A stretch of 64,000 nucleotides of DNA from Candidatus Dormiibacterota bacterium (GTDB lineage Bacteria > Chloroflexota > Dormibacteria > CF-121). Numbering within the stretch: the first letter of the stretch is position 1; each line of letters opens with the position of its first letter. The stretch is taken from NCBI GenBank assembly GCA_035544955.1, contig DASZZN010000033.1, positions 1-64,000 on the forward strand, written 5' to 3'. The notes under the pieces are model-generated. The model saw only the letters and a list, made by a program, of their open reading frames with translations, made no database searches and was not told where the DNA came from. This document shows positions 1-64,000 of this stretch, one piece after another. The translations under genes were made by a program, and so were the position numbers.

Positions 1-3000
1 GGCGCCCTGCCCAACCACCAGCTTTCCACCCTGGAGCGTCAGACCGCCGTCCAACAGGTACCCCAGGGCATGCGTCGAACCCGCGTTGCTCGGCGTGATC
101 CATGTCAGGTCGGCCGTGACCTTACCGTCGAACACGAGGGCGTCCAGGCCGTTTCCGCTCCCCACGTTGCCGCGAATGTTGCCGGTGAAGTCACCCGATA
201 CCGCGGGCAGGTAGATGCCGGGGTAGCGATTTGCGCCGGCACTTGGGCCGCCGCCGCTACCGGCGACGTTGTTGTTCCGGAGGACCAATTGATCCGCATT
301 GAGCAGCCGGATCCCATAGGTTCCGGCACCCTGAATCCGGTTATCCGTGATCCAGACCGGCTGTCCACCGAGCGCCTGGCCAAGGATGGCCTCGACGCTC
401 GTGGACACGAACCGGTTGCCGCTGAGACGCAACGGCGTGCCGGGCATCGCACCGCTGAAGTCGACGCTGATGCCATGCGTGCCGCCGCTGAAGGAGGTGG
501 TGGTAACCGAAATCGCCGTCGTCGCGGCAGTGATGCCGTCGGAGCCGGTCGGTCCGATGCTGCTCCCGGAGACGACAAGCCCGAAGACCGACGAACCGAA
601 TGTCGATGACGCTGCGCTCGTGATCTGGATGCCGGTGGTGGCGTACCGAACCGCGGCGTTGACCAGCGACCCGTTGGCGCCACTGCCGCTCAGAACGATG
701 CCCGCCCAATCGCCAGGATGGGCCACGCCCGTGCAGCCGCTGACGACGGCCGAGTGACACGCCAGGACACCCACGCTGTCATCCGTCAGGCTGGTGAAGA
801 CCTTCTGGCTGCTGATCCCCGTATCGTCGGCCTTGAGGTTGACACCCTGCAGGTTGAGAAGACCGCCGTTGCCGACTTTCACGACATCGCCAGCATTGAC
901 CGTCAGGGTGTGCGGCGATTGCATCGTCAGCGTGTTGTCGAGGATGTAGCCGAGGAGGCTGGTCGGGTCACTGCTCGCATGGGCCGTCTGCCAGGTGAGG
1001 TCGTCGGTGACGGTGCCGTGGAAGGCGATCGCGTCCACACCGTTCAGGGCGCCCCGGTTGCCACTGATGTTCGCGAACAACCCGGAAAATCCGTTCAAGT
1101 AGATCGCCGGGAAGGTGGCTGCAGAATTGGTGACGGTGTTGTTCATCAGCGTGAGATGGTCGGCGTTGGTCAAGTTGATCCCGAAGGCACCCGAGCGATC
1201 GACGCTGGCATCCTGCAGCTGGACCGTGTGCCCACTGAGCGCAATGGCCAGGATGCCGTCCAGTCCGCTGCCGGCGACCACGGCGTGACCGCTGATGGTC
1301 AGGGGTTGGAACGCGCTCGGAGTGACGCCCGTCAAATCGACCTTGATGCCGCGCCCGCCGTTGCTGGTAAATGCGCCACCGTTGATCGAGACCGGAGAAT
1401 GCGTACTCAGTCCATCAAACGACGTGTTTCTGATGTTGGTGCGGGTCATGGTCAGGTTCTGGAAGGTACGAGACCCGCTCGGGGCGCCCACCGAGATCCC
1501 CGTCACGGCATAACGGATTTCCGAGTCGGTCAACTGGTTCGCCCTGCCAGCGTCGAGCACCAGTCCGCCCCAGTCGCCCGGGGTCGGTGCCGGACAGACC
1601 CCGGATGCTTTCTGGACAAAGACCGAGCCACAGCTCGGAAGAACCGTCTGCTCCTTGAGGCTGGTCAGGGCGGCCCCGGTGGAGACCAGGGCGCCGCCTT
1701 GCAGCGTGATCGTGCCGCCCAGCACGGGGGCATAGTCACCGTTGACGAGCGTGAGATTGCCCGCGATGAGCAGGTTGCCATCGACGATGAAGCCCAGCTT
1801 GCCGCTGGTCCCGACGCTTTGCCAGCTGAGCGTCTTGGCATCGCCGTGGAAGGCGATCACGTTGAGGCCGTTGCCGGAGCCGGTATTGGCACTGATCGGA
1901 CCGCTGAAGTCGGCATGGCTGACCCCGTCCAGCCAGATAGCGGGGTATAGCACATTTCCGGTGCCGCTCCCAACTACGTCGTTGCGCCGGAGGATCAGGT
2001 TGTCGGCTCCTTGCAGATAGATGCCGGCGCTGCCGCCGGACCCGGTCGCGCCCGCGTTTTGGATCGCATTGTTTTCGATATCGACCGGCTGGCGGGCGAG
2101 ACCGAGCGCGCGGATCGCTTCGTTGACGCTGCCCTGGAACGTATTCTTGTCCGCCGGGTTCGGGCCGCCGATCTTCAGCCCAGTGGTCGACCCGGCATTG
2201 CTGAAGTCCGCGAGAATCCCATGGTTGCCGCTGCTGGGCCCGCTGCAAACGCCGACCGGGCAACCAAAGGTCGTCCCGCTCACCGCGAGGGCCGTGCCCT
2301 GGGCGAGCACGCCGTCGGCGAAGGTCGGGCCGATGGCGCTGCTCGTAACGGTCAGCGAGCTGCCATACAGAATGTGAACGCCGGTGGTCGCGTAGAGAAT
2401 TGCGGCGTTGGTGATGGTGCCTGTGGTCGCGCTTCGGATCGTGGCATCCGTAGCCGAGCCAGTCAGGTTGATCCCGCCCCATTCTCCAGCTGGGAGCGGC
2501 GAGGGACACGACTGCACGAAGACAGAGGGACAGCTCGTGATGTTAACGTTGTCGCGGAGGCTGGTAAAGATCTTGGTGCCCGAGTTGGTGGTGTCACCGG
2601 CATCGAGCGCCGCCCCCGTTAAGTTGATCGCGCCCTTCGACTTCACCACGCTGCCACCCGGAACGACGAAGGTTCCGCTCGTGAGGTTCAGATCGCCGTC
2701 GAGGAGGTAGCCAAGTTGGTGTATCTCGCTCGTGGGGTCGTTCGTCGCGTTTTTCCAGGTCAGCTTTGGCTGGCTGAGGCCTGACGGGAAAACGATCGAG
2801 CCGTTGACCACGATGGCGTCCAGGCCGTCCTCGTGGCCGACATTGTTGGTGACGCTGTTCTCGAGGTCGACCGTCGCCTTGTTGAGGTAGACGGCGGAGT
2901 ACTTGAGGCCGGTTCCAACGCAGGTTTCCTTTGGCTTCGGTGAACCGGTGCCGTTGCAGTCGAAGTTGTTGTTGATGATGACTGGTCGAAGGGCATTGTT

Positions 3001-4068
3001 CAGCTCGACGCCGAATGAGCCAGCCCGGTAGAAGCGGCTTTGATGGATCAACACCGGTGGTGGTGGCGGCGGCGGCGGATTCGGGCCCGGAAAGGTGGCG
3101 ACGACGGCGTCATTGCCGATCGAGCCAGCCGAACACGGGACCTGGAGTGGCAAGCAGCCCGTCTCGGCAAACGGGACCGAACTGCCGAAGGTGACACTGT
3201 CGATCTCGAGCGCATTCGCGTTCGTTGCCAGCGGTAGCGCGGAGGTATCCCAGGTGAGCTTGATGCCCTGGGAGCCGATGTTGTTGACGGTCCCAAATTT
3301 GCCGTCGGCTCGTCCGGTCCCTGGATCCGCATGACCCCTGATCAGGACCGGCGTGTCGATGGTGTCGATCCCGTCAAAGTAGGACGGCCCGATCCCGCTG
3401 TTGACCAGCGCGAGCCCGAAGGGAAGCTGTGAGCTCGGGTTGGTCGGATCGGGAGTGGAGGTCGCGCCGCTGGTGATCGTGATCGAGTTGAGCGCGTGTT
3501 GAATGCTGGCGTAGGCCAACGAGGCGTTGCCCCGGTGGCTGGAGTCGCTGGCATTGACCGTGATGCCGATCCACGAGGCGACATCGGGTTCGGCGTCGAA
3601 GAGCACCGAGTTGGTCTCGCTGGCGCCCAGTACGAGCAGATGACCCCCGTCAACCTTGATGGCCGCGCCGTGCGAAAAGATTTGCACCGGGCCCTGGCTC
3701 GCATCGATCTTGAGCGTCACGTCGTGCGGCACCACGATCGCATCGCACGGCTGAACGGTTGGATCCGTGTTGTTCGTGGTGCTGACCGGCAAGTTGTAGG
3801 GGCTACCCGTGCCATAGGGGCTCTTGATCGCGGTCCAGGTGGCGGTGGTCGGGTCAGAAGCATCGGTGGCGATAGGTCCGCAGGGGACGGTGGTGGGCAA
3901 GACGTTGGTCGCCAGCGCGTGGCCATTCGGCTGAACACGATCGACACCGCCGGCCGTGAGCAGCACGGCGAGGATGCCCACGCCCAGCCCGAATTTCCAG
4001 CTGGTGCGCAGTAGAAAACCGGTTGGCGAGGCCGGTGGCTTGAGCCGGCGCACTACGTCTAGCCTCAC
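1..4068 (-). CDS. Giant exported right-handed beta-helix repeat protein (3' end beyond window)
   Basis: The frame is open from GTG 4068 to the left edge without a stop: 1,356 codons so far. A basic N-terminus is followed by one hydrophobic segment (about residues 26-41), so export by a signal anchor is likely. The rest is rich in Gly, Asn, Thr, Ser and Asp, with many short turns such as LRLSGNRF and ITDNRIQGAG, the pattern of PbH1 parallel beta-helix proteins. A block of about 300 residues starting G-(L/V)-(D/N)-x-(I/L)-x-F/V-x-G, then LTW, LGY-(L/I)-LD, W-(G/A)-G-(I/L) and RYAxTGI, recurs four times (block starts near 2826, 1870, 1044 and 150). GTG 4053 is an alternative start; both have purine-rich GGGAGG/GTGAGG upstream. 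A polyproline stretch lies at about 3062-3080. Likely a surface or secreted adhesin or polysaccharide-binding protein; no catalytic motif is visible. Confidence 0.75.
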   Translation of the reverse strand, partial: MRLDVVRRLKPPASPTGFLLRTSWKFGLGVGILAVLLTAGGVDRVQPNGHALATNVLPTTVPCGPIATDASDPTTATWTAIKSPYGTGSPYNLPVSTTNNTDPTVQPCDAIVVPHDVTLKIDASQGPVQIFSHGAAIKVDGGHLLVLGASETNSVLFDAEPDVASWIGITVNASDSSHRGNASLAYASIQHALNSITITSGATSTPDPTNPSSQLPFGLALVNSGIGPSYFDGIDTIDTPVLIRGHADPGTGRADGKFGTVNNIGSQGIKLTWDTSALPLATNANALEIDSVTFGSSVPFAETGCLPLQVPCSAGSIGNDAVVATFPGPNPPPPPPPPVLIHQSRFYRAGSFGVELNNALRPVIINNNFDCNGTGSPKPKETCVGTGLKYSAVYLNKATVDLENSVTNNVGHEDGLDAIVVNGSIVFPSGLSQPKLTWKNATNDPTSEIHQLGYLLDGDLNLTSGTFVVPGGSVVKSKGAINLTGAALDAGDTTNSGTKIFTSLRDNVNITSCPSVFVQSCPSPLPAGEWGGINLTGSATDATIRSATTGTITNAAILYATTGVHILYGSSLTVTSSAIGPTFADGVLAQGTALAVSGTTFGCPVGVCSGPSSGNHGILADFSNAGSTTGLKIGGPNPADKNTFQGSVNEAIRALGLARQPVDIENNAIQNAGATGSGGSAGIYLQGADNLILRRNDVVGSGTGNVLYPAIWLDGVSHADFSGPISANTGSGNGLNVIAFHGDAKTLSWQSVGTSGKLGFIVDGNLLIAGNLTLVNGDYAPVLGGTITLQGGALVSTGAALTSLKEQTVLPSCGSVFVQKASGVCPAPTPGDWGGLVLDAGRANQLTDSEIRYAVTGISVGAPSGSRTFQNLTMTRTNIRNTSFDGLSTHSPVSINGGAFTSNGGRGIKVDLTGVTPSAFQPLTISGHAVVAGSGLDGILAIALSGHTVQLQDASVDRSGAFGINLTNADHLTLMNNTVTNSAATFPAIYLNGFSGLFANISGNRGALNGVDAIAFHGTVTDDLTWQTAHASSDPTSLLGYILDNTLTMQSPHTLTVNAGDVVKVGNGGLLNLQGVNLKADDTGISSQKVFTSLTDDSVGVLACHSAVVSGCTGVAHPGDWAGIVLSGSGANGSLVNAAVRYATTGIQITSAASSTFGSSVFGLVVSGSSIGPTGSDGITAATTAISVTTTSFSGGTHGISVDFSGAMPGTPLRLSGNRFVSTSVEAILGQALGGQPVWITDNRIQGAGTYGIRLLNADQLVLRNNNVAGSGGGPSAGANRYPGIYLPAVSGDFTGNIRGNVGSGNGLDALVFDGKVTADLTWITPSNAGSTHALGYLLDGGLTLQGGKLVVGQGA

Positions 4069-4221
4069 ACCCTCCCTCGGCACGGAGTCATTCCGCCCGT
4101 AGGCGGTCCCTCGGTTTCAGCGGCGAGTTTTGACGTTAGGGGACCAGTTTTGGACCGTCAAGCATATTGCGCGAAACTCCGAGCATCCTGCCCGTTCGGG
4201 CGCAGCGGTTTGCCCCAAACG
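4069..4221 (-). promoter_or_regulatory. Leader region of the beta-helix gene with several hairpins
   Basis: This 153-nt gap lies between the HD-GYP gene stop and the beta-helix start. On the minus strand it contains a GTTTG-GGG-CAAAC hairpin just after the HD-GYP stop, a GCCCG-AA-CGGGC hairpin, and a CCGCC-TACG-GGCGG hairpin about 30 nt before the GTG. The first two could act as terminator-like or processing structures, and the last sits where a regulatory leader would. I could not match it to a known riboswitch consensus. Confidence 0.3.
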
Positions 4222-6348
4222 TCAGGCGGCGACGTCGTCCGGCTTGCGGGCCAGCGATTTGAGCCCCGCGGCGAGCAGATCCTGAGCCGTCAGGGCGTCG
4301 CCGTGGTACTCGGCGGTACCCCATCGAATCGACACCCGGTCCGACTGCAGCGCCGCTTCGATGCGCTGGGCGAGGACGTCGGCCTGGGCGGAATAGAAGC
4401 CAGGGGCAAGGATGGCGAAGTTGTCACCGATCCAGCGGGACGCCACGTCGTCGCTGCGGATCGACGCTCGAATCGCCTTCGCGATCCGCTTGAGCACCGC
4501 GTCGCCGGCGCGGTGACCATAGGCGTCGTTCACGTCGCGGAGCTTCTCGACATCGAGCATCAGCAGGGTTCCCCACGACTGCGGGCGCAGCATCATCTTG
4601 TTGACCGCCTCCTCGAAGGCCGCGCGGTTCATCAGCCCGGTCAGCGCATCGATCGTCGCCGCCGAGGCGAGCCGATCGATCAGCCGCGCGTTCGCCATCG
4701 CCACCGCCGCCTGGTTGGCGAGGATCGTCAGCAAACGGAGCTGGTCCAACGAGTATTGATTCAACCCCAGCTTGATCACGACGATGACCGCCAGGATCTC
4801 GTCCTCGAAGACAACCGGCACCGCCAGCATCGATTCATCGATCATCTCGGTGCCGGGTACGTGCAGCGCTTTCGGATGATGCTCGGTATCGCCCAGGACG
4901 ACGCCTCGTCGCGACTCCGCGACCCAGCCGGCGATGCCCTGCCCCACTTCGACCGCCGCATTTTCCATCGTGACGGCGCGATATTCTTCGCGGTCTTTGC
5001 CTTTCAGGTAGACGACCTCCAGTCGGGTTCGGTCGTCGTTCATCAACAGCACGCGGCACTGATCCTGCGGAACAAGCGACGCGATCGTCGCACCGATGCG
5101 ATTGCAGATATCCTCGATGCTGGTAGCCCGCGCCAGTTGTTGCCCGAGGGCTTCCACCGTCTGCATGTGCTGGGCCCAACCGCGGGGACCTGACACCGAC
5201 GCGTCCGGGATCGGCTGGCCCGACGCCTGGGCGGCGGCGGTGATATGCGGGGGTTCGTGCTCGATGACCTCGAGCATCACGTCGACGACTCGCGGGTCGA
5301 ACTGGCGCCCGGTCTCTTTCTGGAACTCGGCGACGATCTCCGCCATGGGAAGCGCCTTGCGGTAGGCACGATCGGAGGCCATCGCGTGGAACGCGTCGCA
5401 GGCGTGGATGATGCGCGCCTCGATCGGAATCTCTTCCCCCTTGAGACCGTCAGGGTATCCGCTCCCGTTCCATCGCTCATGCTCCGCCCGAACGATCGGA
5501 CCGAGTGGGGCAAGGAACGGCACGGAGGCGAGGATGCGCTCGCCGATCACCGGATGCTCGCGCATGATCGCAAATTCTTCGGGGGTCAGCGCCCCGGGCT
5601 TCTGGAGGATGTAGCCGGGGATACCGATCTTGCCGATGTCGTGAAGCAGCGCTCCGTATTCCAGCAGGCGCAGCTGATCGGGCGGCAAATGAAGGCGCTT
5701 TCCCACGCTGACCGCGAGCTCGGCGGTTTCCCGCGAGTGCGCCTCCGTGTACCGGTCTTTTGCGTCCAATGCGGCTGCCAGCGCTCCGATCGTCGCCACG
5801 TAACTCTCTTCCTGCTGCCGGCGCCGGGTCTCGTACTCGTTGAGCAGCGACTGCCGGACGCGGGCCGAGATGTAGGCGCACAGCATCGTCGCCACCGCCA
5901 GCACCACCAGGGTTCGGCCGTAGTAACTGTCCCAACCGTTGATGAAGAGCGGCAGGGTCGCCGTCGCCGCCGTCAACAGCGCGATCGCAGCTCCCGTCCG
6001 GAATCCGTACGCCGCCGCCATGAACACGGCCGGCGCGATGAAGATCGGCAGGATGTGTGAGTGAATACCGCCGGTGGCCATCAGCATGAAGCCGAGCAGT
6101 ACCAGGCCGGGCATGACGATGACCACCAGGAATCGCTCCACCGGCAGACGGTGCCAGGGGAAGAACCAGCTGACCGCAGCCCCCACATAAGAGAGGATGC
6201 CGATGATCCAGATGCCGGTGAAGTCGAATTGCGGCCCTCCGATAAAGCTGCTGCCGACGTTGACCGTCGCCGACGTCACAAAGGCAATCGCGGCGATGCG
6301 AAACATGGCCTTGTGGAAGTCGGCCGGAATTCGCTCGTTTTCTGCCAT
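4222..6348 (-). CDS. Membrane HD-GYP phosphodiesterase with GAF and degenerate GGDEF domains
   Basis: The product is 708 aa from ATG 6348. The frame stays open further upstream but that part is antisense to the next gene and looks non-coding. Residues about 12-160 hold five or six membrane helices. The HD-GYP domain follows at about 185-370, with HDIGK (HD at 236-237), HP in REHPVIGE, and EHERWNGSGYP (GYP at 297-299). A GAF domain occupies about 395-540 and a GGDEF-like domain 545-700. HD-GYP enzymes hydrolyse c-di-GMP. Here the usual HHE is EHE, and the GGDEF signature is reduced to IGDNF, so cyclase activity is unlikely and that domain may be regulatory. It precedes the giant surface protein on the same strand, suggesting a link between c-di-GMP and surface adhesion. 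Confidence 0.88.
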   Translation of the reverse strand: MAENERIPADFHKAMFRIAAIAFVTSATVNVGSSFIGGPQFDFTGIWIIGILSYVGAAVSWFFPWHRLPVERFLVVIVMPGLVLLGFMLMATGGIHSHILPIFIAPAVFMAAAYGFRTGAAIALLTAATATLPLFINGWDSYYGRTLVVLAVATMLCAYISARVRQSLLNEYETRRRQQEESYVATIGALAAALDAKDRYTEAHSRETAELAVSVGKRLHLPPDQLRLLEYGALLHDIGKIGIPGYILQKPGALTPEEFAIMREHPVIGERILASVPFLAPLGPIVRAEHERWNGSGYPDGLKGEEIPIEARIIHACDAFHAMASDRAYRKALPMAEIVAEFQKETGRQFDPRVVDVMLEVIEHEPPHITAAAQASGQPIPDASVSGPRGWAQHMQTVEALGQQLARATSIEDICNRIGATIASLVPQDQCRVLLMNDDRTRLEVVYLKGKDREEYRAVTMENAAVEVGQGIAGWVAESRRGVVLGDTEHHPKALHVPGTEMIDESMLAVPVVFEDEILAVIVVIKLGLNQYSLDQLRLLTILANQAAVAMANARLIDRLASAATIDALTGLMNRAAFEEAVNKMMLRPQSWGTLLMLDVEKLRDVNDAYGHRAGDAVLKRIAKAIRASIRSDDVASRWIGDNFAILAPGFYSAQADVLAQRIEAALQSDRVSIRWGTAEYHGDALTAQDLLAAGLKSLARKPDDVAA

Positions 6349-6468
6349 AACCGCGCCCAATACAACGTGTATTCCGGCGCCTTCCAGCGACCCCGGGCTC
6401 CTACCCGGCTCTCCCCCAGAGCGTGAGGGAGCATTGCCTAGGCGCCAGCGCCCAGCCAGAATGCCGGT

Positions 6469-7794
6469 ATGGCCAATTCCCGGCCGCCGAACGGAGCCGT
6501 CGCGGAACCGCCGCTGCGGGTCGAGAGCCGGGAAGAGCTGGTCTACCTGCTGGGGGAAGGTTGCGAACTTGAGCACGGGCTGCTCTGCGAGTACCTGTAT
6601 GCCCAGTTTTCGCTGAAGCGGAGTGTCGAGGAAGGCCTCACGGCGGAGCAGCTGGCCCGGATCCAGGCCTGGGAGCTCACCCTCATCGACGTGATCAAGC
6701 AGGAGATGCTCCACCTGGCGTTGGCGACGAACATCTTCAGCGCGGTCGGGGCGGCACCCCATTTCGAGCGACCCAATTTCCCGATCCTCTCGCGCTGGTA
6801 CCCACCGGATGTCCAGATCGCCCTCGTCCCCTTTGGGGAGCGCGCCCTTCGCCACTTCATGTTCCTCGAGCGGCCGGAGGGCATGCCACTCAAGGATGCG
6901 GCAGGCTTTGGCTCATTCGGGATGATGCAGCCGCTGACGGTGGACGATCCGCAGATCACCGCCGGTCCCGAGGAGTGGCACACGGTTGGCCATCTCTACC
7001 GGGGGATCGAGAGGGGACTCGCCCACCTGGTCGAGCGCTTCGGCGAGGCTGCCGTCTTCATCGGGCCCGCCAAGGCGCAGGCGACGACCCAGGTCTTCGA
7101 GTGGTCGGACTTGACGGCCGTCACCGACCTCGCGTCGGCGAGCGCCGCGATCGAGGTCATCGTCGAACAGGGCGAAGGCGCCCGGGGCGATTGGGTGAGG
7201 TCGCATTTCGGCAAGTTCGTCGGCATCCTCGAGGACTTTCTCTCGCTCCGAGCCCTTGATCCCACCTTCGAGCCGGCCCGACCGGTCTTGCCGGTCTATC
7301 TGCGGCAACCCCCCGACGTCGACCGGGTGACGCTCGTCCGAGATCCGCTGACACGACGGGTGGCCGACCTGTTCAACGCCGTCTACGAGGTGACCCTCCA
7401 GGTCCAGAGCCGGTATTTCGTGCATCATGGCGAGACGCCCGAGGAGCTCGAGACGCTGGCCAAGACGGCGAAGCACCTGATGAACTGGGTGATGCGCAAT
7501 TTGGGTCCGGTGCTGACGGCGCTGCCGGTCGGCCCCGAATTTCCCGGCCGAACGGCGGGCCCCGCCTTCGAGATCGTTCGCCCGGCGTTCTTCGTCCTCC
7601 CACACCGGGAGGCGGCCTGGAAGATCCTGCACGAGCGCCTCGAGACGCTGGCCGGTGTTTGCGCGAGCCTGGGGCGCGAAACGAGCCCCGACGTCATGAC
7701 GAAGATGGAAGGCAAATTGCGCGGCATGGCCGGCGACCTGGATCAGCATCTCAAGGCCCGGGCGCACTCGACGGAGTCGGCGCCGAGTAGCTAG
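6469..7794 (+). CDS. Ferritin-like protein of the VioB/RebD-associated type
   Basis: A 441-aa protein. The N-terminal half has a ferritin-like four-helix pattern: E-x-x-L-x-x-E-Y-L-Y-A (ELEHGLLCEYLYAQFSLK, residues about 37-54) and E-M-L-H (QEMLHLALATNIF, about 82-94), which supply Glu/His metal ligands. This matches the ferritin-like domain seen in the C-terminus of VioB and in iminophenylpyruvate dimer synthases, but no VioA/VioC or other bisindole genes are nearby, so that chemistry cannot be assumed. A CAGAAT box (6457-6462) ends 6 nt before ATG 6469, suggesting a leaderless transcript. It is transcribed away from the HD-GYP gene. The role is unknown; a diiron oxidase or oxidoreductase is plausible. 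Confidence 0.75.
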   Translation: MANSRPPNGAVAEPPLRVESREELVYLLGEGCELEHGLLCEYLYAQFSLKRSVEEGLTAEQLARIQAWELTLIDVIKQEMLHLALATNIFSAVGAAPHFERPNFPILSRWYPPDVQIALVPFGERALRHFMFLERPEGMPLKDAAGFGSFGMMQPLTVDDPQITAGPEEWHTVGHLYRGIERGLAHLVERFGEAAVFIGPAKAQATTQVFEWSDLTAVTDLASASAAIEVIVEQGEGARGDWVRSHFGKFVGILEDFLSLRALDPTFEPARPVLPVYLRQPPDVDRVTLVRDPLTRRVADLFNAVYEVTLQVQSRYFVHHGETPEELETLAKTAKHLMNWVMRNLGPVLTALPVGPEFPGRTAGPAFEIVRPAFFVLPHREAAWKILHERLETLAGVCASLGRETSPDVMTKMEGKLRGMAGDLDQHLKARAHSTESAPSS

Positions 7795-7798
7795 CCCG

Positions 7799-8320
7799 CT
7801 ACTGCCCGATCGCCCCGTCGGTTAGTTCGCGCAGGATGTCCGCGTGACCGGCATGGCGGGCGGTCTCTTCGATCATGTGCACCATGATCCACCGCAGGGT
7901 CCGGTCACCCCTTTTCTGGTCCTTCGCGAGATCGTCGAGCGATGCGGCGGCGACGATCTCACGCGATCGAGCGCACTCTTGCTCGTAGAGAGCGCGGATA
8001 CCCTCGATCGTGTCGGTCGCCGTGACGCGAAAATCGATGTCCTCGTCAGGCTCGTCCTCGGGCCAGGGGAAGATCACCGGGTCGCCCGCAAAGTTCATTT
8101 GAAACCACCAGCGCTCGACATACGCCAGGTGCTTCACGATCCCCAGTAGCGTGGTGGGCGAAGGCACGAGGCGCGCCGACGCCTGCTCCTTCGACAGACC
8201 GTCGAGCTTCCAGACCATCGTTTCGCGATAGCGGTCGAGGAAGGCGCTGAGCATGTTCTTCTCATCGCCCACGAGTGGCACGTCGAGCCGGCGATGGGGG
8301 ACGACGTGGGCGGGTATCAC
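7799..8320 (-). CDS. DinB/DUF664-family protein
   Basis: 173 aa from GTG 8320. The start is chosen because TACAAT lies at 8327-8332, exactly 6 nt upstream, and because the family normally begins with a P-L-V-x-D-E-x-x-M-L stretch that this start keeps. The body has the DinB four-helix pattern, with His in IVKHLAYVERWW, HMIEETARHAGHADILRE near the C-terminus and a tryptophan-rich middle. Those histidines are the usual metal ligands of the DinB/YfiT superfamily, which includes thiol-dependent S-transferases such as mycothiol- and bacillithiol-dependent enzymes. The thiol used here is not known. It converges on the ferritin-like gene, with 4 bases between the two stops. Confidence 0.85.
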   Translation of the reverse strand: MIPAHVVPHRRLDVPLVGDEKNMLSAFLDRYRETMVWKLDGLSKEQASARLVPSPTTLLGIVKHLAYVERWWFQMNFAGDPVIFPWPEDEPDEDIDFRVTATDTIEGIRALYEQECARSREIVAAASLDDLAKDQKRGDRTLRWIMVHMIEETARHAGHADILRELTDGAIGQ

Positions 8321-8326
8321 CCGGAC

Positions 8327-8332
8327 ATTGTA
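8327..8332 (-). promoter_or_regulatory. -10 box of DinB-like gene (leaderless)
   Basis: TACAAT on the minus strand is followed by 6 nt and then GTG 8320, so transcription would start at or next to the start codon. Confidence 0.5.
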
Positions 8333-8373
8333 GGAAGCGGGAGTCGGCGTCAGCTGAGACGTTGGATTGTTAC

Positions 8374-8402
8374 TTGCCCGGTTCGCTTCCTTGCGGTAGC
8401 GT
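8374..8402 (+). promoter_or_regulatory. Promoter of ABC exporter operon (leaderless)
   Basis: TTGCCC (8374-8379), a 17-bp spacer and TAGCGT (8397-8402) precede ATG 8410 by 7 nt. Spacing is ideal for a housekeeping sigma factor and for a leaderless mRNA; no Shine-Dalgarno sequence is present. Confidence 0.5.
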
Positions 8403-8409
8403 GAAGTCG

Positions 8410-9216
8410 ATGGAGCAGCGGGGGGCGTCGGAGCCGCCAGCGCCTGCCGCGCCGGCGAGGCCCCAGCCAAGGCCCGAGTTCGAGGTCGTCCGCCAGCCGG
8501 TCGCCCAGACCGGGGGCCTGACCGTCGACGGCCTGGTCAAGAGCTTCGATCAGGTCACCGCGGTCGACCGCCTCTCGATGACGGTGCGGCCTGGAGAGAT
8601 CCTTGCCCTACTGGGCCCGAACGGGGCGGGCAAGACAACCACCTTGCTGTGCCTGGCCGGGCTGCTCCGGCCCGACGCCGGGACGATCGCCTGGGAGGGC
8701 CGGCGGCTGGGTTTCGAACGCACCCGCCAGATGGCGCTCATCCCGGAGACGCCCGAGGTCTACGAGATGCTGACCGTCTGGGAGCATCTGGTCTTCGTCG
8801 CTCGCAGTTGCAAGGTCGATGCCTCCTGGCGTGCCAACGGCGAGCGCCTGCTCGAGCGGCTGGACCTGGCCGACAAGCGCGATGCGCTGGGCGACGCCCT
8901 TTCCAAGGGGATGCGCCAGAAGCTGCTGATTGCCTGCGCCGTGCTGGCGAGGACGCCTGTCCTCCTCCTGGATGAGCCCATGATCGGTCTCGACCCGAGA
9001 GGCCAGCGAGAGCTCCACGACATCCTGGTCGAGATCCGCGGGCAGGGTGGCGCGATCGTCGTCTCGACTCACCTTCTCGAGTACATCGACACGCTCTGCG
9101 ATCGGATCGTCATCCTCAAGAAGGGGCGCGCCATCCTCAGTGGCGGCCTCGACGAGATCCGCCACCAGCGCGACAACCGCAACCTCGAGGACATCTTCCT
9201 CGAGGTCACCAGGTGA
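8410..9216 (+). CDS. ABC transporter ATP-binding protein
   Basis: 268 aa. The ATPase has Walker A GPNGAGKTT at about residues 72-80, a signature helix LSKGMRQKLLIA in place of LSGGQ, Walker B VLLLDEPMIGLDP and the switch histidine STH. The compact size and CcmA/NatA-like signature fit an ABC-2-type exporter. The first ~40 residues are Pro/Ala-rich and precede the domain. The ATG at 8410 is preferred because of the TAGCGT box 7 nt upstream. The last 4 nt (GTGA) overlap the start of the permease gene, so the two are translationally coupled. Substrate unknown. Confidence 0.92.
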   Translation: MEQRGASEPPAPAAPARPQPRPEFEVVRQPVAQTGGLTVDGLVKSFDQVTAVDRLSMTVRPGEILALLGPNGAGKTTTLLCLAGLLRPDAGTIAWEGRRLGFERTRQMALIPETPEVYEMLTVWEHLVFVARSCKVDASWRANGERLLERLDLADKRDALGDALSKGMRQKLLIACAVLARTPVLLLDEPMIGLDPRGQRELHDILVEIRGQGGAIVVSTHLLEYIDTLCDRIVILKKGRAILSGGLDEIRHQRDNRNLEDIFLEVTR

Positions 9217-10919
9217 TCGCCGCCGACCGGACGATCACACCCGCGTCGGCGCTGCGCACGCTTCTCTACCTCGATGCGCACATCCTTCTCAACCGGATGC
9301 GGACGGCAGCGCGAAACCCGCTGCGCTTGATCTTCTGGCTGATTTTTATCCTGGTGATCCTGTCGTCCATCCAGGCGCGCACGATGATGAACGACGCGAT
9401 CCGGTCGCGACCCGCGCCGCCCCCGAGCGCCGGGCCGTTGCCGACGATCATCGATCCAAGACCGTGGCTGCACGTCGCCGCCACCTTCATCCCGGGCATC
9501 GTCCTGATCATCTACGGAATCTTCACGATCGCTTCGTCCCGGCAGCCGCTACCCGCGTTCCGATCGGCGGCGGATGCCCGATTCCTGATCGGCTCGGCGC
9601 TGCCGCCCCGCCTGGTGGTGCTCTGGCTCGTCGTCCGCGTCATCCTCTCGCTGAGCTGGAGGATTCCGATGATGCTGTATTTCTTCATCTTCATCCTCCC
9701 GGCGTCGTTCGGTGCGTCCGCCGCCAGCGGGCTCGGCGCATTCTTCTCGCTGCTTCTCCTCACGGCCACGGTGGCGCTCAACCTTCCGATCTTCATCAGC
9801 CGCAAGCGTCGGATCGGACCGAATCCCGCACTCCTCGGGTGGCTCCTTGTGTTGACGGGACTGGCCTCCGTCGTCGTGATCTTCGTCGCGCTCTCCCCGG
9901 GGCCGCCCAGCCTGGTCTCAACGCTGCAGCCGGTGGCCGCCACCTTGCCGCCGGGTAGCTGGCTCGTCGGTGCCTTCGAAGGCAACGGCCCGGGACTCAT
10001 CGCCCTGGCTGCCCTCGCGACGGGATCGCTGTTGCTGACCTGGCTGGTTGCAGGCGATGTCTATCCCGAATTGTGGTCGTCCTCGGCTCGCATGATCGTT
10101 CTTCGCCGCGCCGTCCGCCGCCGAGGGCCTTTTATGACGCGGAGCGATCAGCGGCAGCTGCTAAGCCAAGCGGGAATCGCCCAACCCATCCACCGGCGAC
10201 AGACGGCGGCCCCCTCCAGCCAGGGGCGCTGGGTGCCGTCCGGCGCATGGACGATCCTTTGGAAGGAGTGGCTCGCAACCCGACGAGTGGCGGGCGGCAT
10301 GCGGTTGCCGGCGATCGCGCTCCTGGTTGCCGTTGTGGTCGGCGCGGCGCTCGGCACGCTGAGTCGCAACCGTCCCGCAGTCGCAGGCGCCCTGCTCGGG
10401 CCGCTGTCTTATGCCGTCGTGATGATCAGCCTCTTTACCGCGTACCGCCTGGGCAACGATCTGCGCAAGCCGATCTGGTGGCTCTCGGCGTCCACCTTGC
10501 GGGCTCGACTCGCGGTGCTGCTGGTCGCGCGGACACTGCGGCTCGCGATTCCGATCTCGGCTGGATTACTGACGGCAGGCGTGGCCGGCGGCAATGCCGC
10601 CTTCCTCCTGGCGGGGGCGCCCATCGTCGTTGCCGCGACCTGGGCGATCAATTCCATGGCGCTTGGGACGTACGCGATCCTCCCGGGGTCTTCCGATATG
10701 CGCGGCCCCGGTGGATGCCTGCGAGTCATCGTGCTCTTCGTCATGGTGATCCCGATCGGGATCGCGGGCATCGTCGGCGGCATCGCAACCGAGAGCGGCA
10801 CGGGGAGCCTCGTGGCGGCGGTCATCACGGCGCTGGGCGAGGGATGGCTGCTGGTGCTGTTCGCGGCGTCGCAGCTCGATGGCAATGGCCTGGCGTTCGC
10901 CCAGGCCGAACGCCGCTAG
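9213..10919 (+). CDS. ABC exporter membrane subunit
   Basis: 568 aa, GTG start inside the ATPase stop (GTGA overlap). About 12 hydrophobic segments are visible, split in two halves by a charged, soluble stretch around residues 290-345 (SSARMIVLRRAVRRRGPFM onward). The architecture resembles the putative ABC exporter family in which one long permease works with one CcmA-like ATPase. Nothing in the sequence reveals the exported substrate. The only partner nearby is the ATPase upstream, and the genes downstream are convergent. Confidence 0.82.
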   Translation: MIAADRTITPASALRTLLYLDAHILLNRMRTAARNPLRLIFWLIFILVILSSIQARTMMNDAIRSRPAPPPSAGPLPTIIDPRPWLHVAATFIPGIVLIIYGIFTIASSRQPLPAFRSAADARFLIGSALPPRLVVLWLVVRVILSLSWRIPMMLYFFIFILPASFGASAASGLGAFFSLLLLTATVALNLPIFISRKRRIGPNPALLGWLLVLTGLASVVVIFVALSPGPPSLVSTLQPVAATLPPGSWLVGAFEGNGPGLIALAALATGSLLLTWLVAGDVYPELWSSSARMIVLRRAVRRRGPFMTRSDQRQLLSQAGIAQPIHRRQTAAPSSQGRWVPSGAWTILWKEWLATRRVAGGMRLPAIALLVAVVVGAALGTLSRNRPAVAGALLGPLSYAVVMISLFTAYRLGNDLRKPIWWLSASTLRARLAVLLVARTLRLAIPISAGLLTAGVAGGNAAFLLAGAPIVVAATWAINSMALGTYAILPGSSDMRGPGGCLRVIVLFVMVIPIGIAGIVGGIATESGTGSLVAAVITALGEGWLLVLFAASQLDGNGLAFAQAERR

Positions 10920-10937
10920 CCTCGCTCGCGCATCGCC

Positions 10938-11432
10938 TTAGGCTCGCTTCAGAAGGTCGGCGAGCTTACCGAGTTCGCTCTCCCAGCCCATGACCATCAT
11001 GTTCGTCCAGTACTCATCGTGCATGGCATCGAGCGTCATGACCAACCTCACGCCCTCTTGCTGCGTATCGAAGTCGACGGTCATCGCCAGCGCGTACGGT
11101 TTGACGTTCGGAATGAAATCGGCCATTTGCGTGAAGGCGAGTCGCTGGCGCGGCACGACCTCGGTGTAGGTGACGAGAGACTCCGTGGTCAGCGGCATCC
11201 CGGCCTTCTTCAGGAAGTCGATCTGGTCCGCAGCGACCGCGGTCATCGCATAGAGGAGCTCGCCGCCGCGGCGGACGTCGAGCCTGCGCACTCTCACCTC
11301 GAATCCTGGTGGGCCCCACCAGGATTCGATGCCGTCCTTCGTCGTCCAGAGCTCCCAGACCTCGTCGATCGATGCGTTGAAGCTTCGCTCGATCGTGACT
11401 CTCCGGCGCGCCGGTTGGGTCTGCGAGGTCAA
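10938..11432 (-). CDS. SRPBCC/AHSA1-family protein
   Basis: 164 aa with the START/Bet v 1-like fold typical of AHSA1 proteins: the N-terminal strand RRVTIERSFNASIDEVWELWT, then WWGPPGF and GGELLYAM, and a C-terminal helix WESELGKLADLLKRA. It is the last gene of a three-gene set headed by an ArsR repressor. ArsR-SRPBCC-VOC clusters are common in actinobacteria and Chloroflexi; the ligand is unknown. One base separates its ATG from the stop of the VOC gene. Confidence 0.88.
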   Translation of the reverse strand: MTSQTQPARRRVTIERSFNASIDEVWELWTTKDGIESWWGPPGFEVRVRRLDVRRGGELLYAMTAVAADQIDFLKKAGMPLTTESLVTYTEVVPRQRLAFTQMADFIPNVKPYALAMTVDFDTQQEGVRLVMTLDAMHDEYWTNMMVMGWESELGKLADLLKRA

Positions 11433-11433
11433 G

Positions 11434-11958
11434 CTACGCGCCGCTCCGGTAGGCGTGCTCCAGTTTCGAGATGTCGAGCTTGCGCATCTTCAACAGGGCC
11501 TCCATCAGTTTTGCCGGGTTCCCCGATTTCGGGTCGCCCATCATCTTCCCCAGAGCCGAGGGGACGACCTGCCACGACACGCCGAATCGATCCTTGAGCC
11601 AGCCGCATGGTCCTTCCTCTCCGCCCTCTGTGAGCCGCGCCCAGACCTGATCGAGCTCTTGCTGAGTTTCGCAGGTCGCCACAAACGAGAACGCTTCCGT
11701 GAACGTAAAGGCCTGGCCACCATCGAACGCCGTGTATTCCTGTCCGTCGAGCTGGAAACTAGCGTGCAGCACGCTCCCTTCCGGAAGAGGACCGTTCGCC
11801 TCGGCGCGCAGCAGGCTCAGGACCTTGGAATTCGGAAACAGCGAAACGTAGAAATTGACCGCTTGTTCGGCGCCCTCCTTGAATGTCAAGCATGGTCTGA
11901 CGCTTTGCACCTTTGTCTTGTTGGCCACCGCCGTCGTCTGCGTACCCACTTGCGTCAC
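11434..11958 (-). CDS. VOC-family (PhnB/3-demethylubiquinone methyltransferase-like) protein
   Basis: 174 aa from GTG 11958, which is set by an AGGAGG sequence 7 nt upstream inside the end of arsR and by a GTGA overlap with the ArsR stop. Motifs such as LTFKEGAEQAVNFYVSLFPNSKV, GQEYTAFDGG and WGWLKDRFG-like (CGWLKDRFGVSWQVVP) match the PhnB group of vicinal-oxygen-chelate proteins. Family members are metal-dependent enzymes or binding proteins of mostly unknown substrate. It is translationally coupled to arsR and probably autoregulated with it. Confidence 0.88.
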   Translation of the reverse strand: MTQVGTQTTAVANKTKVQSVRPCLTFKEGAEQAVNFYVSLFPNSKVLSLLRAEANGPLPEGSVLHASFQLDGQEYTAFDGGQAFTFTEAFSFVATCETQQELDQVWARLTEGGEEGPCGWLKDRFGVSWQVVPSALGKMMGDPKSGNPAKLMEALLKMRKLDISKLEHAYRSGA

Positions 11959-12293
11959 TTTTCTTCCTCCTTGTTTTTCGGTCGGGTCCTGCCCCGCCGG
12001 TCGAGTTCTGCCGCAAACCGATCGAGTCGGCCCTCCCACATCGCGCGATATCCCATCATCCATTCGTCCAGTTCGCGAAACGGCTCCGGTCGCAAGGCGT
12101 AGAGCCTCCGCCGGCCCTCCGGGCGGACGACAACGAACTGCGCGTCCTGCAAAATGGCGAGCTGTCGCGAAACACCAGGCTGACCGATGTCCACGACGGC
12201 GACCAGCTCGCTCACGGAGCGCTCCCCGCTCCGCAGCTCCTCGATGAGCCGGCGGCGGGTGGGATCGGCCAGGATCTGGAACGCGTCGGGCAT
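11955..12293 (-). CDS. ArsR-family transcriptional regulator
   Basis: 112 aa winged-helix repressor: FQILADPTRRRLIEELR at residues 5-21, the recognition region SELVAVVDIGQPGVSRQLAILQDA, then the wing VRPEGRRRLYALRPE and a C-terminal amphipathic helix rich in charged residues. No cysteine metal site is present, so it belongs to the group that senses something other than thiophilic metals or is controlled by oligomeric state. It heads the operon with the VOC and SRPBCC genes. Its promoter has TTGACA and a perfect 10-bp palindrome, described separately, that could be its own operator. Confidence 0.92.
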   Translation of the reverse strand: MPDAFQILADPTRRRLIEELRSGERSVSELVAVVDIGQPGVSRQLAILQDAQFVVVRPEGRRRLYALRPEPFRELDEWMMGYRAMWEGRLDRFAAELDRRGRTRPKNKEEEK

Positions 12294-12299
12294 GGCGAT

Positions 12300-12329
12300 A
12301 CATTACTACATCGACATATGTCTTGTCAA
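12300..12329 (-). promoter_or_regulatory. arsR operon promoter with palindromic operator
   Basis: On the minus strand, TTGACA (12329-12324), an 18-bp spacer and TAATGT (12305-12300) lie 6 nt from ATG 12293. The spacer contains the perfect palindrome GACATATGTC (12313-12322), well placed for ArsR to block polymerase. The mRNA would be leaderless. Confidence 0.6.
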
Positions 12330-12345
12330 CAATATATCGTAGGTG

Positions 12346-13500
12346 TTACCGTCTGACGCCCACGCCGAGGAACGACGCCAGCTCGCGGAGGGCCTGCGTC
12401 GTCGGACGAACGGGCCGGCGCCGACCGTCCCAGCCCGCCTCCCATCGCTCCCCTACCACCTTGAGCACCCCCTCAAGCCGATCGACGGCCAGGTCGAACC
12501 TGGCACAGATGCGGTCGCCATGCAGCAGAGGCATCACGAAGTAGCCCCAGCGCGTGCTCCTGGGAACGTAAATCTCGAGCCGGAAGTCAAAACCCCACAG
12601 CGCCAGCGTCCGGTCGCGATCGCAGATCAGGTTGTCGAAGGGCGACAGCAGGGTCGTTCGCGGCTCGAACGCGCCCGACTCGATCTCGTCGAGCAGCGGA
12701 AGGTCGTCCGCGTGGACGTACCAGTCGCCTTTGAGCCCGATATCCACCGGGACGATCGTTCCACTGGCTTCGAGGTCCTTCCAGACGGGCGCGAGCCCCT
12801 GGTAGCGGCGTCGGATGAAGTGTTTCTTGACTTGCTGCTGGGTGGCGACGCCCAGCGCCCGCAAGGAGCGGACCGCGGCCCGGCGCAGGGCGACCGGGCG
12901 CTCGGGAATCGGGCCAGGCGGCGTTCGGAACCAGGTGTCCGCCAGCGCCCACCGACGCCCGCTCCCGACACGGCCGGCCGGTACGATCTGGCCCTGAAGC
13001 CAGAGGAGTGCCAGCGTGTCCGTGATCGGGCTGCGCTGTCCCCAGCCGGATTCGTACTTCTCGGCATGTTGGTCGAAGTCCGCGGCGCGGACTGAGACAC
13101 TGCCCGCGAGCCGTTCGAGGACGACTTCGCTGAACTGGCCCCGCGTCGTCATCCAGGACGCCGTGGTGCTTTGGTCGGTCCAGGGCGGCGGTAAGGCGAG
13201 GTGCAGTGCCCGATCTTCCGCCGGGACGATCGAGGCCTGGTGCGCCCAATACTCGTAAAGGCGGCGCTGGTCCCAGAGGAGGATGTCGACCATCTTCGGG
13301 TCGTACGGTCCGAGGCGGCTGAAAAGGACCAGCAGGTGGTTGCGGGCGACGATGGCGGTCGGGTCGAGCTGCAGGCAGCCGATCGCGTGAACCAGGGCGT
13401 GGATGTCGTCCGTCGTGACCGGTTTGGGTCGGGGTCCGCTGAGCCGCTGGCGAGCCACCGTCAGCCGCCGAGCATGCTCGATCCGGAGCTTCCGACGCAA
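12346..13500 (-). CDS. Winged-helix DNA glycosylase, YcaQ/AlkZ-like
   Basis: 384 aa, the normal size for the HTH_42 family. E. coli YcaQ and Streptomyces AlkZ unhook interstrand crosslinks and remove bulky alkylated bases. Recognisable segments include the N-terminal helix ARRLTVARQRLSG, the QLDPTAIVARNHLLVLFSRLG stretch (the family has a catalytic QxD/QxQ motif here; QLD is visible at about residues 42-44), LWDQRRLYEYWAHQASIVP, and SPFDNLICDRDRTLALWGFDFRLEIYVP near the C-terminus. It lies just 4 nt downstream of the TOPRIM gene and in front of the arsR promoter. Confidence 0.88.
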   Translation of the reverse strand: MRRKLRIEHARRLTVARQRLSGPRPKPVTTDDIHALVHAIGCLQLDPTAIVARNHLLVLFSRLGPYDPKMVDILLWDQRRLYEYWAHQASIVPAEDRALHLALPPPWTDQSTTASWMTTRGQFSEVVLERLAGSVSVRAADFDQHAEKYESGWGQRSPITDTLALLWLQGQIVPAGRVGSGRRWALADTWFRTPPGPIPERPVALRRAAVRSLRALGVATQQQVKKHFIRRRYQGLAPVWKDLEASGTIVPVDIGLKGDWYVHADDLPLLDEIESGAFEPRTTLLSPFDNLICDRDRTLALWGFDFRLEIYVPRSTRWGYFVMPLLHGDRICARFDLAVDRLEGVLKVVGERWEAGWDGRRRPVRPTTQALRELASFLGVGVRR

Positions 13501-13504
13501 GGCC

Positions 13505-14101
13505 CTATCCCGTTGCGGGATCTACTGAATAGACAAGGTCCTCTAGAACGCGGTCGAGCGGCCGGGGCACCCGATTGAGATCCAGCGCCCCAACCAGCAC
13601 CGCCGCGGACTGGATCTTTCGGCCCCCCTTCGTGCCGAAGAAGCGCCGCAGCTGGTCCTCGGTGGTTCGTCCGCGCCACTCAGGCTGGTGCTGGAAGATG
13701 CGGAAGGCTTCGAGCTCACCCTGCGCGTCGAGAACCTGCTCCACGACGGCGGCCCCGAGGGCACGAATCAGCTCGTCCTCCAGGTCGGCGACGCAGACAT
13801 AGAAACCGAGTTGCTCCATCTCGGTGCGCGTCAGGTTGGCGCCGAGGCCGGCGCGCTCGAGACCGTGCTGGAAGTCGCCCTCTTCAGCGGCGTCACACAG
13901 ACCCGCCAGTCTGAGGCCCATCCCTTGAGGGCCGAATCGTTTCAAGAAGGTTCCAATGTTCGTCGCGCCGCCGATGGCCACGATCGAAATGCCTCGAGCG
14001 TTGAGATGGTGACCGCGGCGGGTGGCGAGCGCGTCGAGCGCGAGCTGGTCGCTAGTCCCCTCAACGAGGATGACGGCCTGAGCTTCGGGCGTCGCCTCCA
14101 T
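13505..14101 (-). CDS. Stand-alone TOPRIM-domain protein (OLD-like)
   Basis: 198 aa from ATG 14101; TACAGT (14109-14114) lies 7 nt upstream and supports this start over the longer frame. The N-terminus AVILVEGTSDQLALDALA is the TOPRIM nucleotidyl-transferase/hydrolase signature (E in VEG), followed by IVAIGGATNIGTFL and GLCDAAEEGD, where the acidic residues would bind metal. It resembles the TOPRIM part of OLD-family nucleases but lacks an ATPase domain. The function is unknown, but with a crosslink glycosylase 4 nt downstream a DNA-repair role is a reasonable inference. Confidence 0.75.
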   Translation of the reverse strand: MEATPEAQAVILVEGTSDQLALDALATRRGHHLNARGISIVAIGGATNIGTFLKRFGPQGMGLRLAGLCDAAEEGDFQHGLERAGLGANLTRTEMEQLGFYVCVADLEDELIRALGAAVVEQVLDAQGELEAFRIFQHQPEWRGRTTEDQLRRFFGTKGGRKIQSAAVLVGALDLNRVPRPLDRVLEDLVYSVDPATG

Positions 14102-14124
14102 GGCCGACACTGTACCGCCGAGGT

Positions 14125-14706
14125 TCAGGACCGTGGCACGAGCGCAAGCGCGGGGTCGGGTGCCAGCCAACGATAGACGAGCAGCCAGAAGGTGAAAAGC
14201 CAGCCAACCAGCAGGAGCGTGCCGCCGTAGTCATGGAAGAGAATCGCGGGCAGATAGCCCGCCAGGGCGGCCAGTAAGCAGACCGCCGTGATGCGGGCGA
14301 TGTTGACCAGCACGGTGCCAAGCACGCCCAGCGCGATCACTTCGACGCGTGTCGACAACGGCATCGGACCACGAAGTCCGACCATCAAGCTCAGGCCAAG
14401 CAGGATCAAGCTCTGCCAGCCGACGCAGTTCCATGAAATGAAGAGGGTTTGCGGTGCGCCGCTCGCGTTCCAGACAACGAGCTGATTCCCCGCGGCCCCG
14501 GCGTGAATCCCCAACAGGCCGAGCATGACCACCGTGACCCGGACTTCCGCCGGCACGATCCACTGCAACGGCGCCGCGATGCCCAGCTTCATGCCGATGA
14601 CGGTCAACAGATCGTCAAAGGTCGAGACGAAAGGCAAGACGACCAGCAGGATGGCGGTTAGCGCAAGGAGCATCGCAAAAACTGGCGTCGTCCGAGGTTG
14701 CGTCAT
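14125..14706 (-). CDS. Exosortase/archaeosortase-family membrane transpeptidase
   Basis: 193 aa with five or six membrane helices. The three catalytic positions of the exosortase family are visible in order: Cys in SWNCVGWQSL (about residue 91), Arg in NIARITAVCLL (about 140), and His in LFHDYGG (about 160). Exosortases cleave a C-terminal sorting signal (short motif, membrane helix, basic tail) and transfer the protein to a surface acceptor. The start ATG 14706 overlaps the stop of the upstream glycosyltransferase gene by 4 nt, and that protein ends in just such a signal (VPEHGS, hydrophobic helix, basic tail). It is smaller than EpsH-type exosortases and closer in size to XrtG-like or archaeosortase-like forms; I cannot assign a subtype. 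Confidence 0.85.
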   Translation of the reverse strand: MTQPRTTPVFAMLLALTAILLVVLPFVSTFDDLLTVIGMKLGIAAPLQWIVPAEVRVTVVMLGLLGIHAGAAGNQLVVWNASGAPQTLFISWNCVGWQSLILLGLSLMVGLRGPMPLSTRVEVIALGVLGTVLVNIARITAVCLLAALAGYLPAILFHDYGGTLLLVGWLFTFWLLVYRWLAPDPALALVPRS

Positions 14707-17039
14707 CGGGCTCTCCGCTTTGCCCACAGCGGCCGCCGGATCAGTTGCGCCGCCGCGAGCGGAAGGAGAAGCGCCAGACCGATAAGGGGACTGCCATGCT
14801 CGGGCACGACGATCGCCGGGGTCGCGATCGAGGTTTGCTGGTGGTTGCCGTCGTAGCGGAGGTCGAGACCTCCGTTGGTCACGGTGACGACCGTGATCTG
14901 CCAGCAGAGATATGAATTGATCGGAACGGTCACCGCCGGCATGGTCGTCGAGGTATCGGAGTTGCCGTTGTCCAGCACAGCCGTCCACGAGGCAATCGGG
15001 GCGATGACGGCACACGAGGCGGTTGCGCTGTAACCAAAGGTCAGGAGGGCAGTCACCTCGCCGTCTCCGTGTCCCGTCGTCCAGTAGGTGAAGATGTAGC
15101 TGCCCGCAGGGATGGTCTGCGCGGCGTACGTCGTGGTGGATGCCCAGGTCTGCGTCGCCCCCGGGTTCTCCATCAGGAATTTTGCCGGCGAGCTGCCCGA
15201 CTGAGTGTTGTCGATGGTGTAGGCGGCGCCCGGATGGTGGAGGTAGTAGATATTGGCCGCGAGCACCGTCGGTGCGGTTGCCGCGCCAACGCCCAGGATG
15301 GTCAGCACAAGGATCGGGGCGGCGATGCAGATCAGCCGAAAGGTCCGACCGGCGCGCCGGCCACTCTGGAAGCGTGCCTGGCTGGCAAACGGCCTGGTCT
15401 CGGTTTGACGCAGCCAGCGGTTGATGCTCTTCTTCTGCGGCAAGTGCTCGACGCGGTCCGTGACCCGGCCGGTCTTCGGGGTGCGAAACCACCCGCCCTC
15501 CTTGCGTTCGAACAGGCCTTTGACCGACGCCCAGGCCTGGAAGGGCACGAGGAGGAAAGACAGTGCGACCGCACCCAGAACGCCCTGGTAGTCGCGGCGC
15601 GGGGAGCCCTCCAGTAGCAGCCCACCAAGGTTCATAAGGGGCAGCGCGAAGAGGTTGGAGAAGAGAAGCGACCAACCAAGCAGCGCGGTCCACTCCGGGA
15701 TGTGCACGTGCAGGACGATCTCCGAGACCAGCCAGGCAGCTGAGCCCAGCATGAAGAGGGCGGACTGCAAGTAGTAGAAGCCGTAATAGATGAACTCGGC
15801 CTTTTCCAGCAGACTCAAGTTGCGTGACCGAAGGATGGTGAGGAACCATTTGTTGACGTTGTAGCTGTGACCCTCCGCCCAGCGCATGCGCTGGCGCGCC
15901 AGCCGTCCGAATGTCGCGACGCATTCGGCGGGGGTCTCCGCGTAAGGGGTGTAGACGACCTTGTAGCCCTTGGCGTAAAGGCGCAGGGTCAGCTCCCAGT
16001 CCTCAGTGAGACTGCGGCCCCATCCCAACTCCCTCAACAATCCCGCCTTGATCATGTAGGCGGTGCCGGCGATCATCTTCATCGAGCCGAGCACCTGCTG
16101 GAACGGACGCTCGATCATGTAGCTGCCGGCGTACTCGGTGCGCACGGCCGCCGTCAGCCAGCTCTCGCTCTTGTTCAGGACGTGCCATTGATAACTCTGC
16201 ACGGCGCCGATCTCGGGGATGAGGCGAGGCCGAGGGTTTCCCTGGCTGTAGAAGTGATAAAGCAGATCCCTGAGGACGTCCGGGAAGGGAACGGCGTCGG
16301 CATCGAAGATGGCGACGAATTCCGTTCGGGGGTCCATCGCTTTCAGGGCATACGTGAGTGCGCCGCCTTTGAAGCCATCCCTGGTGTCGCGGTGAATGAT
16401 GGTGAAGCGATCGACCTGCCGCCAGGCTTCGAGGACCTCCATCGACCCATCCGTCGAGTCGTCGACGAGGATGACTTCGTAGTTGGAATAGTTGAGCTTC
16501 GAGCAGGCCTCGAGAAGGCGGCCGATAACCCCCTTTTCGTTGTAGGTTGCGATGTGAATCGAGACAAACGGCTCGTACCCGAGCGGCAGCCACTTGGTGC
16601 GATTGCCATTGGAATGCTGACGCGCGACCCAGCCGCGACGCGTGATGCGCGCCAGACCGCTGAGATGTCCCCGCTTTTCCCCGGTGCCGTTGCCGTTATG
16701 GCCGGGACCGAAGAAGGCGAGCAGGAGCATGGTCGCCGTGGCCAGGTAATACTTGAGGGAATAGGCAAAGAAGAAGGCGCCCATGCCGAGGGCGACCAGC
16801 GCCAGTTCGAGGCCGAGCCAGGTGATGAGGCTCGCGTTGCCCGCCCGCGCGAGGGCGATGCCGGCCGAGGTACCGCGGACGATGGCAAAGATGGGGAGCG
16901 CGGCGACGAGGATGGTGACGAAGACGAGCAGTCCAATCAGCACGCTCCATAGCCGTTCGCTCAGCGGCCGAGGGGGCACGGCCTTACGGGAGCCGCTTGA
17001 ATTGTCGTCTGGATGCGTATTGCGCATAGCGAGGCCCAC
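14703..17039 (-). CDS. Processive GT2 glycosyltransferase fused to an exported domain with exosortase-type sorting signal
   Basis: 778 aa from GTG 17039, chosen because TAGCGT lies 6 nt upstream; ATG 17027 is the alternative. Two N-terminal helices precede a cellulose-synthase-like GT2 domain: SIHIATYNEK, VILVDDSTDGS, FDADAVP (DxD), TEDWELTLRLYAKGY and QRMRW (QxxRW). Further helices follow to about residue 500. At about 567-595 there is a signal-peptide-like hydrophobic segment, then about 150 residues of beta-rich sequence (596-744), and finally VPEHGS at 745-750, a hydrophobic helix and RRPLWAKRRAR. This tail matches exosortase/archaeosortase substrates. The exosortase gene follows with a 4-nt overlap. 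The enzyme probably polymerises a glycan while its C-terminal domain is processed or anchored outside. Confidence 0.85.
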   Translation of the reverse strand: MGLAMRNTHPDDNSSGSRKAVPPRPLSERLWSVLIGLLVFVTILVAALPIFAIVRGTSAGIALARAGNASLITWLGLELALVALGMGAFFFAYSLKYYLATATMLLLAFFGPGHNGNGTGEKRGHLSGLARITRRGWVARQHSNGNRTKWLPLGYEPFVSIHIATYNEKGVIGRLLEACSKLNYSNYEVILVDDSTDGSMEVLEAWRQVDRFTIIHRDTRDGFKGGALTYALKAMDPRTEFVAIFDADAVPFPDVLRDLLYHFYSQGNPRPRLIPEIGAVQSYQWHVLNKSESWLTAAVRTEYAGSYMIERPFQQVLGSMKMIAGTAYMIKAGLLRELGWGRSLTEDWELTLRLYAKGYKVVYTPYAETPAECVATFGRLARQRMRWAEGHSYNVNKWFLTILRSRNLSLLEKAEFIYYGFYYLQSALFMLGSAAWLVSEIVLHVHIPEWTALLGWSLLFSNLFALPLMNLGGLLLEGSPRRDYQGVLGAVALSFLLVPFQAWASVKGLFERKEGGWFRTPKTGRVTDRVEHLPQKKSINRWLRQTETRPFASQARFQSGRRAGRTFRLICIAAPILVLTILGVGAATAPTVLAANIYYLHHPGAAYTIDNTQSGSSPAKFLMENPGATQTWASTTTYAAQTIPAGSYIFTYWTTGHGDGEVTALLTFGYSATASCAVIAPIASWTAVLDNGNSDTSTTMPAVTVPINSYLCWQITVVTVTNGGLDLRYDGNHQQTSIATPAIVVPEHGSPLIGLALLLPLAAAQLIRRPLWAKRRAR

Positions 17040-17045
17040 GCACCC

Positions 17046-17051
17046 ACGCTA
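17046..17051 (-). promoter_or_regulatory. -10 box of glycosyltransferase-exosortase operon (leaderless)
   Basis: TAGCGT on the minus strand lies 6 nt before GTG 17039. An inverted repeat GGTTGC...GCAACC (about 17070-17100) sits just upstream and could be a regulator site. Confidence 0.45.
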
Positions 17052-17141
17052 TTGCGGCCGAATTACGGGGTTGCTAGCACCCGTCCGAAAGTTGCAACCG
17101 CCTTGTTACAGACCGTCGACAGGCTCGCTAGCATCGATCTG

Positions 17142-17489
17142 TTGAAAGCCAAGTCCGGCGGCAAGCTTGCTCGACCTCCAAAGCGAGGAAGACGGTGGAC
17201 GTCTTTTGTCGCCGACGATGCATTCCCAGGAAGGCAAGCTCGCGCGCTCCACGAGGAGGCGAACCCCTCCCACCGCCTGCGCGTCGAGCACGACGCCTAC
17301 ACGATGCTCATCCATTTGAGCGACGAAGACGGGAGGAGCTGGACGACGATCGCGATGGATCGGGCGACGCGAATCTGCGCCGTCGTTCATGGACACACGC
17401 AATCCGACAGCGCGCGCCGCGCCTATGAGTCCCACTACAGGGCTGTCACTCCGTCCGCGCGGAAGAGATCGCGGGATGGCGTCACCTAG
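17142..17489 (+). CDS. Hypothetical basic protein, divergent from the glycosyltransferase
   Basis: 115 aa from TTG 17142. This start is supported by TAGCAT at 17129-17134, 7 nt upstream, with GTTACA (17105-17110) as a weak -35. The N-terminal third is Lys/Arg-rich (KAKSGGKLARPPKRGRRW). The middle, YTMLIHLSDEDGRSWTTIAMDRATR, looks like a beta-strand hairpin found in short uncharacterised proteins of this type of genome. An in-frame ATG at 17013 would overlap the divergent gene and is less likely. Function unknown. Confidence 0.5.
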   Translation: MKAKSGGKLARPPKRGRRWTSFVADDAFPGRQARALHEEANPSHRLRVEHDAYTMLIHLSDEDGRSWTTIAMDRATRICAVVHGHTQSDSARRAYESHYRAVTPSARKRSRDGVT

Positions 17490-17494
17490 ACCGC

Positions 17495-17500
17495 TACCAT
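17495..17500 (+). promoter_or_regulatory. -10 box (leaderless) of small membrane protein gene
   Basis: TACCAT lies exactly 6 nt before ATG 17507. Confidence 0.45.
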
Positions 17501-17506
17501 CTGCCC

Positions 17507-17974
17507 ATGGCGGTCAGACCCTCCGACGTTCTTGGGCGGATGGACTTGGTAATCGCTCTTGCCCAGAGCGAACTCGCTGCTCAGGTAACTCAAGAATCTG
17601 GTCTTGACACCAAAGCGACTGGTCTGGCTGGCCTTGCCGGAACAGTCGTCATAGCGGTACTTGCCACCCGGAGCAGCTTTGGACCTGCCTGGTGGGTTCC
17701 CTTCGGTGGCTTCCTCTTGGCAACCATCCTCGCTCTCGTTACTCTGTTTACAGATCCCCTCAGCGTTGGTCCTCTTTTCCCCGACTTCTATGACGGAATT
17801 AAGACCGACCCGGAGGAGACCGCCAAACGCAAGGCGATTGAAGATTTATCTGCCGACATTGAGAACAACACTCGGCTCTTGAACGTCAAGCGGGCCCTCC
17901 TTCAGCGGACCCTGTATCTATACGCGGCTACCTTGGTGATCTCGACAGTAGTACTGCTAGCAACAAGGGGGTAG
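17507..17974 (+). CDS. Small membrane protein resembling SLATT/Pycsar TM effectors
   Basis: 155 aa. The layout is an N-terminal soluble helix (DLVIALAQSELAAQV), a conserved-looking LDTKATGLAGLAG that leads into a first membrane helix (about residues 33-55), a second helix (62-82) followed by a P, a charged cytoplasmic linker DGIKTDPEETAKRKAIEDLSADIENN, and a third helix (about 131-152). The D-x-KA element before TM1 and the long amphipathic helix before the last TM recall the DUF5706/Pycsar effector and SLATT families, which act as membrane-permeabilising effectors in antiviral systems. No nucleotide cyclase is next to it, so this is a fold-level suggestion. Codon GC3 is lower than in neighbours, consistent with transfer. 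Confidence 0.6.
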   Translation: MAVRPSDVLGRMDLVIALAQSELAAQVTQESGLDTKATGLAGLAGTVVIAVLATRSSFGPAWWVPFGGFLLATILALVTLFTDPLSVGPLFPDFYDGIKTDPEETAKRKAIEDLSADIENNTRLLNVKRALLQRTLYLYAATLVISTVVLLATRG

Positions 17975-17977
17975 ACT
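17972..17977 (+). promoter_or_regulatory. -10 box overlapping upstream stop codon
   Basis: TAGACT includes the TAG stop of the preceding gene and lies 6 nt before ATG 17984, so the small downstream ORF may be transcribed as a leaderless mRNA on its own. Confidence 0.4.
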
Positions 17978-17983
17978 CGTTAT

Positions 17984-18175
17984 ATGGCCGTGGACATCAA
18001 AGAGAAAGCCGCCACTGAGCCCGCCGTCAAGGTTTCGCCCCTGCCTGATTTGCAACCTTCTGACAGGCCTCAGCTTGTGATTGAGGTTGGCCTAATTCCG
18101 CTGCCAGCCGAATTTAAGAAATGGCTGTACCGCAAATTCGGTGGGCCGGCTAAGCGTGGAATTCGGCCAGCCTAG
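17984..18175 (+). CDS. Small hypothetical protein downstream of SLATT-like gene
   Basis: 63 aa, starts 9 nt after the membrane-protein stop. The sequence is soluble: a charged N-terminus (DIKEKAATEPAVKV), a Pro-rich middle, then LVIEVGLIPLPAEFKKWLYRKFGGPAKRG with a basic end. No family is recognised. Its immediate position and similar base composition suggest it belongs with the preceding membrane protein, either as partner or regulator. Confidence 0.45.
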   Translation: MAVDIKEKAATEPAVKVSPLPDLQPSDRPQLVIEVGLIPLPAEFKKWLYRKFGGPAKRGIRPA

Positions 18176-18400
18176 CCCCCGAGCGTCCTCCTAGCCCGTT
18201 GCACATCGGTCGGGCGCGACCCGCTTACGGTCTCCTAGCCTTCGCCTAGCTCAGGCGCTCAGTTCCCGCCTCGAGCGGCTGCGAAACGGAGCTTTCCATT
18301 CGCCAGACTCCAGTGACCGAAATCCATCTCGAGACGAGCACGTTGCGGCAAGCCATCCGCGGGCTGCGCTTGCGCCCGACTTCGGTGGGCTCGTAGCAGT

Positions 18401-18429
18401 GGAGAGTGGGAGACGGGACCCTAACCCGC
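18401..18429 (-). repeat. Partial duplication of tRNA-Gly 3' end (possible att relic)
   Basis: The 29 bases match 19111-19139, the T-arm and acceptor end of the tRNA-Gly gene plus 4 flanking bases, with 3 mismatches and no gap. It is in the same orientation and about 0.7 kb downstream of the tRNA 3' end, the geometry left by site-specific integration at a tRNA gene. Confidence 0.6.
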
Positions 18430-18678
18430 TCGGGAACCAAATAATCTGCGGATCGGGAATCCCGACGGCGCTCCGATTTTGGCAGCCATTCCCTGAGGGC
18501 GCCGGACCACGCTAGACCACTGAAACGCAGCTCGTGTCGTCGCGCCGCAACACCTCCAGTCTGAACACCGGTCGGAGCCTTCTGCGGGCCTCAGGCGCGG
18601 CGCATGTGTCAGGGGGCCTCGGCGTTGAACGGGGTCATCGACCGGATCGACGGGTTACCAGTCCCATGCTGTCCTCAT

Positions 18679-19083
18679 CTATAGCCGCCGACTGACGATC
18701 CGTACACGTACGTATCGCACCAACACAATGAGCAAGAAGAACAGAGCGCTCATGATGAGGCGTTGTCCGAGAGGAGTTGAGCGGGTTCGCTGCCGGTCCA
18801 AACGGAGCCGCTGCCTCCGGAGCCGTCGGAGTCGATGTCCCGCCAGGGTCGAAAAGGACGCTCTGACTAGAGAGCAACACCAGCACTTTCCCGTTCGAGA
18901 GGCGAACGGCCGGGATCCCGAATGCCGAACCAGCGCTGATCACGCTCGGGCCCGCGCTCCAGCGGTCGGCGGTCGGGTCATAAAACATGGCAACCATCGG
19001 ACTGGTCGGAGAGTCGCCGAAGGTCCTCGGCTGAGAAGCAGCGCTCGGCCGTCTTTGAGCGCTTCGAGCACTTCAATCACAGT
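18679..19083 (-). pseudogene. Remnant of a Kelch-like protein with C-terminal membrane helix
   Basis: On the minus strand one frame reads MVAMFYDPTADRWSAGPSV, then AVRLSNGKVLVLL and VLFDPGG, which are Kelch-repeat elements (YDP-x-x-x-x-W, L-x-x-G-K-V-L-V). Near 18765-18780 the frame must shift to continue into LIMSALFFLLIVLVRYVRVR and a basic end with a stop at 18681-18679, a typical C-terminal membrane anchor. The 5' part of the gene is missing, closed by a stop near 19081-19083. It sits between the tRNA-Gly gene and its partial copy, so it is probably debris from an integrated element or an older local gene. Confidence 0.45.
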
Positions 19084-19114
19084 GCTCCTTAAAGGGAGCG
19101 GAAGGATTCTGGAG

Positions 19115-19187
19115 AGCGGGAGACGGGACTCGAACCCGCGACCATGTACTTGGAAGGCACACGCTCTACCAGCTGAGCTACTCCCGC
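19115..19187 (-). tRNA. tRNA-Gly (anticodon UCC)
   Basis: A full cloverleaf can be folded: acceptor GCGGGAG/CTCCCGC, D-arm GCTCAGCTGGTAGAGC, anticodon loop CTTCCAA giving UCC, and T-arm with GGTTCGAGTCC. CCA is not encoded. Its 3' end is duplicated at 18401-18429. Confidence 0.95.
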
Positions 19188-19227
19188 GTGGCGATCGCTA
19201 TTCTAGCCCGCGAGCCCGCCGCCAACC

Positions 19228-19899
19228 TTACGGGCGATCGTCGATCCAGGCCTCGCCTTCGGTGTAGACCTCTTTCTTCCAGATCGGCACGGTGTGCTTC
19301 AGTTCGTCGATCAGCCACTCGCAGGCGTCGAACGCCTCACCGCGGTGCGATGCCGCTACGGCGATGACCACGCTGACCTCCCCCACTCGCAGCGTGCCGG
19401 TCCGATGCACGATGGCGAGGTCTGCGATCGGCCAGCGGCGACGGGCCTCCTCCGCGAGGTCCTCCATCTGCTTCTGCGCCATCGACCCGTAGGCCTCATA
19501 GACCAGCGCCCGAACCTGCTTGCCACGCGAATGCTGGCGGACGATGCCCTGGAACAACACGAGCGCTCCGTCAGCGTCGCTGCGGATCCCATCCCCGATC
19601 GCTGTGGGATCGAGCGGCTCCTCGCGCAGGGCCACGACGCCGCGCCGCTCGCCGATCGCGCCGCCACTCACCGGAGGGATGACGGCCAGCTCGTCACCGT
19701 CCTTGAGTTGGTCATCCCACCCCGCGTACTCCGAGTTGACAGCGCACCGGAAGGAGCGCGGAAGCGGGCCCAGGTCGTAGCGCGTGCTGAGCTGACTCCA
19801 GGCGTCGGCCGCGGTCGCCCCCGCAGGCAGCGCCAGATCGACATTGGGCTGCCCGACCAGCTCGCGAGGCTTGGCGAAGAGCACGACCCGCACATTCAT
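19228..19899 (-). CDS. MoaD-MoaE fusion (molybdopterin synthase)
   Basis: 223 aa from ATG 19899. Residues 1-80 are MoaD-like (beta-grasp), ending VIPPVSGG with the Gly-Gly at 79-80 that normally forms the C-terminal thiocarboxylate. Residues about 90-223 are MoaE: LVLFQGIVRQHSRGKQV, LVYEAYGSMAQKQMEDLAEEARRRW, IVHRTGTLRVGEVSVVIAVAASHRGEAFDACEWLIDELKHTVPIWKKE. Molybdopterin synthase inserts sulfur into precursor Z during molybdenum-cofactor synthesis. In M. tuberculosis the related fusion MoaX is cleaved after its Gly-Gly; the same is expected here. It is the last gene of the F420 operon, 4 nt after the phosphoesterase stop. Confidence 0.95.
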   Translation of the reverse strand: MNVRVVLFAKPRELVGQPNVDLALPAGATAADAWSQLSTRYDLGPLPRSFRCAVNSEYAGWDDQLKDGDELAVIPPVSGGAIGERRGVVALREEPLDPTAIGDGIRSDADGALVLFQGIVRQHSRGKQVRALVYEAYGSMAQKQMEDLAEEARRRWPIADLAIVHRTGTLRVGEVSVVIAVAASHRGEAFDACEWLIDELKHTVPIWKKEVYTEGEAWIDDRP

Positions 19900-19903
19900 G
19901 GCG

Positions 19904-20389
19904 TCATGATATCGCCGCTCGTTTGGGGAACTTCGGAACCAATAGCTTCTCCACTCGCAGTTCGCCTTCGAAAGCCAGCCGGGCCATCGTCCGCTCTGTG
20001 CCACCGAACTGCGGACGGGTCGCCGTTCCGGGGTTGATGAAGCGGGTTCGCCCGATCACCTCATCTCGCCATCGATGGGTGTGCCCGTGGATGAGGACGT
20101 CGTACCCGGCCGCCCACCGTGCCCGCTGTTTGTCGAGGTTGTGGACCATTCCGACACGCCAGCGCCCGATGGTGCCCTCGATCGTCGTGGGGTACCGCGA
20201 GTCGCTGGGCGCATTCCCGTTGACGACCACCACCCGCCCCAACCGGCGCAATCCCTCGAGGACGTCCTCGCTGCCCCAATCCCCGGCGTGCCAGATCTCG
20301 TCGACTCCGGCGAATTCCTTGCCGACGAACTCCAGGAGCGCCTCGACGTCGAAGCTCCCCTGCGTGTCAGCGAGCAAGCCGATCTTCAT
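19904..20389 (-). CDS. YfcE/MJ0936-type metallophosphoesterase
   Basis: 161 aa. The calcineurin-like phosphoesterase motifs are present in order but altered: MKIGLLADTQG (the usual DxH is DTQ), WHAGDWGS, VVNGNAPSD (the usual GNCD/GNHD is GNAP), MVHN and IHGHTHR. The loss of the first metal-binding His suggests changed metal use or weaker catalysis. ATG 20389 overlaps the CofE stop by 4 nt, so it is co-translated with the F420 genes; a role in F420 or nucleotide turnover is possible but not shown. Confidence 0.85.
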   Translation of the reverse strand: MKIGLLADTQGSFDVEALLEFVGKEFAGVDEIWHAGDWGSEDVLEGLRRLGRVVVVNGNAPSDSRYPTTIEGTIGRWRVGMVHNLDKQRARWAAGYDVLIHGHTHRWRDEVIGRTRFINPGTATRPQFGGTERTMARLAFEGELRVEKLLVPKFPKRAAIS

Positions 20390-21135
20390 CGAAAGAGGTC
20401 GGTCGCCGGATCCCGCAGCAGTGTCTGCACGCGGCCGTCGCCGGCCACCGTCGCACCCCGGATCAGCGCAACCGGGACCCGATCCAGCTTGCCCATCACC
20501 AACTCAGCCGCCGAGGCGATCTCATCGACAACCGCTAGCTCCGTGCCCTGTAATTCATACCCGTCCGGGTCCTTGAGGCCCCGGTAATCGCGCAATGCCA
20601 CCACACCGGCCGCACCGATCGCCACGTTGACCTGCCCTTCCCGCCAGGGCCGGCCGAAGCTGTCGGAGATCACCACACCGACCGAGACTCCAGATAGGGC
20701 GCGAAACGTCTCCCGCAATCGGCGAGCCGACTCATCGGGGTGCTCGGGTAGCAAGACCACGATCTCCTTGCCCCCCGTGTTCGATCGGTCGACACCGCTG
20801 TTGGCACAGATAAAGCCGTGCCGCGTTTCCGTGATCAGCACCCGGGGCGCCTCGCGAACGACCCGTACCGACTCAGAAAGTATGACCTCTACATGGCGCG
20901 GGTCGAAGCCGATTCGCTGGCCGATCTCCGTCGCCCGCGCGGAGGGGTGCACCCGGTCGAGCTGCACCAACCGCCCCTCGGCCTTCGAGACCACCTTCTG
21001 CGTGATGACGACAAGATCCCCCGCCTCGAGGGACATGCCGAGCCGCCCGAGGCCGTCCATGATGAGCTCCGGCAGCGCAGCGCCCTTGACGATCTCCGGG
21101 AGGCCGGCGACGGGATAGATCGAGACCGCACTCAA
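20386..21135 (-). CDS. cofE: Coenzyme F420-0:L-glutamate ligase
   Basis: 249 aa, the length of stand-alone CofE, without the nitroreductase domain found in actinobacterial FbiB. Family motifs include GDLVVITQKVVSKAEGR, ITETRHGFICANSGVDRSN, GVVISDSFGRPWREGQVNVAIG and LKDPDGYELQGTELAVVDEIASAAEL. The enzyme adds L-glutamates to F420-0 using GTP. It overlaps cofC by 4 nt (ATGA) at its start and the phosphoesterase gene by 4 nt at its end. Confidence 0.95.
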   Translation of the reverse strand: MSAVSIYPVAGLPEIVKGAALPELIMDGLGRLGMSLEAGDLVVITQKVVSKAEGRLVQLDRVHPSARATEIGQRIGFDPRHVEVILSESVRVVREAPRVLITETRHGFICANSGVDRSNTGGKEIVVLLPEHPDESARRLRETFRALSGVSVGVVISDSFGRPWREGQVNVAIGAAGVVALRDYRGLKDPDGYELQGTELAVVDEIASAAELVMGKLDRVPVALIRGATVAGDGRVQTLLRDPATDLFR

Positions 21136-21800
21136 GCGCGCGGCGGCAGACCGGCGAGGGCCCGGTCGGCGACGTCGAGCTCTTCCAGCAGGCGCCGCGT
21201 AGCGGTATCACGCGGCAGCCGAAGGAAGGCGACGACGTCGTCGGGCCGGTCGAGATCGTATCGGAGGCCCTCCACTTCTTTAACTTCGAAGCTGCGGTTG
21301 GCACGCCGCGCTTCGTCGTGGTGCAGGCTGAAGCTATCCTCCCCGAAGCGGAGCGTGATGGCGTGGGGCGGCACCAGCCGCAGCCCATTGGTCCCAAGGC
21401 GCTCGCGATCGGGTGCCAGCAGCACCTCGATTTCCGGGCGGTATTCCGCCATCCCCGCCAGTTCTTCAGACGTCACGGCCGGCACATCGCCCGGGATAGT
21501 GAGCGCGGCTGTGTAGCCCCGCTCCCAGGCGGCCGCGAACCCCTGCCGGACGGCGGCACTCTGACCCTGGGCGACCCGATCCGTCAGAGGTTCGAGGCCG
21601 AAGCGACGGGCCTCTTCCAGGATTTCGGGGTCGTCGGAAACAACGAACCGCCCGTAGCTGGTGAGCGCCGCAACCGCGGTGAAGACCTCACGAGCCATCA
21701 CCAGCGCAAGCCGCTCGCGTTCGTCTTCATTCAAGACAGGCTCGAGCCGGTGCTTCGCGCGGCGCGGTGATTTGACGGGCACGACGATGGCGAGCGTCAT
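21132..21800 (-). CDS. cofC: 2-phospholactate (or phosphoenolpyruvate) guanylyltransferase
   Basis: 222 aa nucleotidyltransferase: MTLAIVVPVKSPRRAKHRLEPVLNEDERERLALVMAREV at the N-terminus, FVVSDDPEILEEAR, ALTIPGDVPAVTSEEL (metal-binding GD) and a C-terminal region LRYDLDRPDDVVAFL. CofC/FbiD makes the guanylylated three-carbon donor that CofD attaches to the deazaflavin Fo. Whether it prefers 2-phospholactate or PEP cannot be read from the sequence. It overlaps cofD and cofE by 4 nt each. Confidence 0.93.
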   Translation of the reverse strand: MTLAIVVPVKSPRRAKHRLEPVLNEDERERLALVMAREVFTAVAALTSYGRFVVSDDPEILEEARRFGLEPLTDRVAQGQSAAVRQGFAAAWERGYTAALTIPGDVPAVTSEELAGMAEYRPEIEVLLAPDRERLGTNGLRLVPPHAITLRFGEDSFSLHHDEARRANRSFEVKEVEGLRYDLDRPDDVVAFLRLPRDTATRRLLEELDVADRALAGLPPRA

Positions 21801-22747
21801 GCGGCAGCCGGTTCGTGCAGCAGATCCAGGGCCGCGGAGGCGACCTCGCGAGCCGAATCGAGGTCGTCGAGCATGGTCGGACGCACGCTGATTCGGTAGC
21901 CGAGGTCCGCGATCGCCGGCGCTAGTGCCGCGTCGGCCGTGTCTAGGACGAAGCCGGCGGCGAGGTCCTGGTAGCGCTCCGCCACGCCGAGCGCGTCCGG
22001 CCGTCCTCCTTCGGCGCGCATCAACTCGACGGTCGGGCCCTTGACCGCGCGGCCGCCGATCAGTGGCGAGACGGCGACGGTCCGGCCGCGCGCGGCGCAG
22101 AGCAGGGCCCGCATCCCGGGCACCCGCAGAATCGGTCCGATGCTGATGCTCGGATTGCTGGGTGCGATCAGCACCAGGCGAGCCGCATCGAGCGCCTGGG
22201 CAATCCCGGGCGCAGGGCTCGCCTCCTCGAGCCCAGTCCAGTAGATCTCCTGGACGGTCGGGCGACAGCGTTCTCGCACGAAGTACTCCTGGAAATGCAG
22301 GTCGCCGCCATCGGTCTTGAGGCGCGTCTCAACCGGCGCGTCGCTCATCGGAAGGATCCGGCTACGGACGCCGAGTCGCTCCGCGATTTCCGCCGTCACG
22401 CGATGGAGCGGGACGCCGTCGGCCAGTCGCCCGGTCCGATACAGATGGGTCGCCAGGTCGCGGTCGCCGAGTTGGAACCACGACCGGTCCGTCAGCTGGG
22501 CGAGGGCTTCCTGGGCGGTAAACGTGTCGCCTTGGAGTCCCCAACCACGCGACTCATCTGCCACGCCGGCAAGCCAGTAGGTGACCGTGTCGAGATCGGG
22601 GGCGATGTAGAGCCCGTGCCACCACATGTCGTCGCCGGTGTTCCCGATCACGAAGATCTCCTCCGGCGGCACCACCCGAACGAGGCCTCGTAGGAATCGC
22701 GCCGCGCCGACGCCGCCCGCCAGGACGACGACGGGCCTCGCACTCAT
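21797..22747 (-). CDS. cofD: 2-phospho-L-lactate (or dehydro) transferase
   Basis: 316 aa. It begins VVVLAGGVGAARFLRGLVRV and continues IFVIGNTGDDMWWHGLYIAPDLDTVTYWLAG, EEASPAPGIAQAL and LVLIAPSNPSISIGPILRVPGM, all characteristic of CofD/FbiA. It transfers the phospholactyl or phosphoenolpyruvyl group to Fo. It heads the operon cofD-cofC-cofE-phosphoesterase-moaDE, in which the first four genes overlap by 4 nt. TATGAT lies 6 nt before its ATG, so its mRNA is probably leaderless. Fo synthase is not in the window. Confidence 0.95.
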   Translation of the reverse strand: MSARPVVVLAGGVGAARFLRGLVRVVPPEEIFVIGNTGDDMWWHGLYIAPDLDTVTYWLAGVADESRGWGLQGDTFTAQEALAQLTDRSWFQLGDRDLATHLYRTGRLADGVPLHRVTAEIAERLGVRSRILPMSDAPVETRLKTDGGDLHFQEYFVRERCRPTVQEIYWTGLEEASPAPGIAQALDAARLVLIAPSNPSISIGPILRVPGMRALLCAARGRTVAVSPLIGGRAVKGPTVELMRAEGGRPDALGVAERYQDLAAGFVLDTADAALAPAIADLGYRISVRPTMLDDLDSAREVASAALDLLHEPAAA

Positions 22748-22752
22748 TCAAG

Positions 22753-22759
22753 CATCATA
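22753..22759. promoter_or_regulatory. Shared -10 region of cofD and uppP
   Basis: On the minus strand TATGAT (22759-22754) lies 6 nt before the cofD ATG. On the plus strand CATCAT (22753-22758) lies 8 nt before the uppP ATG. The two start codons are 20 nt apart, leaving room for only one polymerase site. Confidence 0.5.
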
Positions 22760-22766
22760 GGAAACG

Positions 22767-23609
22767 ATGTCGCTTTTCCAGGCCCTCGTATTGGCATTGC
22801 TCCAGGGCGTCACCGAGTTATTCCCGGTGAGCAGCCTCGGACATACCGTGATCCTGCCCAAGCTGCTGGGTTGGAATATTAACCAGGCGGATCCAACCTT
22901 CCTGGCGTTTGTGGTCCTGCTCCACGTCGGGACCGCCATCGCCCTGGCGATCTATTTCTGGCGCGACTGGCTGGCCATCATCCGGGCGGTGTTCCGCAGC
23001 GTGATCGACGGACGGATGCACGGCACGGCCGACGAAAAACTCGGCTGGCGGCTGATCGCGGGTACGATCCCGGCCGGGCTCGTCGGCGTCCTGCTCCAAA
23101 AGCAGGTGCAGAGCCTGTTTGCCAACCCGCGTGCGGCGGCCGGCTTCTTGATCGTGAACGGCGCCATCATGTTCGTGGGCGAGCGCATTCGCCGGCGCGC
23201 CGTCGCGTTCGATGACGGGCGGACGCAGCTCGACGCCCTCCCGGTGCGTACCGCGGTCGGCATCGGCTCGGCGCAGATCCTGGCGCTGCTGCCCGGCATC
23301 TCCCGCTCCGGGAGCACGATGGTGGCCGGCCTGCTCGCTAACCTGACGCACGAGGCCGCCGCCCGCTTCGCATTCCTGCTCGCGACGCCCATCATTTTGG
23401 GCGCCGGCGTTCTCAAAATCCCGGACCTTTTCACCCCGGTCGCTTTGCCACATCTCCCCGTCTACCTGACCGGAGGCGTGGTGGCCGGCGTTGCGGCGTT
23501 CCTGAGCGTCGCCTACCTCATGCGATACTTTCGGGTGGGACGGCTTGATCCATTTGCCTACTATTGCGCGGCGTTCGGGATCGTTTCCCTGATCCTGCTG
23601 AGCCGCTGA
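22767..23609 (+). CDS. uppP: Undecaprenyl-diphosphatase
   Basis: 280 aa integral membrane protein of normal UppP/BacA length. The two catalytic regions are visible: LALLQGVTELFPVSSLGHTVILP (usual E-x-L-P-V-S-S-x-G-H) near the N-terminus and LPGISRSGSTMVAGLLANLT at about residues 177-196. It recycles undecaprenyl pyrophosphate for peptidoglycan synthesis on the outer membrane face. AGGA lies a few bases before ATG, so it may be translated with a weak ribosome site. A small membrane protein gene follows after 15 nt. Confidence 0.95.
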   Translation: MSLFQALVLALLQGVTELFPVSSLGHTVILPKLLGWNINQADPTFLAFVVLLHVGTAIALAIYFWRDWLAIIRAVFRSVIDGRMHGTADEKLGWRLIAGTIPAGLVGVLLQKQVQSLFANPRAAAGFLIVNGAIMFVGERIRRRAVAFDDGRTQLDALPVRTAVGIGSAQILALLPGISRSGSTMVAGLLANLTHEAAARFAFLLATPIILGAGVLKIPDLFTPVALPHLPVYLTGGVVAGVAAFLSVAYLMRYFRVGRLDPFAYYCAAFGIVSLILLSR

Positions 23610-23624
23610 CCTTCAGGAGGACTC

Positions 23625-23879
23625 ATGCAAGACAACGCGCTGCAGAACAATCCGCTTGCCTTCTTCGCCGGTCTCGTGCTCTTCTTTGCCGGCCTCCTGG
23701 TCGCACTCTTCTACCTCGTCGTCCGCACCGCCACCGAGAGCACCATCCTGCCCGGACAACATTTCCGGCTCAAGCATTTCATTCTGGCGCTGGTCGTCGC
23801 GGCGGCCGGCGTCGTACTCGCCTCCTTCGCCCGTCCGCGCCGCGCCGCCCTCTCCGAGCGGACCCCTTTCAACCGCTAA
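23625..23879 (+). CDS. Small two-helix membrane protein
   Basis: 84 aa with a good AGGAGG 6-8 nt before ATG. Two hydrophobic helices (about residues 12-33 and 50-68) flank a short loop TATESTILPGQHFRLKH, and the C-terminus is basic. No family is recognised. It sits between uppP and an F420-dependent enzyme on the same strand and may be co-transcribed with both. Confidence 0.65.
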   Translation: MQDNALQNNPLAFFAGLVLFFAGLLVALFYLVVRTATESTILPGQHFRLKHFILALVVAAAGVVLASFARPRRAALSERTPFNR

Positions 23880-23895
23880 GGCGGAGAATTAGCCC

Positions 23896-24876
23896 ATGGC
23901 GCAGATCGGCTATGCGGCCATGCTGGAGCAGTTTCATCCGCGCGAGCTGATCGGTTTCTGCGAGAAGGCGGAAGCCGCCGGGTTCTCGGGCGTGATGGCG
24001 GCGGATCACGTCCAGCCCTGGACCCCGCAGCAGGGCAACGCCGCCTTCGTCTGGGCGTTCATGGCAGCGGCCGCCGAGCACACGCGTGGTGACATCGGCC
24101 CGGGGGTGACCTGTCCGTCGTTCCGCACGCATCCGGCGATCATCGCCCAGGCCGCGGCCACCATGAGCGCCATGTACCCTGGCCGTTTCTGGCTCGGCCT
24201 CGGATCCGGCGAGGCGCTCAACGAGCACATCGTCGCCGGCTACTGGCCTGAGGTCGCCGAGCGCATCAACCGGATGTTCGAATCGATCGAGATCATCAGG
24301 AAACTCTTCACCGGGAAGGACGTCAAGCACACGGGCGAGTACTACAAGATGGAGACGATGCGGCTCTGGACCATGCCGGAGCAACCTCCGCCCATCTACA
24401 TCGCCACCGCCGGGCTCGTGACGGCCGAAAGGACCGGGCGGTTCTGCGACGGCCTGATCACCGTGGGCGCGCCGGAGGAAAAGATTGGAGGCGTCTTCGA
24501 GCGCTTCGAGAAGGGGTGTATGGAGGCCGGGAAAGATCCGTCGACGCTGCCCAGGATCCTCCAGCTCCATCTCTCCTGGGCGCGCACGGACGAGGAAGCG
24601 ATGCGCAACGCGCTGACGGAGTGGCCGAACGGCGGGATGAAATTCCCCAAGGCCGACATCCGCTCGCCGAACGACTTCGCGCAAATGGCCAAGCTCGTTC
24701 GGCCCGAAGACTTCGAGGGCCGCATGCTCATCTCCGCCGATCCGGACGCGCACTGTCGCGAGATCCAGAGGTTCATCGACCTCGGCTTTGACCGCGTCTA
24801 CCTGCACAATGTTGGCCGCAACCAGCTCGAGTGGATTGACGTCTTCGGCAAGCAGGTCCTCCCCAAGCTCCACTAA
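23896..24876 (+). CDS. F420-dependent LLM-family oxidoreductase (glucose-6-phosphate dehydrogenase-like)
   Basis: 326 aa luciferase-like TIM barrel. MAQIGYAAMLEQFHPRELIGFCEKAEAAGFSGVMAADHVQPWTPQQG, GPGVTCPSFRTHPAIIAQAAATMSAMYPGRFWLGLGSGEALNEH and the ...RTGRFCDGLITVGAP segment match the Fgd-like subgroup of F420-dependent enzymes, which reduce F420 with a sugar phosphate or oxidise alcohols. The substrate is uncertain. With cofD-cofC-cofE on the opposite strand 1.1 kb away, use of F420 is well supported. A GGAGA sequence precedes ATG. Confidence 0.9.
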   Translation: MAQIGYAAMLEQFHPRELIGFCEKAEAAGFSGVMAADHVQPWTPQQGNAAFVWAFMAAAAEHTRGDIGPGVTCPSFRTHPAIIAQAAATMSAMYPGRFWLGLGSGEALNEHIVAGYWPEVAERINRMFESIEIIRKLFTGKDVKHTGEYYKMETMRLWTMPEQPPPIYIATAGLVTAERTGRFCDGLITVGAPEEKIGGVFERFEKGCMEAGKDPSTLPRILQLHLSWARTDEEAMRNALTEWPNGGMKFPKADIRSPNDFAQMAKLVRPEDFEGRMLISADPDAHCREIQRFIDLGFDRVYLHNVGRNQLEWIDVFGKQVLPKLH

Positions 24877-24919
24877 GGCCGGGCTGCCTCGCCCGGCGGC
24901 CATCGCCACGGCTATCGAC

Positions 24920-25648
24920 GTGGAGCTTCGCCGCCATCGCAATCCCGCGCGCGCCCCGGCGGAGAAGGCCTACCTGAAGAGTGATCTCGAGTTCCTCGGC
25001 GTTGGACTGCCGGCGATGCGGCAAATCGTTCGGGGGGTCAAGCGGCGGCATGGCGGGCTCGATCGCCAGCGTCTGGTGGCGCTGATCAGCATCCTCTGGA
25101 AAACGCCCGTCTTCGAGCGGCGGATGGTGGCCGTCCTCCTCCTGGAAGCGTTCGAGCCGCTTCTTCAGCCCGTCGATATCGCGCTGCTCGAGCGGTTGAT
25201 CCGCCAGTCGAAGACGTGGGCCTTTGTCGATGAGCTAGCCATCGTCATTACCGGTCCGCTGGTGGAGCGTTCGCCCGAACTGCGGCGAGTGCTCGACCGC
25301 TGGGCGCGCGAGGACGACTTCTGGATACGCCGCTCCGCGATGCTGGCGCTGCTCCGGCCCTTGCGACGCGGCAAGGGTGACTTTCAGCGTTTCGCGCGCT
25401 ACGCCGACCGGATGCTCGAGGAGCGGGAGTTCTTCATCCGCAAATCGATCGGCTGGGTGCTGCGCGAGACCGGCAAGCCGCAGCCGGATACGGTCTATGC
25501 CTGGCTGCTACCGCGCGCCGCCCGCGCCTCTGGTGTCACCGTCCGCGAGGCCGTGAAGTACCTTTCTTCGGCGCAGCGCGCCGCGGTGCTCGCTGCCCAT
25601 CAGTCGGCAAAGCACCCGGGACGAGCTTCCGGCCGCGGACCTCGATGA
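24920..25648 (+). CDS. AlkD-like DNA alkylation repair protein
   Basis: 242 aa from GTG 24920. Family members usually have 15-20 more residues before the AEKAYLKSDLEFLGV motif, so the true start may lie inside the upstream gene (ATG 24788 or 24809) or be a rare codon. HEAT-like helices with YLKSDLEFLGVGLPAMRQIVR, LISILWKTPVFERRMVAVLLLE, VDELAIVITGPL, DDFWIRRSAMLALL and REFFIRKSIGWVLRETGKP match AlkD glycosylases, which excise 3-methyladenine and 7-methylguanine. The last 113 nt overlap the convergent methyltransferase gene. Confidence 0.88.
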   Translation: MELRRHRNPARAPAEKAYLKSDLEFLGVGLPAMRQIVRGVKRRHGGLDRQRLVALISILWKTPVFERRMVAVLLLEAFEPLLQPVDIALLERLIRQSKTWAFVDELAIVITGPLVERSPELRRVLDRWAREDDFWIRRSAMLALLRPLRRGKGDFQRFARYADRMLEEREFFIRKSIGWVLRETGKPQPDTVYAWLLPRAARASGVTVREAVKYLSSAQRAAVLAAHQSAKHPGRASGRGPR

Positions 25649-26417
25649 AGGCTGGGAACAGGGTATCGAGATGGGCATCGGAGCCAGGCTCCGTCTCGTC
25701 GTCGTCATCGCCGGGGGAGAACTCCCAGATCCCGTCCACCACCATTCCCGCGGCGGCCATCCCGTTGACGATGGTCTCGAAGCGATGCCCGAACTCGATG
25801 GTCGGCGCGACCAGCTTCTTGTTACCCAGGGTCCAAGTCATTCCCCACTCATCGGTGTACGGCACCGCCTTGTCTTCGAAATAGGTGATCTTCGGGCTCC
25901 AGCCCCCGTCCTTGTAGCTGCCGTACAGTCGGAGCGTCGTGGGGTGCATGGTCGACAAGAGGTAGGTGCCACCCGGCGCCATCACCCGACCGACCTCCTT
26001 GAGCACGCGAACCGCGTCATCGACGAAGACCAGCGAGTGGCAATGCCAGACGAGGTCAAACGACGCATCCTTGAACACGGAGAGGTCTTTCATATTGCCG
26101 CGGACCAGCCGGATCTTGACGCGCTGCCGCGCCGCCAGCTCTCGCACGGTCTTGAGCTGGGTCGGCGAGATGTCGAAGACGGTCGTTTCGGCCCCCAGCT
26201 TGGCGAAGATGACGGGGTCCCAGCCACCGCCCGCCGCTAGCCCGAGGACGCGAGCGCCTGCCAATCGCACTCCCTTTAGGCGCCCACGCGGATCCATGAA
26301 TCGCCGCATGCCCGCCCGGGTCTTGGGCGGCCGGCCGAAGGGGCGGGTGTAGTTCATAGCGGCCTTTGCCAGCCGCTCCCACATGTCCTTGTTGTGCTCG
26401 GCGATCCGATCCTTCAC
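25536..26417 (-). CDS. SAM-dependent class I methyltransferase
   Basis: 293 aa, GTG start. The Rossmann methyltransferase motifs are VLGLAAGGGWDPVIFAKLGAETTVFDISPTQL (motif I and the acidic end of beta-2), NMKDLSVFKDASFDLVWHCHSLVFV (motif IV region) and LKEVGRVMAPGGTYLLSTMHP. Substrate unknown. A TACGAT box lies 9 nt upstream of the GTG. The C-terminal 38 residues, basic and Pro/Arg-rich, lie in the 113-nt overlap with the convergent AlkD gene and may be a late extension. Confidence 0.87.
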   Translation of the reverse strand: MKDRIAEHNKDMWERLAKAAMNYTRPFGRPPKTRAGMRRFMDPRGRLKGVRLAGARVLGLAAGGGWDPVIFAKLGAETTVFDISPTQLKTVRELAARQRVKIRLVRGNMKDLSVFKDASFDLVWHCHSLVFVDDAVRVLKEVGRVMAPGGTYLLSTMHPTTLRLYGSYKDGGWSPKITYFEDKAVPYTDEWGMTWTLGNKKLVAPTIEFGHRFETIVNGMAAAGMVVDGIWEFSPGDDDDETEPGSDAHLDTLFPAFIEVRGRKLVPGALPTDGQRAPRRAAPKKGTSRPRGR

Positions 26418-26457
26418 CGAATCGGGATCGTACCGAATCGCTCGATGTCACCGTACC

Positions 26458-26463
26458 TAGACT
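26458..26463 (+). promoter_or_regulatory. -10 box of SDR-like gene (leaderless)
   Basis: TAGACT lies 8 nt before GTG 26472; no ribosome binding site is present. Confidence 0.4.
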
Positions 26464-26471
26464 GAGCGACG

Positions 26472-27413
26472 GTGAACAACATCGACGTCGTGACGGGCGC
26501 CTTCAGCTACAGCGGTCGGTTCATTGCCGCGCAGTTGCTGGAGCGCGGTCGGGCTCTGCGGACCCTCACCAACCATCCGAAGCCCGATGATCCGCTGGCG
26601 CCACGGATTCCGACGTATCCGCTGAATTTCGAGGACCCTGATGCCCTCGTTACCGCGCTGAAGGGCACCGACACCCTCTACAACACGTACTGGGTGCGCG
26701 CGCCGCACGGCAGCGTGACTCACGGCGCCGCGGTTGAGAACACCAAGCGGTTAATCGAGTCGGCTCGACGAGCCGGCGTGCGTCGAATCGTCCAGACCAG
26801 CATTGCCAACCCGACCGCCTCGACCACCAGCTACTACCGGGGCAAGGCGGCGCTCGAGGACGCGGTGCGGTCCTCGGGACTGTCGTATGCCATCGTGCGG
26901 CCGACGCTTCTGTTTGGCGAAGGGGACGTTCTGATCAACAACATCGCTTGGCTGCTGCGGCATCTCCCTGTCTTTGGGATTCCTGGTGACGGCCGTTACC
27001 GACTCCAGCCGATGCACGTCAAGGACCACGCGGGTCTGCTCGTCGAGGTTGGCTCACAACAGGCGGATGTTGTCGTCGACTCGGCCGGACCAGACATCTT
27101 CACCTTTGACGAACTGGTTCGTCTCCTTCGCCGGGCGATGAAGCTCGACACGCTCCTCCTGCACCTGCCGCCAGTCGTGGCCATGGCCGGTGCAACGGTG
27201 GCAGGCCGGCTGGTCGGCGACATGCTGCTCACGCGTGACGAGCTCGACGACCTGATGCACGACATCCTGGTTTCGCGCGAGCCGCCGCGCGGGACGACGC
27301 GCCTCACCGATTGGCTGCGATTGCACCGTCACGAAGTCGGACGCCGGTATGCGTCCGAAATGGATCGGCACTACCCGCGACCCGGACCCGTCCTGGGAGA
27401 TTCCGTCCGCTGA
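26472..27413 (+). CDS. NAD(P)-binding epimerase/NmrA-like protein
   Basis: 313 aa. The N-terminal dinucleotide site is VTGAFSYSGRFIAAQLLERG (a TGxxGxxG variant with Ser/Tyr insertions), followed by ALKGTDTLYNTYWV, RIVQTSIANPTAS and YYRGKAALEDAVRSSGLSYAIVRPTLLFG, i.e. an extended SDR with YxxxK. The pattern matches atypical SDRs such as complex I NDUFA9-like or NmrA-type proteins rather than a defined sugar epimerase. Substrate unknown. It is transcribed divergently from the methyltransferase gene. Confidence 0.85.
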   Translation: MNNIDVVTGAFSYSGRFIAAQLLERGRALRTLTNHPKPDDPLAPRIPTYPLNFEDPDALVTALKGTDTLYNTYWVRAPHGSVTHGAAVENTKRLIESARRAGVRRIVQTSIANPTASTTSYYRGKAALEDAVRSSGLSYAIVRPTLLFGEGDVLINNIAWLLRHLPVFGIPGDGRYRLQPMHVKDHAGLLVEVGSQQADVVVDSAGPDIFTFDELVRLLRRAMKLDTLLLHLPPVVAMAGATVAGRLVGDMLLTRDELDDLMHDILVSREPPRGTTRLTDWLRLHRHEVGRRYASEMDRHYPRPGPVLGDSVR

Positions 27414-27432
27414 AGGCCCGATCCGGAATTGA

Positions 27433-29424
27433 TCAGTGGCTGGCTTTGCGCTTGCGGTCGACGTAGTCGAGCAATACGTAATCGCCCAAACGGTCGGCGC
27501 TGGCGAAGAAGGCCCGGCCGCCGTTCATGCGGGTCATCTGCTTGACGAACGACACCAGATGATAGTCGTTGTCGAGCATGAAGGTATTGATCACGATGTG
27601 TTCACGCGTACAGCGCTGCACCTCGAGCAACGTCTTCTGAAACGTTTCCGGTAGGGGCGGATAGAAGAAGACCGCGTGCTGGCCTTCCATGTGCGCCGTC
27701 GGTTCGCCGTCGGTGACGATGATGACCTGCTTGTTGCCGGTCTTGTGCCGGTTCAGGAACTGACGGGCCAGCATCAGGCCGTGCTGGATGTTGGTCCCGT
27801 AGATCGACTCGTTGTAGGTCAGCTCCGCAAGCTGGTGGGACTTGACCGGCCGGGCGTAGTCACTGAAGGCGATCACCTGCAGGTAGTCGCGAGGAAACTG
27901 ACTGCGGATCAGGGCATCGAGGGCGAGGGCGACCTTCTTGGCAGCATAGAAGTAGCCGCGCAAGGGCATCGACCGGCTCATGTCGATCATCAACACCGTT
28001 GCCGACTGAGCGCTGAACTCTGATCGGAAGACCTCGAAGTCGTCGGTCTTGAGCTGGATCGGCTGCTGCGGCCCCTCGCGCCGCAGCGCGTTCATCAGCG
28101 TCTGCTCGACGTGCAGGTTGAAGGCGTCACCGAACTCGTAGACCTTCGTCTCGTCCGAGCGCTCCGAGCCGAGCCCGCGGACGCTGATCGGGTGGTCGCC
28201 GAAGCGATCGCGCTTCAGCCGCGTGTACAGGTCGCGCAGGGCCTTCTGACCGATGCGACGCATGCCCCGCGGCGTCAGCTCCATGCCGCGCTTGCCGCGC
28301 TGGACATAACCCTTCTTCTCCAGCTGCGCGGCGAGCTCGCTCATCTGGTCCGCGGCCTGACGGGCGTCGGGCCCCAGGAGTTGCTGAAGCTGCTGAGACT
28401 GCTCAGGTGTCAGCTGCCGGCCCTGGTATCCCTCGCGCAGTGCCGCCTCCAGGTCCTCGATGCCCTGCAGCCGCTCCATCAACGAGAGCGCCTCCTGCAG
28501 CGGAAGCGACTCCGAGCCGTAGAACGCGTAGCGGCTGCCGAGCCCTGGGCGGGGTGAGAGCAACTCGAGCTGGGCGGCGAGCTCGGCCATCTGTTCCTGT
28601 AGCTCGGGGTCGTTCAGGGTCGAGGCTAGCAAGTCCTGCATCTGCCGCTGCATCTCCGGCGACAGCGACTGCATGAGCGACTCCATCTGCGCCATCTGCC
28701 GCTCGAGATGCTGGATCAGCTCATCGAGCGTTTTCGGCGGGTCCGGGCCGAAGAAGTGGCCGAAGCGCGCCATAAACTGCTCGAACTTGGGCGGCTTTCC
28801 CTCCAGCCGATCGCGCAGCATCTGGTTGAGCGCTTTCATCATCTCTTTGATCTCGCCCAGGTGTTCGGGACGCAACTGCTGCATGGTGCGCGTCATGTTC
28901 TTGAAGTAGGTCTGCGAAACCTGTTGCTTGAGCTCCTCCATGAGCTTCTGGAAGGCCTGCGAGGCACCTTCGTCCATGAACTCGTAGTCGTTGAGCTGGC
29001 GGATCATGCCACCCACGTCTTCCGGCAGTTGATCCAGTTCCTGCAGCTTCTTCTTCGTGATCTTCTGCAGCACGCGCTTGGCGCTCTCCGGTGCCTGCTC
29101 AAGGCGGTCGTTGATGCCCTGCCGCTCGCGCCGAAGGATGTCGTTCAGCTTTTCTCGAATGTTGCCGAAGACATCGTTGAGGTTGTAGCGCTTCAACTGT
29201 TGTAGGCGCTTCTGACGCAGCCGCTCCAGCATCTCCTCGAAACCCGGAAGCCGGCGCCCCTGCTTGTCCCGCCAGCCGCGGCTCATCAATCGGTGGAGCG
29301 CGTAATCGAAGTCGCCGCCCTGGAACAGGTCCTCGGCGAGCCGGTCGAACAGGTCCTCGGCGTCGCGACCGAACGGCTCCTGGGACCCATCCCAGCGCTC
29401 GTAGCGGTTCGAGCGGGAGATCAT
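27433..29424 (-). CDS. von Willebrand factor A domain protein (CoxE/ChlD-like)
   Basis: 663 aa. The N-terminal two thirds are helical, highly charged and Gln-rich (for example EEMLERLRQKRLQQLKRYNLND and QMESLMQSLSPEMQRQMQDLL), likely coiled coil. The C-terminal vWA domain (about residues 470-650) has an intact MIDAS: DMSRS and TDGEPT. One base upstream ends the AAA ATPase gene, and both are transcribed together. Such AAA-vWA pairs act as ATP-driven chaperones for metal insertion or complex assembly, as in Mg-chelatase BchI/BchD, CoxD/CoxE and MoxR systems. The client is not evident. Confidence 0.9.
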   Translation of the reverse strand: MISRSNRYERWDGSQEPFGRDAEDLFDRLAEDLFQGGDFDYALHRLMSRGWRDKQGRRLPGFEEMLERLRQKRLQQLKRYNLNDVFGNIREKLNDILRRERQGINDRLEQAPESAKRVLQKITKKKLQELDQLPEDVGGMIRQLNDYEFMDEGASQAFQKLMEELKQQVSQTYFKNMTRTMQQLRPEHLGEIKEMMKALNQMLRDRLEGKPPKFEQFMARFGHFFGPDPPKTLDELIQHLERQMAQMESLMQSLSPEMQRQMQDLLASTLNDPELQEQMAELAAQLELLSPRPGLGSRYAFYGSESLPLQEALSLMERLQGIEDLEAALREGYQGRQLTPEQSQQLQQLLGPDARQAADQMSELAAQLEKKGYVQRGKRGMELTPRGMRRIGQKALRDLYTRLKRDRFGDHPISVRGLGSERSDETKVYEFGDAFNLHVEQTLMNALRREGPQQPIQLKTDDFEVFRSEFSAQSATVLMIDMSRSMPLRGYFYAAKKVALALDALIRSQFPRDYLQVIAFSDYARPVKSHQLAELTYNESIYGTNIQHGLMLARQFLNRHKTGNKQVIIVTDGEPTAHMEGQHAVFFYPPLPETFQKTLLEVQRCTREHIVINTFMLDNDYHLVSFVKQMTRMNGGRAFFASADRLGDYVLLDYVDRKRKASH

Positions 29425-30819
29425 CTAGCCGGCGTAGATCGCCGCTCCGTCCATTTCCGTCTTGTTAATCCGCTTGCTCAAGTGCAGCCCCTCGAGGACG
29501 AACTCCATCCCCGAGGCCGCGAGCGCGGGCCGCTTGTCCAATCCGAGACTCTTCAGCGCCTTCTCCATCCCGGGCAGCTCGCGCAGCATGGTCGCGTAGC
29601 GCTCCGCGGCCTGCCCTTCGGAAACCTCGAAGGTGAGGCCGGCGTCGAAGCGCTGCACGAGCTCGTTGAACTGACTGGCTTCGAAGTGCCGCCGGAAGAC
29701 GTTGAGCACCGCGGTCTTGATGATCTTCTCCAGCACCGTCTGGTCGTCGCCCTCTTCCCAGGTTTCCATCTCCAGCTTGCCGGCGCTGGAGGGAATGATC
29801 GCGGGCAGGTCGGTGATGCGCGGCACCGCCTCCGTCTCGCCCGTCCGCAGCGCACGCCGCGAGGCGTTTGACGCCAGGTTCTCGTAATTCGTGATCGAGA
29901 TGCGGACGCTGACACCGGAGCGCTGGTTGATCTTGGGGCTGCGACGCGCCAGCTGGGTCACCTCGGCCACGATCTCCTTCATGAAGTCCGGCATCACCAC
30001 CGAGAGCTCGCGATCCTGGAACGATGTGCGCTCCTGCTCCACGATGCGAATTTCGTCCTCGACATTACGCGGGTAGTGCGTCCGGATCTGCGCGCCGAAA
30101 CGGTCCTTCAGCGGCGTGATGATGCGCCCGCGGTTGGTGTAGTCCTCGGGATTCGCGCTGGCCACCACGTAGACATCGATCGGCAGCCGCAGCTTGAATC
30201 CGCGGATCTGCACATCGCGCTCCTCGATCAGGTTGAGCAAGCCGACCTGGATCCGCTCGGCGAGGTCGGGGAGCTCGTTGATCGCGAAGATACCGCGATT
30301 GGTGCGCGGGACCAGTCCGTAATGGATGGTGAGCTCGTCGGCCAGGTACTTGCCCTCGGCGACCCGGATCGGGTCGACTTCGCCGATCAAGTCGGCAATC
30401 GAGGTGTCGGGAGTCGCCAGCTTCTCGCTGTAGCGCTGGTCCGGACCGATCCAGCGGACCGTCACCCGATCGCCCTGGGCGGCCACGCGGTCACGGCAGG
30501 CGCGACAGATGGGAGCGTACGGGTTGTCGTTGATCTCACAGCCCTCGATCACCGGGACCTGCTCATCCAGCAGCGCGATCAGCGATCGGATCAGACGGCT
30601 CTTTGCCTGGCCGCGCTCACCGAGGAAGACGATGTCCTGGCCGGAGAGGATCGCGTTTTCCACCTGCGGAATGACCGATCCCTCGAAGCCGATGATGCCG
30701 GGGAACAGCTCCTCGTTGGCCTTGATCTTGCGCACCAGGTTTTTGCGCATCTCCTCCTTGACGGGAAGGACGCGGTACTCGCTCTGTCGCAACTGGGCGA
30801 TGGTCGTGGGATGCTCCAA
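29425..30819 (-). CDS. AAA+ ATPase of the MoxR/Mg-chelatase-like type
   Basis: 464 aa from TTG 30819, with AAGAGG 6 nt upstream. Walker A is GERGQAKSR (about residues 67-75), Walker B is RGIFAINELPDL, and sensor regions follow at VASANPEDYTNRGRIITPLKDRFGAQIRT. A CxxC (CRACRD) at about 104-107 may bind zinc. It pairs with the vWA gene immediately downstream, giving a motor-plus-MIDAS module. The frame has no better ATG or GTG start. Confidence 0.92.
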   Translation of the reverse strand: MEHPTTIAQLRQSEYRVLPVKEEMRKNLVRKIKANEELFPGIIGFEGSVIPQVENAILSGQDIVFLGERGQAKSRLIRSLIALLDEQVPVIEGCEINDNPYAPICRACRDRVAAQGDRVTVRWIGPDQRYSEKLATPDTSIADLIGEVDPIRVAEGKYLADELTIHYGLVPRTNRGIFAINELPDLAERIQVGLLNLIEERDVQIRGFKLRLPIDVYVVASANPEDYTNRGRIITPLKDRFGAQIRTHYPRNVEDEIRIVEQERTSFQDRELSVVMPDFMKEIVAEVTQLARRSPKINQRSGVSVRISITNYENLASNASRRALRTGETEAVPRITDLPAIIPSSAGKLEMETWEEGDDQTVLEKIIKTAVLNVFRRHFEASQFNELVQRFDAGLTFEVSEGQAAERYATMLRELPGMEKALKSLGLDKRPALAASGMEFVLEGLHLSKRINKTEMDGAAIYAG

Positions 30820-30903
30820 TGGAAACCTCTTAGGAATGGTGGTGACGCCGCTTCGATTCTACGGGGCCGCTGTGCGTTCAGCTGGATTCAAATCCGCTTC
30901 GTC

Positions 30904-32010
30904 TCAGTGCGAGCGCGCGGGAACACCCAACTGGTCCTCGACAACCGGTGCGAACGCGGGGAGTCGCGCCGCCAGGGCCCGGAGGAGCCCAAAACATCCA
31001 GCGAGCATCATGTCGCCATGCGGCACGGCGAGGTGCGGACTGAGCCGCGAGCCGTCGAGCAGACCGCGGCGCGGTCCGGTAACGGCTAGCCGCTGCGGCG
31101 GTGATGCGTTGACGCCGAGCTCCAGCGCCCCATGTCCCATGTCGTCGAACACCTGGTCGTTGGAGAGAGATCCGGCGGCGAGCGCGTCGAGGTACTGCTC
31201 CAGCTTCGGCCGGGTTAGCTCGCCGGTGTGATGCTCGAACAGACCGGCGATGCGCCGTTCGTGCAGCAGCGCGGCGATGGTGTGGAAGTTCCCCAGGTTG
31301 AGCACCAGGACGGGATCCGACGTCGCCACGACGGCATCGTCGAGCGCGCCAAGTATCGCCGCCGGCCCGGTGTCCATCAGGAACAGGGGTTCGGGACCTG
31401 ACCAGTTGCGGGCGACGGCCTGCATGCGGGTCATCCGCGCCGTGATCTCCGCGGCCAGAAAGCCGAAGCCCTCCAGGCCGACGCCACGCTCGACCTGACC
31501 TCGCAAGTAGTCGAAGCGAAATCGGCGGTCGCTGACGCCCGGTGGAGCCGCGCCGTGGTCGAAGACCGCCACGGCGACCGCATCGAAGACGGTGCTGACG
31601 CCGAATGCCCGCAGCGCCTCCATCAACTCCGCGAGATAGAAGTCACGCAGCTCGAGCCGGCGCGTCCCGTTCGTGGCGGCCGGCGAGTCGACAATCCGGA
31701 TGCCCATCGCCGTCACGCGGTCCAGGTCGTCGTCGAAGGTCCGGGCAGCGTCCGGGGTGGCGTAGACCTTGAGCCCCGCCTCGAGGTGCGCCTCCACCGC
31801 CCAGTGGTCGGGGCCGCCACCCATGGTGACGCCGGTCAAGAGAAGGTCGACGCGGTCCTGCGTCGCCTGCTTCACCCGCTCGGCCAGCAGCGCCGTCGGC
31901 GACGGCATGATCAACTGGACGGCGTTTTCGATCACGCTGCCGCCCTCCAGGATCAGGATGTCCTGAGTGCCGGTACCGACGTCGATCGCCAGGATTCGCG
32001 GGCGCCTCAC
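30904..32010 (-). CDS. DUF1786 actin-fold protein
   Basis: 368 aa with a ribosome site GGGGAGG 5 nt before GTG. RILAIDVGTGTQDILILEGG at residues 4-23 is a phosphate-1-like loop of the actin/Hsp70/sugar-kinase fold, and PEPLFLMDTGPAAILGAL with VLVLNLGNFHTIAALL (phosphate-2 like) follows. This matches DUF1786, an uncharacterised family sometimes labelled as related to pyruvate-formate-lyase activation on weak grounds. No PFL or radical-SAM activase is in the window. Likely an ATP-binding protein of unknown role. Confidence 0.85.
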   Translation of the reverse strand: MRRPRILAIDVGTGTQDILILEGGSVIENAVQLIMPSPTALLAERVKQATQDRVDLLLTGVTMGGGPDHWAVEAHLEAGLKVYATPDAARTFDDDLDRVTAMGIRIVDSPAATNGTRRLELRDFYLAELMEALRAFGVSTVFDAVAVAVFDHGAAPPGVSDRRFRFDYLRGQVERGVGLEGFGFLAAEITARMTRMQAVARNWSGPEPLFLMDTGPAAILGALDDAVVATSDPVLVLNLGNFHTIAALLHERRIAGLFEHHTGELTRPKLEQYLDALAAGSLSNDQVFDDMGHGALELGVNASPPQRLAVTGPRRGLLDGSRLSPHLAVPHGDMMLAGCFGLLRALAARLPAFAPVVEDQLGVPARSH

Positions 32011-32072
32011 TGACGCCTCCCCGGTCCGTCCAAAGCAAGCTCGGATCTCACTTTCCGTTCATTCGGTAGCCC

Positions 32073-33566
32073 ATGCCGATTCCGCATAGCCTGGTCTGCC
32101 CCAAATGCCACGGACCGTTAACTACTGACGCGGAGCTCGAACTTCGTTGCGTTCGGGATGGGATCCGGTATCCGCTGGTTGATGGCATCCCGTCCTTCAT
32201 CATCCCCGGCGCCGACGCGGTTGCGCTACCGGGATGCGCCCTGAGCCTGGTCCTCCCGGCGCTGAACGAAGGGGAAAACCTTGACCGGGTCCTCCCCGAG
32301 CTGAAGAAGGCCCTGGTGGCCCTGGGGCCGACGTTCGAGATCATCGTGGTCGATGGCGGCTCAAACGACAACACGCAAGAGATGGTACGCAAGCACGGGG
32401 TGCGGATGGTCAGCCAGAGGCTCCCCGGATTCGGCGGAGCCTACCGGGCCGGCTTCGAGCAGGCGCGCGGCGAGTACGTCATCACGCTCGACGCGGATGG
32501 GTCGCATGATCCCGCGTTCCTCAAAGACCTGTGGGCCGCGCGCACCAAGGGCGATGTGGTGATCGCCTCCCGGTACGTGGAGGGTGGCGCTGCGGAAATG
32601 CCGGTCACCCGGCGCGTGATGAGCCGGATCCTGAACATCACCTTTGGTCGCGGACTCTCGTTGCCGGTCCACGATCTTTCCAGTGGCTACCGCCTGTACC
32701 GCAGCGCGATCCTGCGGGAACTCGAGCTGAAGGCGACCGACTTCGATGTCCTCGAGGAAATCCTGATTCGCGCGCTGGCGGCGGGCTACCGCGTCCATGA
32801 AGTCCCCTTCCGATACCGGGCACGGGTCGCCGGCCAGAGTCACGCCCGGCTCTTGCGGTTCGCCGTCTCCTATCTGCGAACCTTCGTGGCGATGTGGCGA
32901 CTGCGCAACTCGATCGCATCATCGGACTACGACGGGCGCGCCTATGACAGCATCATCCCGCTGCAGCGCTACTGGCAGCGGGGGCGGTACCAGGCCGTCA
33001 CGCGACTGGCGAGCGGCTACCGCCGGGTCCTCGATGTTGGCTGTGGATCGAGCCGCATCATCGGCGCCATTCCTGGCATGGTCGGCCTCGATATCCAGCT
33101 TCATAAGTTGCGCTACGCGCGGCGCTACGGCAACACGCTCGTCCACGGCTCCATCTTCGAGCTGCCCTTCGCCGATGGAAGTTTCGATTGCGTCATTTGC
33201 TCCGAGGTCATCGAACACATCCCCGCGCAGGAGAAGCCCTTCGATGAGCTGTCGCGGGTCCTCACGACCGGCGGCCGGCTCATCCTCGGCACACCCGATT
33301 ACGACCGCTGGCGATGGCGGGCGCTGGAGTGGCTCTACGGACGCCTCTCACCCGGCGGCTATGCGGACGAGCACATCACGCACTACACCCAGGCGAATCT
33401 CGGCCCCTATCTCCAGGGAAAGGGCTTCGAGATCGAGGGCGTCGAGTACGTCGGCGGTTCGGAGATGATCTTCAGCCTGAAAAAGCTCGCTCCGATGGTC
33501 TCGCCGGTTTCCGCCCGCCCGGTGCGGACGGCGCTTCGCGCCGAGCGCTCAGTACCGGCAGCGTAA
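32073..33566 (+). CDS. Trm112-like zinc ribbon - GT2 glycosyltransferase - SAM methyltransferase fusion
   Basis: 497 aa with three parts. Residues 1-45 are a Trm112/YcaR-like element (LVCPKCHGPL, then RDGIRYPLVDGIPSFI; only one CxxC pair). Residues about 55-285 are a DPM1/polyprenol-phosphate mannosyltransferase-like GT2: LSLVLPALNEGENL, IIVVDGGSNDNTQEM, YVITLDADGSHDP (DxD), LPVHDLSSGYRLYRS. Residues about 310-470 are a class I methyltransferase: VLDVGCGSSRIIGAIPGMVGLDI, ELPFADGSFDCVICSEVIEHI. This suggests sequential transfer of a sugar to a lipid carrier and methylation within one glycan pathway. The start has no clear ribosome site. Confidence 0.88.
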   Translation: MPIPHSLVCPKCHGPLTTDAELELRCVRDGIRYPLVDGIPSFIIPGADAVALPGCALSLVLPALNEGENLDRVLPELKKALVALGPTFEIIVVDGGSNDNTQEMVRKHGVRMVSQRLPGFGGAYRAGFEQARGEYVITLDADGSHDPAFLKDLWAARTKGDVVIASRYVEGGAAEMPVTRRVMSRILNITFGRGLSLPVHDLSSGYRLYRSAILRELELKATDFDVLEEILIRALAAGYRVHEVPFRYRARVAGQSHARLLRFAVSYLRTFVAMWRLRNSIASSDYDGRAYDSIIPLQRYWQRGRYQAVTRLASGYRRVLDVGCGSSRIIGAIPGMVGLDIQLHKLRYARRYGNTLVHGSIFELPFADGSFDCVICSEVIEHIPAQEKPFDELSRVLTTGGRLILGTPDYDRWRWRALEWLYGRLSPGGYADEHITHYTQANLGPYLQGKGFEIEGVEYVGGSEMIFSLKKLAPMVSPVSARPVRTALRAERSVPAA

Positions 33567-33580
33567 AAGGTCCCCCAACG

Positions 33581-34054
33581 CTACCCTCCCCCAGAGGGAG
33601 AGGGAAATTGCGGCGCGAGATGCCGCTCGAACATCTGCCGAATCTCCTCGGGAGAGGCAGTCATCTGGTCGACGAAGTAGCCACCGTCGAAGTCGAGCCC
33701 TTTGGCACGCAGGAAGCCTGATCCGGGATGTCGCTTCATCACCGCCACGCCCGGCTTGAGCCGGTAGGCGAGCACCGTCCGGCCGCTGGCTTTTACCAGG
33801 GCGACGGCGGCGATCTCATCCCAGGGCAGCAGCGGGCTCTTTCCGGATCTGCGAAAGATCACGCCCTCTTCCATGAATTCGAAGCGCGGCCGCACAGGTC
33901 CGCGCATCGCGGCGAAGCCGATGACCGGCGCCAGGATCGCGGCCCAGCCGATGCCCCGGCCAGCGAGCAGGAGGATGATGCCGCCAAGCTCGGTCACGCC
34001 GGCAAGCGGCAGGAAAAGGGCCCAGGGCAGGCGGGCATTGACAGCGGTGGTCAT
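33581..34054 (-). CDS. Membrane protein with PH-like domain
   Basis: 157 aa. Two adjacent hydrophobic helices (about residues 10-50) precede a small beta-rich domain: FEFMEEGVIFRRSGKSPLLPWDEIAAVALVKASGRTVLAYRL, the pattern of bacterial PH (bPH) domains. The ATG overlaps the stop of the lipid kinase gene upstream by 4 nt, so the two are coupled. A membrane-surface role alongside lipid phosphorylation is an inference. Confidence 0.7.
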   Translation of the reverse strand: MTTAVNARLPWALFLPLAGVTELGGIILLLAGRGIGWAAILAPVIGFAAMRGPVRPRFEFMEEGVIFRRSGKSPLLPWDEIAAVALVKASGRTVLAYRLKPGVAVMKRHPGSGFLRAKGLDFDGGYFVDQMTASPEEIRQMFERHLAPQFPSPSGGG

Positions 34055-34950
34055 ACGACGACTTTGACGCCGCCCGCGACGATCTGAGCGCGCAGGACAT
34101 TGCCCCGGTAGACTTCGCCATCGACCTCATTCCACTGGACGTCGGGCGCGATGATCTCCACGGATCGCGCCTTCCGCTGCAGCATGCTGTCGCCATCGGC
34201 TCGCTGCCGGAAGATCCTCCAGAGCACGCCGGCCCGATCCAGCGCCGTGCGTGGCCGGTAGACACAGACGTCCAGCCAACCGTCGTCGATCGCGATGTTC
34301 GGGCCGAAGCGGAAGGGCGCCGCGCCGAGCATGCCCGCGTTCACGATCAGCACGACCACCGCGGTGATCTTCATTTCTTCGCCGTCCGCGCGGATCGTGC
34401 ACTCGAAGTGCGGCGCGCGCGGCAGCCACCAGGCCCCGGCCACGAAATAGGCGGCACGGCCGAACCAGTACTTGAGCGTGGCAGGCGTGTGGCGCATGAC
34501 GGTCGCGTCGAAACCGATACCGGCGGCGAGCGCCATGTAGCCGTCGTTTACCCTGGCCAGGTCCACCGCACGAGTCGCGGGAAAGTGTTCGAGGACTCGC
34601 CGCGTCGCTCGGCGCCAACCCGCGGGGAGCCCCAATTCGCGGGCGACGATGTTCGCGGTACCGAGCGGTACGATGCCCATCGGCAGGCTGCGCTGGTGCG
34701 CGGCGGCCATCACTTCCGCCACCGTGCCGTCCCCGCCCGCGGCGAGCACCAAGTGAAACTCGCGCCGCGCGAGTGCCGCTCCAATCGCCTCGACATTGAG
34801 GCCGGCCTTGGTCTCCAGCACCATTGCCTCCCAGCCGAGCTCCCCGGCTAACTCGAGCAGTCGACGTCCGAAATCACTGCCGGTTCGTTGCAGCGCTGGG
34901 TTGACAACGAAGAGGGCGCGCCGCCGCTCGGCATCATCGGGTGGACCCAC
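34051..34950 (-). CDS. Diacylglycerol/sphingosine kinase-like lipid kinase
   Basis: 299 aa DAGK-family protein: RRALFVVNPALQ, LVLAAGGDGTVAEVMAA (catalytic GGDGT), LPMGIVPLGTANIVARELGLP (GTxN), and AVDLARVNDGYMALAAGIGFDA in the C-terminal beta-sandwich. It probably phosphorylates diacylglycerol or a related lipid. GTG start 3 nt after the CDF stop; it overlaps the PH-like gene by 4 nt, so CDF-kinase-PH form one operon. Confidence 0.92.
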   Translation of the reverse strand: MGPPDDAERRRALFVVNPALQRTGSDFGRRLLELAGELGWEAMVLETKAGLNVEAIGAALARREFHLVLAAGGDGTVAEVMAAAHQRSLPMGIVPLGTANIVARELGLPAGWRRATRRVLEHFPATRAVDLARVNDGYMALAAGIGFDATVMRHTPATLKYWFGRAAYFVAGAWWLPRAPHFECTIRADGEEMKITAVVVLIVNAGMLGAAPFRFGPNIAIDDGWLDVCVYRPRTALDRAGVLWRIFRQRADGDSMLQRKARSVEIIAPDVQWNEVDGEVYRGNVLRAQIVAGGVKVVV

Positions 34951-34953
34951 CAG

Positions 34954-35904
34954 CTAGCCGGCGGCTCGACGCGTCATCCGGTCATGGGCATCGTCGGTGT
35001 GCGGATGGCCCTCCGGCTGCACACAGAAGACATCGCCCGGCCGACAGACCAGGCTTTCGAACTGGATCGTCGTGTGCTCGATCTGGAATTCGTGCGCCAG
35101 CACCTCGCGGACTTCGGCCAGGATGTCCTGCGCCTGGGTAACCCGCTGGTCATCGATCAGCAGATGCGCACTCATCGCGCGGCTCTGGGCGCCCAGCGAC
35201 CAGATGTGTAGGTCGTGCAGGTCGCGGACACCGGGGACGCGCTTCACCGAGGTGACCACGGATTCGGTCTGGAGGTCCGGCGGTGTCGATTCCATCAGGA
35301 TGTCGAGCGCGGCCGCGAGCACGCGCCACGCGCTCCAGGCGATCAGAGCGGCGATGGCGATGCTGAGCAGAGGGTCGAGCGCGAGCCAGCCTGTCACCAC
35401 GATCAGCAGCCCGGCAACGATGACGCCGCCCGATGCCCAGGCGTCGCCCAGGATGTGGACCAAGGCGCTCTTCACCGTCAGATCGCGCTGCATCGGTTGA
35501 AGCGACCGGGCGATGACCAGCGAGATCACCAAACCAACCACGGCCGCCGCGGCCATCAGGCCACCGTGCACCACGCCAGGGTCTTGCAGCCGGCGAAGGG
35601 CTTCGACGACGATGCCGGCGACGATCGCCGCCAGCAGCAGCGCATTCACGAGCGCCACGAGGATGCCCACTCGCTGATAACCGAAGGTGCGGCGGGCTGT
35701 GGCCGGACGATGCACCTGTCTGAGTGCGAATAGCGACAGGGCCAGCACGACCAGGTCGGTCACCACGTGCCCGGCATCGCTCAGCAGGGCGAGGCTATGC
35801 GCCCACAGCCCACCGACCACCTCGACCACCAGCACGACGGCGGTGAGGAGGAGGGCTACCCGAATCCGGGCGGCGGCGTTGGAGCTCACGGGGGCGAGCG
35901 GCAT
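34954..35904 (-). CDS. CDF-family divalent cation efflux protein
   Basis: 316 aa from ATG 35904. An ATG at 35925 is also open but overlaps the divergent start codon, while TAAGAT lies exactly 7 nt before 35904, so the shorter form is preferred. Six helices carry HSLALLSDAGHVVTDL (HxxxD-type site in TM2, with D and H) and VHILGDAWASGG (HxxxD in TM5), the ligands of the transport site in ZitB/CzcD-like zinc exporters. The C-terminal cytoplasmic domain ends with several His/Asp residues. It heads an operon with the lipid kinase and PH-like protein. Confidence 0.92.
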   Translation of the reverse strand: MPLAPVSSNAAARIRVALLLTAVVLVVEVVGGLWAHSLALLSDAGHVVTDLVVLALSLFALRQVHRPATARRTFGYQRVGILVALVNALLLAAIVAGIVVEALRRLQDPGVVHGGLMAAAAVVGLVISLVIARSLQPMQRDLTVKSALVHILGDAWASGGVIVAGLLIVVTGWLALDPLLSIAIAALIAWSAWRVLAAALDILMESTPPDLQTESVVTSVKRVPGVRDLHDLHIWSLGAQSRAMSAHLLIDDQRVTQAQDILAEVREVLAHEFQIEHTTIQFESLVCRPGDVFCVQPEGHPHTDDAHDRMTRRAAG

Positions 35905-35910
35905 CGGCCT

Positions 35911-35917
35911 TATCTTA
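35911..35917. promoter_or_regulatory. Bidirectional -10 box shared by CDF and APH-like genes
   Basis: TTATCTTA-type sequence: read rightwards TATCTT (35911-35916) is 7 nt before ATG 35924; read leftwards TAAGAT (35917-35912) is 7 nt before ATG 35904. Both transcripts would be leaderless and mutually exclusive at any moment. Confidence 0.6.
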
Positions 35918-35923
35918 TTGCCC

Positions 35924-36904
35924 ATGACGGATCATCCTGACCATCCTGTCTTTACCCCGGCAACAGGGCAACGACTCCACTGGGGGGACCTTCCGAATCA
36001 GGTTCGGCACGCTCTCGAGGACCGGCTCGGGGCGGACGTCGTCGACGCGGCGACCCAACCGGGCGGCTTCTCGCCCGGGGTGGCTGCGCGGCTGACGTTA
36101 GCCGACGGCCGCCAGGTCTTCGTCAAGGCGGTCAGCGGCAGCATCAATCCCTATTCGCCCGGGATGCATCGCCGCGAGGCTCGTATCGCCGCCGCGCTGC
36201 CGGCGTCGGTTCCCACGCCGCGCTTCCTGGGTTTATATGACGACGGTGAGTGGATCGCCCTGATGTTCGAGGACATCGATGGAACCGCGCCGCAAACGCC
36301 GTGGCAGCAACCAGAACTCGATCGCGTCCTGGTCGCCGTTGCGGAGTTGAGCTCCGCCTTGACGCCCGCGCCAATCGCTGTGGAGCCCGTGAGCGAACTG
36401 ATGCCCTATGTGTTTTCGGGCTGGCAACGGCTCGCGGCCAGCGCCGAGTCGCGCCAGGACGACCTTCGAGGTCTCGACCCCTGGGCGCAGCGGCACCTCG
36501 CCGAACTCGCGGCACTCGAGGCGGCTTCTCCGAATGCCGCCGCGGGAACGACGCTGCTGCATGCGGACCTGCGCGCGGACAATATCCTGCTCATGCCGTC
36601 GCGTGTCGTCTTCGTCGACTGGCCGTGGGCCAGCCGTGGCGCCGCATGGGTGGACCTGCTATTCATGTTGCCGAGCGTGGCCATGCAAGGCGGCCCGAGA
36701 CCCTGGGAGATTTTCGATGTTCACCCTCTGGGACGGAGGGCACCCGCGGCGGCCGTGACGGCTGTCGCTGCGGCGGTGGCGGGATTCATGATCCGAGGGT
36801 CGCGCCTTCCGCCCCCACCCGGCCTCCCGACCGTTCGCGCCTTCCAGCGCGATCAGGGAGTGCCGGCGCTCGAATGGCTAAAGCGCCGCACCGGCTGGAC
36901 TTAA
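35924..36904 (+). CDS. APH-fold phosphotransferase
   Basis: 326 aa. Kinase-like elements: QVFVKAVSG (lysine of the nucleotide site), HRREARIAAALPASVPTPRFLG, and the catalytic loop TTLLHADLRADNILLMPSRVVFVDWPWASRGAAWVDLLFML (HxDxxxxN and a D-W in place of DFG-like IDW). It belongs to the aminoglycoside phosphotransferase/choline kinase superfamily; many members phosphorylate small metabolites, so antibiotic resistance should not be assumed. It ends on a TTAA shared with the stop of the convergent xylB. Confidence 0.85.
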   Translation: MTDHPDHPVFTPATGQRLHWGDLPNQVRHALEDRLGADVVDAATQPGGFSPGVAARLTLADGRQVFVKAVSGSINPYSPGMHRREARIAAALPASVPTPRFLGLYDDGEWIALMFEDIDGTAPQTPWQQPELDRVLVAVAELSSALTPAPIAVEPVSELMPYVFSGWQRLAASAESRQDDLRGLDPWAQRHLAELAALEAASPNAAAGTTLLHADLRADNILLMPSRVVFVDWPWASRGAAWVDLLFMLPSVAMQGGPRPWEIFDVHPLGRRAPAAAVTAVAAAVAGFMIRGSRLPPPPGLPTVRAFQRDQGVPALEWLKRRTGWT

Positions 36905-38352
36905 CCGGAAAGGGCCGCCGCGATCGGCAGATAGAGCTGCCGATAACGAAGGTAAGCGGCCTCATAGGCATCGGTCGCAGAACCCGGCGCGGCAACCAGC
37001 TCCGCGGGTGCCGCCAGCGCCGCGACGCGTTGCGCATTGGGCCAGGCGCCGAACCCGACACCGGCCAGAAGTGCGGCGCCGAGCGCCGACGCGGCCGTCG
37101 TTGCCGTCGCCAGCAGCGGTTGTTCGAGGACGTCAGCCAGCAGCTGTCGCCATCGGGGGTCAAAGGTGCCGCCACCGGCGAGCCGCAGCTCGGTTGCCGC
37201 CACGCCGGTCGCGAGCAATGCCTCCAGACCCTGCCGCACGGCAAACGCCACCCCTTCGAGCGCCGCGCGCAACAGATGGCCGCGCGAATGGCTGAGTCGA
37301 AGGCCGACCCAGGCGCCTCGTGCCAGCGGGTCGAAGTAGGGTGTCCGCTCTCCCGTCAGGTACGGCAGGAAGACGAGGCCTTCCGCGCCGGGCGGGACTG
37401 CGAACGCCTCGAGATAGACCTCGTCCCAGGTCGCGCCCAGCGTGGTGCGGACCCACTCAAGGGCGATGCCCGCGTTTTGCATGGCCGCCATCGCGTACCA
37501 GCGGTCGGGCGCAGCCGCCCGGTAGAGATGGGTTCGCCCGGTGACATCGATGGCCAGCCGATCGCGCGGCGCGACCACCTGCGCTCCGCTGCCGATCGTC
37601 AGCAGCACTGGCCCCGGATCGAGTGCGCCCCCGGCGAGCGCGGCAGCGGCGGTATCGGCGGCACCGCCGACCACCGGGAGATTCGGGCGGATCCCGAGAT
37701 GCGAGGCCGCCGCAGCCGCGACCACACCGCAGATCTCCACGGACTCGCGGATTGGTGCCAGGAAATCGATCCGGAGGTCGAGCTCGTCGATGATGTCCTT
37801 GGCCCAGTAGTCGCTGGTCAAATCGTAGAGCAGCGTGGCGGAGGCATCGCTCGGCTCGGTTGCCGCCTCGTGGATCAGGCGTAAGCGCAGCCAGTCCTTC
37901 GGCTGCAATGCCCAATGCGCCTGGCGGTAGAGCTTTCGCTCGTTATCCCGCAGCCAGAGCAGGGTTGGGCCCGCCATCCCGGTCGCGGGCGGGTTCGCCA
38001 GCTGGCGACGTCGCTCGGCGCGCAGCGCGTTGTAGGCTTCGAGCTGGCGGCGAGACCGACCATCGGCCCAGAGGATCGCCGGTCGGAGGGGGTCGCCGGC
38101 GTCATCGCTGAGCACGACACCGTGCATCTGGCCGCAGACGCCGATCGCCGCGATTTCTGATGCGTGCGGGCCGGCCGCTTCATGAACGGCGGTCCCGGCG
38201 GCCTCCCACCAGGCCTGCGGATCGGATTCGGCCCAACCAGGCTGGGGCGTTGTCATTGGATACTCGGCCGACCCGGTGCCGACGATCGACCCATCGACAT
38301 CCATGACCAGCGCCTTGAGCGAACGGGTGCCTAGGTCGAGGCCGAGGAACAT
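36901..38352 (-). CDS. xylB: Xylulokinase
   Basis: 483 aa FGGY kinase. MFLGLDLGTRSLKALVMDVDG, GVCGQMHGVVLSDDAG, RPAILWADGRS, LQPKDWLRLRL, VVGGAADTAAAALAGG (catalytic Asp in GGxxD), TGERTPYFDPLARGAWVGL and LAGGGTFDPRWRQLLADVLEQPL all match xylulokinases. It phosphorylates D-xylulose for the pentose phosphate pathway. The first 22 nt overlap the GH13 gene, so both are expressed together in carbohydrate use. Confidence 0.92.
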   Translation of the reverse strand: MFLGLDLGTRSLKALVMDVDGSIVGTGSAEYPMTTPQPGWAESDPQAWWEAAGTAVHEAAGPHASEIAAIGVCGQMHGVVLSDDAGDPLRPAILWADGRSRRQLEAYNALRAERRRQLANPPATGMAGPTLLWLRDNERKLYRQAHWALQPKDWLRLRLIHEAATEPSDASATLLYDLTSDYWAKDIIDELDLRIDFLAPIRESVEICGVVAAAAASHLGIRPNLPVVGGAADTAAAALAGGALDPGPVLLTIGSGAQVVAPRDRLAIDVTGRTHLYRAAAPDRWYAMAAMQNAGIALEWVRTTLGATWDEVYLEAFAVPPGAEGLVFLPYLTGERTPYFDPLARGAWVGLRLSHSRGHLLRAALEGVAFAVRQGLEALLATGVAATELRLAGGGTFDPRWRQLLADVLEQPLLATATTAASALGAALLAGVGFGAWPNAQRVAALAAPAELVAAPGSATDAYEAAYLRYRQLYLPIAAALSG

Positions 38353-39923
38353 AGCGCTCCTTCCCAGGGGCTCAGCGCGACGCCGCCGTCGACCCGCTCG
38401 CCGTCACGCGAGCGGATGGTGCTGATCACGATGCTGCCGACGATCGTCGGGACCTTGACAGGTTCATCGGACATATTGAGGGCGATAACAGTGCCATCGC
38501 CTCGCTGCCACGCCCAGACGCCAGCCGGTGATGGCAACTGCTTGTACGACCCGCTGCGCAGGTCGGACCGCTGGCGACGGACGGCGATGAGGTCGCGGAC
38601 GAAGTACAGGATCGATGATCGATCGCGCTGCTGGTCGGCGACATTGCGTGCGGTCACATCGCCGGTCGGCAGCCAGGGCCGCACGCCGACCTGGGTGAAA
38701 CCGCCGCCCGGCGCGTTGCTCCACTGCATCGGCGTCCGCTCCGGATCGCGCCCGCGGGGTTCCGGCCAGAAGCGCTTGCCGAGCGGATCTTGCAGATCGG
38801 CTTTGCGGAGCCGGGTGTCGGGCATCCCGATCTCATCGCCGTAGTAGACGACCGGCGTCCCCCGCAAGGTCAGCAGGCTGAGGAGCGCGCAGCGAAGCTT
38901 TCGCTCGTCGCCTCCCGCCCACCGGCTCATGACGCGGGAGACGTCGTGATTGGAAACGGTCCACACGGGCCAGCCCATCGCCGGGATGATCACCTCGCTC
39001 TCGGCGACGACCCGGGCCAGCGCAGAAGCCTCGAACGGCGCGTGCACATAGGTGAAGTTGAACGCAAGGTGCAGCTCATCTCCTTGACCGTAATAAGCCG
39101 CCATGCTCCGCACGTCGAGGACGTAGGTTTCGCCCAAGAGGATCCGTGGCGGGTCGTAGGTGTCGGCGAGCGCCCGCCAGCGCCGCAGGACATCATGCAC
39201 TTCAGGTCGCTCGACGTTGTGGACGGAGCGCTGGCCGTGGGCGCGGACGTGCGGTGGATCGTCCTTCGTCGCCAACGGGTTGTCGCGCAGCTCGCGGTCT
39301 TTGACGATGCCGTGCGCGACGTCTATCCGGAATCCGGCGATACCGCGATCGAACCAGAAGCGATAAATGTCGTCGAAAGCGTCGCGCACCGCGGGGTTCC
39401 ACCAGTTGAGATCGGGTTGCTGGGCGAGGAAGTTATGCAGGTAGTACTGGCCCGTATGCGTGTCCAAGGTCCAGGCGGGCCCGCCGAAGGCGCTCAACCA
39501 GTTGTTCGGCGGACTGCCGTCAGGCTTGGGGTCGGCCCAGACATACCAATCGCGGTGTGCCGCGCTGCGAGATGACCGGGCATCGATGAACCAGGGGTGC
39601 CGATCGCTGCTGTGATTCGGCACGATGTCCAGCACGATCTTGATGTCGCGCTTTTTCGCTTCGGCGATCAACTGATCGACTGTACCGAGGTCACCAAAGA
39701 AGGGCTGCACGCCACAGTAGTCGGCGACGTCGTAGCCGACATCGGCGTCCGGCGAGACCGTGATGGGGTTCAGCCAGACGGCATCGACGCCCAACCACTG
39801 CAGATAGTCGAGGTGATCGATGACACCGCGCAGGTCACCGATGCCGTCGGCATTCGAGTCCTGGAATGAGCGCGGATAGAGCTGGTAGATGACGCCCTCG
39901 CGCCACCACTCGCCGGCGGACAT
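38331..39923 (-). CDS. GH13 alpha-glucosidase / oligo-1,6-glucosidase-like
   Basis: 530 aa. GH13 conserved regions: DIVPNHSSDRHPWF (I), GFRIDVAHGI (II, nucleophile Asp), LLGETYVLD (III, acid Glu) and WTVSNHDVSRVMSRW (IV, NHD). GIGDLRGVIDHLDYLQWLGVDAVWLNPI and an N-terminal WWREGVIYQLYPRSF fit cytoplasmic alpha-glucosidases acting on maltose- or isomaltose-type oligosaccharides. No signal peptide. TAGCAT lies 8 nt before the ATG. xylB follows with a 22-nt overlap. Confidence 0.93.
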   Translation of the reverse strand: MSAGEWWREGVIYQLYPRSFQDSNADGIGDLRGVIDHLDYLQWLGVDAVWLNPITVSPDADVGYDVADYCGVQPFFGDLGTVDQLIAEAKKRDIKIVLDIVPNHSSDRHPWFIDARSSRSAAHRDWYVWADPKPDGSPPNNWLSAFGGPAWTLDTHTGQYYLHNFLAQQPDLNWWNPAVRDAFDDIYRFWFDRGIAGFRIDVAHGIVKDRELRDNPLATKDDPPHVRAHGQRSVHNVERPEVHDVLRRWRALADTYDPPRILLGETYVLDVRSMAAYYGQGDELHLAFNFTYVHAPFEASALARVVAESEVIIPAMGWPVWTVSNHDVSRVMSRWAGGDERKLRCALLSLLTLRGTPVVYYGDEIGMPDTRLRKADLQDPLGKRFWPEPRGRDPERTPMQWSNAPGGGFTQVGVRPWLPTGDVTARNVADQQRDRSSILYFVRDLIAVRRQRSDLRSGSYKQLPSPAGVWAWQRGDGTVIALNMSDEPVKVPTIVGSIVISTIRSRDGERVDGGVALSPWEGALCSSAST

Positions 39924-39931
39924 CGCAAGCC

Positions 39932-39937
39932 ATGCTA
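39932..39937 (-). promoter_or_regulatory. -10 box of GH13-xylB operon (leaderless)
   Basis: TAGCAT on the minus strand ends 8 nt before ATG 39923. Confidence 0.4.
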
Positions 39938-39989
39938 CCGACTCCGGGCTTCACGCCGGTCAGCGTCCAATGGCTCGAGGGCGAAGTCC

Positions 39990-40637
39990 TTAGGGTTTCT
40001 TCGCGCTCGCCAGACCGTGGCCGTTCGGCGAATTGACAACCCCGAGGGACTTCACCGAGGGCTCGATGATGGCGTCGATGAGGCCGTAGTCCTTCGCCAT
40101 CTCCGGTGTCATGAAGAAGTCGCGCTCGATGTCGCGCTCGACCTGCTCCGTGGAGCGGCCAGTGTGCTGCGCGTAGATGCCAACGATGATCTCGCGAAGC
40201 CGGAGAATCTCGCGGGCATGGATCTCGATGTCCGTGGCCTGCGAGGTCCGCATGCCGCCGCTCGGCTGATGCAGCACGATCGTGCAATGCGGCAAAGAGA
40301 AACGCTTTCCTGTGGTACCGCCGACCAGGATCAGGGAGGCGGCGCTGGCCGCCAAACCGGTACAGAGCGTGCTGACCGGCGCACGGACGTAGCGCATCGT
40401 GTCGTAGATCGCGAGTCCCGCGGAGAGTGAGCCGCCCGGGCTGTTGATGTAGATGCTGATCTCCTTGTCAGGGTCCTCGCTGTCGAGGAAGAGCAGCTGC
40501 GCGATGATCAGGTTCGCGGTATCGTCATCGATCTCGGTGCCGAGAAAGATGATGCGGTCGCGCAGCAGACGGGAGTAGATGTCGTAAGCGCGCTCGCCGC
40601 GCGCCGTGGTCTCGACGACGTTGGGTATCAGTGCCAT
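39990..40637 (-). CDS. clpP: ATP-dependent Clp protease proteolytic subunit
   Basis: 215 aa with the full catalytic triad: Ser98 in [11 protein letters not shown], His123 in VLHQPSGG and Asp in [18 protein letters not shown] (about 172). [22 protein letters not shown] and the handle helix [15 protein letters not shown] are canonical. It forms the tetradecameric protease that works with ClpX/ClpC. It is 12 nt downstream of an XRE regulator that resembles ClgR, and has its own GGAGG ribosome site. Only one clpP copy is in the window. Confidence 0.97.
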
Positions 40638-40649
40638 TTGGGGTCCTCC

Positions 40650-41078
40650 TTAACGGTCCACGGTGAATCCGATCCGTCGCCTAGGCGACGTGGCCTGGGT
40701 GGATGCCAGATATAAGCTGAAATGCGCAACACTACGCAGAGCTTGCGGACGAAGGCTCGCGGTCGCGATCCGAAGCTGCATCCGGGGATCGTCGGGCCAG
40801 CTCCGCCGCTGTTCCACCGCCTCCTGGCTTCCCAGGGATCGCGCCAGGTCGAGATACAGGTCGGCAACCGGGACCTCCAGGGCGCGGGCGATCGCCAGCA
40901 GCCGCTCGGAGGAGACGTCCTTGAGTCCCCGTTCCAGCTCGGAGAGGTAGGCGGGTGACAGTTCGGCGGCCTCTGCCAGCTCGCTCAGGGAGCGCTCGGC
41001 TTCCTCACGCCGCCGGCGGAGCAGGATGCCAAGGGCGACGCGGATCGAACTCGCATCTTCGCTGTGAGCGTAAGTCAT
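40650..41078 (-). CDS. XRE-family regulator, ClgR-like
   Basis: 142 aa from ATG 41078. The HTH domain (about residues 12-70) reads RVALGILLRRRREEAERSLSELAEAAELSPAYLSELERGLKDVSSERLLAIARALEVPVADLYLDLA, very close to the ClgR/PopR type of actinobacteria, which activates clpP and other protease genes. Directly downstream is clpP, 12 nt away. The C-terminal 60 residues have no clear domain. Two direct repeats matching the ClgR box lie over and just before its first codons, pointing to autoregulation. Confidence 0.85.
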   Translation of the reverse strand: MTYAHSEDASSIRVALGILLRRRREEAERSLSELAEAAELSPAYLSELERGLKDVSSERLLAIARALEVPVADLYLDLARSLGSQEAVEQRRSWPDDPRMQLRIATASLRPQALRSVAHFSLYLASTQATSPRRRIGFTVDR

Positions 41079-41092
41079 ATGCCGTGAGCGTA
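41060..41092. promoter_or_regulatory. Tandem ClgR-box-like operators
   Basis: CGCTGTGAGCG (41060-41070) fits the inverted form of the CGCYNANRGCG core recalled for actinobacterial ClgR. A second copy of GTGAGCGTA (41084-41092, first copy 41064-41072) is spaced 20 bp centre to centre, two helical turns, and matches the core with one difference. The sites flank the ATG of the regulator gene. Confidence 0.5.
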
Positions 41093-41155
41093 TGGTACCA
41101 CTTTTTGGCCGGCGCGCACGGTGCATGCCCGGGGCTCCGGCCCCGTCCTATATAC

Positions 41156-42391
41156 GTGAGAGGAGGGACTCATTCTCGAGGGATCGGCCACGCCTGGGCG
41201 GTCCTCGCCATCGCGCTCGTCATGGCCGGCTGCACCCCGACGGCGGCGGTGAGGCCGCCGACATCGACGCCGAGCGCGTCTCCTTCCCCGACCACGTCGC
41301 CGACGCCATCAGCCAGCGACTCGCCAACGCCGACGCCGGTACCGACCCCGACACCTTCCGGTGAGGATCCCGCCTTCGTTCCGTCGTTGGCTGCAATTCA
41401 GATGGTCGGGCCGCGCCTCGGCTGGGCCGCCGGATCCCATGCGATCTACGTGACGGCCGATGGCACGCACTGGACGAAACAGTACGCGTCGACGCAGGAC
41501 TACGTCGGCGTCGACTTCATCAGTGCCTCGACCGGATGGGTCGTCGGGCTCCATGAGCTGCTCGGGACGACGGACGCCGGCCGCAGCTGGCACGCGCTGG
41601 CCGAAGCGCCGGGCTGGCTGCGATCGGTGCATTTCGATAGCGCGACGCAGGGTTGGGGCATCGCCGGAGGGTCGTTTCCGGAGCCGAACCATGGCACCCT
41701 GATGGTGCAGATCGGCGCGACCTTGGTCGCGACCAATGATGGCGGTCATTCCTGGAGCAGCGTGAATAGCCCGGCCGACCCGCAAACGGTCTGCTTCAGC
41801 GATCCCGGGCACGGATGGCTTGCCACGACGGCAGGCATCGTCTACCGCAGTCCAGACGCCGGGCAAACCTGGATCAAGGCGCTCGAAATGCTCCAGGCCG
41901 GCGCCGGGCCCGGCCGGATGACGCTGCTCCAGTGCGCCGGCCCGTCCGCACTCTGGGTGTTGATGACGCTCCAGAACGGTGCCGCGGGACATCTGCCCTA
42001 TGTTGCGTACGCCACCCAGGACGGCCACACCTGGCGGACGGTGTTCGCGGAGCCGGGTACCTCGGGCGCTATGCTACCCGGCGTGCCGGCTGGACCCGAC
42101 ACCCACCCGGGGAGCATCAGCGTCGTCGATCCCGCCGATGCGGTCTTCATCGGCGACGGACCGGCCACCAACGTCGCGCAATGCGTCATTGCCAGCAATG
42201 GCGGCGCGACCCTTCGCCGCACCGGCCGCATCGACAACGCCGCCGAAACCTTCGGCGCCGCCTTCGTCAGCGTCACGGCGGGTTGGATTCTGACCCGGAA
42301 CGGCGGCGGTGACTATGTCATCGACGCGACAAGCGACGGCGGCTATCACTGGTCGCAGCAGCTGGCCGTGCCACCAACCTCCGCCGGCTAA
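41156..42391 (+). CDS. Lipoprotein with YCF48/BNR-type repeats
   Basis: 411 aa from GTG 41156. Upstream frame is open but lacks coding character. The N-terminus has a hydrophobic stretch AWAVLAIALVMAGC, a lipobox with Cys at about residue 26, then a Ser/Thr/Pro linker (about 27-65). The rest contains repeated W-x-x-G / S-x-D-x-G-x-T/S-W motifs: GTTDAGRSWHAL, ATNDGGHSWSSV, RSPDAGQTWIKAL, ATSDGGYHWSQQL, typical of the beta-propeller related to photosystem II assembly factor YCF48 and BNR sialidase-type proteins. Its role here is unknown. The stop TAA is followed directly by the GTG of the next gene. Confidence 0.82.
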   Translation: MRGGTHSRGIGHAWAVLAIALVMAGCTPTAAVRPPTSTPSASPSPTTSPTPSASDSPTPTPVPTPTPSGEDPAFVPSLAAIQMVGPRLGWAAGSHAIYVTADGTHWTKQYASTQDYVGVDFISASTGWVVGLHELLGTTDAGRSWHALAEAPGWLRSVHFDSATQGWGIAGGSFPEPNHGTLMVQIGATLVATNDGGHSWSSVNSPADPQTVCFSDPGHGWLATTAGIVYRSPDAGQTWIKALEMLQAGAGPGRMTLLQCAGPSALWVLMTLQNGAAGHLPYVAYATQDGHTWRTVFAEPGTSGAMLPGVPAGPDTHPGSISVVDPADAVFIGDGPATNVAQCVIASNGGATLRRTGRIDNAAETFGAAFVSVTAGWILTRNGGGDYVIDATSDGGYHWSQQLAVPPTSAG

Positions 42392-43867
42392 GTGCTGCTG
42401 CTCGGTCTCGACATCGGGACCGACGCCGCCCACGCCGTCGCCATCGATGAGACCGGGGCCGTCGTCGCATCGGCGTCTCGCGAATATGCGACCCGCTCCC
42501 CGCGACCCGGTTGGATCGAAGGAGACCCCGCGGATTGGTGGCGCGCCGCGCTGCAGGTGCTGAGCCGTGTTGCCGCCGACGAGCGTGGACAGATCGGCGC
42601 CGTCGGATTGGCCGGACACCACGGCTCCGTCTTCGTCGATGCCGCTGGTGCGCCGGTTCGGCCGGCGATCCTCGGCGGCGACCGGCGCGCCGCTTCGCAG
42701 GCGGGGCGGATCCGCGAACGCATCGGCGCCCAGCGCGTGATCGAGATCACCGGCAGCCCGGCACTCGCCGACCACCAGGCGGCCATCATCCTCTGGCTGC
42801 GCGATGTCGAGCCGGTGCAGTTCCGGCACACCCGGCGGGTGCTGCTGCCAAAGGATCATGCCCGGTTGATGCTGACCGGCGAGGCGGCCACCGATGTCAG
42901 TGACGCGGCCGGGACACTGCTCATGGATTTCCGCCGCCGGACCTGGGCGCACGAGATGCTCGACTCGCTCGAGATCCCGCCCGAGTGGATGCCCCTCGTC
43001 CACTCAAGCCTCGAGATTGCCGGCGGCCTGCGCCCCTCCATTGCTCGTGAACTCGGCCTTCCGCCCGGACTTCCCGTGGCCGCCGGGGCGAGTGAGACCG
43101 CTGCGGCAGCAGTCAGCAAGGGCATCGTGACGACCGGGCTCATCGGCTCCTCGATCGACAGCAGCGGCTTGCTGATCGCCCCGACGGCCGACGCGATCAT
43201 CGATCCGGGTGGCCAGCTGCAGACCGCCTGCGATCCATCGCCGCAGCGCTATGACCTGATGGGGACGGTCCCGTCCGCCGGCGCCTCGCTGCGCTGGTGG
43301 CGCGACGTCCTCGGGCAGCGCCTCGACTATGAAGAGCTTTGCGCCCAGGCCGAGACGGTCCCCGCCGGCGCGGACGGTCTCTTTTTCGTCCCACATATCG
43401 ATGGCAAGGGCGCGGCGCGCCACGATGCCGTCGCGCGCGGCGCATTCGTCGGACTGCGGGCGCATCACACGCCGGCCGATCTTACGCGAGGGCTGATGGA
43501 AGGCGTGATCTTCAGGCTTCGAGATCGGCTCGATGTCATGCGTGGGCTCGGGATCGAAGCGCAGCAGGTTCGCGCCACGGGCGGCGGGGCCCGCAGCCGG
43601 CTCTGGCGGCAGATGCAGGCCGATATCTTCGCGGTCCCGGTCGCAGCGATGGCCTCGGTGCCGAATCCGGCGGTGGGTGCGGCCCTGCTCGCCGGCGTCG
43701 CCACCGGAGTATTCGCCGATGTGGCGGCCGCCGGCGCAACCGTCGCACGGCTCGGCAGCGTGCTCGAGCCCGATCCCGAGCGGACAGCGCGCTACGAACA
43801 GCTCTACCGTACGTTCTGGGCGCTCGACCCGGCCATCAGGGAACCAGCCGCGCCGCGGCCAACGTAG
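42392..43867 (+). CDS. Divergent FGGY-family carbohydrate kinase
   Basis: 491 aa, GTG start directly after the lipoprotein stop (TAAGTG). The FGGY fold is clear: LLLGLDIGTDAAHAVAIDETG, VGLAGHHGSVFVDAAG, RPAILGGDRRA, LLPKDHARLML, and VRATGGGARSRLWRQMQADIFAVPV. The catalytic Asp of the GGxxD(T/N) motif, intact in the xylB of this window, is Glu here (AGASETAAAAV), and the substrate loops GQMHG and ILWxD are GHHGS and ILGGD. It may have a different substrate, low activity or a regulatory role. Coupling to a surface lipoprotein is unusual for a sugar kinase. Confidence 0.85.
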   Translation: MLLLGLDIGTDAAHAVAIDETGAVVASASREYATRSPRPGWIEGDPADWWRAALQVLSRVAADERGQIGAVGLAGHHGSVFVDAAGAPVRPAILGGDRRAASQAGRIRERIGAQRVIEITGSPALADHQAAIILWLRDVEPVQFRHTRRVLLPKDHARLMLTGEAATDVSDAAGTLLMDFRRRTWAHEMLDSLEIPPEWMPLVHSSLEIAGGLRPSIARELGLPPGLPVAAGASETAAAAVSKGIVTTGLIGSSIDSSGLLIAPTADAIIDPGGQLQTACDPSPQRYDLMGTVPSAGASLRWWRDVLGQRLDYEELCAQAETVPAGADGLFFVPHIDGKGAARHDAVARGAFVGLRAHHTPADLTRGLMEGVIFRLRDRLDVMRGLGIEAQQVRATGGGARSRLWRQMQADIFAVPVAAMASVPNPAVGAALLAGVATGVFADVAAAGATVARLGSVLEPDPERTARYEQLYRTFWALDPAIREPAAPRPT

Positions 43868-43878
43868 AATCCAGCACG

Positions 43879-43956
43879 CGGGGCGTAGCGTAGCCTGGCT
43901 AACGCGCATGCTTTGGGAGCATGAGATCCCGGGTTCGAATCCCGGCGCCCCGACCA
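43879..43956 (+). tRNA. tRNA-Pro (anticodon UGG), CCA encoded
   Basis: Acceptor CGGGGCG/CGCCCCG, anticodon stem GCATG/CATGA-type with loop giving UGG, T-arm GGTTCGAATCC, discriminator A and encoded CCA at 43954-43956. The C1-G72 pair is typical of tRNA-Pro. Confidence 0.95.
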
Positions 43957-43977
43957 GATTTCAGGAAGGATTAGCGA

Positions 43978-44253
43978 ATGCTCCCCGTCCTCGTGATCAT
44001 CGCCGTCATCACCGCCGGGGCGGTGCTGGCCTTCCGCTGGTTCGAGCGCTACCGCTACACGGATGCCTGGCGGACGAGCGAGTTCCGCGGAGTCGCGTTT
44101 GGTTTCTTGATGTGGTTCGGCGGCATTTTCGGCCACCGGGTTCCACCTCCCCCACAAGCCAAGATGGAACTCACGACGCGGGCCGGCGAGCCCGAGCCAC
44201 CGGGGTCAGGCGGCCCGGCGCTCCCGGATCAGGCTGCGGACGATAAACAGTAG
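43978..44253 (+). CDS. Small membrane protein
   Basis: 91 aa with AGGAAGG 8 nt upstream. A first hydrophobic helix (about residues 2-20) is followed by basic/aromatic RWFERYRYTDAW, a short second hydrophobic stretch GVAFGFLMWFGGIFG and a Pro/Gly-rich tail. No family is recognised. The last 48 nt overlap the convergent proline dehydrogenase gene, so the tail may not be under protein-level selection. Confidence 0.55.
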   Translation: MLPVLVIIAVITAGAVLAFRWFERYRYTDAWRTSEFRGVAFGFLMWFGGIFGHRVPPPPQAKMELTTRAGEPEPPGSGGPALPDQAADDKQ

Positions 44254-45129
44254 GTTGGCCGGACGTTCCGCCAGCCGCCGCATCAGGTACGGATACCACT
44301 CGGTCCCGTACGGCACATAAATCCGGACGCGATACCCTTCCCGCAACAGCCGGTCCTGTAGATCCCGACGGATGCCGTAGAGCATCTGGAACTCGAAGCG
44401 GTCCATGGCAATCTCACGCTCGCGCGCGAATTGCGTAGTCGCCTCGATCAATCGGTCGTCGTGAGTGGCGATCGCGGGATAGACACCATGGAGGAGCAAC
44501 TGCTGCATCTCGGTCGCAAATTTCGCGTCGACATCGGCCTTCTTCGCAAACGCCACCTCGGCCGGCTCCTTGTAGGCACCCTTGACCAGCCGCACTCGGA
44601 CCTTCGCCGCATTCACCCGGGCGATGTCGTCCACGGTGCGATAGAGGTAGCTCTGCAGCACGACGCCGCAGTTGGGATAGCGCTCGTGCAGCGCCAGCAC
44701 CAGGTCGAGCGTGCGCTGCGTGTAGGCGGAGCCTTCCATGTCGATCCGGACGAAGTTGTCGAGTTGCTGCGCACGCTCGAGGATCCGTAACAGGAGCTCC
44801 CGACACAGGTCGGCCGAGATGTCGAGCCCGAGTTGCGTGAGCTTGACCGAAACGTTTGCGTTCAGCCGTGCTGTCGCGATCCGTTCGAAGGCCGCGAGGT
44901 AATCCTCGGTCGCCACGCGAGCGGCTTTCTCTTCCGTGACGTTCTCGCCGAGATGATCGAGGCTCGCCGACCAGCCGCGACGGTTGATGTCGGTCACCAC
45001 GCGGACGGCGTCGTCCAGATGATCCCCCGCCACGAAGCGATAGGCCAGTGAAGCAGTGAGCCGCTGGCGCGTAACGAATCGTTGCAGGCCGCGCCGACGG
45101 GATAGATATTGAAAAGAGGCCCTCAGCAC
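44206..45129 (-). CDS. Proline dehydrogenase
   Basis: 307 aa, the size of monofunctional bacterial PRODH. Motifs: NVSVKLTQLGLDIS, FVRIDMEGSAYTQRTLDLVLALHERYPNCGVVLQSYLYRT, VRLVKGAYKEPAEVAF, PAIATHDDRLI, FEFQMLYGIRRDLQ and VRIYVPYGTEWYPYLMRRLAERPAN. It is an FAD enzyme oxidising proline to pyrroline-5-carboxylate. GTG start, 1 nt after the rdgB stop, so it is the distal gene of the tatA-tatC-rph-rdgB series. No P5C dehydrogenase is in the window. Confidence 0.95.
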   Translation of the reverse strand: MLRASFQYLSRRRGLQRFVTRQRLTASLAYRFVAGDHLDDAVRVVTDINRRGWSASLDHLGENVTEEKAARVATEDYLAAFERIATARLNANVSVKLTQLGLDISADLCRELLLRILERAQQLDNFVRIDMEGSAYTQRTLDLVLALHERYPNCGVVLQSYLYRTVDDIARVNAAKVRVRLVKGAYKEPAEVAFAKKADVDAKFATEMQQLLLHGVYPAIATHDDRLIEATTQFAREREIAMDRFEFQMLYGIRRDLQDRLLREGYRVRIYVPYGTEWYPYLMRRLAERPANLLFIVRSLIRERRAA

Positions 45130-45130
45130 C

Positions 45131-45751
45131 TCAACGGGGTCCTGGCGCAGACAGCGCTGCGTCGAACGCGCCGTGCACCTCCAGCGCGCTCAACGCCCGT
45201 GCGCGATGGCTCAAAAGGTTTTTTTCGTCGGTCGACAGTTCTGCCAGCCGGCGACCGTCCGGTAGCTGGAAGATCGGGTCGAAGCCAAAGCCGTGCGTGC
45301 CGCGCGGCTCGGCGGCAATCGTGCCGGCGAGGACGCCTTCGCCGGTAAAGACCCTCCCGTCGGGCAGCGCGAGCACGGCCGCGCTGCGGAAGTACGCCGG
45401 CGGCGAGGTGGTCGCCGCCCTTCCGAGGGCTTTCAGCAACGCGGCGACGAGGGCGGGACCGTCGCCCTTGTGGTCGGCGCCGGCGAAATATGCCGAGTCG
45501 ACGCCCGGCCGACCATCGAGCAGGGGAACCTCCAATCCTGAATCGTCTGCCAGGGTTGGGAGCCCGCTCAGGCGCCGGCCCGCCTCGGCTTTCTTTTGGG
45601 CGTTCTCGAGGTAGCTGGCGCCGTCCTCCGCGACATCGAGGGTGATCCCGGCCTCAGCGGGTGTGACCAGCTCCATCGGGAGTTCGGCCAGCAGCGCGCG
45701 AAGTTCTTTGAGCTTTCCTTCGTTGGTCGTGGCGAGCAGCAGCCGGTTCAG
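45131..45751 (-). CDS. rdgB: dITP/XTP pyrophosphatase, apparent CTG start
   Basis: 206 aa if started at CTG 45751. The family signature [18 protein letters not shown] begins 3 codons after this CTG, while the first ATG (45676) would delete it. No ATG, GTG or TTG exists in frame before the signature. The CTG forms a CTGA overlap with the rph stop, in the place where neighbours have ATGA or GTGA. Other motifs: [39 protein letters not shown] and SHRARAL. The enzyme removes deaminated purine nucleotides. Typical rph-rdgB pairing. Confidence 0.9.
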
Positions 45752-46476
45752 CGCAGTTTCAGCGCCTTCTTCTGGGCCTCGACCAGCTCGGCGGCGCCCT
45801 TGATCGCGAGCTTGAGCATCTGGTCCATCTCTTCCGGTTTGAAGGGCTCCTGCTCGGCGGTGCCCTGGATCTCGATGAAGCGGCCATCCTCCGCGAGCAC
45901 ACAGTTCATGTCGGTCTGGGCGGCGAAGTCTTCGAGGTAATTGAGGTCCAACCGAGGCTGGCCCTGGACGATCCCGACGCTGACCGCCGAGACGAACTGA
46001 CGGATTGGAAGGACGCGCAGCAGATTGCGCTCGACCGCCTTCTGTAGCGCGAGGTGAAGGGCGACGAATCCCCCCGTAATCGAGGCGGTCCGCGTCCCAC
46101 CGTCGGCCTGCAGCACATCGCAGTCCACGACGATGGTGCGTTCGCCCATCAGCGGCATGTCGATCGCGGCTCTCAGCGCGCGGCCGATCAGGCGCTGGAT
46201 CTCCTGGCTGCGCCCGTCGACCCGTCCGGTCCGCGCTTCGCGCGCGGTCCGTGTCTGCGTCGCCCGCGGCAACATTGAGTACTCGGCGGTGACCCAGCCT
46301 TCACCGGTCCCCTTCTTGTGCGGTGGCGGCTTGTCGTCCCAGCTCGCGGTGCAGAGCACGCGCGTGTCGCCCATGTTGATGAGCGCCGAGCCTTCGGCAT
46401 AGAGGTTGACGCCGGTCTCGATCTTTACCGGCCGGAGTTGATCCACCCTCCGGCCGTCAGGTCGCGTCTGAGCCAA
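45748..46476 (-). CDS. rph: Ribonuclease PH
   Basis: 242 aa from TTG 46476, 6 nt after the tatC stop. PH-domain motifs: [85 protein letters not shown] and [19 protein letters not shown]. It trims tRNA 3' ends phosphorolytically. Full length, not truncated. Its stop overlaps the rdgB start. Confidence 0.96.
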
Positions 46477-46482
46477 TGTGCT

Positions 46483-47220
46483 CTATCTTCGCAGAGCGCG
46501 GATGACGAGAATGCTGATTTCGAAAAGGATGATCAGCGGAAGGGTGAGCAGCAGCGGAGTGAAGGGATCGACCCCTGGCGTCACCATGTTCGCCCCGACG
46601 AAGATCCCGAGCCAGAACTTGAGGCGGTTGCGCTTCAGGAACGCGGTGCTGACGATCCCGGTGAGGCCGAGCATCGTCATCGCGAGCGGCAGCTCGAAGG
46701 TGACGCCGAAAATGGCGATGAGGATCAGCACGAAGTTGACGTACTTGTCGGCAAAGGGCAGGTACTGGAGCTCGGAACTGCCGATCCCGGTCAAGAACCT
46801 CAGGGCGATGGGCAGGGCGAAGAAGGCGAAGCCGATGCCCATCGCGAAGAGCACGACCGCCGAGCCCACGAAGCCCACGGCGAAGCGCCGCTCGTTGCGA
46901 TGAAGGCCAGGAGCCACAAAGGTCCATACCTGCCAGATGATGATCGGACTGCTCAAGATGAACCCGGTGAAGATTCCGATCTTGAAGAAGAGCAGGAACC
47001 CGTCGATCGGACCCGGGTAGATCAGCCTCTGGTTGCCGATCACCTTGTGCACCGGTCCCAGCAGGATCCCGAGCACCGGCTGAGAGATCGCGAACCCGAT
47101 CGCGGTGGCGACGCCCCAGGCGATCAGCGAGATGATCAGGACGCGCCGCAGTTCCTCGAGGTGCTCGATGACCGTCATCCGCCGCTCTTCTTCCGCCGGA
47201 ACGATGCTGGGCTTGGCCAT
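46483..47220 (-). CDS. tatC: Twin-arginine translocase subunit TatC
   Basis: 245 aa with six membrane helices. TVIEHLEELRRVLI (conserved E and R in the N-terminal signal-peptide site), PIDGFLLFFKIGIFTGFILSSPIIIWQVWTFVAPGLHRNERR (TatC family P and F-x-P-GL-x-x-x-E-R), and FGVTFELPLAM all match. It recognises Tat signal peptides with TatA/B. Follows tatA after 28 nt. Confidence 0.97.
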   Translation of the reverse strand: MAKPSIVPAEEERRMTVIEHLEELRRVLIISLIAWGVATAIGFAISQPVLGILLGPVHKVIGNQRLIYPGPIDGFLLFFKIGIFTGFILSSPIIIWQVWTFVAPGLHRNERRFAVGFVGSAVVLFAMGIGFAFFALPIALRFLTGIGSSELQYLPFADKYVNFVLILIAIFGVTFELPLAMTMLGLTGIVSTAFLKRNRLKFWLGIFVGANMVTPGVDPFTPLLLTLPLIILFEISILVIRALRR

Positions 47221-47248
47221 GGCTGCCCCTATCGGCGCCGGACCGAGG

Positions 47249-47515
47249 TCAGACCTTGCTGTCGGTCGGCGACTTTACGTCGGTGGCCGGTTTGACGTCA
47301 GGGGCCGGCCCGCCCGTGGCGTGCGGTTCAGTGGTCGAGTCCGGCGTCGCGCTCTTCTTGAACTCTTCCTGGATGTCGCTCGAGGTCTTGCGGAATTCAC
47401 GCATCGCCTTCCCAATTGCGCCTCCAACCTCGGGGAGCTTTCCAGGTCCGTAGACGATCAGCACGATCACCAGGATGAGAACGAGGATGTACCAGTGACC
47501 GAAAAGTCCAGGCAT
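47249..47515 (-). CDS. tatA: Twin-arginine translocase subunit TatA
   Basis: 88 aa. A single N-terminal helix (HWYILVLILVIVLIVYG), the hinge with GPGKLPEVGGAIGKAMREFR, then an acidic/basic amphipathic helix and an unstructured Pro/Thr/Asp tail. No separate tatB is nearby, so TatA may cover both roles. The usual polar residue near the start of the helix is represented by H7/W8. It probably starts the tatA-tatC-rph-rdgB-PRODH series; the gap to the cyclophilin gene is 66 nt. Confidence 0.93.
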   Translation of the reverse strand: MPGLFGHWYILVLILVIVLIVYGPGKLPEVGGAIGKAMREFRKTSSDIQEEFKKSATPDSTTEPHATGGPAPDVKPATDVKSPTDSKV

Positions 47516-47581
47516 TCAGATTCCTTCTCGCGGCCCATTATACGCCCGCTTTGTAACGGTCTCCTGAGAGGCCAATGAGGA

Positions 47582-48283
47582 CTAGCCGGTCTCTTCCTGG
47601 ACGGTGACGGACGTCATTGTGTCGCCGACCGCGATCTTGAGGACGACGTCCATGCCGGTTTGCACGTAGCCGAACAGGTTGTAGCTTTTGGCGAGCTTTT
47701 TGGAGTCGTCGACGGTGCAGATGAAGAACTGGCTGCCGTTCGTGTTCGCCCCGGAATTGGCCATCGCCACGGCGCCGGCGGTGTACTCGCCGATCACGGG
47801 CTCATCGGCGAATTTGTAACCCGGGCCACCGGCGCCTGTACCCAGCGGGTCGCCACCCTGGATGACAAAGCTGGCTTCGACACGGTGGAACTTCAGGCCG
47901 TCGTAAAACTGGTTGCGGGTCAAGAACACGAAGTTGTTGACCGTGTTGGGGGCGAGTTTGGGGTCGAGACAGAGGGCGATCGTCCCTTTGGTGGTAATTA
48001 TCGTGACGAGGTAGTGGTGGGCGGTGTTGATCGTCAGGGGCGGCGCCGCGCTATAGGTGTGCTTGCCGGCGTTGCCGGCCATCGCGGTCAGCGCGGGTCC
48101 GAAGTTCAACGAACCGCAGGCGGCCGCGGCCGCGCTCACGCTCGGGCTCGGCGTCGGCGTCGGGTTGGTGCCTGGGCTGCCGCCGGCATTGCGTCCCACA
48201 TAGACAGAGAACGCAATCATAGCGACCGCGAGGATGGCCAGCGTCGCCAGCAGTTGCGGGACCCGCCGTGGAACCTGGCTCAT
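47582..48283 (-). CDS. Membrane-anchored or secreted cyclophilin-type peptidyl-prolyl isomerase
   Basis: 233 aa from ATG 48283, which overlaps the hemB stop (ATGA). An N-terminal hydrophobic helix (about residues 12-30) acts as signal or anchor, followed by a Pro/Thr/Ser linker. The cyclophilin domain has [66 protein letters not shown] and [13 protein letters not shown]. The catalytic Arg in FHRV is present. It assists folding of extracytoplasmic proteins. Confidence 0.93.
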
Positions 48284-49272
48284 CCCATCTCGTCCCAGCA
48301 CGGAATGTCGGCTGCCACTTGCTTCGCGTGGTAGGTGAGGATCATCTGCGCACCGGCGCGCCGGATCCCGAGCAGGATCTCCCTCAGCACGCGACGTTCG
48401 TCGATCCAGCCGTTTGCCGCGGCGGCCTTGACCATGCTGTATTCGCCGCTGACGTTGTAGGCGGCGACGGGGACCTCGGTTGCGTCCGCGACCGCGCGGA
48501 TGACGTCGAGGTACGCAAGCGCGGGCTTGACCATCACGACGTCGGCGCCCTCTCCGACATCTAGGCGCGCCTCGCGGACGGCCTCGCGCGCATTGGCGGG
48601 GTCCATCTGATAGCCGCGCCGGTCGCCCACGCGGGGCGCCGATCCGGCCGCCTCGCGGAACGGCCCGTAGAACGCCGAGGCGTACTTAGCGGCATAGGCG
48701 AGGATCGCCCGGTCGGGAAAGCCCCCGTGGTCGAGGGCCGATCGGACCGCCGCGACCTGGCCGTCCATCATGCCGGAGGGGGCAATCACGTCAGCGCCGG
48801 CAGCCGCCTGGGCGAGCGCGATCCGCTGGTAGAGCTCGAGCGTCGGATCATTGGCGACGGTCTCCCCCTCGAGCACGCCGCAATGCCCGTGGTCGGTGTA
48901 CTCGCACAGACAGAGGTCCGCAATCAGCAGCACGTCCGCACCGAAGGCATCCCGTAGCTGGCGCAGCCCGCGCTGGCTGATGCCGTCCTCCGCCCATGCC
49001 TGCGAGCCCTGCGCATCCTTCTGCGCCGGGATGCCAAAGAGCACGAAGCTGCGCACGCCAACCTTGAGCGCAGCCTCCGCCTCGCGCGTCAGGGACTCGA
49101 GCGTGTGCTGATAATGTCCAGGCATCGCCTCGATCGGGCGCGGCTCGTCGATCGCGTCGCGCACGAACAGTGGATAGATCAGATCATCCGGCGCGATTCG
49201 GGTCTCCCGGGCGAGCCGGCGAAGCGCTGGCCTCGACCGCAATCGGCGGGGACGTTGCGTAGGAAAGGTCAT
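48280..49272 (-). CDS. hemB: Delta-aminolevulinic acid dehydratase (porphobilinogen synthase)
   Basis: 330 aa. [60 protein letters not shown] (zinc-binding cysteines), [34 protein letters not shown], and [14 protein letters not shown] with the Schiff-base lysines. Condenses two ALA to porphobilinogen. ATGA overlap with hemCD upstream and with the cyclophilin gene downstream. Confidence 0.97.
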
Positions 49273-50921
49273 GCTGGAATTGGAGTCCGGCTGCGCACGA
49301 TGGCGTCGACAAGTCCGCGCGTCGTGTACTCCTGCGCGATGATATCAACCCGCAGCCCGAGATCGCGGGCGGTCTGCGCCGTGATCGGACCGATGCAAGC
49401 GATCCTGACTTCGTCGGACAAGGCTCCCGGCATCGCATCGACGAAGTGGCGCACGGTCGAGGAGCTCGTAAAGGTGATCATGTCGACGCCCGGCAAGCAG
49501 GCGGCGAGCCGTGGTCCCACGCCCGCGGGTGGGACCGCCCGATAGGTCTCGAGGACATCGATCTGTGCGCCGCGGGCGCGGAGCTGCTCGGGAAGGACGT
49601 CTCGTGCACCGGCCGCTCGTGCCAGCAGGATGCGGGCGCCGGGTGCGGTCGCAGCGGCGAGAGCATCCGCGAGATCTTCCGCGATGAACCGGGGCGGCAC
49701 AAGCGCCGCCGTCATACCGGCCTCCGCGGCGCGCGCCGCCGTTTCAGGTCCGATCGCTGCCACCTTCATCTGCGCAGGAAAATCGCGACCGGCCTCGCGC
49801 AGCAGCTCGCGGAACCGGTCCACCCCGTTGGCGCTGGTCAGCACGAGCCAGTCGTAGCGACCGAGATCCTGGAGCAACGCTGGGTCCACCGCGATCGGCC
49901 CGATCGCGATCACGGGGCACATGACCGCCTCCGCACCATACGCCGTCAGCGCGTCCGCCAGTGCCGCCGCCTGGTGATCAGCGCGGGTCACCATGATGCG
50001 CAACCCCGCGAGCGAACCTTCCGGGCGCGTCAGGAGTCGGGCGGCGCCCTGCGCCTCGAGGCGGCCCGCCACCTCGTCGACGACACCGGCATCGTCCCGG
50101 CCACGAGCTCGTGCCCTGATGACCGTGTGGCCGGCCGCGTCGAGCACCACCGCCTCGAGCGCAAGCTCGTCGCCCTCGACGAGCGCGTACGCACCCACTG
50201 CCGACAGGCATCCGCCGCCGAGTCGACGCAGCAGTGCCCGCTCGGCTTCGACCGCGCGCCGGGTCGGCGCATCGTCGATATCCTGGGCGAGCCTGTCCGC
50301 CTCGCTGCCGTGGATGGCCTGCAAAACCAGGGCCCCTTGACCGGGGGCGGGCAACATGACGTCGAAAGACAACAGCTCGTGCGCCTCGCCCAGCCGGCCC
50401 AGCCGTTCCAGGCCCGCCACCGCGAGAATCAGCGCGTCGACGGCGCCTTCGCCCAGCCGGCGGAGGCGCGTGTCGACGTTGCCGCGGATCTCGACCGCTC
50501 GCAGATCCGGACGGACGGCGGCGATCTGCGCGGCTCGGCGCGGGCTCCCCGTACCGATCCGCGACCCCGGTGCGAGCTCGGAGAGCGTCGCCGGCGCGCG
50601 GGCGATCAGGGCGTCACGAGCGTCCACGCGGGGGAGAAAGGCAGCGAGCACCAACCCCGGCGTCGCCAGCGTCGGGAGGTCCTTCGCCGAATGGACCGCG
50701 AGCTCCGCCCGACCATCGAGTAGCGCCTGCTCCAACTCCTTCACGAACACGCCCTCCCGCGGTGAGTCACTGAGCCGCATCGATGGGTGACGATCGCCAT
50801 GGGTCGTCAGCGGTGCCAGCACGAACTCGTGCTCGGGGTAGCGTTGGACGAGCGCATCCGCCGCGAAGCGCGCCTGGATCATCGCCAGCGTGCTCCCTCT
50901 CGTCGCCAGCCGCAGTCTCAT
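49269..50921 (-). CDS. hemC-hemD: Porphobilinogen deaminase - uroporphyrinogen III synthase fusion
   Basis: 550 aa. Residues 1-300 are Hem[82 protein letters not shown], and the dipyrromethane cysteine in [15 protein letters not shown]. Residues about 310-550 are Hem[61 protein letters not shown] and [15 protein letters not shown]. Fusion makes hydroxymethylbilane and closes the ring in one protein. It starts the heme operon and overlaps hemB by 4 nt. Confidence 0.96.
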
Positions 50922-50975
50922 CTGATGGCCAACCTAGCACACGACCTTCAGATCAAACCCGTAGGCTTGCGTTCC

Positions 50976-51707
50976 GTGGACGAGACCCCGTTGGACGCGA
51001 GCTGGGAACGTGAGGCGGAAAACTGGGTGCGCTGGGTGCGCCGACCGGGCCACGATTCCTACTGGTACTACCGGTCGTCGTTCTTCGACGAGATCGTGCC
51101 ATCGCCAGGGCGGCGGACCCTCGAGATTGGTTGCGGCGAGGGTCGTGTGGCCCGCGACTTAAAGGCTCGCGGGCACCGGGGCGTGGCGATCGATAGCTCG
51201 CCCACGCTGCTGCGCTACGCCAGGGAAGCCGACCCCGACGGCACCTACGAGCTGGCCGACGCCGCCCACTTGCCGTTTGCCGACACCAGCTTCGACCTCG
51301 TGGTCGCCTACAACGTGCTGATGGACATCGCCGATATGCGGGGGGCGGTTCGCGAGGCCGCTCGTGTGCTGGAGCCTGGTGGACATCTATGTATCAGCGT
51401 CACGCATCCGCTGAACGACGCCGGCACCTTCGAGTCCGAAGAGCCGGACGCGCCCTTCGTCATCCGCGGCTCGTATTTTGGCCGCCGGCCATTCGAGGGT
51501 CACTTCGAGCGAGATGGCCTCCAGATGACATTCCGCGGATGGATGTACGCATTCGAGGACTACTGGCGCGCGCTCGAGGCCGCCGGTTTCGTCGTCGAGC
51601 GCCTCCGTGAGCCCATCGCGACCGATGACGCGGTTGACAGGCAGCCAGCGTATCGCCGCTGGACGCGCCTGCCCCTGTTCTTGCAGCTCCGAGCCGAAAA
51701 ACCCTAG
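50976..51707 (+). CDS. SAM-dependent class I methyltransferase
   Basis: 243 aa from GTG 50976; ATG 50925 is also in frame but lies only 4 nt from the divergent hemCD start. TAGGCT 8 nt before the GTG supports the shorter form. Motifs: RRTLEIGCGEGRVARDLKARGHRGVAIDSSPTLL, YELADAAHLPFADTSFDLVVAYNVLMDI and AARVLEPGGHLCISVTHPLND. UbiE/small-molecule type; substrate unknown. Its TAG shares a CTAG with the stop of the convergent polyprenyl synthase gene. Confidence 0.88.
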   Translation: MDETPLDASWEREAENWVRWVRRPGHDSYWYYRSSFFDEIVPSPGRRTLEIGCGEGRVARDLKARGHRGVAIDSSPTLLRYAREADPDGTYELADAAHLPFADTSFDLVVAYNVLMDIADMRGAVREAARVLEPGGHLCISVTHPLNDAGTFESEEPDAPFVIRGSYFGRRPFEGHFERDGLQMTFRGWMYAFEDYWRALEAAGFVVERLREPIATDDAVDRQPAYRRWTRLPLFLQLRAEKP

Positions 51708-52687
51708 CTGCGGCGCCGGATCACGTAGTGCGTGAGCGATTCGAAGGCATCGCGATACGGGGAAGGCGGGAAGGCTTGCAACTCGGCCCGCGCCTTGTCG
51801 CCGAAGGCCTTCGCATAGCCGTACGACTCCTCGATGCCGCGCGATCCGCGCACGATCCGGACCACCTCGGCGTAGTCGGCGTCCTGCAGCGTCGCTTTCT
51901 CCAGAATGGCGTCCAGCCGGCCATCGACGGCGGGATCATGACGGGCGAGCATCAGCGGGAGCGTCACCGTCCCCTGCTTCAGGTCGTTGCCAACCGGTTT
52001 GCCGACCTCCTCTTCAGTTGCGAGGTAATCCAACACGTCGTCGGCGATCTGGAACGACATCCCGAGCAGATGACCGAAGCGCCGCATCGCCTCCACCTGC
52101 GCCTCCTCGAGGCCACCGAGCACAGCGCCACAGTAGGTCGACGCCGCCAGCAGCACCGCCGTCTTCCGTTCGATCTTGGCGTAGTACTCCTCAAGCGATT
52201 GGTCGTAACGGCGCTGGCTGGTGAGCTGCAGCATCTCACCGAAGCAGATCGTCATCACCGTCTGCGAGAGCAAGGCGTCGATGCTGGGGTTGCCGATCTG
52301 CGACATCAGGTTCGCGCCCTTGGCAAAGTAGTAGTCGCCGATGATGATCGCCGGATTCGGGCCGAGCGATTCGTGGATCGTCCGCAGCCCCCGGCGGGTC
52401 GGCGCGCCGTCGATCAAGTCGTCGTGGATCAGCGTGGCATTGTGAATGAACTCGATCGCCATCGCCGCCCGAAACACGTCGTTCAGGCCCTTGGGACGGC
52501 CAAAACCGGCCGCCAGGAAGACCAGCGCGGGCCGCAGCCGCTTGCCGCCGGCCTCGAGGATCTGCTCCATCGCGTCGGCAACCGGGCCGAGATCGGCGCG
52601 GACGGTGTCGTGCAGCCGCCGCTCGAAATCCTCGAGCTCGGTGCGGATCGGTGTGATGAAGTCGGTCCCGGTCATGGTGGCACTCAC
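51704..52687 (-). CDS. Long-chain polyprenyl diphosphate synthase
   Basis: 327 aa trans-prenyltransferase. First Asp-rich motif LIHDDLIDGAPTRRG, second FQIADDVLDYLATEEEVGKPVGNDLKQGTVTLPLML, with GGKRLRPALVFLAAG near the N-terminus. Small residues before the first motif (AIEFIHNATL) fit a long-chain (C35-C45) product, probably the menaquinone side chain. GTG start in a GTGA overlap with murI. Confidence 0.94.
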   Translation of the reverse strand: MSATMTGTDFITPIRTELEDFERRLHDTVRADLGPVADAMEQILEAGGKRLRPALVFLAAGFGRPKGLNDVFRAAMAIEFIHNATLIHDDLIDGAPTRRGLRTIHESLGPNPAIIIGDYYFAKGANLMSQIGNPSIDALLSQTVMTICFGEMLQLTSQRRYDQSLEEYYAKIERKTAVLLAASTYCGAVLGGLEEAQVEAMRRFGHLLGMSFQIADDVLDYLATEEEVGKPVGNDLKQGTVTLPLMLARHDPAVDGRLDAILEKATLQDADYAEVVRIVRGSRGIEESYGYAKAFGDKARAELQAFPPSPYRDAFESLTHYVIRRRS

Positions 52688-53523
52688 GCTGCCCCCTCCC
52701 GGCCGCTGATTTCTTCGACGAGCTCGAGCCGGACCGTCGTGATCGGCGGGAGGTCCTGCCCGAACAGGACGCGCGCCACGGCCGCAAACCGGTCAGGCGA
52801 GCCGGTGACGTAGATCTGGTGCCGGGCGGTCTCGCCCGGGGCCGAGTCGAGCCCGTTCTTACCGAGCACGCGCTTGACACGCGCCGCCGTTGTCTCGGCG
52901 GAATCGACCACGGTCATCCTATCCCCCGTGATTTTGCGGATCAGTGGTTTGAGCATCGGATAGTGCGTGCACCCGAGGATCAGCGTGTCGGCGTGGTAGT
53001 CGAGGATGTCGCTCAGGGCCTCGCGCAGCACGGTCTCGGTCTCGGGAGCATCGGCCTTGCCCGCTTCCACCAGGTCGACGAGCTGCGGGGCGGCCTTGGG
53101 CAGGACGCCGATGGTGGGGTTCGCCTCGCGGATCGCGTGCAGATACTCCTGGCTCTGCATCGTGCCCTCCGTCGAGATCACGCCCACGCGCTTGTTCTTT
53201 GTCGCGGCAACCGCGGCTTCGGCGCCCGGGGTGATGACGCCGATGATCGGGATGTCGAAGACCTCGCGGGCAGTGTTCAGCGCCGCGGCGGTGGCGGTGT
53301 TGCAGGCGATCACGACCAGCTTGACGTCGAGCTTTTCTAGAAAGCGAATGATGTTCAGGGCAAAGGTCCGCACCTGCGCCTGGTAGCGGGGCCCGTAGGG
53401 AAAATGGCCGAGATCCGCGAAATAAATCGTGGATTCATTCGGTAGCTGCCGCTGCAGCTCGCGCAGCACCGTGAGGCCGCCGACGCCTGAGTCGAAGACG
53501 CCGATGGGCCGCGGGTCACTCAT
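52684..53523 (-). CDS. murI: Glutamate racemase
   Basis: 279 aa from ATG 53523; GTG 53532 is an alternative three codons upstream. Catalytic cysteines are in VVIACNTATAAALN and LILGCTHYPMLKPLI; PIGVFDSGVGGLTVLREL and TIYFADLGHFPYGPR are canonical. It supplies D-glutamate for peptidoglycan. A TAAGAT box lies 12 nt upstream of the ATG. It is coupled to the polyprenyl synthase by a 4-nt overlap. Confidence 0.96.
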   Translation of the reverse strand: MSDPRPIGVFDSGVGGLTVLRELQRQLPNESTIYFADLGHFPYGPRYQAQVRTFALNIIRFLEKLDVKLVVIACNTATAAALNTAREVFDIPIIGVITPGAEAAVAATKNKRVGVISTEGTMQSQEYLHAIREANPTIGVLPKAAPQLVDLVEAGKADAPETETVLREALSDILDYHADTLILGCTHYPMLKPLIRKITGDRMTVVDSAETTAARVKRVLGKNGLDSAPGETARHQIYVTGSPDRFAAVARVLFGQDLPPITTVRLELVEEISGREGAA

Positions 53524-54034
53524 GTGCGCCACCCCATCTTAACAATCCCTAATTGAATTGGACCGCAACCAGCTACGAATGGCAATCGGGCCGCGAATTG
53601 ATCCCGGCGCCGAAATCACAGCAAGTGAACGCCTCCCCCTCGGTTGTACCGGCGATGAAGCCCCACGTCCGGCGCGGTCGCGCCGCCAAAGAGAAGCGTA
53701 TCCAGCGCGCCAAAGCCCGCCTGGGTGCCCCCAAGAAGCAGGCCGCGTAGCCCTCGCTCGCCGGAAAACCCCCAACGAGCGCTAGGCCCTTCGCGCTCCG
53801 ATCTTGTTTGGTCCTTTACCGACGACCAATAGCGATTAGCACCCCGCGTCCAGAACCCGTTACATCGGTCGGCGGCGGCGGTCGATGCATCCCGCTTTTT
53901 CCACCCAGGGGTGGCTGACGGATATAGGGCCTGCTCGCCCGGCCACCTTGGATCACCGTCGTCGTTTGTTTACGCCTGGGACGCCCCGCAAGATGGGCGG
54001 CGTTTTGCTGCTGTGCAGACGAGGTTCCGACGTC
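53524..54034. other. Intergenic region between murI and peptidase gene
   Basis: About 510 nt. It holds the murI promoter (TAAGAT at 53541-53536 on the minus strand) and a very short basic ORF (ATG 53655 to TAG 53750, 31 codons, KPHVRRGRAAKEKRIQRAKARL) that has no clear ribosome site. An upstream extension of the peptidase frame begins at 53885 or 53993 but lacks coding character. I see no RNA gene. Confidence 0.4.
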
Positions 54035-54700
54035 GTGAGATTCGCTGGCCCGACGTTCGGCCTGCGTGCGCTGGTGCTTGCGGGAGGAATCGCGCTCGCG
54101 ACTGCCTTCGGCAACCAGGTTGGTGCCTCGGCCGATAGCGTGATGAGCATCCCGGTCATGGGTCAGCAGGAGTCCGGCTGGGCGAGCACGAACCTTGGCA
54201 CATCACCCGCGTCCATCGGCTCGGACGGCTGTGCGATCACAGCCGTGGCGATGATGCTGCGTTACTACGGCATCGACACCGATCCCGGAGCCCTCAATGC
54301 CTGGCTGACGGCGAACGGCGGCTACGCCTACGATGACCAGCTGATCTGGGACGCCGTCAGCAACTACTCGGCCGGTCAGGTCGCATTCTCCGCATGGCTT
54401 GGTCCCGATCTGAATGCCATCCAGGCTGAGCTCGATGCCGGGCGGCCGGTGGTGGCCGAGGTCCGCCTCGGCGGCAACCAGCACTTTGTTTTGCTGACGG
54501 GCTACGCGATCGAAGGCGGGTTGTTGATCAACGATCCCTGGTTTGCTGACCATGTGCGATTCAGTGACCGCTATGGCGATCCCGTCGCCGGTATCGTCTC
54601 GATTCGGACGTTCATACCGGCCGACCCGGGCGGCGCGCGCGGCCAGGGCCGCGTGAGCTGGCTCGCCAATGCCGTAGCCGCCGTACATCTATCGCAATAA
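54035..54700 (+). CDS. Secreted C39-like cysteine peptidase
   Basis: 221 aa from GTG 54035; ATG 53993 is the alternative. A signal peptide is visible (LRALVLAGGIALATAFGNQVGASA). The peptidase_C39_2-type core has Cys in GSDGCAITAVAMMLRYYG, His in GNQHFVLLTGY and Asp in LLINDPW, the papain-like triad. These proteins are secreted and often of unknown target; no double-glycine peptides or ABC exporter are adjacent. The last 89 nt overlap the convergent split-barrel oxidoreductase gene. Confidence 0.82.
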   Translation: MRFAGPTFGLRALVLAGGIALATAFGNQVGASADSVMSIPVMGQQESGWASTNLGTSPASIGSDGCAITAVAMMLRYYGIDTDPGALNAWLTANGGYAYDDQLIWDAVSNYSAGQVAFSAWLGPDLNAIQAELDAGRPVVAEVRLGGNQHFVLLTGYAIEGGLLINDPWFADHVRFSDRYGDPVAGIVSIRTFIPADPGGARGQGRVSWLANAVAAVHLSQ

Positions 54701-55076
54701 CGAGCGCGTCCGGCGCAAGCGGCATGGTCGTTCGGTACTGAGGGTATTTTTTTCTCAACGCCGTGATGGCCCGCTGATGCTCGGCGCCGTGGTCGATGAC
54801 GCGCGCCTTCCCACTCAGTAGCACGTACCAGAGTCGCCGCCAATCCTCGACATAGTGATCGATCAGCAGTGACGCCCTCGGATTCGCCCGCACATTTCTG
54901 ACGCGGCGCAATTGGCCTGGATTGACTGACTTCTGCTTGCCGTCGATCGCCTGGTAGATCGTCTCCCCTATCAGGACGAAACAGACCGGCACCAGCGAGG
55001 GGGTGCTGCCATCCGACGTCGCCAGATGCCCGACCCGTGCCCGGGTGATGCGCCGTCGCAAGCCTGCATCGATCAC
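54612..55076 (-). CDS. F420-dependent split-barrel oxidoreductase, Rv0121-like
   Basis: 154 aa, GTG start. RRITRARVGHLATSDGSTPSLVPVCFVLIGETIYQAIDGKQKSV, NVRANPRASLLIDHYVEDWRRLWYVLLSGKARVID and ITALRKKYPQYRTTMPL match the Rv0121 group of the PPOX/FDOR superfamily, which use F420 rather than FMN. The basic C-terminal ~30 residues lie in the overlap with the C39 gene. TAATCT lies 10 nt upstream of the start. Physiological substrate unknown. Confidence 0.88.
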   Translation of the reverse strand: MIDAGLRRRITRARVGHLATSDGSTPSLVPVCFVLIGETIYQAIDGKQKSVNPGQLRRVRNVRANPRASLLIDHYVEDWRRLWYVLLSGKARVIDHGAEHQRAITALRKKYPQYRTTMPLAPDALVIAIDVRRLRHWRASSRGPGRARRPGRPV

Positions 55077-55117
55077 GGCGATGTCAAGATTAGCCGCGTC
55101 TTCTTCCGCAAGTGGGA

Positions 55118-55146
55118 TTGACTTTTATTGATATTTGGTCTATATC
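55118..55146 (+). promoter_or_regulatory. Promoter of small membrane protein gene
   Basis: TTGACT (55118-55123), 17-bp spacer, TATATC (55141-55146), in an AT-rich patch unlike its surroundings; predicted start about 7-8 nt before ATG 55160. Confidence 0.5.
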
Positions 55147-55159
55147 ATTTGTTACAGCG

Positions 55160-55429
55160 ATGACTGTCAGCGACTGGTTGAAGGCGCGGGGCATCGAATT
55201 GGGTGCCTCCATCTGCACGGCCGCAGTCCTGATCGGCGGGCTCGCCATCGGCGTGCCCTTCCTGCTGGAGCGCATCCCCGAAGTGTTTCTGTACAGCTTC
55301 TGCTGCGTCGCGGCCGTCCTGCTTCGCGCGGTGATCGACCTGGGAGTGCGCGCCACCATACTCGTGGCAGGCGGCACTCGGCCCGCGCCGGCGCCGTCCG
55401 CGATCCGCCTCGAGCCGTCGAGCGCCTGA
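55160..55429 (+). CDS. Small two-helix membrane protein
   Basis: 89 aa. MTVSDWLKARGIELGASICTAAVLIGG begins with an amphipathic segment, followed by hydrophobic helices at about residues 16-33 and 44-58, and a Pro/Arg tail. ATG 55112 is also open, but lies upstream of the predicted -10 box, so 55160 is preferred. No family recognised. Confidence 0.5.
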   Translation: MTVSDWLKARGIELGASICTAAVLIGGLAIGVPFLLERIPEVFLYSFCCVAAVLLRAVIDLGVRATILVAGGTRPAPAPSAIRLEPSSA

Positions 55430-55539
55430 TCTGGTGCCGCCCGGATTTGATATCGGCGCTATAAAGAAAACCGCGTCGGATGGTAAGATAGGCATCCGGG
55501 TCAGCCACGAGCGCATGGCCCGCCACCAAGGAGGAAACG

Positions 55540-55812
55540 ATGGGGTATTTGCGAGGCATAGTGCATGGAGCGATCATCGGCGGGGCGGTGGCCTTGCTCT
55601 ACGCGCCCAAGCCCGGCCGGCAGATGCGCGAGGAGCTTTCGGACCGCCTCGACCAGGTGCGTGGCCAGGTGCAGCCGGTGTTGGACCAGGCCCAGGGCGT
55701 CGTGGATTCGGCGCGCCCCCAGGTCGAACGCGGTATTTCGAAGGCCCAGCAGCAGGCGCAGCGAATCACGCGCATGGGCAGCGGCAGTGCCACCGGTCCG
55801 GCCCCAAACTAG
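55540..55812 (+). CDS. YtxH-domain protein
   Basis: 90 aa with AAGGAGG before the ATG. MGYLRGIVHGAIIGGAVALLYAPKPGRQMREELSDRL is the YtxH pattern: a Gly-rich hydrophobic helix, then APKxGxxxRxxL and a long amphipathic/coiled-coil helix. YtxH proteins are linked to general stress in Bacillus and are membrane-associated; function otherwise unclear. The thiolase gene follows after 9 nt. Confidence 0.85.
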   Translation: MGYLRGIVHGAIIGGAVALLYAPKPGRQMREELSDRLDQVRGQVQPVLDQAQGVVDSARPQVERGISKAQQQAQRITRMGSGSATGPAPN

Positions 55813-55815
55813 AAT
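55810..55815 (+). promoter_or_regulatory. -10 box of thiolase gene (leaderless)
   Basis: TAGAAT overlaps the YtxH stop codon TAG (55810-55812) and lies 6 nt before GTG 55822. Confidence 0.45.
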
Positions 55816-55821
55816 CATCTT

Positions 55822-57015
55822 GTGACGCGTAACGGAGAGGGGATCGTCGTTGCGGGGGGCGTCCGTACCGCCATCGGCAAGTTTGCCGGCGCCTTCAAGG
55901 ACACCCCGACGTCGGATCTGGGCGCGAACGCGATCCGCGCCGCCGTTGAACGCGCGGGAATCTCCCCCGACGTCGTCGACGAAGTCATCCTGGGCTGTGT
56001 CGGCCAGGTCGGCGAAGACGCGTTCAATGCCCGGCTCGCCTCGCTGAAGGCCGGCCTGCCGGAGAAGACCACGGCGTTCAACGTCAACCGGCTGTGCGGA
56101 TCCGGACTGCAGGCGATCAACAGCGCCGTCCAGGAGCTGCGCACGGGTGAGGCACAGGTGGTCGTCGCCGGAGGCAACGAGAACATGTCGATCCAGCCGT
56201 ACCTGTTGCCGCGGTCGCAGGTCGGGTGGCGCCTTGGTGAGGCAGCCTTGATCGACGGCACGCTCTCCCTGGTGACGGATCCGTTTGGCCGCTACCAGAT
56301 GGGCGCCACGGCGGAGAAAGTCGCCGAGCGATACGGTGTCTCGCGCCAGGCGCAGGACGCCTTCGCCGCCGAAAGCCAGCGGCGGGCGACCGCCGCCATC
56401 GCCGAAGGCCGGTTCCACGACCAGATCGTGCCGGTCGCGATCCAGCAGAAAAAGGGTGATCCCGTGATCGCGCAGCTCGATGAGCATCCTCGCCCCGGCA
56501 CGACGGTGGAGTCGCTCGGCCGCCTCAAGCCGGCCTTTCGTGAGGGCGGCAGCGTGACCGCCGGCAACTCATCGGGTATCAACGACGCCGGCGCGGCCGT
56601 CGTGGTGATGACTCGGGCGAAGGCCGACGAGCTAGGGGTCACGCCCCAACTAGAGTGGGTCGCCGATGCCGTCGCCGGCATCGCGCCGGAGATCATGGGG
56701 GTGGCCCCGATCTTTGCCGTGCAAAATCTCTTGAAGAAGGTCGGCATGACGATCAACGATATCGATCTGATGGAGCTGAACGAGGCCTTCGCCGCGCAGG
56801 CCGTCGCGGTGATCCGCGAGCTGGAAATCGACCCGGACAAGGTGAACCCGAATGGCGGGGCCATCGCGCTCGGCCACCCGGTCGGGGCCACCGGGGCGAT
56901 CCTCACCGTCAAGCTGGCCTACGAGCTGAAGCGGCGGCAGGCCGAATGGGGCATCGTGACGATGTGCATCGGCGGCGGCCAGGGCATCGCCACCCTCTTT
57001 AAGAACCTGAACTAG
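55822..57015 (+). CDS. Acetyl-CoA C-acetyltransferase (thiolase)
   Basis: 397 aa, GTG start set by TAGAAT 6 nt upstream. Active-site Cys in NRLCGSGLQAINSA (about residue 93), NEAFAAQAVAV, GGAIALGHPVGATGAI (His) and CIGGGQGIA (second Cys). The length and motifs fit a degradative or biosynthetic thiolase II type. It condenses or cleaves acetoacetyl-CoA or 3-ketoacyl-CoA; no other beta-oxidation gene is nearby to decide. Confidence 0.95.
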   Translation: MTRNGEGIVVAGGVRTAIGKFAGAFKDTPTSDLGANAIRAAVERAGISPDVVDEVILGCVGQVGEDAFNARLASLKAGLPEKTTAFNVNRLCGSGLQAINSAVQELRTGEAQVVVAGGNENMSIQPYLLPRSQVGWRLGEAALIDGTLSLVTDPFGRYQMGATAEKVAERYGVSRQAQDAFAAESQRRATAAIAEGRFHDQIVPVAIQQKKGDPVIAQLDEHPRPGTTVESLGRLKPAFREGGSVTAGNSSGINDAGAAVVVMTRAKADELGVTPQLEWVADAVAGIAPEIMGVAPIFAVQNLLKKVGMTINDIDLMELNEAFAAQAVAVIRELEIDPDKVNPNGGAIALGHPVGATGAILTVKLAYELKRRQAEWGIVTMCIGGGQGIATLFKNLN

Positions 57016-57063
57016 ACCCTCCGGCTGCACGAGTTCGGCCCTCGGCACGTTGTATTCGGAGGC

Positions 57064-57861
57064 ATGTCTCGCCTGCCTCGGCGCCCCATCGTCCTCGCGG
57101 CCACACTGGTGCTCACCTTGATCGCGCTGGTGCGATATGGCGTGCTGGTCACGATCCTGGTCATGGCCCTCGGGGTGACCGCGGCCGTCCTCGTCGGCCG
57201 TCACCAGAGGGGCGCGTTCCGGATCCACAAGAAGGCCCCCAAGGGCCCGGTATGGCGCCCCAAGAATCACCACAAGGAGCTGCCGGCCCCGGCTGACGAC
57301 CCGGTGATCGGCTTCGCGGAGCCCGTTGTCGAGCTCTTCGCCGCCCGGACTCCCCCGCTCGCGCATCTCGGCCTGAGCTCCACGCTGCGCAGCCAGCTCG
57401 ACGGCTTTGCGCTTGGTCGCACACGGCGGATCATCGAAGCACCAGACCTCCTCACGCACGCCGCCGCCGACGCGGAAACGTGGCCGGTCATCGAGGCGGC
57501 GGTGCAAAAGAGCCTGGCGTTGGCGCGGTCACGGGGCGTCGAGGTCCGTCCCGAGGGCCAGCCGCGACTGACCCAGGCGCTCGCCCTGAGCGCCGTGCAG
57601 GGCGTCCTTCTCGCCGAGTGGCGGCAGCTGGACGACGGCGCCACCGTCTGGGACGGCGCAACCGCGCGAATCCGCGCGTCGGATGCCTTTTCGATCCAGC
57701 ACATCACCGAGGCGATGGAGCGGCGCCAGCTGCCGGAGCTGTTCGCGGGAATCGCTCGACGACCACCGAATTTCGAAGTGCGGCTCCTACTGCCCTACAC
57801 TCTCGCGACCGCGTTTTACCTCCGGTTGCGCGGAAAGGCGCCCGAAGCCTTCGCGGCCTGA
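57064..57861 (+). CDS. Hypothetical protein with N-terminal membrane helices
   Basis: 265 aa with GGAGG 3-4 nt before ATG. Two hydrophobic segments at about residues 8-44 are followed by a basic linker (HKKAPKGPVWRPKNHHKELP) and a mostly helical soluble domain, including ALALSAVQGVLLAEWRQL and AFSIQHITEAMERRQLPELFAGIARRPP. A final PYTLATAFYLRLRG looks amphipathic. No family is recognised. It is transcribed from the thiolase side and converges on the potassium channel gene. Confidence 0.65.
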   Translation: MSRLPRRPIVLAATLVLTLIALVRYGVLVTILVMALGVTAAVLVGRHQRGAFRIHKKAPKGPVWRPKNHHKELPAPADDPVIGFAEPVVELFAARTPPLAHLGLSSTLRSQLDGFALGRTRRIIEAPDLLTHAAADAETWPVIEAAVQKSLALARSRGVEVRPEGQPRLTQALALSAVQGVLLAEWRQLDDGATVWDGATARIRASDAFSIQHITEAMERRQLPELFAGIARRPPNFEVRLLLPYTLATAFYLRLRGKAPEAFAA

Positions 57862-57880
57862 GCCGGTAACGACCGTGCGC

Positions 57881-58975
57881 TCAGGCGGCGCCCGCGGAGA
57901 TGTCCTCGTGCCGGTTCTGGGTGAAGTGGCGGTATGAGCGGTCGCCGATCCATTGCGTCGGCGGCGCCGCGAACCATTTCGCCATGTCGTTGAGCGCGCC
58001 CGCGTACTCGGACCGCAGTTTGGCAAACGCCGCCCACGAGTCGTCAGGCGGCGCTAGCGTGTAGCCGAACTTCGCGAGGCGCTGGCGAGCCTCATCGAAC
58101 TCGTATCGCTCGACCCCAGGCTGGTGGTCCCGCGTAATCGCAAAAAAGCGCGCCAGGTCTTCGACCGTGTGCCGGCCCATCGCATACATCATCTGGGCCG
58201 GGCCACGCGGAACATCGACCACCGTGGTCAGCACCAGCGTCGCGGCATCGAGCACGGCCCCGAGCGCACTGATCCAGGACTCATTGTCGTGGCTCGAGCG
58301 AAAGTAGGCGAGCAAGGGATAGGCCATGTGGCTGTCGAGCACTTCCGCGGCCCACTTCTCCCACTCGATGAAGATGCGCGAAAGATCATCCTTTAGACCG
58401 AGTTTCGATGAGGCTTCCAACAGGCTGACGCCCGACGGCGGCGCTCCGGCCCGCGCATCGAGCGTGACGACCAGGACCTCCCTCCGCTGAAAAGACGCAT
58501 AGAGCGAGAAGATGAAACTGATCGCGAGCGCGATCAGCCCGAGCCCGGCGACCGCCGCCGTGATCGAGACCAGCCGGGCCAACCACGTATGCGCAACGAT
58601 GTCGCCATAGCCGATGGTGAGCAACGACGTGCCGGCAAAGTACATCGCCACCGGCAGGCTCTCGAGGGGCGGGCGGGTCTGTGTCCGGAGGGCGTAGAGC
58701 ATCAGCCCGAAGCCGATGATGAGGCTGAGGATCCAGACGAGCAGCAGGCCGATGAGAATGCGGGGGGCAAAGGTGCCGAGAACACGCTCCCGCCCTTCAG
58801 ACGAACTCTTTCGCAACCCGAAGGTTCGCCAGGCTCGCCAGCTGCCGCGGATCACGAAGCGCGTCAGTCGGAACCCTCCGACCGTCGGTCGCGGCACGAC
58901 CACCGACTGGAAGACGTCGTTGAGCACAGCAAACACGACGATCGCGCCGGCCAGGAACTCGATGATGTCGATCAT
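57881..58975 (-). CDS. Two-TM potassium channel family protein
   Basis: 364 aa. An N-terminal helix, then two pore-domain helices (about residues 72-95 and 134-158) flank the selectivity filter TSLLTIGYGDIVA. The C-terminal 200 residues are soluble but do not show an RCK/TrkA nucleotide-binding GxGxxG, so regulation is not by a canonical RCK domain. It may be a leak or voltage-independent K+ channel. TAATCT lies 11 nt before the ATG. Confidence 0.9.
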   Translation of the reverse strand: MIDIIEFLAGAIVVFAVLNDVFQSVVVPRPTVGGFRLTRFVIRGSWRAWRTFGLRKSSSEGRERVLGTFAPRILIGLLLVWILSLIIGFGLMLYALRTQTRPPLESLPVAMYFAGTSLLTIGYGDIVAHTWLARLVSITAAVAGLGLIALAISFIFSLYASFQRREVLVVTLDARAGAPPSGVSLLEASSKLGLKDDLSRIFIEWEKWAAEVLDSHMAYPLLAYFRSSHDNESWISALGAVLDAATLVLTTVVDVPRGPAQMMYAMGRHTVEDLARFFAITRDHQPGVERYEFDEARQRLAKFGYTLAPPDDSWAAFAKLRSEYAGALNDMAKWFAAPPTQWIGDRSYRHFTQNRHEDISAGAA

Positions 58976-58999
58976 GTCTGCCGCTCAGATTAGCCGGTG

Positions 59000-59083
59000 T
59001 GCCGGGACAGGGACTCGAACCCTGACGCCCTTACGGGCAGGCGATTTTAAGTCGCCAACGTCTACCTATTTCGTCATCCCGGC
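59000..59083 (-). tRNA. tRNA-Leu (anticodon UAA)
   Basis: Acceptor GCCGGGA/TCCCGGC, anticodon stem GCGAC... with loop CTTAAAA giving UAA, a long variable arm (TGCCCGTAAGGGCGT) as expected for class II tRNA, and T-arm GGTTCGAGTCC. CCA is not encoded. Confidence 0.95.
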
Positions 59084-59150
59084 GAGAGCAACATTGTAGG
59101 CGGGTGCTCTTGCTTTCTTACCTGTTCTGCGATAGGCTCGCTGACCTGCC

Positions 59151-60184
59151 ATGGGACGGTCTTCGCTTCGCCTGACGGTCATCGTGGTGGTGACCGGTGG
59201 GTTGATCAGCATGGTGGGCTCGGCGGCCCCGCCCCGACCGCCAGCGCCGCGGGAAACGTCCACGCTGCTGGCCGCTGCGCTGCCGGCGGACGAGCTCGAC
59301 CGCCAACGGGAACCCACTTTTTCGGCCACACCCTCGCCCCTTTCCTCGCCGGCGCCGACTGCGCCACCATCGGCGACCGCGCCGGCTCGCCCCGTTGCGA
59401 CCCTGCGGCCGATTCCGCTCCCGGCGATCGATGCGCAGGAGGTGGCCCTGGTGAATCTCGACACCGGACGTTTTCTCTGGCAATCCAATGGTCGCGCCGC
59501 GTGGGCACCAGCCAGCCTCACGAAGATTTTCACCGCCATGGTCGCCGTCGATTTGCTGGGGATGAGCACCACGGTCACGGTGCCGGCCTCGATTCGCCAG
59601 TACCCGCCGACTCCACCTTCATGGGACTGACCCCGGGAGAGCGGGTCACGGTGCGCGAGCTCTTGTACGGCATCTTCCTCAGCTCTGGAAACGACGCGGC
59701 CGAGACGCTCGCCTCGGCAGCGACCTCTCGCGCCACGTTCATCGCGGACATGAACGCGAAGGCGGCACGGCTTGGCCTGCGTACCACCCATTTCGCCAAC
59801 CCGACCGGTCTGGACGCCTCCGGTCACTACTCCTCGGCCGATGACCTGGCGATCGCCACGGTCTACCTCGAGTCGCACTATCCCGGCCTGGTCGGCATCG
59901 CCGCAACGCCCGCCATCGCATTGACGGCGACCGCGACCCACAAGGCCTACGCGCTCGTCAACCTCGACAAGCTGCTGTACACCTACCCGGGTACGTATGG
60001 CCTGAAAACCGGCTGGACCGAGGTGGCGCTCGGCTGCTTGATCACGACCGCGAGCCGGGGTGGCCACCGCCTGCTGGCGGTGGTTCTCGGCGCTCCCAAT
60101 GGGACGGCGTACGCGGAGATGCCGAAGGTGCTCGATTACGGATTCGAACTGCTCGGCGTCCTGCCTCGACCTGCTACGCCGTAA
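59151..60184 (+). pseudogene. D-alanyl-D-alanine carboxypeptidase with a -1 frameshift
   Basis: Two frames together make one PBP5-like peptidase. The first (59151-59630) has a signal peptide, a Pro/Ala linker and the active site SLTKIFTAM (SxxK), then runs into a stop at 59630 after VPASIRQ. The second frame, which is open from before the break to 60184, continues with PADSTFMGLTPGERVTVRELLYGIFLSSGNDAAE (SxN motif SGN) and GLKTGWTE (KTG). The break falls around 59604-59612 and corresponds to one missing base or a -1 shift. All three catalytic motifs are intact, so this may be a recent mutation, a sequencing error or programmed shifting. The enzyme trims peptidoglycan pentapeptides. Confidence 0.8.
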
Positions 60185-60236
60185 CCGGCGTCAGGCTCGA
60201 GCAGCCACAAGGCCACTCACATTTCAGCCAAGCTGA

Positions 60237-61040
60237 ATGGCCCCCGCGATCGCCTTGCGGCGGTACCCTACCGATGTCACGAACGTCTTCCAACATCGTT
60301 CTCGCACAGGACCCTCGCGTGGCGGCGTGGTCGCCCGGATCACCATCGGCCTCACAGTTGGCACGCTCGCTGCCGGCGTTGTCGGCGCCTCGGCCCAACC
60401 TGGTTTCGCCAACCACGTGACGGCCGTCGAAGCTGGCATTCAGCAGAAGGTCGGAGTCGAGCTCGCCCTTGCCGGCATCTACCTGGAGGAGTCGGGCGTC
60501 CCATCGCCCATGCCGTCCGAGGTCTCCATCGGGTATCTCGGGCAGCGCATCAATCGGAATCCGCTGGCATTGTTCGCGGCCTGGATCGGGCTCAGCGCGC
60601 TGATCCTGCTTGGATCGACAAACCTGTTCGCCGCATCACGCCGATTCGGACCACGACTCGTCGGCGGGCGCATCGGAACGGCATTGCATCTGACGCCCGC
60701 CGGGGTTGCGCGCGCGCAGCGCTGGTTTGCTCGCTGGGGCCCGCTGGCGATCGGCGTCTCGCGCTACATCCCGGGATTGCGCTGGGGCATGGCCGTGGCC
60801 TGCGGCACCCTGGGGGTGAGTTATCGCACCTTCTGGGTGAGCACGGCGATTTCCGCTTCGATCTGGGCGGGCGGGCTGCTCACGCTGGGCGTGACGCTGG
60901 GCGCCGCGGTTGGCCGCGTGATCGCCGACCATGTCTGGCTGGGTCTGCTCCTCCCGCTGCCCGCCGCTGCCGTCGTGACCACCGGACTCATTCGCCTCGT
61001 GGTCATCCGGCGATCGGGCGCGGCGGCCCCCTCCGTCTAG
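60237..61040 (+). CDS. DedA-family membrane protein
   Basis: 267 aa from ATG 60237; GTG 60327 would remove a 30-residue basic N-terminus and is also possible. DedA/VTT motifs: LAGIYLEESGVPSPMPSEVSIGYLG (E-x-x-x-P-x-P-x-E), RWFARWGPLAIGVSRYIPGLRWGMAVACG (F-x-R-x-x-P-G-x-R) and several C-terminal helices. DedA proteins are flippases for undecaprenyl phosphate or phospholipids. The stop shares a CTAG with the stop of the convergent gene. Confidence 0.88.
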   Translation: MAPAIALRRYPTDVTNVFQHRSRTGPSRGGVVARITIGLTVGTLAAGVVGASAQPGFANHVTAVEAGIQQKVGVELALAGIYLEESGVPSPMPSEVSIGYLGQRINRNPLALFAAWIGLSALILLGSTNLFAASRRFGPRLVGGRIGTALHLTPAGVARAQRWFARWGPLAIGVSRYIPGLRWGMAVACGTLGVSYRTFWVSTAISASIWAGGLLTLGVTLGAAVGRVIADHVWLGLLLPLPAAAVVTTGLIRLVVIRRSGAAAPSV

Positions 61041-62200
61041 GCTGTCGCCGGTCGCATCCGGACCCGCTGCGTCACCACCAGCGCCAGCGCGCCGGCGCCC
61101 AGGATCAACGCCACCAAGCCGACCAGCCATCCGATCACGGGGATGACCCCAATCACGGCCAGGACAAGAAGGCCGGCCAGCAGCGCGAGGGCATCGTGGT
61201 AGCGGCCCCAGCCCAGCTGCGCGAAGATCAGCCGGCCCAGCAGGAACCCGGAAACAACGTAGCCAATCGCCAGCGCCAGGACCCAGAGCGGGATCAGTAA
61301 GACTCCAAGCCACCAGAAGCCGAGAAAGATCCCAACGATGAATACGACCAGCGCGACGATCGGGGTGATCACCAGGATCGCGGCCCCGATGCCCAGGCTC
61401 GCCCAGGGCTGCGCCCGCTCGGTGTCGATCGCCCGGGTGCTCACGCCGGGGAGCAGGAAGATCAGGAGCAGGCCGAGCGCGAGGATCCCGATCAGCGCGC
61501 GCAGCCAACCGAGGAACCCGTTGCCGGCGCCGCCGCCCCGGTCGAGGGGCGTGTGCCGCGTGGTCGCTCCGGCGACACTTGCGCCGTTGACCCGCTCGAC
61601 CGAATTGTTGCTCGTGTAGTCGAGGTTCCCGGCAATCTGCGCGCCGTCCAGCTTCAGATGGTCGACCTGGCCGCGAACGTCGCCGCCGACCTTATTCCGT
61701 AGCGTGAGGCTGCCCGCTGCCATCTGGACCCGACGGGCGACCGGCGCGGAGACTGTGGCCATCCCACCGGCCACCACCAGGTCGCGGCCGATGGTGGCAC
61801 CGGATCCGACGTCGATCATGCCTCCGGTGACCACGATGTCCTGCGCGACCGCTCCGTTCACGGTGATGTTGCCGCCGGCAGCGATGATGCTGCCGCCGAC
61901 ATGGCCGTTCACCGTGATGTTGCCGCCGCCGAGGATCAGGTCGCGGGTGACATTGCCGGACACGGTGATCGTCCCACCACCGGCGACGACGCTCCCGTTG
62001 ACGGTTCCGTTGATGCTGATCGTCCCGGCGCCCGCGTAGATATCGTCGTTGACCGTTTCACCGGGTCCGACCGTGACATCGTTGCCCTGTCGAAGATCAG
62101 CGGCGGCTGCCTGGAGCGGCAGCCAGGCAAATACGGCTGCGACGACGATGGATCCCCCAAACGCCGTCAACCAGCGGTGGTGTATGCCTGTGCGTGCCAT
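61037..62200 (-). CDS. Exported bactofilin-like beta-helix with C-terminal membrane domain
   Basis: 387 aa from ATG 62200, set by GAGGAGG 7 nt upstream. A signal peptide (LTAFGGSIVVAAVFAWLPLQAAAADL) is followed by about 170 residues of short repeats such as VNDDIYAGAGTISINGTVNGSVVAGGGTITVSGNVTRDLILGGGNITVNGHV, the polymer-forming/bactofilin-like right-handed helix. From about residue 255 there are four or five membrane helices with many Gly and Leu. True bactofilins are cytoplasmic; this arrangement puts the repeat domain outside. Function unknown. Confidence 0.82.
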   Translation of the reverse strand: MARTGIHHRWLTAFGGSIVVAAVFAWLPLQAAAADLRQGNDVTVGPGETVNDDIYAGAGTISINGTVNGSVVAGGGTITVSGNVTRDLILGGGNITVNGHVGGSIIAAGGNITVNGAVAQDIVVTGGMIDVGSGATIGRDLVVAGGMATVSAPVARRVQMAAGSLTLRNKVGGDVRGQVDHLKLDGAQIAGNLDYTSNNSVERVNGASVAGATTRHTPLDRGGGAGNGFLGWLRALIGILALGLLLIFLLPGVSTRAIDTERAQPWASLGIGAAILVITPIVALVVFIVGIFLGFWWLGVLLIPLWVLALAIGYVVSGFLLGRLIFAQLGWGRYHDALALLAGLLVLAVIGVIPVIGWLVGLVALILGAGALALVVTQRVRMRPATA

Positions 62201-62310
62201 CCCGTGCCCTCCTCTTCCGACAGCGATCTGCTTGCATTCTCCCACTCTCGCGCTAACCCGTGCGGGCCGAACGGCGATTCAGGCGGGGCTGCTAACCCGC
62301 CCGACCTGGC

Positions 62311-63939
62311 TCAGCCGACCGCGGCCTCGCGCTCCGGCTCTCCTGTTGCCGGGACCTCACCGATGCCGGCCCCGCGTTGCGGTTGCCGCGACCGCAGCGG
62401 CACGTCGGGCATGAAGAGCGTGGCGATCAGCGCAACCGCCGACAACGCCATCGCGATCAGGAAGAGGTCGTGGAGTGTCAGCGCGAGCGCCTGACGAACG
62501 GCATGCATCGCCTGGTCGAAGAGGGGCGCGAGCTGTGGTGACAGCTTCGCCTTCGCGGCGGCAATCTTCGCCGGATCGAGCAGGGCGTTGGGATTGCTGG
62601 CCGAACTGCCCAGGGCATTCTTGAATGTGGGAGGCAGATTGACCCTGGCGATCTGGGTGCTGATGGCGTCCGGCAGGCGCTGGGCCAGGATCGTGCCGAG
62701 GACCGCCGCGCCCGCCGTGCCGCCGACGTTACGCCAGAACTGGAACTGGCTGGTGCCGACACCGAGGTACCGCATCGGAAGGGCGCTCTGGACGGCGTTG
62801 ATGTAGAGCGGCATGGTGACACCGAGCCCGAGGCCGACCAGGACGATGTCGATCGTGATCGACATCTGCGACGTCGCGGTCGTCGTTTGGGCCATCAGGT
62901 AGAGCCCGACCATCATCAGCGCGATCCCGATGGTGCCGAGGTAGTGGTAATGCTTGATCCGAGGAATCAACTGCCCGGTCAGGACGCTGGACACGATCAG
63001 GCCGAGCATCATCGGCGTGAGAAGAAGCCCGGAGTTGGTCACGCTGACGCCGAGCACGCCCTGGAGCTCGAGCGGGACGAAAATGATCATCCCGAACATG
63101 CCGAGCGCGGCGAAGAACCCGACCAGCATCGAGACCGTGAACGCCCGGTTCTTGAACAGTGAGAAGGGCACGATCGGCTCCTTGACCCGCTGCTCGATCA
63201 CGAAGAAGGCGACCAGCATCGCCACACCGAAGCCGAGCAGGCCAAGGACCTGGAGGGAGGTCCATCCCTGGTCCTTCGCCACGGACAGTGCAACCAGTAC
63301 CGGGATCAAACCGGCGGCCAGCGCCGCCGACCCGACGAAGTCGATGTCGCGCCATGAGGCTTTGGTCCGCACGAAGGGCAGGAAGGCCGTGACAACGACG
63401 ACGCCGAGCAGGCCGACCGGCAGGTTGACGTAGAAGACCCAGCGCCAGCCAAGGTTGTCGGTCAAGAAGCCGCCGACCACCGGGCCGATGATGGACGAGA
63501 GACCGAAGACGGCACCGAAGAGGCCCTGGATGCGCGCCCGCTCCGCCGGCGTGTAGATGTCGCCGAGGACGGTGAACGCCGAGGCGAAGAGCATGCCGCC
63601 GAAGAGGCCCTGGACGATCCGGAAGACGATCAGCTGTGACATGTCCTGCGCGACGCCGCAGAGCGCGGAGGCCGCGGCAAAGCCGATCATCCCGGCGATC
63701 AGGAACGGCTTGCGGCCGAAGAGGTCGCCAAGCTTTCCGGCGATCGGAACCACCACCGTCGACGCGACGAGGTAGCCGGTGATCAGCCATGAGTAGCGAT
63801 CGAGACCGTTCAGCTCGGCAACGATGCGCGGCAACGCCGTCCCGACGATGGTCTGGTCGAGCGCGGCGAGCAGCAGCGCGAGCATCACGCCGATGGTCGC
63901 CAGGACTTTGATCCGGGTGGTCAGCTCAGCTTGTGGCAT
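62311..63939 (-). CDS. MFS transporter of the DHA2 (14-TM) family
   Basis: 542 aa with GGAGGG 8 nt before the ATG. ALDQTIVGTALPRIVAEL (motif D1), GKLGDLFGRKPFLIAGM (motif A), RIVQGLFGGMLFASAFTVLGDIYTPAERARIQGLFGAVFGLSSIIGPVVGGFLTDNLGWRWVFYVNLPVG (motif C) define the DHA2 drug:H+ antiporter family. An extracytoplasmic loop with an Ala/Lys-rich region precedes the last helix. The likely regulator gene upstream overlaps it by 14 nt. Confidence 0.93.
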   Translation of the reverse strand: MPQAELTTRIKVLATIGVMLALLLAALDQTIVGTALPRIVAELNGLDRYSWLITGYLVASTVVVPIAGKLGDLFGRKPFLIAGMIGFAAASALCGVAQDMSQLIVFRIVQGLFGGMLFASAFTVLGDIYTPAERARIQGLFGAVFGLSSIIGPVVGGFLTDNLGWRWVFYVNLPVGLLGVVVVTAFLPFVRTKASWRDIDFVGSAALAAGLIPVLVALSVAKDQGWTSLQVLGLLGFGVAMLVAFFVIEQRVKEPIVPFSLFKNRAFTVSMLVGFFAALGMFGMIIFVPLELQGVLGVSVTNSGLLLTPMMLGLIVSSVLTGQLIPRIKHYHYLGTIGIALMMVGLYLMAQTTTATSQMSITIDIVLVGLGLGVTMPLYINAVQSALPMRYLGVGTSQFQFWRNVGGTAGAAVLGTILAQRLPDAISTQIARVNLPPTFKNALGSSASNPNALLDPAKIAAAKAKLSPQLAPLFDQAMHAVRQALALTLHDLFLIAMALSAVALIATLFMPDVPLRSRQPQRGAGIGEVPATGEPEREAAVG

Positions 63940-64000
63940 GGGTTTTTCCCTCCTCGACGGCCATCGCCTGGATGAGGCGCAGACACAGGTGTCGCAGTTG
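63926..64000 (-). CDS. C-terminal end of probable transcriptional regulator (5' part beyond window)
   Basis: The frame enters from the right edge and ends at TGA 63928-63926: 24 residues, QLRHLCLRLIQAMAVEEGKTHATS. The L-x-x-L-x-x-L-x-x-A pattern resembles the dimerisation helix of MarR regulators, which often sit next to MFS exporters. It overlaps the MFS start by 14 nt. Too little is visible to name the family. Confidence 0.45.
   Translation of the reverse strand, partial: QLRHLCLRLIQAMAVEEGKTHATS

Follow-up and report, generated by a model that had tools for sequence, protein, structure and literature searches.

An exosortase-family protein encoded with a glycosyltransferase that carries its own sorting tail in Dormibacterota and in distant bacteria and archaea

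The analysis of a 64,000-nucleotide stretch of DNA (the window), taken from a soil bacterium of Candidatus Dormiibacterota with a genome of 3.67 Mb and 95% completeness, reveals two overlapping genes on the minus strand. The first (14703..17039) encodes a GT2 synthase of 778 amino acids with an exported domain and a sorting tail, as delimited by its open reading frame and Pfam matches; its start codon is GTG, with an ATG four codons downstream. The second (14125..14706) encodes an exosortase/archaeosortase-family protein of 193 amino acids, assigned by TIGR04178 and by homologue alignment. Both frames had been placed here with a 4-nt overlap in a preliminary description made from the letters alone, and the sequence confirms this: the shared ATGA (14703..14706, minus strand) holds the TGA stop of the synthase at 14703-14705 and the ATG start of the exosortase at 14704-14706. 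Directly 3′ of the exosortase gene, an OLD-like TOPRIM orphan protein is encoded on the minus strand (13505-14170), its longest open reading frame overlapping the end of the exosortase gene. Also on the minus strand of the window are a gene for a single protein with MoaD-like (ThiS) and MoaE domains (19228-20004) and three adjoining genes that by their sequence resemble CofE, CofC and CofD of coenzyme F420 biosynthesis (20386-22747).

The identity of the synthase was examined by family models, motifs and structural relatives. Matches to PF13641, PF13632 and PF00535 all lie far above their cut-offs, and the motifs VDDS, DAD, TED and QRMRW correspond to the D, DxD, TED and QxxRW of processive GT2 enzymes. 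Together with an alignment to BcsA over residues 156-496, cellulose synthase being the nearest solved relative, these features bear out the GT2 assignment, while the PgaC/IcaA equivalog TIGR03937 scores 89.4 bits, below its cut-off of 422. The catalytic domain, predicted to be cytosolic, covers residues about 156-390 (15870..16574, minus strand; PF13641/PF13632). Three hydrophobic stretches separate this domain from a linker rich in K/R, the third standing directly before the motif WFRTPKTG, which is followed by the linker and then by a 20-residue hydrophobic segment ending APTVLA|AN. We take WFRTPKTG to resemble the FxVTxK gating loop of BcsA, and the third stretch presumably resembles the interface helix that precedes this loop. 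If the tail domain is exported, the third stretch must be such an interface helix, an assignment that we infer from the resemblance to BcsA and that would give the right topology parity. The N terminus of the synthase is placed inside by the receiver, MshEN or helix-turn-helix domains that the glycosyltransferases of relatives carry at this end. Such architectures include a fusion with receiver and MshEN at its N terminus (L092:2595-5942), one with an N-terminal receiver (L105:2835-5891) and one with N-terminal helix-turn-helix domains (L119:1059-5981); MshEN binds c-di-GMP in other proteins.

The neighbouring protein scores 36.5 bits against the superfamily model TIGR04178 (exo_archaeo; cut-off 23) in the NCBIfam search, whereas the named subfamilies (XrtA-Y, ArtA-F and the cyanoexosortases) all fall below their cut-offs, the best with 33.3 bits against 250. 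It matches no Pfam family, and the Pfam exosortase model PF09721 has no match anywhere in the genome at E 0.001. The Cys, Arg and His positions to which catalysis had been ascribed were located by alignment at Cys94 (14425-14427), Arg138 (14293-14295) and His158 (14233-14235, all minus strand) and are invariant across 23 homologues, which supports a catalytically complete enzyme. No solved relative was found by sequence search, and comparison of its AlphaFold2 model with the PDB gave no meaningful match. Exactly one exosortase was found in this genome.

The C-terminal tail of the synthase (residues 745-778; 14706..14807, minus strand) consists of VPE (residues 745-747), a hydrophobic helix with a Pro at +13 from the Glu, and six K/R, and so has the motif, helix and basic C terminus of a PEP-CTERM-like substrate. 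It had been read previously as a three-part signal beginning with VPEHGS; the layout of motif, helix and basic tail stands, but HGS does not belong to the motif, since the tails of the class share no invariant residues other than PE. Across 48 collected tails the tag is PE in 44, DE in three and SE in one, and in 42 of them the Pro follows the Glu at a distance of exactly 13 residues. A search of the genome with a tail profile returned one clear match, the synthase's own tail, the next (E 0.64) being noise.

By searching 61 genomes of the class, an exosortase was detected in 24 (23 clear and one, G019, a partial exosortase-like match without the external domain), the external domain in 23 of the exosortase-bearing genomes and a GT ortholog at E 1e-60 in 22, counts in which some genomes scored as absent may be incomplete, with MAG contigs ending near many loci. 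Outside the exosortase-bearing genomes, neither the external domain nor a GT ortholog was found among the 61, and the contig of the genome without a GT match (G033) starts inside the GT gene. A second, distant exosortase match (G057, L165) belongs to a pilus-like gene cluster and was set aside as standing outside the system. In all 25 loci with both gene ends (the window counted; simple scripts delimited the genes of related loci), an exosortase start that gives the 4-nt overlap with the GT stop is available, the spacing of −7 in some of them reflecting alignment start offsets where the start codons give −4. The glycosyltransferases of these 25 loci all have a C terminus made up of [VI]PE, hydrophobic helix and basic tail. 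The tail is kept while the domain before it drops to about 30-40% identity, so the features described here are not due to chance, and a GC-rich artefact of frame or tail was likewise rejected in view of conservation in homologues. The earlier claim that a substrate is fused to a polysaccharide synthase and made together with the transpeptidase is consequently upheld, with the fused tail and the overlap kept in 25/25 loci. Neither of the two outcomes named beforehand as counting against it, a tail lost in related genomes or an exosortase short of its catalytic residues, was encountered, tail and triad both being conserved.

These observations bear on whether the tail is a substrate at all. Because cellulose synthases carry additional membrane helices at the C-terminal end, and because a PE motif is short, the tail might be an ordinary membrane anchor of the synthase, the exosortase-like protein having some other target. 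This appears highly improbable given that the genome holds no second such tail, that exosortase, external domain and GT occur together in the class genomes, that PE and the helix Pro are conserved across phyla and that a stand-alone protein, described below, bears the same kind of tail. We regard it as very probable, judging from these sequence patterns, that the tail is processed by the neighbouring exosortase.

Between the synthase and its tail lies the exported domain (residues 595-747, with VPE at its end; 14799..15257, minus strand). A beta-rich addition had been proposed here, and AlphaFold2 does predict a confident, separate all-beta fold (pLDDT 85, mostly above 88 in the mature domain). 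Comparison with the PDB relates it to jelly-roll domains found in CocE-type hydrolases, at TM about 0.5-0.57, and to a lesser degree to CBM4 and CBM6 modules, making carbohydrate binding possible as judged from the model; Pfam and NCBIfam gave no convincing match to a known family. One external domain was found in this genome.

The domain is preceded by a feature that the preliminary description missed. Residues 563-594 (15258..15353, minus strand) run from RR through a hydrophobic core to APTVLA, with a predicted cut at A594/A595, an arrangement that in sequence terms corresponds to a signal peptide set within a longer chain. The linker before this segment is rich in K/R, while the exported domain is almost without them. 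Across Dormibacterota the site reads [VA]xA|A, with one case of T at −3, and the mature start has [YF]L[HY] within a few residues; the sites in Anaerolineae and Patescibacteria, classic AxA ones among them, read TYA|APDTLYTH, VLA|APDTFYLR, ALA|NPDTFYLH and similar. The pattern P...[AVTSIG]xA ends the post-GT segment in 43 of 52 proteins, compared with 60 of 223 membrane segments elsewhere in these proteins, a comparison of related and hence non-independent sequences whose p-value serves as a guide only. A few family members have no clear cut site. Since a signal-peptide-like site stands in front of the external domain, the sequence suggests that the domain is freed from the synthase and not kept on it.

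A competing reading involves one cut only, in which the exosortase trims or transfers the tail and the external domain stays on the synthase, guiding or binding the polymer. The internal segment presumably occupies the place of a later BcsA membrane helix, after the FxVTxK gating loop, and could stay uncut because BcsA has a helix there; WFRTPKTG is gating-loop-like in character, the BcsA alignment reaching to residue 496, and the jelly-roll is similar both to carbohydrate-binding modules and to the C-terminal domains of hydrolases. We consider this reading possible but less likely, because the V/A-x-A|A site is conserved together with its upstream Pro and the mature start, and because passenger length varies greatly across relatives while signal and tail are constant. 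A stand-alone protein of 271 amino acids in one genome (G013, L166:949-1764) also speaks against it, having the segment, domain and tail of the fusion but no GT, from which it follows that the exported part does not depend on fusion to a synthase for its existence. That both cuts happen, at the signal-peptide-like site and at the tail, is on balance the favoured expectation. The same genome (G013; L037 / L166) also contains several units of GT and external domain with Gly-Asn repeat linkers and apparent frame breaks, as well as one or more stand-alone substrates, with a CxxC motif close to the N terminus in at least one.

A wider scan, using one genome per species, returned 80 loci from Dormibacterota, other Chloroflexota including Anaerolineae, Patescibacteria, Bathyarchaeota and Terraquivivens (Nitrososphaerota; thaumarchaeota). 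In most sufficiently long loci, a GT2 extended by a long additional region and ending in a PE-type tail adjoins the exosortase. Bathyarchaeota still show recognisable final strands of the external domain (E about 1e-5 to 1e-2), and in several Patescibacteria and archaea likeness to the Dormibacterota domain is limited to these strands and the tail. The exosortase tree broadly tracks taxonomy, with Bathyarchaeota and Nitrososphaerota forming one clade each, so the spread can be explained without invoking recent transfer.

Taken together, the two genes would form a self-contained exosortase system whose sole substrate is made as the C-terminal portion of a processive GT2 synthase. The synthase would insert in the membrane with its catalytic domain inside, and the second, internal signal peptide (residues 563-594) would export the jelly-roll domain. 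Signal peptidase I would then cut after A594 and separate the domain from the synthase, the C-terminal VPE helix retaining the freed domain until the exosortase acts at or near PE through a Cys94 acyl-enzyme. The new C terminus would be passed to an envelope acceptor, either a lipid or the synthase's glycan, and the fusion would set equal amounts and a common membrane site for synthase and passenger. This picture of a polyprotein, in which signal peptidase cuts on the N-terminal side of a secreted jelly-roll domain and the exosortase on its C-terminal side, is the one that we hold to be probable, with moderate confidence. Sequences and models show the anatomy, its conservation and co-occurrence, the triad and a predicted folded domain, and from these both cuts, the transfer and the acceptor are inferred.

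Whether the exosortase joins the domain to the glycan of the fused synthase, yielding a protein-tipped polysaccharide, is a narrower question within this polyprotein reading. The fusion of synthase and substrate points in this direction, as do the sugar-nucleotide and GT genes that flank related loci and the general placement of exosortases beside polysaccharide genes (PMC1569441). Against it stand the best-studied relative, ArtA, which attaches a lipid (PMC7157517), and the window itself, in which no further glycan genes lie adjacent to the pair, and we therefore regard the own-glycan acceptor as rather doubtful. Broader still, and unlikely, is a widespread bacterial and archaeal polyprotein exosortase system in which a variable secreted passenger, delimited by an internal signal peptide and an exosortase tag, is joined to the glycan of the same synthase.

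Comparison with described systems separates what is already known from what looks new. Exosortases were proposed together with PEP-CTERM tags and polysaccharide loci (PMC1569441), and the PEP-CTERM/EpsH system shares with the present pair the three-part C-terminal tag, a Cys/Arg/His membrane enzyme and the link to polysaccharides, but it usually has many separate substrates per genome and larger enzymes, in contrast to one fused substrate and an enzyme of 193 amino acids. Lactiplantibacillus has an XrtG system in which separate neighbouring genes encode an exosortase, a single CTERM protein and a pair of glycosyltransferases (PMC12854382). The XrtG/Firmicu-CTERM arrangement of lactobacilli (TIGR03110, TIGR03111) therefore resembles this locus in what it co-encodes, whereas its substrate and glycosyltransferases are separate genes and the Dormibacterota pair joins them in one protein; the window exosortase does not match TIGR03110, and its archaeal and Chloroflexota relatives fall far below the cut-off. 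ArtA, of the PGF-CTERM system, is a related enzyme type with an active-site Cys, for which a Cys acyl-enzyme resolved by a lipid amine has been modelled (PMC7157517). One of its substrates, HVO_0405, joins domains around a cleavage site in the centre and is in this respect comparable to the GT fusion, but is described as strain-specific (PMC7157517), whereas the GT fusion recurs across phyla. The XrtP-associated glycosyltransferase (NF053846, a model of 440 positions) is likewise a GT2 tied to an exosortase, though the present GT scores 49.9 against its cut-off of 520. The matches of the window exosortase, taken to E 1, include no exosortase E model. Reportedly single-target (Haft, 2012), the VPEID-CTERM/exosortase E system has a dedicated exosortase and a VPE-type motif like the pair described here, but its substrate is not known to be fused to a glycosyltransferase.

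Single-target exosortases and exosortase-linked glycosyltransferases are in consequence already known. The earlier suggestion of an undescribed single-substrate arrangement holds in so far as one exosortase and one tail are found in the genome; as a novelty, single-target sorting is preceded by exosortase E and XrtG. The apparent novelty lies in the translational fusion, in its spread over bacteria and archaea and in the signal-peptide-like site before the external domain, and no description of a GT-fused exosortase substrate was found in the literature searched, which was largely open-access. The proposal of exosortases dates from 2006, and no acceptor is known to be established for the substrates of bacterial exosortases. 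The pair offers a simple case for asking what exosortases attach proteins to, with one enzyme, one substrate and one glycan synthase in two genes, and in this form the question of the acceptor can be put to a direct test in a heterologous host. A further hint from the fusion is that glycan synthesis and surface-protein delivery are meant for the same spot, and its occurrence in bacteria and archaea suggests an old arrangement.

A further variation was observed in Bathyarchaeota, where an exosortase-like protein is itself fused to an exported domain (L108:3913-5316, L110:4593-5996 and L117:4536-5912). These proteins stand between the GT fusion and a second exosortase and end in V[PS]E, a helix and a basic tail, combining a sorting enzyme with a sorting tag; in the L108 protein, Cys, Arg and His are in place.

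Follow-up and report, generated by a model that had tools for sequence, protein, structure and literature searches.

The window, by which we mean the whole 64,000-nucleotide stretch of DNA analysed here (contig C33 of a 3.67-Mb genome), carries a gene for a ClgR/PopR-like regulator followed closely by clpP, with two copies of a palindromic box lying over the start of the regulator gene. Judged by the constraint acting on its DNA, this repeat is a real and conserved operator. We consider it probable that it is the tandem operator of the regulator itself, serving negative autoregulation of the regulator-clpP operon with its dedicated second clpP. Dimers of the regulator would bind the two boxes, which are 20 bp or approximately two helical turns apart, and would cover the predicted transcription start together with the first codons; occupied boxes would block transcription of the operon. 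With an mRNA that is leaderless or nearly so, box 2 would have had to lie within codons 3-7, thereby also fixing residues A4, S6 and E7. The regulator is best regarded as a one-operon autoregulator, most likely a repressor, and not as a multi-gene ClgR circuit. On this reading, Clp regulators of the ClgR/PopR type reach a Dormibacterota-like class and further families of the same phylum, where the circuit seems to differ in sign and scope from a multi-gene activator. The operator would also be a clear example of a regulatory site that is encoded within codons and dictates the peptide.

The operon and its tandem boxes

The regulator stop codon and the clpP start codon (Table 1) are separated by the 12 nt that the original prediction had given. 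The arrangement recurs throughout the class: clpP follows 3' of the regulator on the same strand in 62/62 loci, at a distance of -24 to +32 nt in 61 of the 62. The other clpP of the window's genome adjoins clpX, and two f1 genomes without the regulator (G008 and G015) possess a single clpP each. We named the group the ‘Dormibacterota-like class’ from the named relatives of the regulator gene, namely MAGs of soil Chloroflexi together with one of Candidatus Dormiibacterota, and we infer the exact taxon of the window. The regulator is present in 62 of 110 class genomes and absent from 48 (E 1e-15); a match in G059 and fragments in G089 and G003:C85 were recorded without locus extraction. L160 (G149:C240), a regulator-clpP unit of class type, lies in a genome assigned to f17 and is counted with the class despite that placement; it may reflect transfer or contamination, and may be a stray contig. 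In L015, the G005 orthologue, the regulator carries a premature TAG, with the boxes and clpP still there.

Table 1 Features of the regulator-clpP operon in the window
Feature	Position	Strand	Remarks
Putative extended -10, TGG-TACCAT	41092..41100	minus	abuts box 1; f1 consensus TGCTA..AT; predicted start site inside box 1
Box 1, TACGCTCACGGCATA	41078..41092	minus	candidate operator copy just 5' of start codon; its final base forms the A of ATG
Box 2, TACGCTCACAGCGAA	41058..41072	minus	candidate operator copy in regulator codons 3-7; codon conservation
ClgR/PopR-like XRE regulator, 142 aa	40650..41078	minus	ATG 41078, stop 40650; domain and structure matches
Ile-Gly-Phe, codons 136-138	40665..40673	minus	candidate ClpP-docking tripeptide in disordered C-terminal tail; 61/61 class orthologues
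Ribosome-binding site AAGGAGG	40645..40651	minus	5' of clpP; SD-like core here in 59/60 loci
clpP, second clpP of the genome	39990..40637	minus	ATG 40637; catalytic motifs present

Within the window, GTGAGCGTA occurs at 41064-41072 and 41084-41092, the two copies being 20 bp apart as predicted, and the window contains the pair at this spacing just once, whereas none of 100 shuffles has it. The pair spans the predicted transcription start and, within the regulator gene, the start codon and codons 3-7, so that the proposed location of the site in the first codons of the gene holds for box 2. As to the agreement with the ClgR consensus that had been claimed for it, the core of the window box does fit the ClgR box; taken alone, the short core CGCYNANRGCG is no evidence, since it matches the window at a chance level (10 matches versus 8.8 expected). 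The 18-base consensus, as quoted in PMC2905415, is WNNWMGCYNNNRGCGWWS; it is missed by one base, and a search of the window returned four other places and none at the box site, which fails at the outermost base. The weight of the evidence lies instead with the relatives, through the PWM ranking and through codons constrained beyond the protein. A PWM built from the boxes of the relatives, with the window's own two included, ranks both window boxes first in the 64 kb, at 22.5 and 20.3, the next match scoring 12.2.

Seventy distinct loci were extracted, of which 62 belong to the class type and eight to other families, and 60 of them formed the rows of the codon test (excluded were L167-L174 as outside the class, L015 for its premature stop and L166 for its different start). 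The Ser6 codon is AGC in all 60 class loci, compared with 176/576 Ser codons in the rest of the same genes. Where residue 7 is Glu its codon is GAA (52/52; background 109/635), the remainder at this position being Val, encoded by GTA in 7/7, and a GGA codon in a single locus. Ala4 is encoded by GCT in 36 and GCC in 23 loci, accounting for 59/59 Ala codons against a background in which GCG is common (478/1294). Kinship among the rows means that these counts are not independent events, for which reason the within-gene ranking serves as the control: of 55 conserved columns, 7, 4 and 6 rank first, second and third by departure from background. The repeat is thus conserved in relatives outside Actinomycetota, as had been anticipated, and its spacing is preserved along with its codons, at 20 bp in 46 of the 60 class loci, 21 in nine, 19 in four and 26 in one. 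The last of these is L024, where the best box 1 match lies at 26 bp, unlike the 59/60 loci at 19-21 bp. The right half of box 1 is degenerate or weak in many, indeed most, f3 loci; this, like the lack of the regulator in 48 class genomes, weighs against the proposed operator. An f1-type copy of TACGCTCACAGCGAA was also found apart from the regulator at G092:C79:2210-2224, in an f3 genome whose contamination is 9%.

Tandem boxes are likewise present at the clpP-linked actinobacterial loci L072, L073 and L108, with TACGCTCAGAGCGAA as box 2 in the first two. The contig of L073 is filed as a Bifidobacterium breve MAG; its regulator is nearly identical to that of L072, from an actinobacterial MAG of other origin, and the contig is probably misfiled.

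Promoter architecture and the sign of regulation

The sole conserved block in the f1 upstream alignment is an extended -10-like element, TGCTA..AT, which touches box 1 and has its f3 counterpart in gTAt..TT; no conserved -35 or upstream block was seen in the aligned class upstream regions. An SD-like core precedes the regulator in 11/60 loci compared with 59/60 for clpP, making it likely, on this comparison, that the regulator mRNA is leaderless or has a very short leader. With the leader short or absent, both boxes would lie at and past the start site. Their position 3' of the -10-like element suggests autorepression, unlike the activation exerted by ClgR and PopR, and the originally suggested autoregulation of the regulator-clpP unit fits this architecture, in which the boxes lie over the start and clpP accompanies the regulator at every class locus.

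Comparable placement is seen elsewhere in the phylum. In families f19, f35 and f38, tandem boxes of the TATGCY-N3-RGCATA type occur at the regulator, usually with a spacing of 28-30 bp, and the regulator and clpP are divergently oriented. Most of these loci possess a TTGNNN-17/18-TA...T promoter-like match just 5' of the boxes, the match in L330 being different. Regulator-clpP intervals in other families (n = 11) contain two or three box matches each, against none or one in the remainder of each locus. The distance from the boxes to the clpP start is about 390-550 bp at f19-type loci, which makes direct control of clpP less certain there. Box placement in the class and in these families suggests a repressor.

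The same operator could nevertheless act with the opposite sign, the regulator activating its own operon as ClgR and PopR do. All characterised relatives that we found are called activators, and the PopR site is likewise described as a tandem pair at a clpP operon (PMC9775585). We regard activation as unlikely here, given that the boxes are 3' of the -10-like element and extend to codon 7, and that several f19-type relatives present a promoter-like match with both hexamers 5' of the boxes. It is much less probable that some other regulator occupies the boxes, or that their target is the divergent gene whose start is near 41156. This lipoprotein-like gene is indeed kept in f1, where 12 loci were matched; however, it was seen at f1 loci only, and the boxes persist in f2 and f3 beside other neighbours, on which grounds we rejected it as the target of the boxes.

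Slightly more doubtful still is an action at the level of RNA, with codons 3-7 forming a hairpin or a translation-initiation signal. The arms of TTCGC-N5-GCGAA are able to pair, and a short or absent leader would suit such a role. Among 17 of the 18 distinct box-2 variants, however, pair 2/14 is broken in nine and no pair is changed on both sides; the covariation score is reached by 500/500 shuffles, and there is no Rfam match. A further copy of the motif, box 1, lies 5' of the start codon, and other families have it in non-coding DNA. The pairing counts and the box-1 copy led us to reject the hairpin. That a conserved N-terminal peptide alone is under constraint, the DNA merely following, is scarcely credible, for although an alignment of 19 proteins shows no variation at A4, S6 and E7, the choice among synonymous codons is fixed far above background, residues 1-6 are predicted to be disordered in the regulator model, and the box survives changes of residue, as in g17-type relatives, where YAHSE has become SALSV and yet the DNA is retained (TCTGCTCTGAGCGTA; GCTCTGAGCG). 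Given the predicted disorder of residues 1-6, the invariance of A4, S6 and E7 is best explained by the operator.

Relation to known Clp regulators and scope of the circuit

The protein bound at this operator is presumably the regulator itself. Its HTH had been likened to that of ClgR, and ClgR structures are its nearest solved neighbours both by sequence, as the best PDB matches (E 5e-14), and by fold, as the top Foldseek matches of the predicted model (mean pLDDT 74.5), which cover the HTH only. The XRE HTH is about 48% identical to that of C. glutamicum ClgR in structural alignment, and the regulator shares with the ClgR proteins of Actinomycetota (S. lividans, C. glutamicum and M. tuberculosis) a GCY-N3-RGC core site and a link to clpP. 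Unlike ClgR, it scores 57.9 bits against an NCBIfam equivalog cut-off of 170, its gene lies beside clpP, its boxes stand 3' of a -10-like element and are lacking before clpX, Clp_N and lon, and its C-terminus has no AA/VA tail. The commonest last two residues of the 61 class proteins are RR (23), DR (13), SR (7) and GR (6), with neither AA nor VA among the pairs listed; actinobacterial homologues end in AA in 33/67 and in VA in 7/67. A C-terminal AA in Streptomyces, or a nonapeptide ending in VA in mycobacteria, is described as a degradation signal, and ClgR and PopR as activators, in PMC9775585, PMC9765437 and PMC5352834. In a tree built from few columns, the class proteins group together as a single clade (99/93) that excludes most actinobacterial ClgR-like proteins. 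In PMC11237479, ClgR is called unique to Actinobacteria; among the matches listed from the open-licence literature, where absence is weak evidence, no paper reports ClgR in Dormibacterota.

PopR offers a closer parallel in arrangement, being described as a paralogue of ClgR that is devoted to an extra clpP operon, clpP3clpP4 of Streptomyces, and as itself degraded by ClpP1P2 (PMC9775585, PMC9765437). Compared by description only, the regulator resembles PopR in its association with an additional clpP and in its tandem palindromes. Dedication of the PopR type is here represented by co-localisation alone, in 62/62 class loci, with the other clpP next to clpX. Unlike the PopR operon, the window operon has only one clpP, its boxes straddle the start codon at a spacing of 20 bp, and its regulator has an I-G-F tail. 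The sites also differ in sequence: the PopR site consists of tandem palindromes of the TCTGCC type (TCTGCC-3N-GGC...; PMC9775585), as opposed to TACGCT-N3-RGC... for the window boxes. Eight Microbacterium homologues (L075, L092, L103, L122, L127, L131, L135 and L138) are encoded beside clpP pairs; some 115-140 bp upstream, their loci have the perfect palindrome TCTGCTCAGAGCAGA, which is similar to the PopR site given in a review.

Repression of Clp protease genes also has a precedent outside the ClgR family. The ctsR gene heads a clpC operon. For Bacillus subtilis and relatives, CtsR is described as a repressor of Clp protease genes (PMC12634643), and the regulator is like it in being a proposed repressor of such a gene. 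The two proteins are unrelated, and no CtsR family appears among the Pfam/NCBIfam matches of the regulator (E 1e-3).

Conservation of the ClgR circuit as such, which the original prediction had inferred, is not supported by these differences, nor by the protease loci covered, near which no further conserved copies of the box were detected. Of the two outcomes by which the original prediction was to be refuted, the lack of further copies near protease genes holds for the clpX, Clp_N and lon loci, and the lack of conservation in relatives is false. No conserved box was detected by PWM before clpX, Clp_N (ClpC/ClpB-type) or lon genes in 30 loci each, mostly the best-scoring ones; weak matches are scattered among these loci, for example in L214, L260 and L270. 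The clpX, Clp_N and lon loci of the window's own genome are also without a box, their best match, inside L315, reaching 12.3 compared with 22.5 and 20.3 for the window boxes. L315 (G000:C5:141500-147500) contains a second clpX adjoining a Clp_N-type ATPase gene, and the genome as a whole has two ClpX and three Lon matches. Across 110 class genomes the strict pattern TWCGCYNANAGCGAA occurs at 62 places. Of these, 50 coincide with the regulator gene or pieces of it, and the 12 remaining places do not outnumber the 16 matches of the control. The strict box is all but restricted to the regulator gene, and a wider regulon finds no support, there being no conserved boxes at the clpX, Clp_N and lon loci and no more strict matches away from the regulator than in the controls. 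With one mismatch allowed, the pattern finds 63 places in the window's genome against 44 in controls, a mild excess, and a second perfect box match lies within an open reading frame at C5:166702.

An I-G-F tripeptide in the regulator tail

The C-terminal tails of the class regulators are variable and rich in Pro and Arg, and in all 61 they contain an invariant I-G-F that starts 5-12 residues from the end. Residues 136-142 of the window's regulator, which include the tripeptide, have a pLDDT under 50 in the model. I-G-F is encoded by 13 codon combinations among the class proteins, indicating that the constraint here is on the protein. The tripeptide I-G-F or L-G-F is described as docking unfoldases in the hydrophobic pocket of ClpP (PMC4416901), and docking of ClpX on ClpP by I-G-F also figures in a reference title in PMC9775585. 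Both ClpX proteins of the window's genome carry KQIGFG. The tail thus shares the tripeptide of the ClpX IGF loop, and differs from it in belonging to a DNA-binding protein and not to an AAA+ unfoldase.

It is tempting to speculate that the regulator directly senses the state of ClpP. A ClpP whose docking pockets are free would bind the I-G-F tail and change the hold of the regulator on its operator, by co-repression or by release, thus setting clpP output according to protease occupancy. We advance this as a tentative proposal, somewhat short of an even chance. If the tail does bind ClpP, the regulator would be a transcription factor that measures its protease through the docking signal of the unfoldases. 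No paper on a transcription factor with an IGF tripeptide was among the matches listed from the open-licence literature, in which absence is weak evidence.

Elsewhere in the phylum, the distribution of the tripeptide follows linkage to clpP. Of 20 loci outside the class, 11 have clpP in reach and IGF is present in 11/11; no clpP was seen in the other nine, eight of which are without IGF. The ninth, L338, has IGF and is counted as undecided because its contig ends about 170 bases past the gene. Similarly, the clpP-linked L173 possesses IGF and the unlinked L174 is without it. Combined, [ILV]GF outside the class is found in 12/12 linked and 0/9 unlinked loci with one undecided, though the families cluster and represent few independent events. 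The tripeptide follows the ADFS helix in the class and precedes it in f19 and L072-type proteins. Its occurrence at non-homologous places in clpP-linked lineages, together with its absence from unlinked relatives, suggests a repeatedly used link between repressor and protease. Among 67 actinobacterial homologues, 25 have clpP in the locus and five carry [ILV]GF, all five of them with clpP in the locus.
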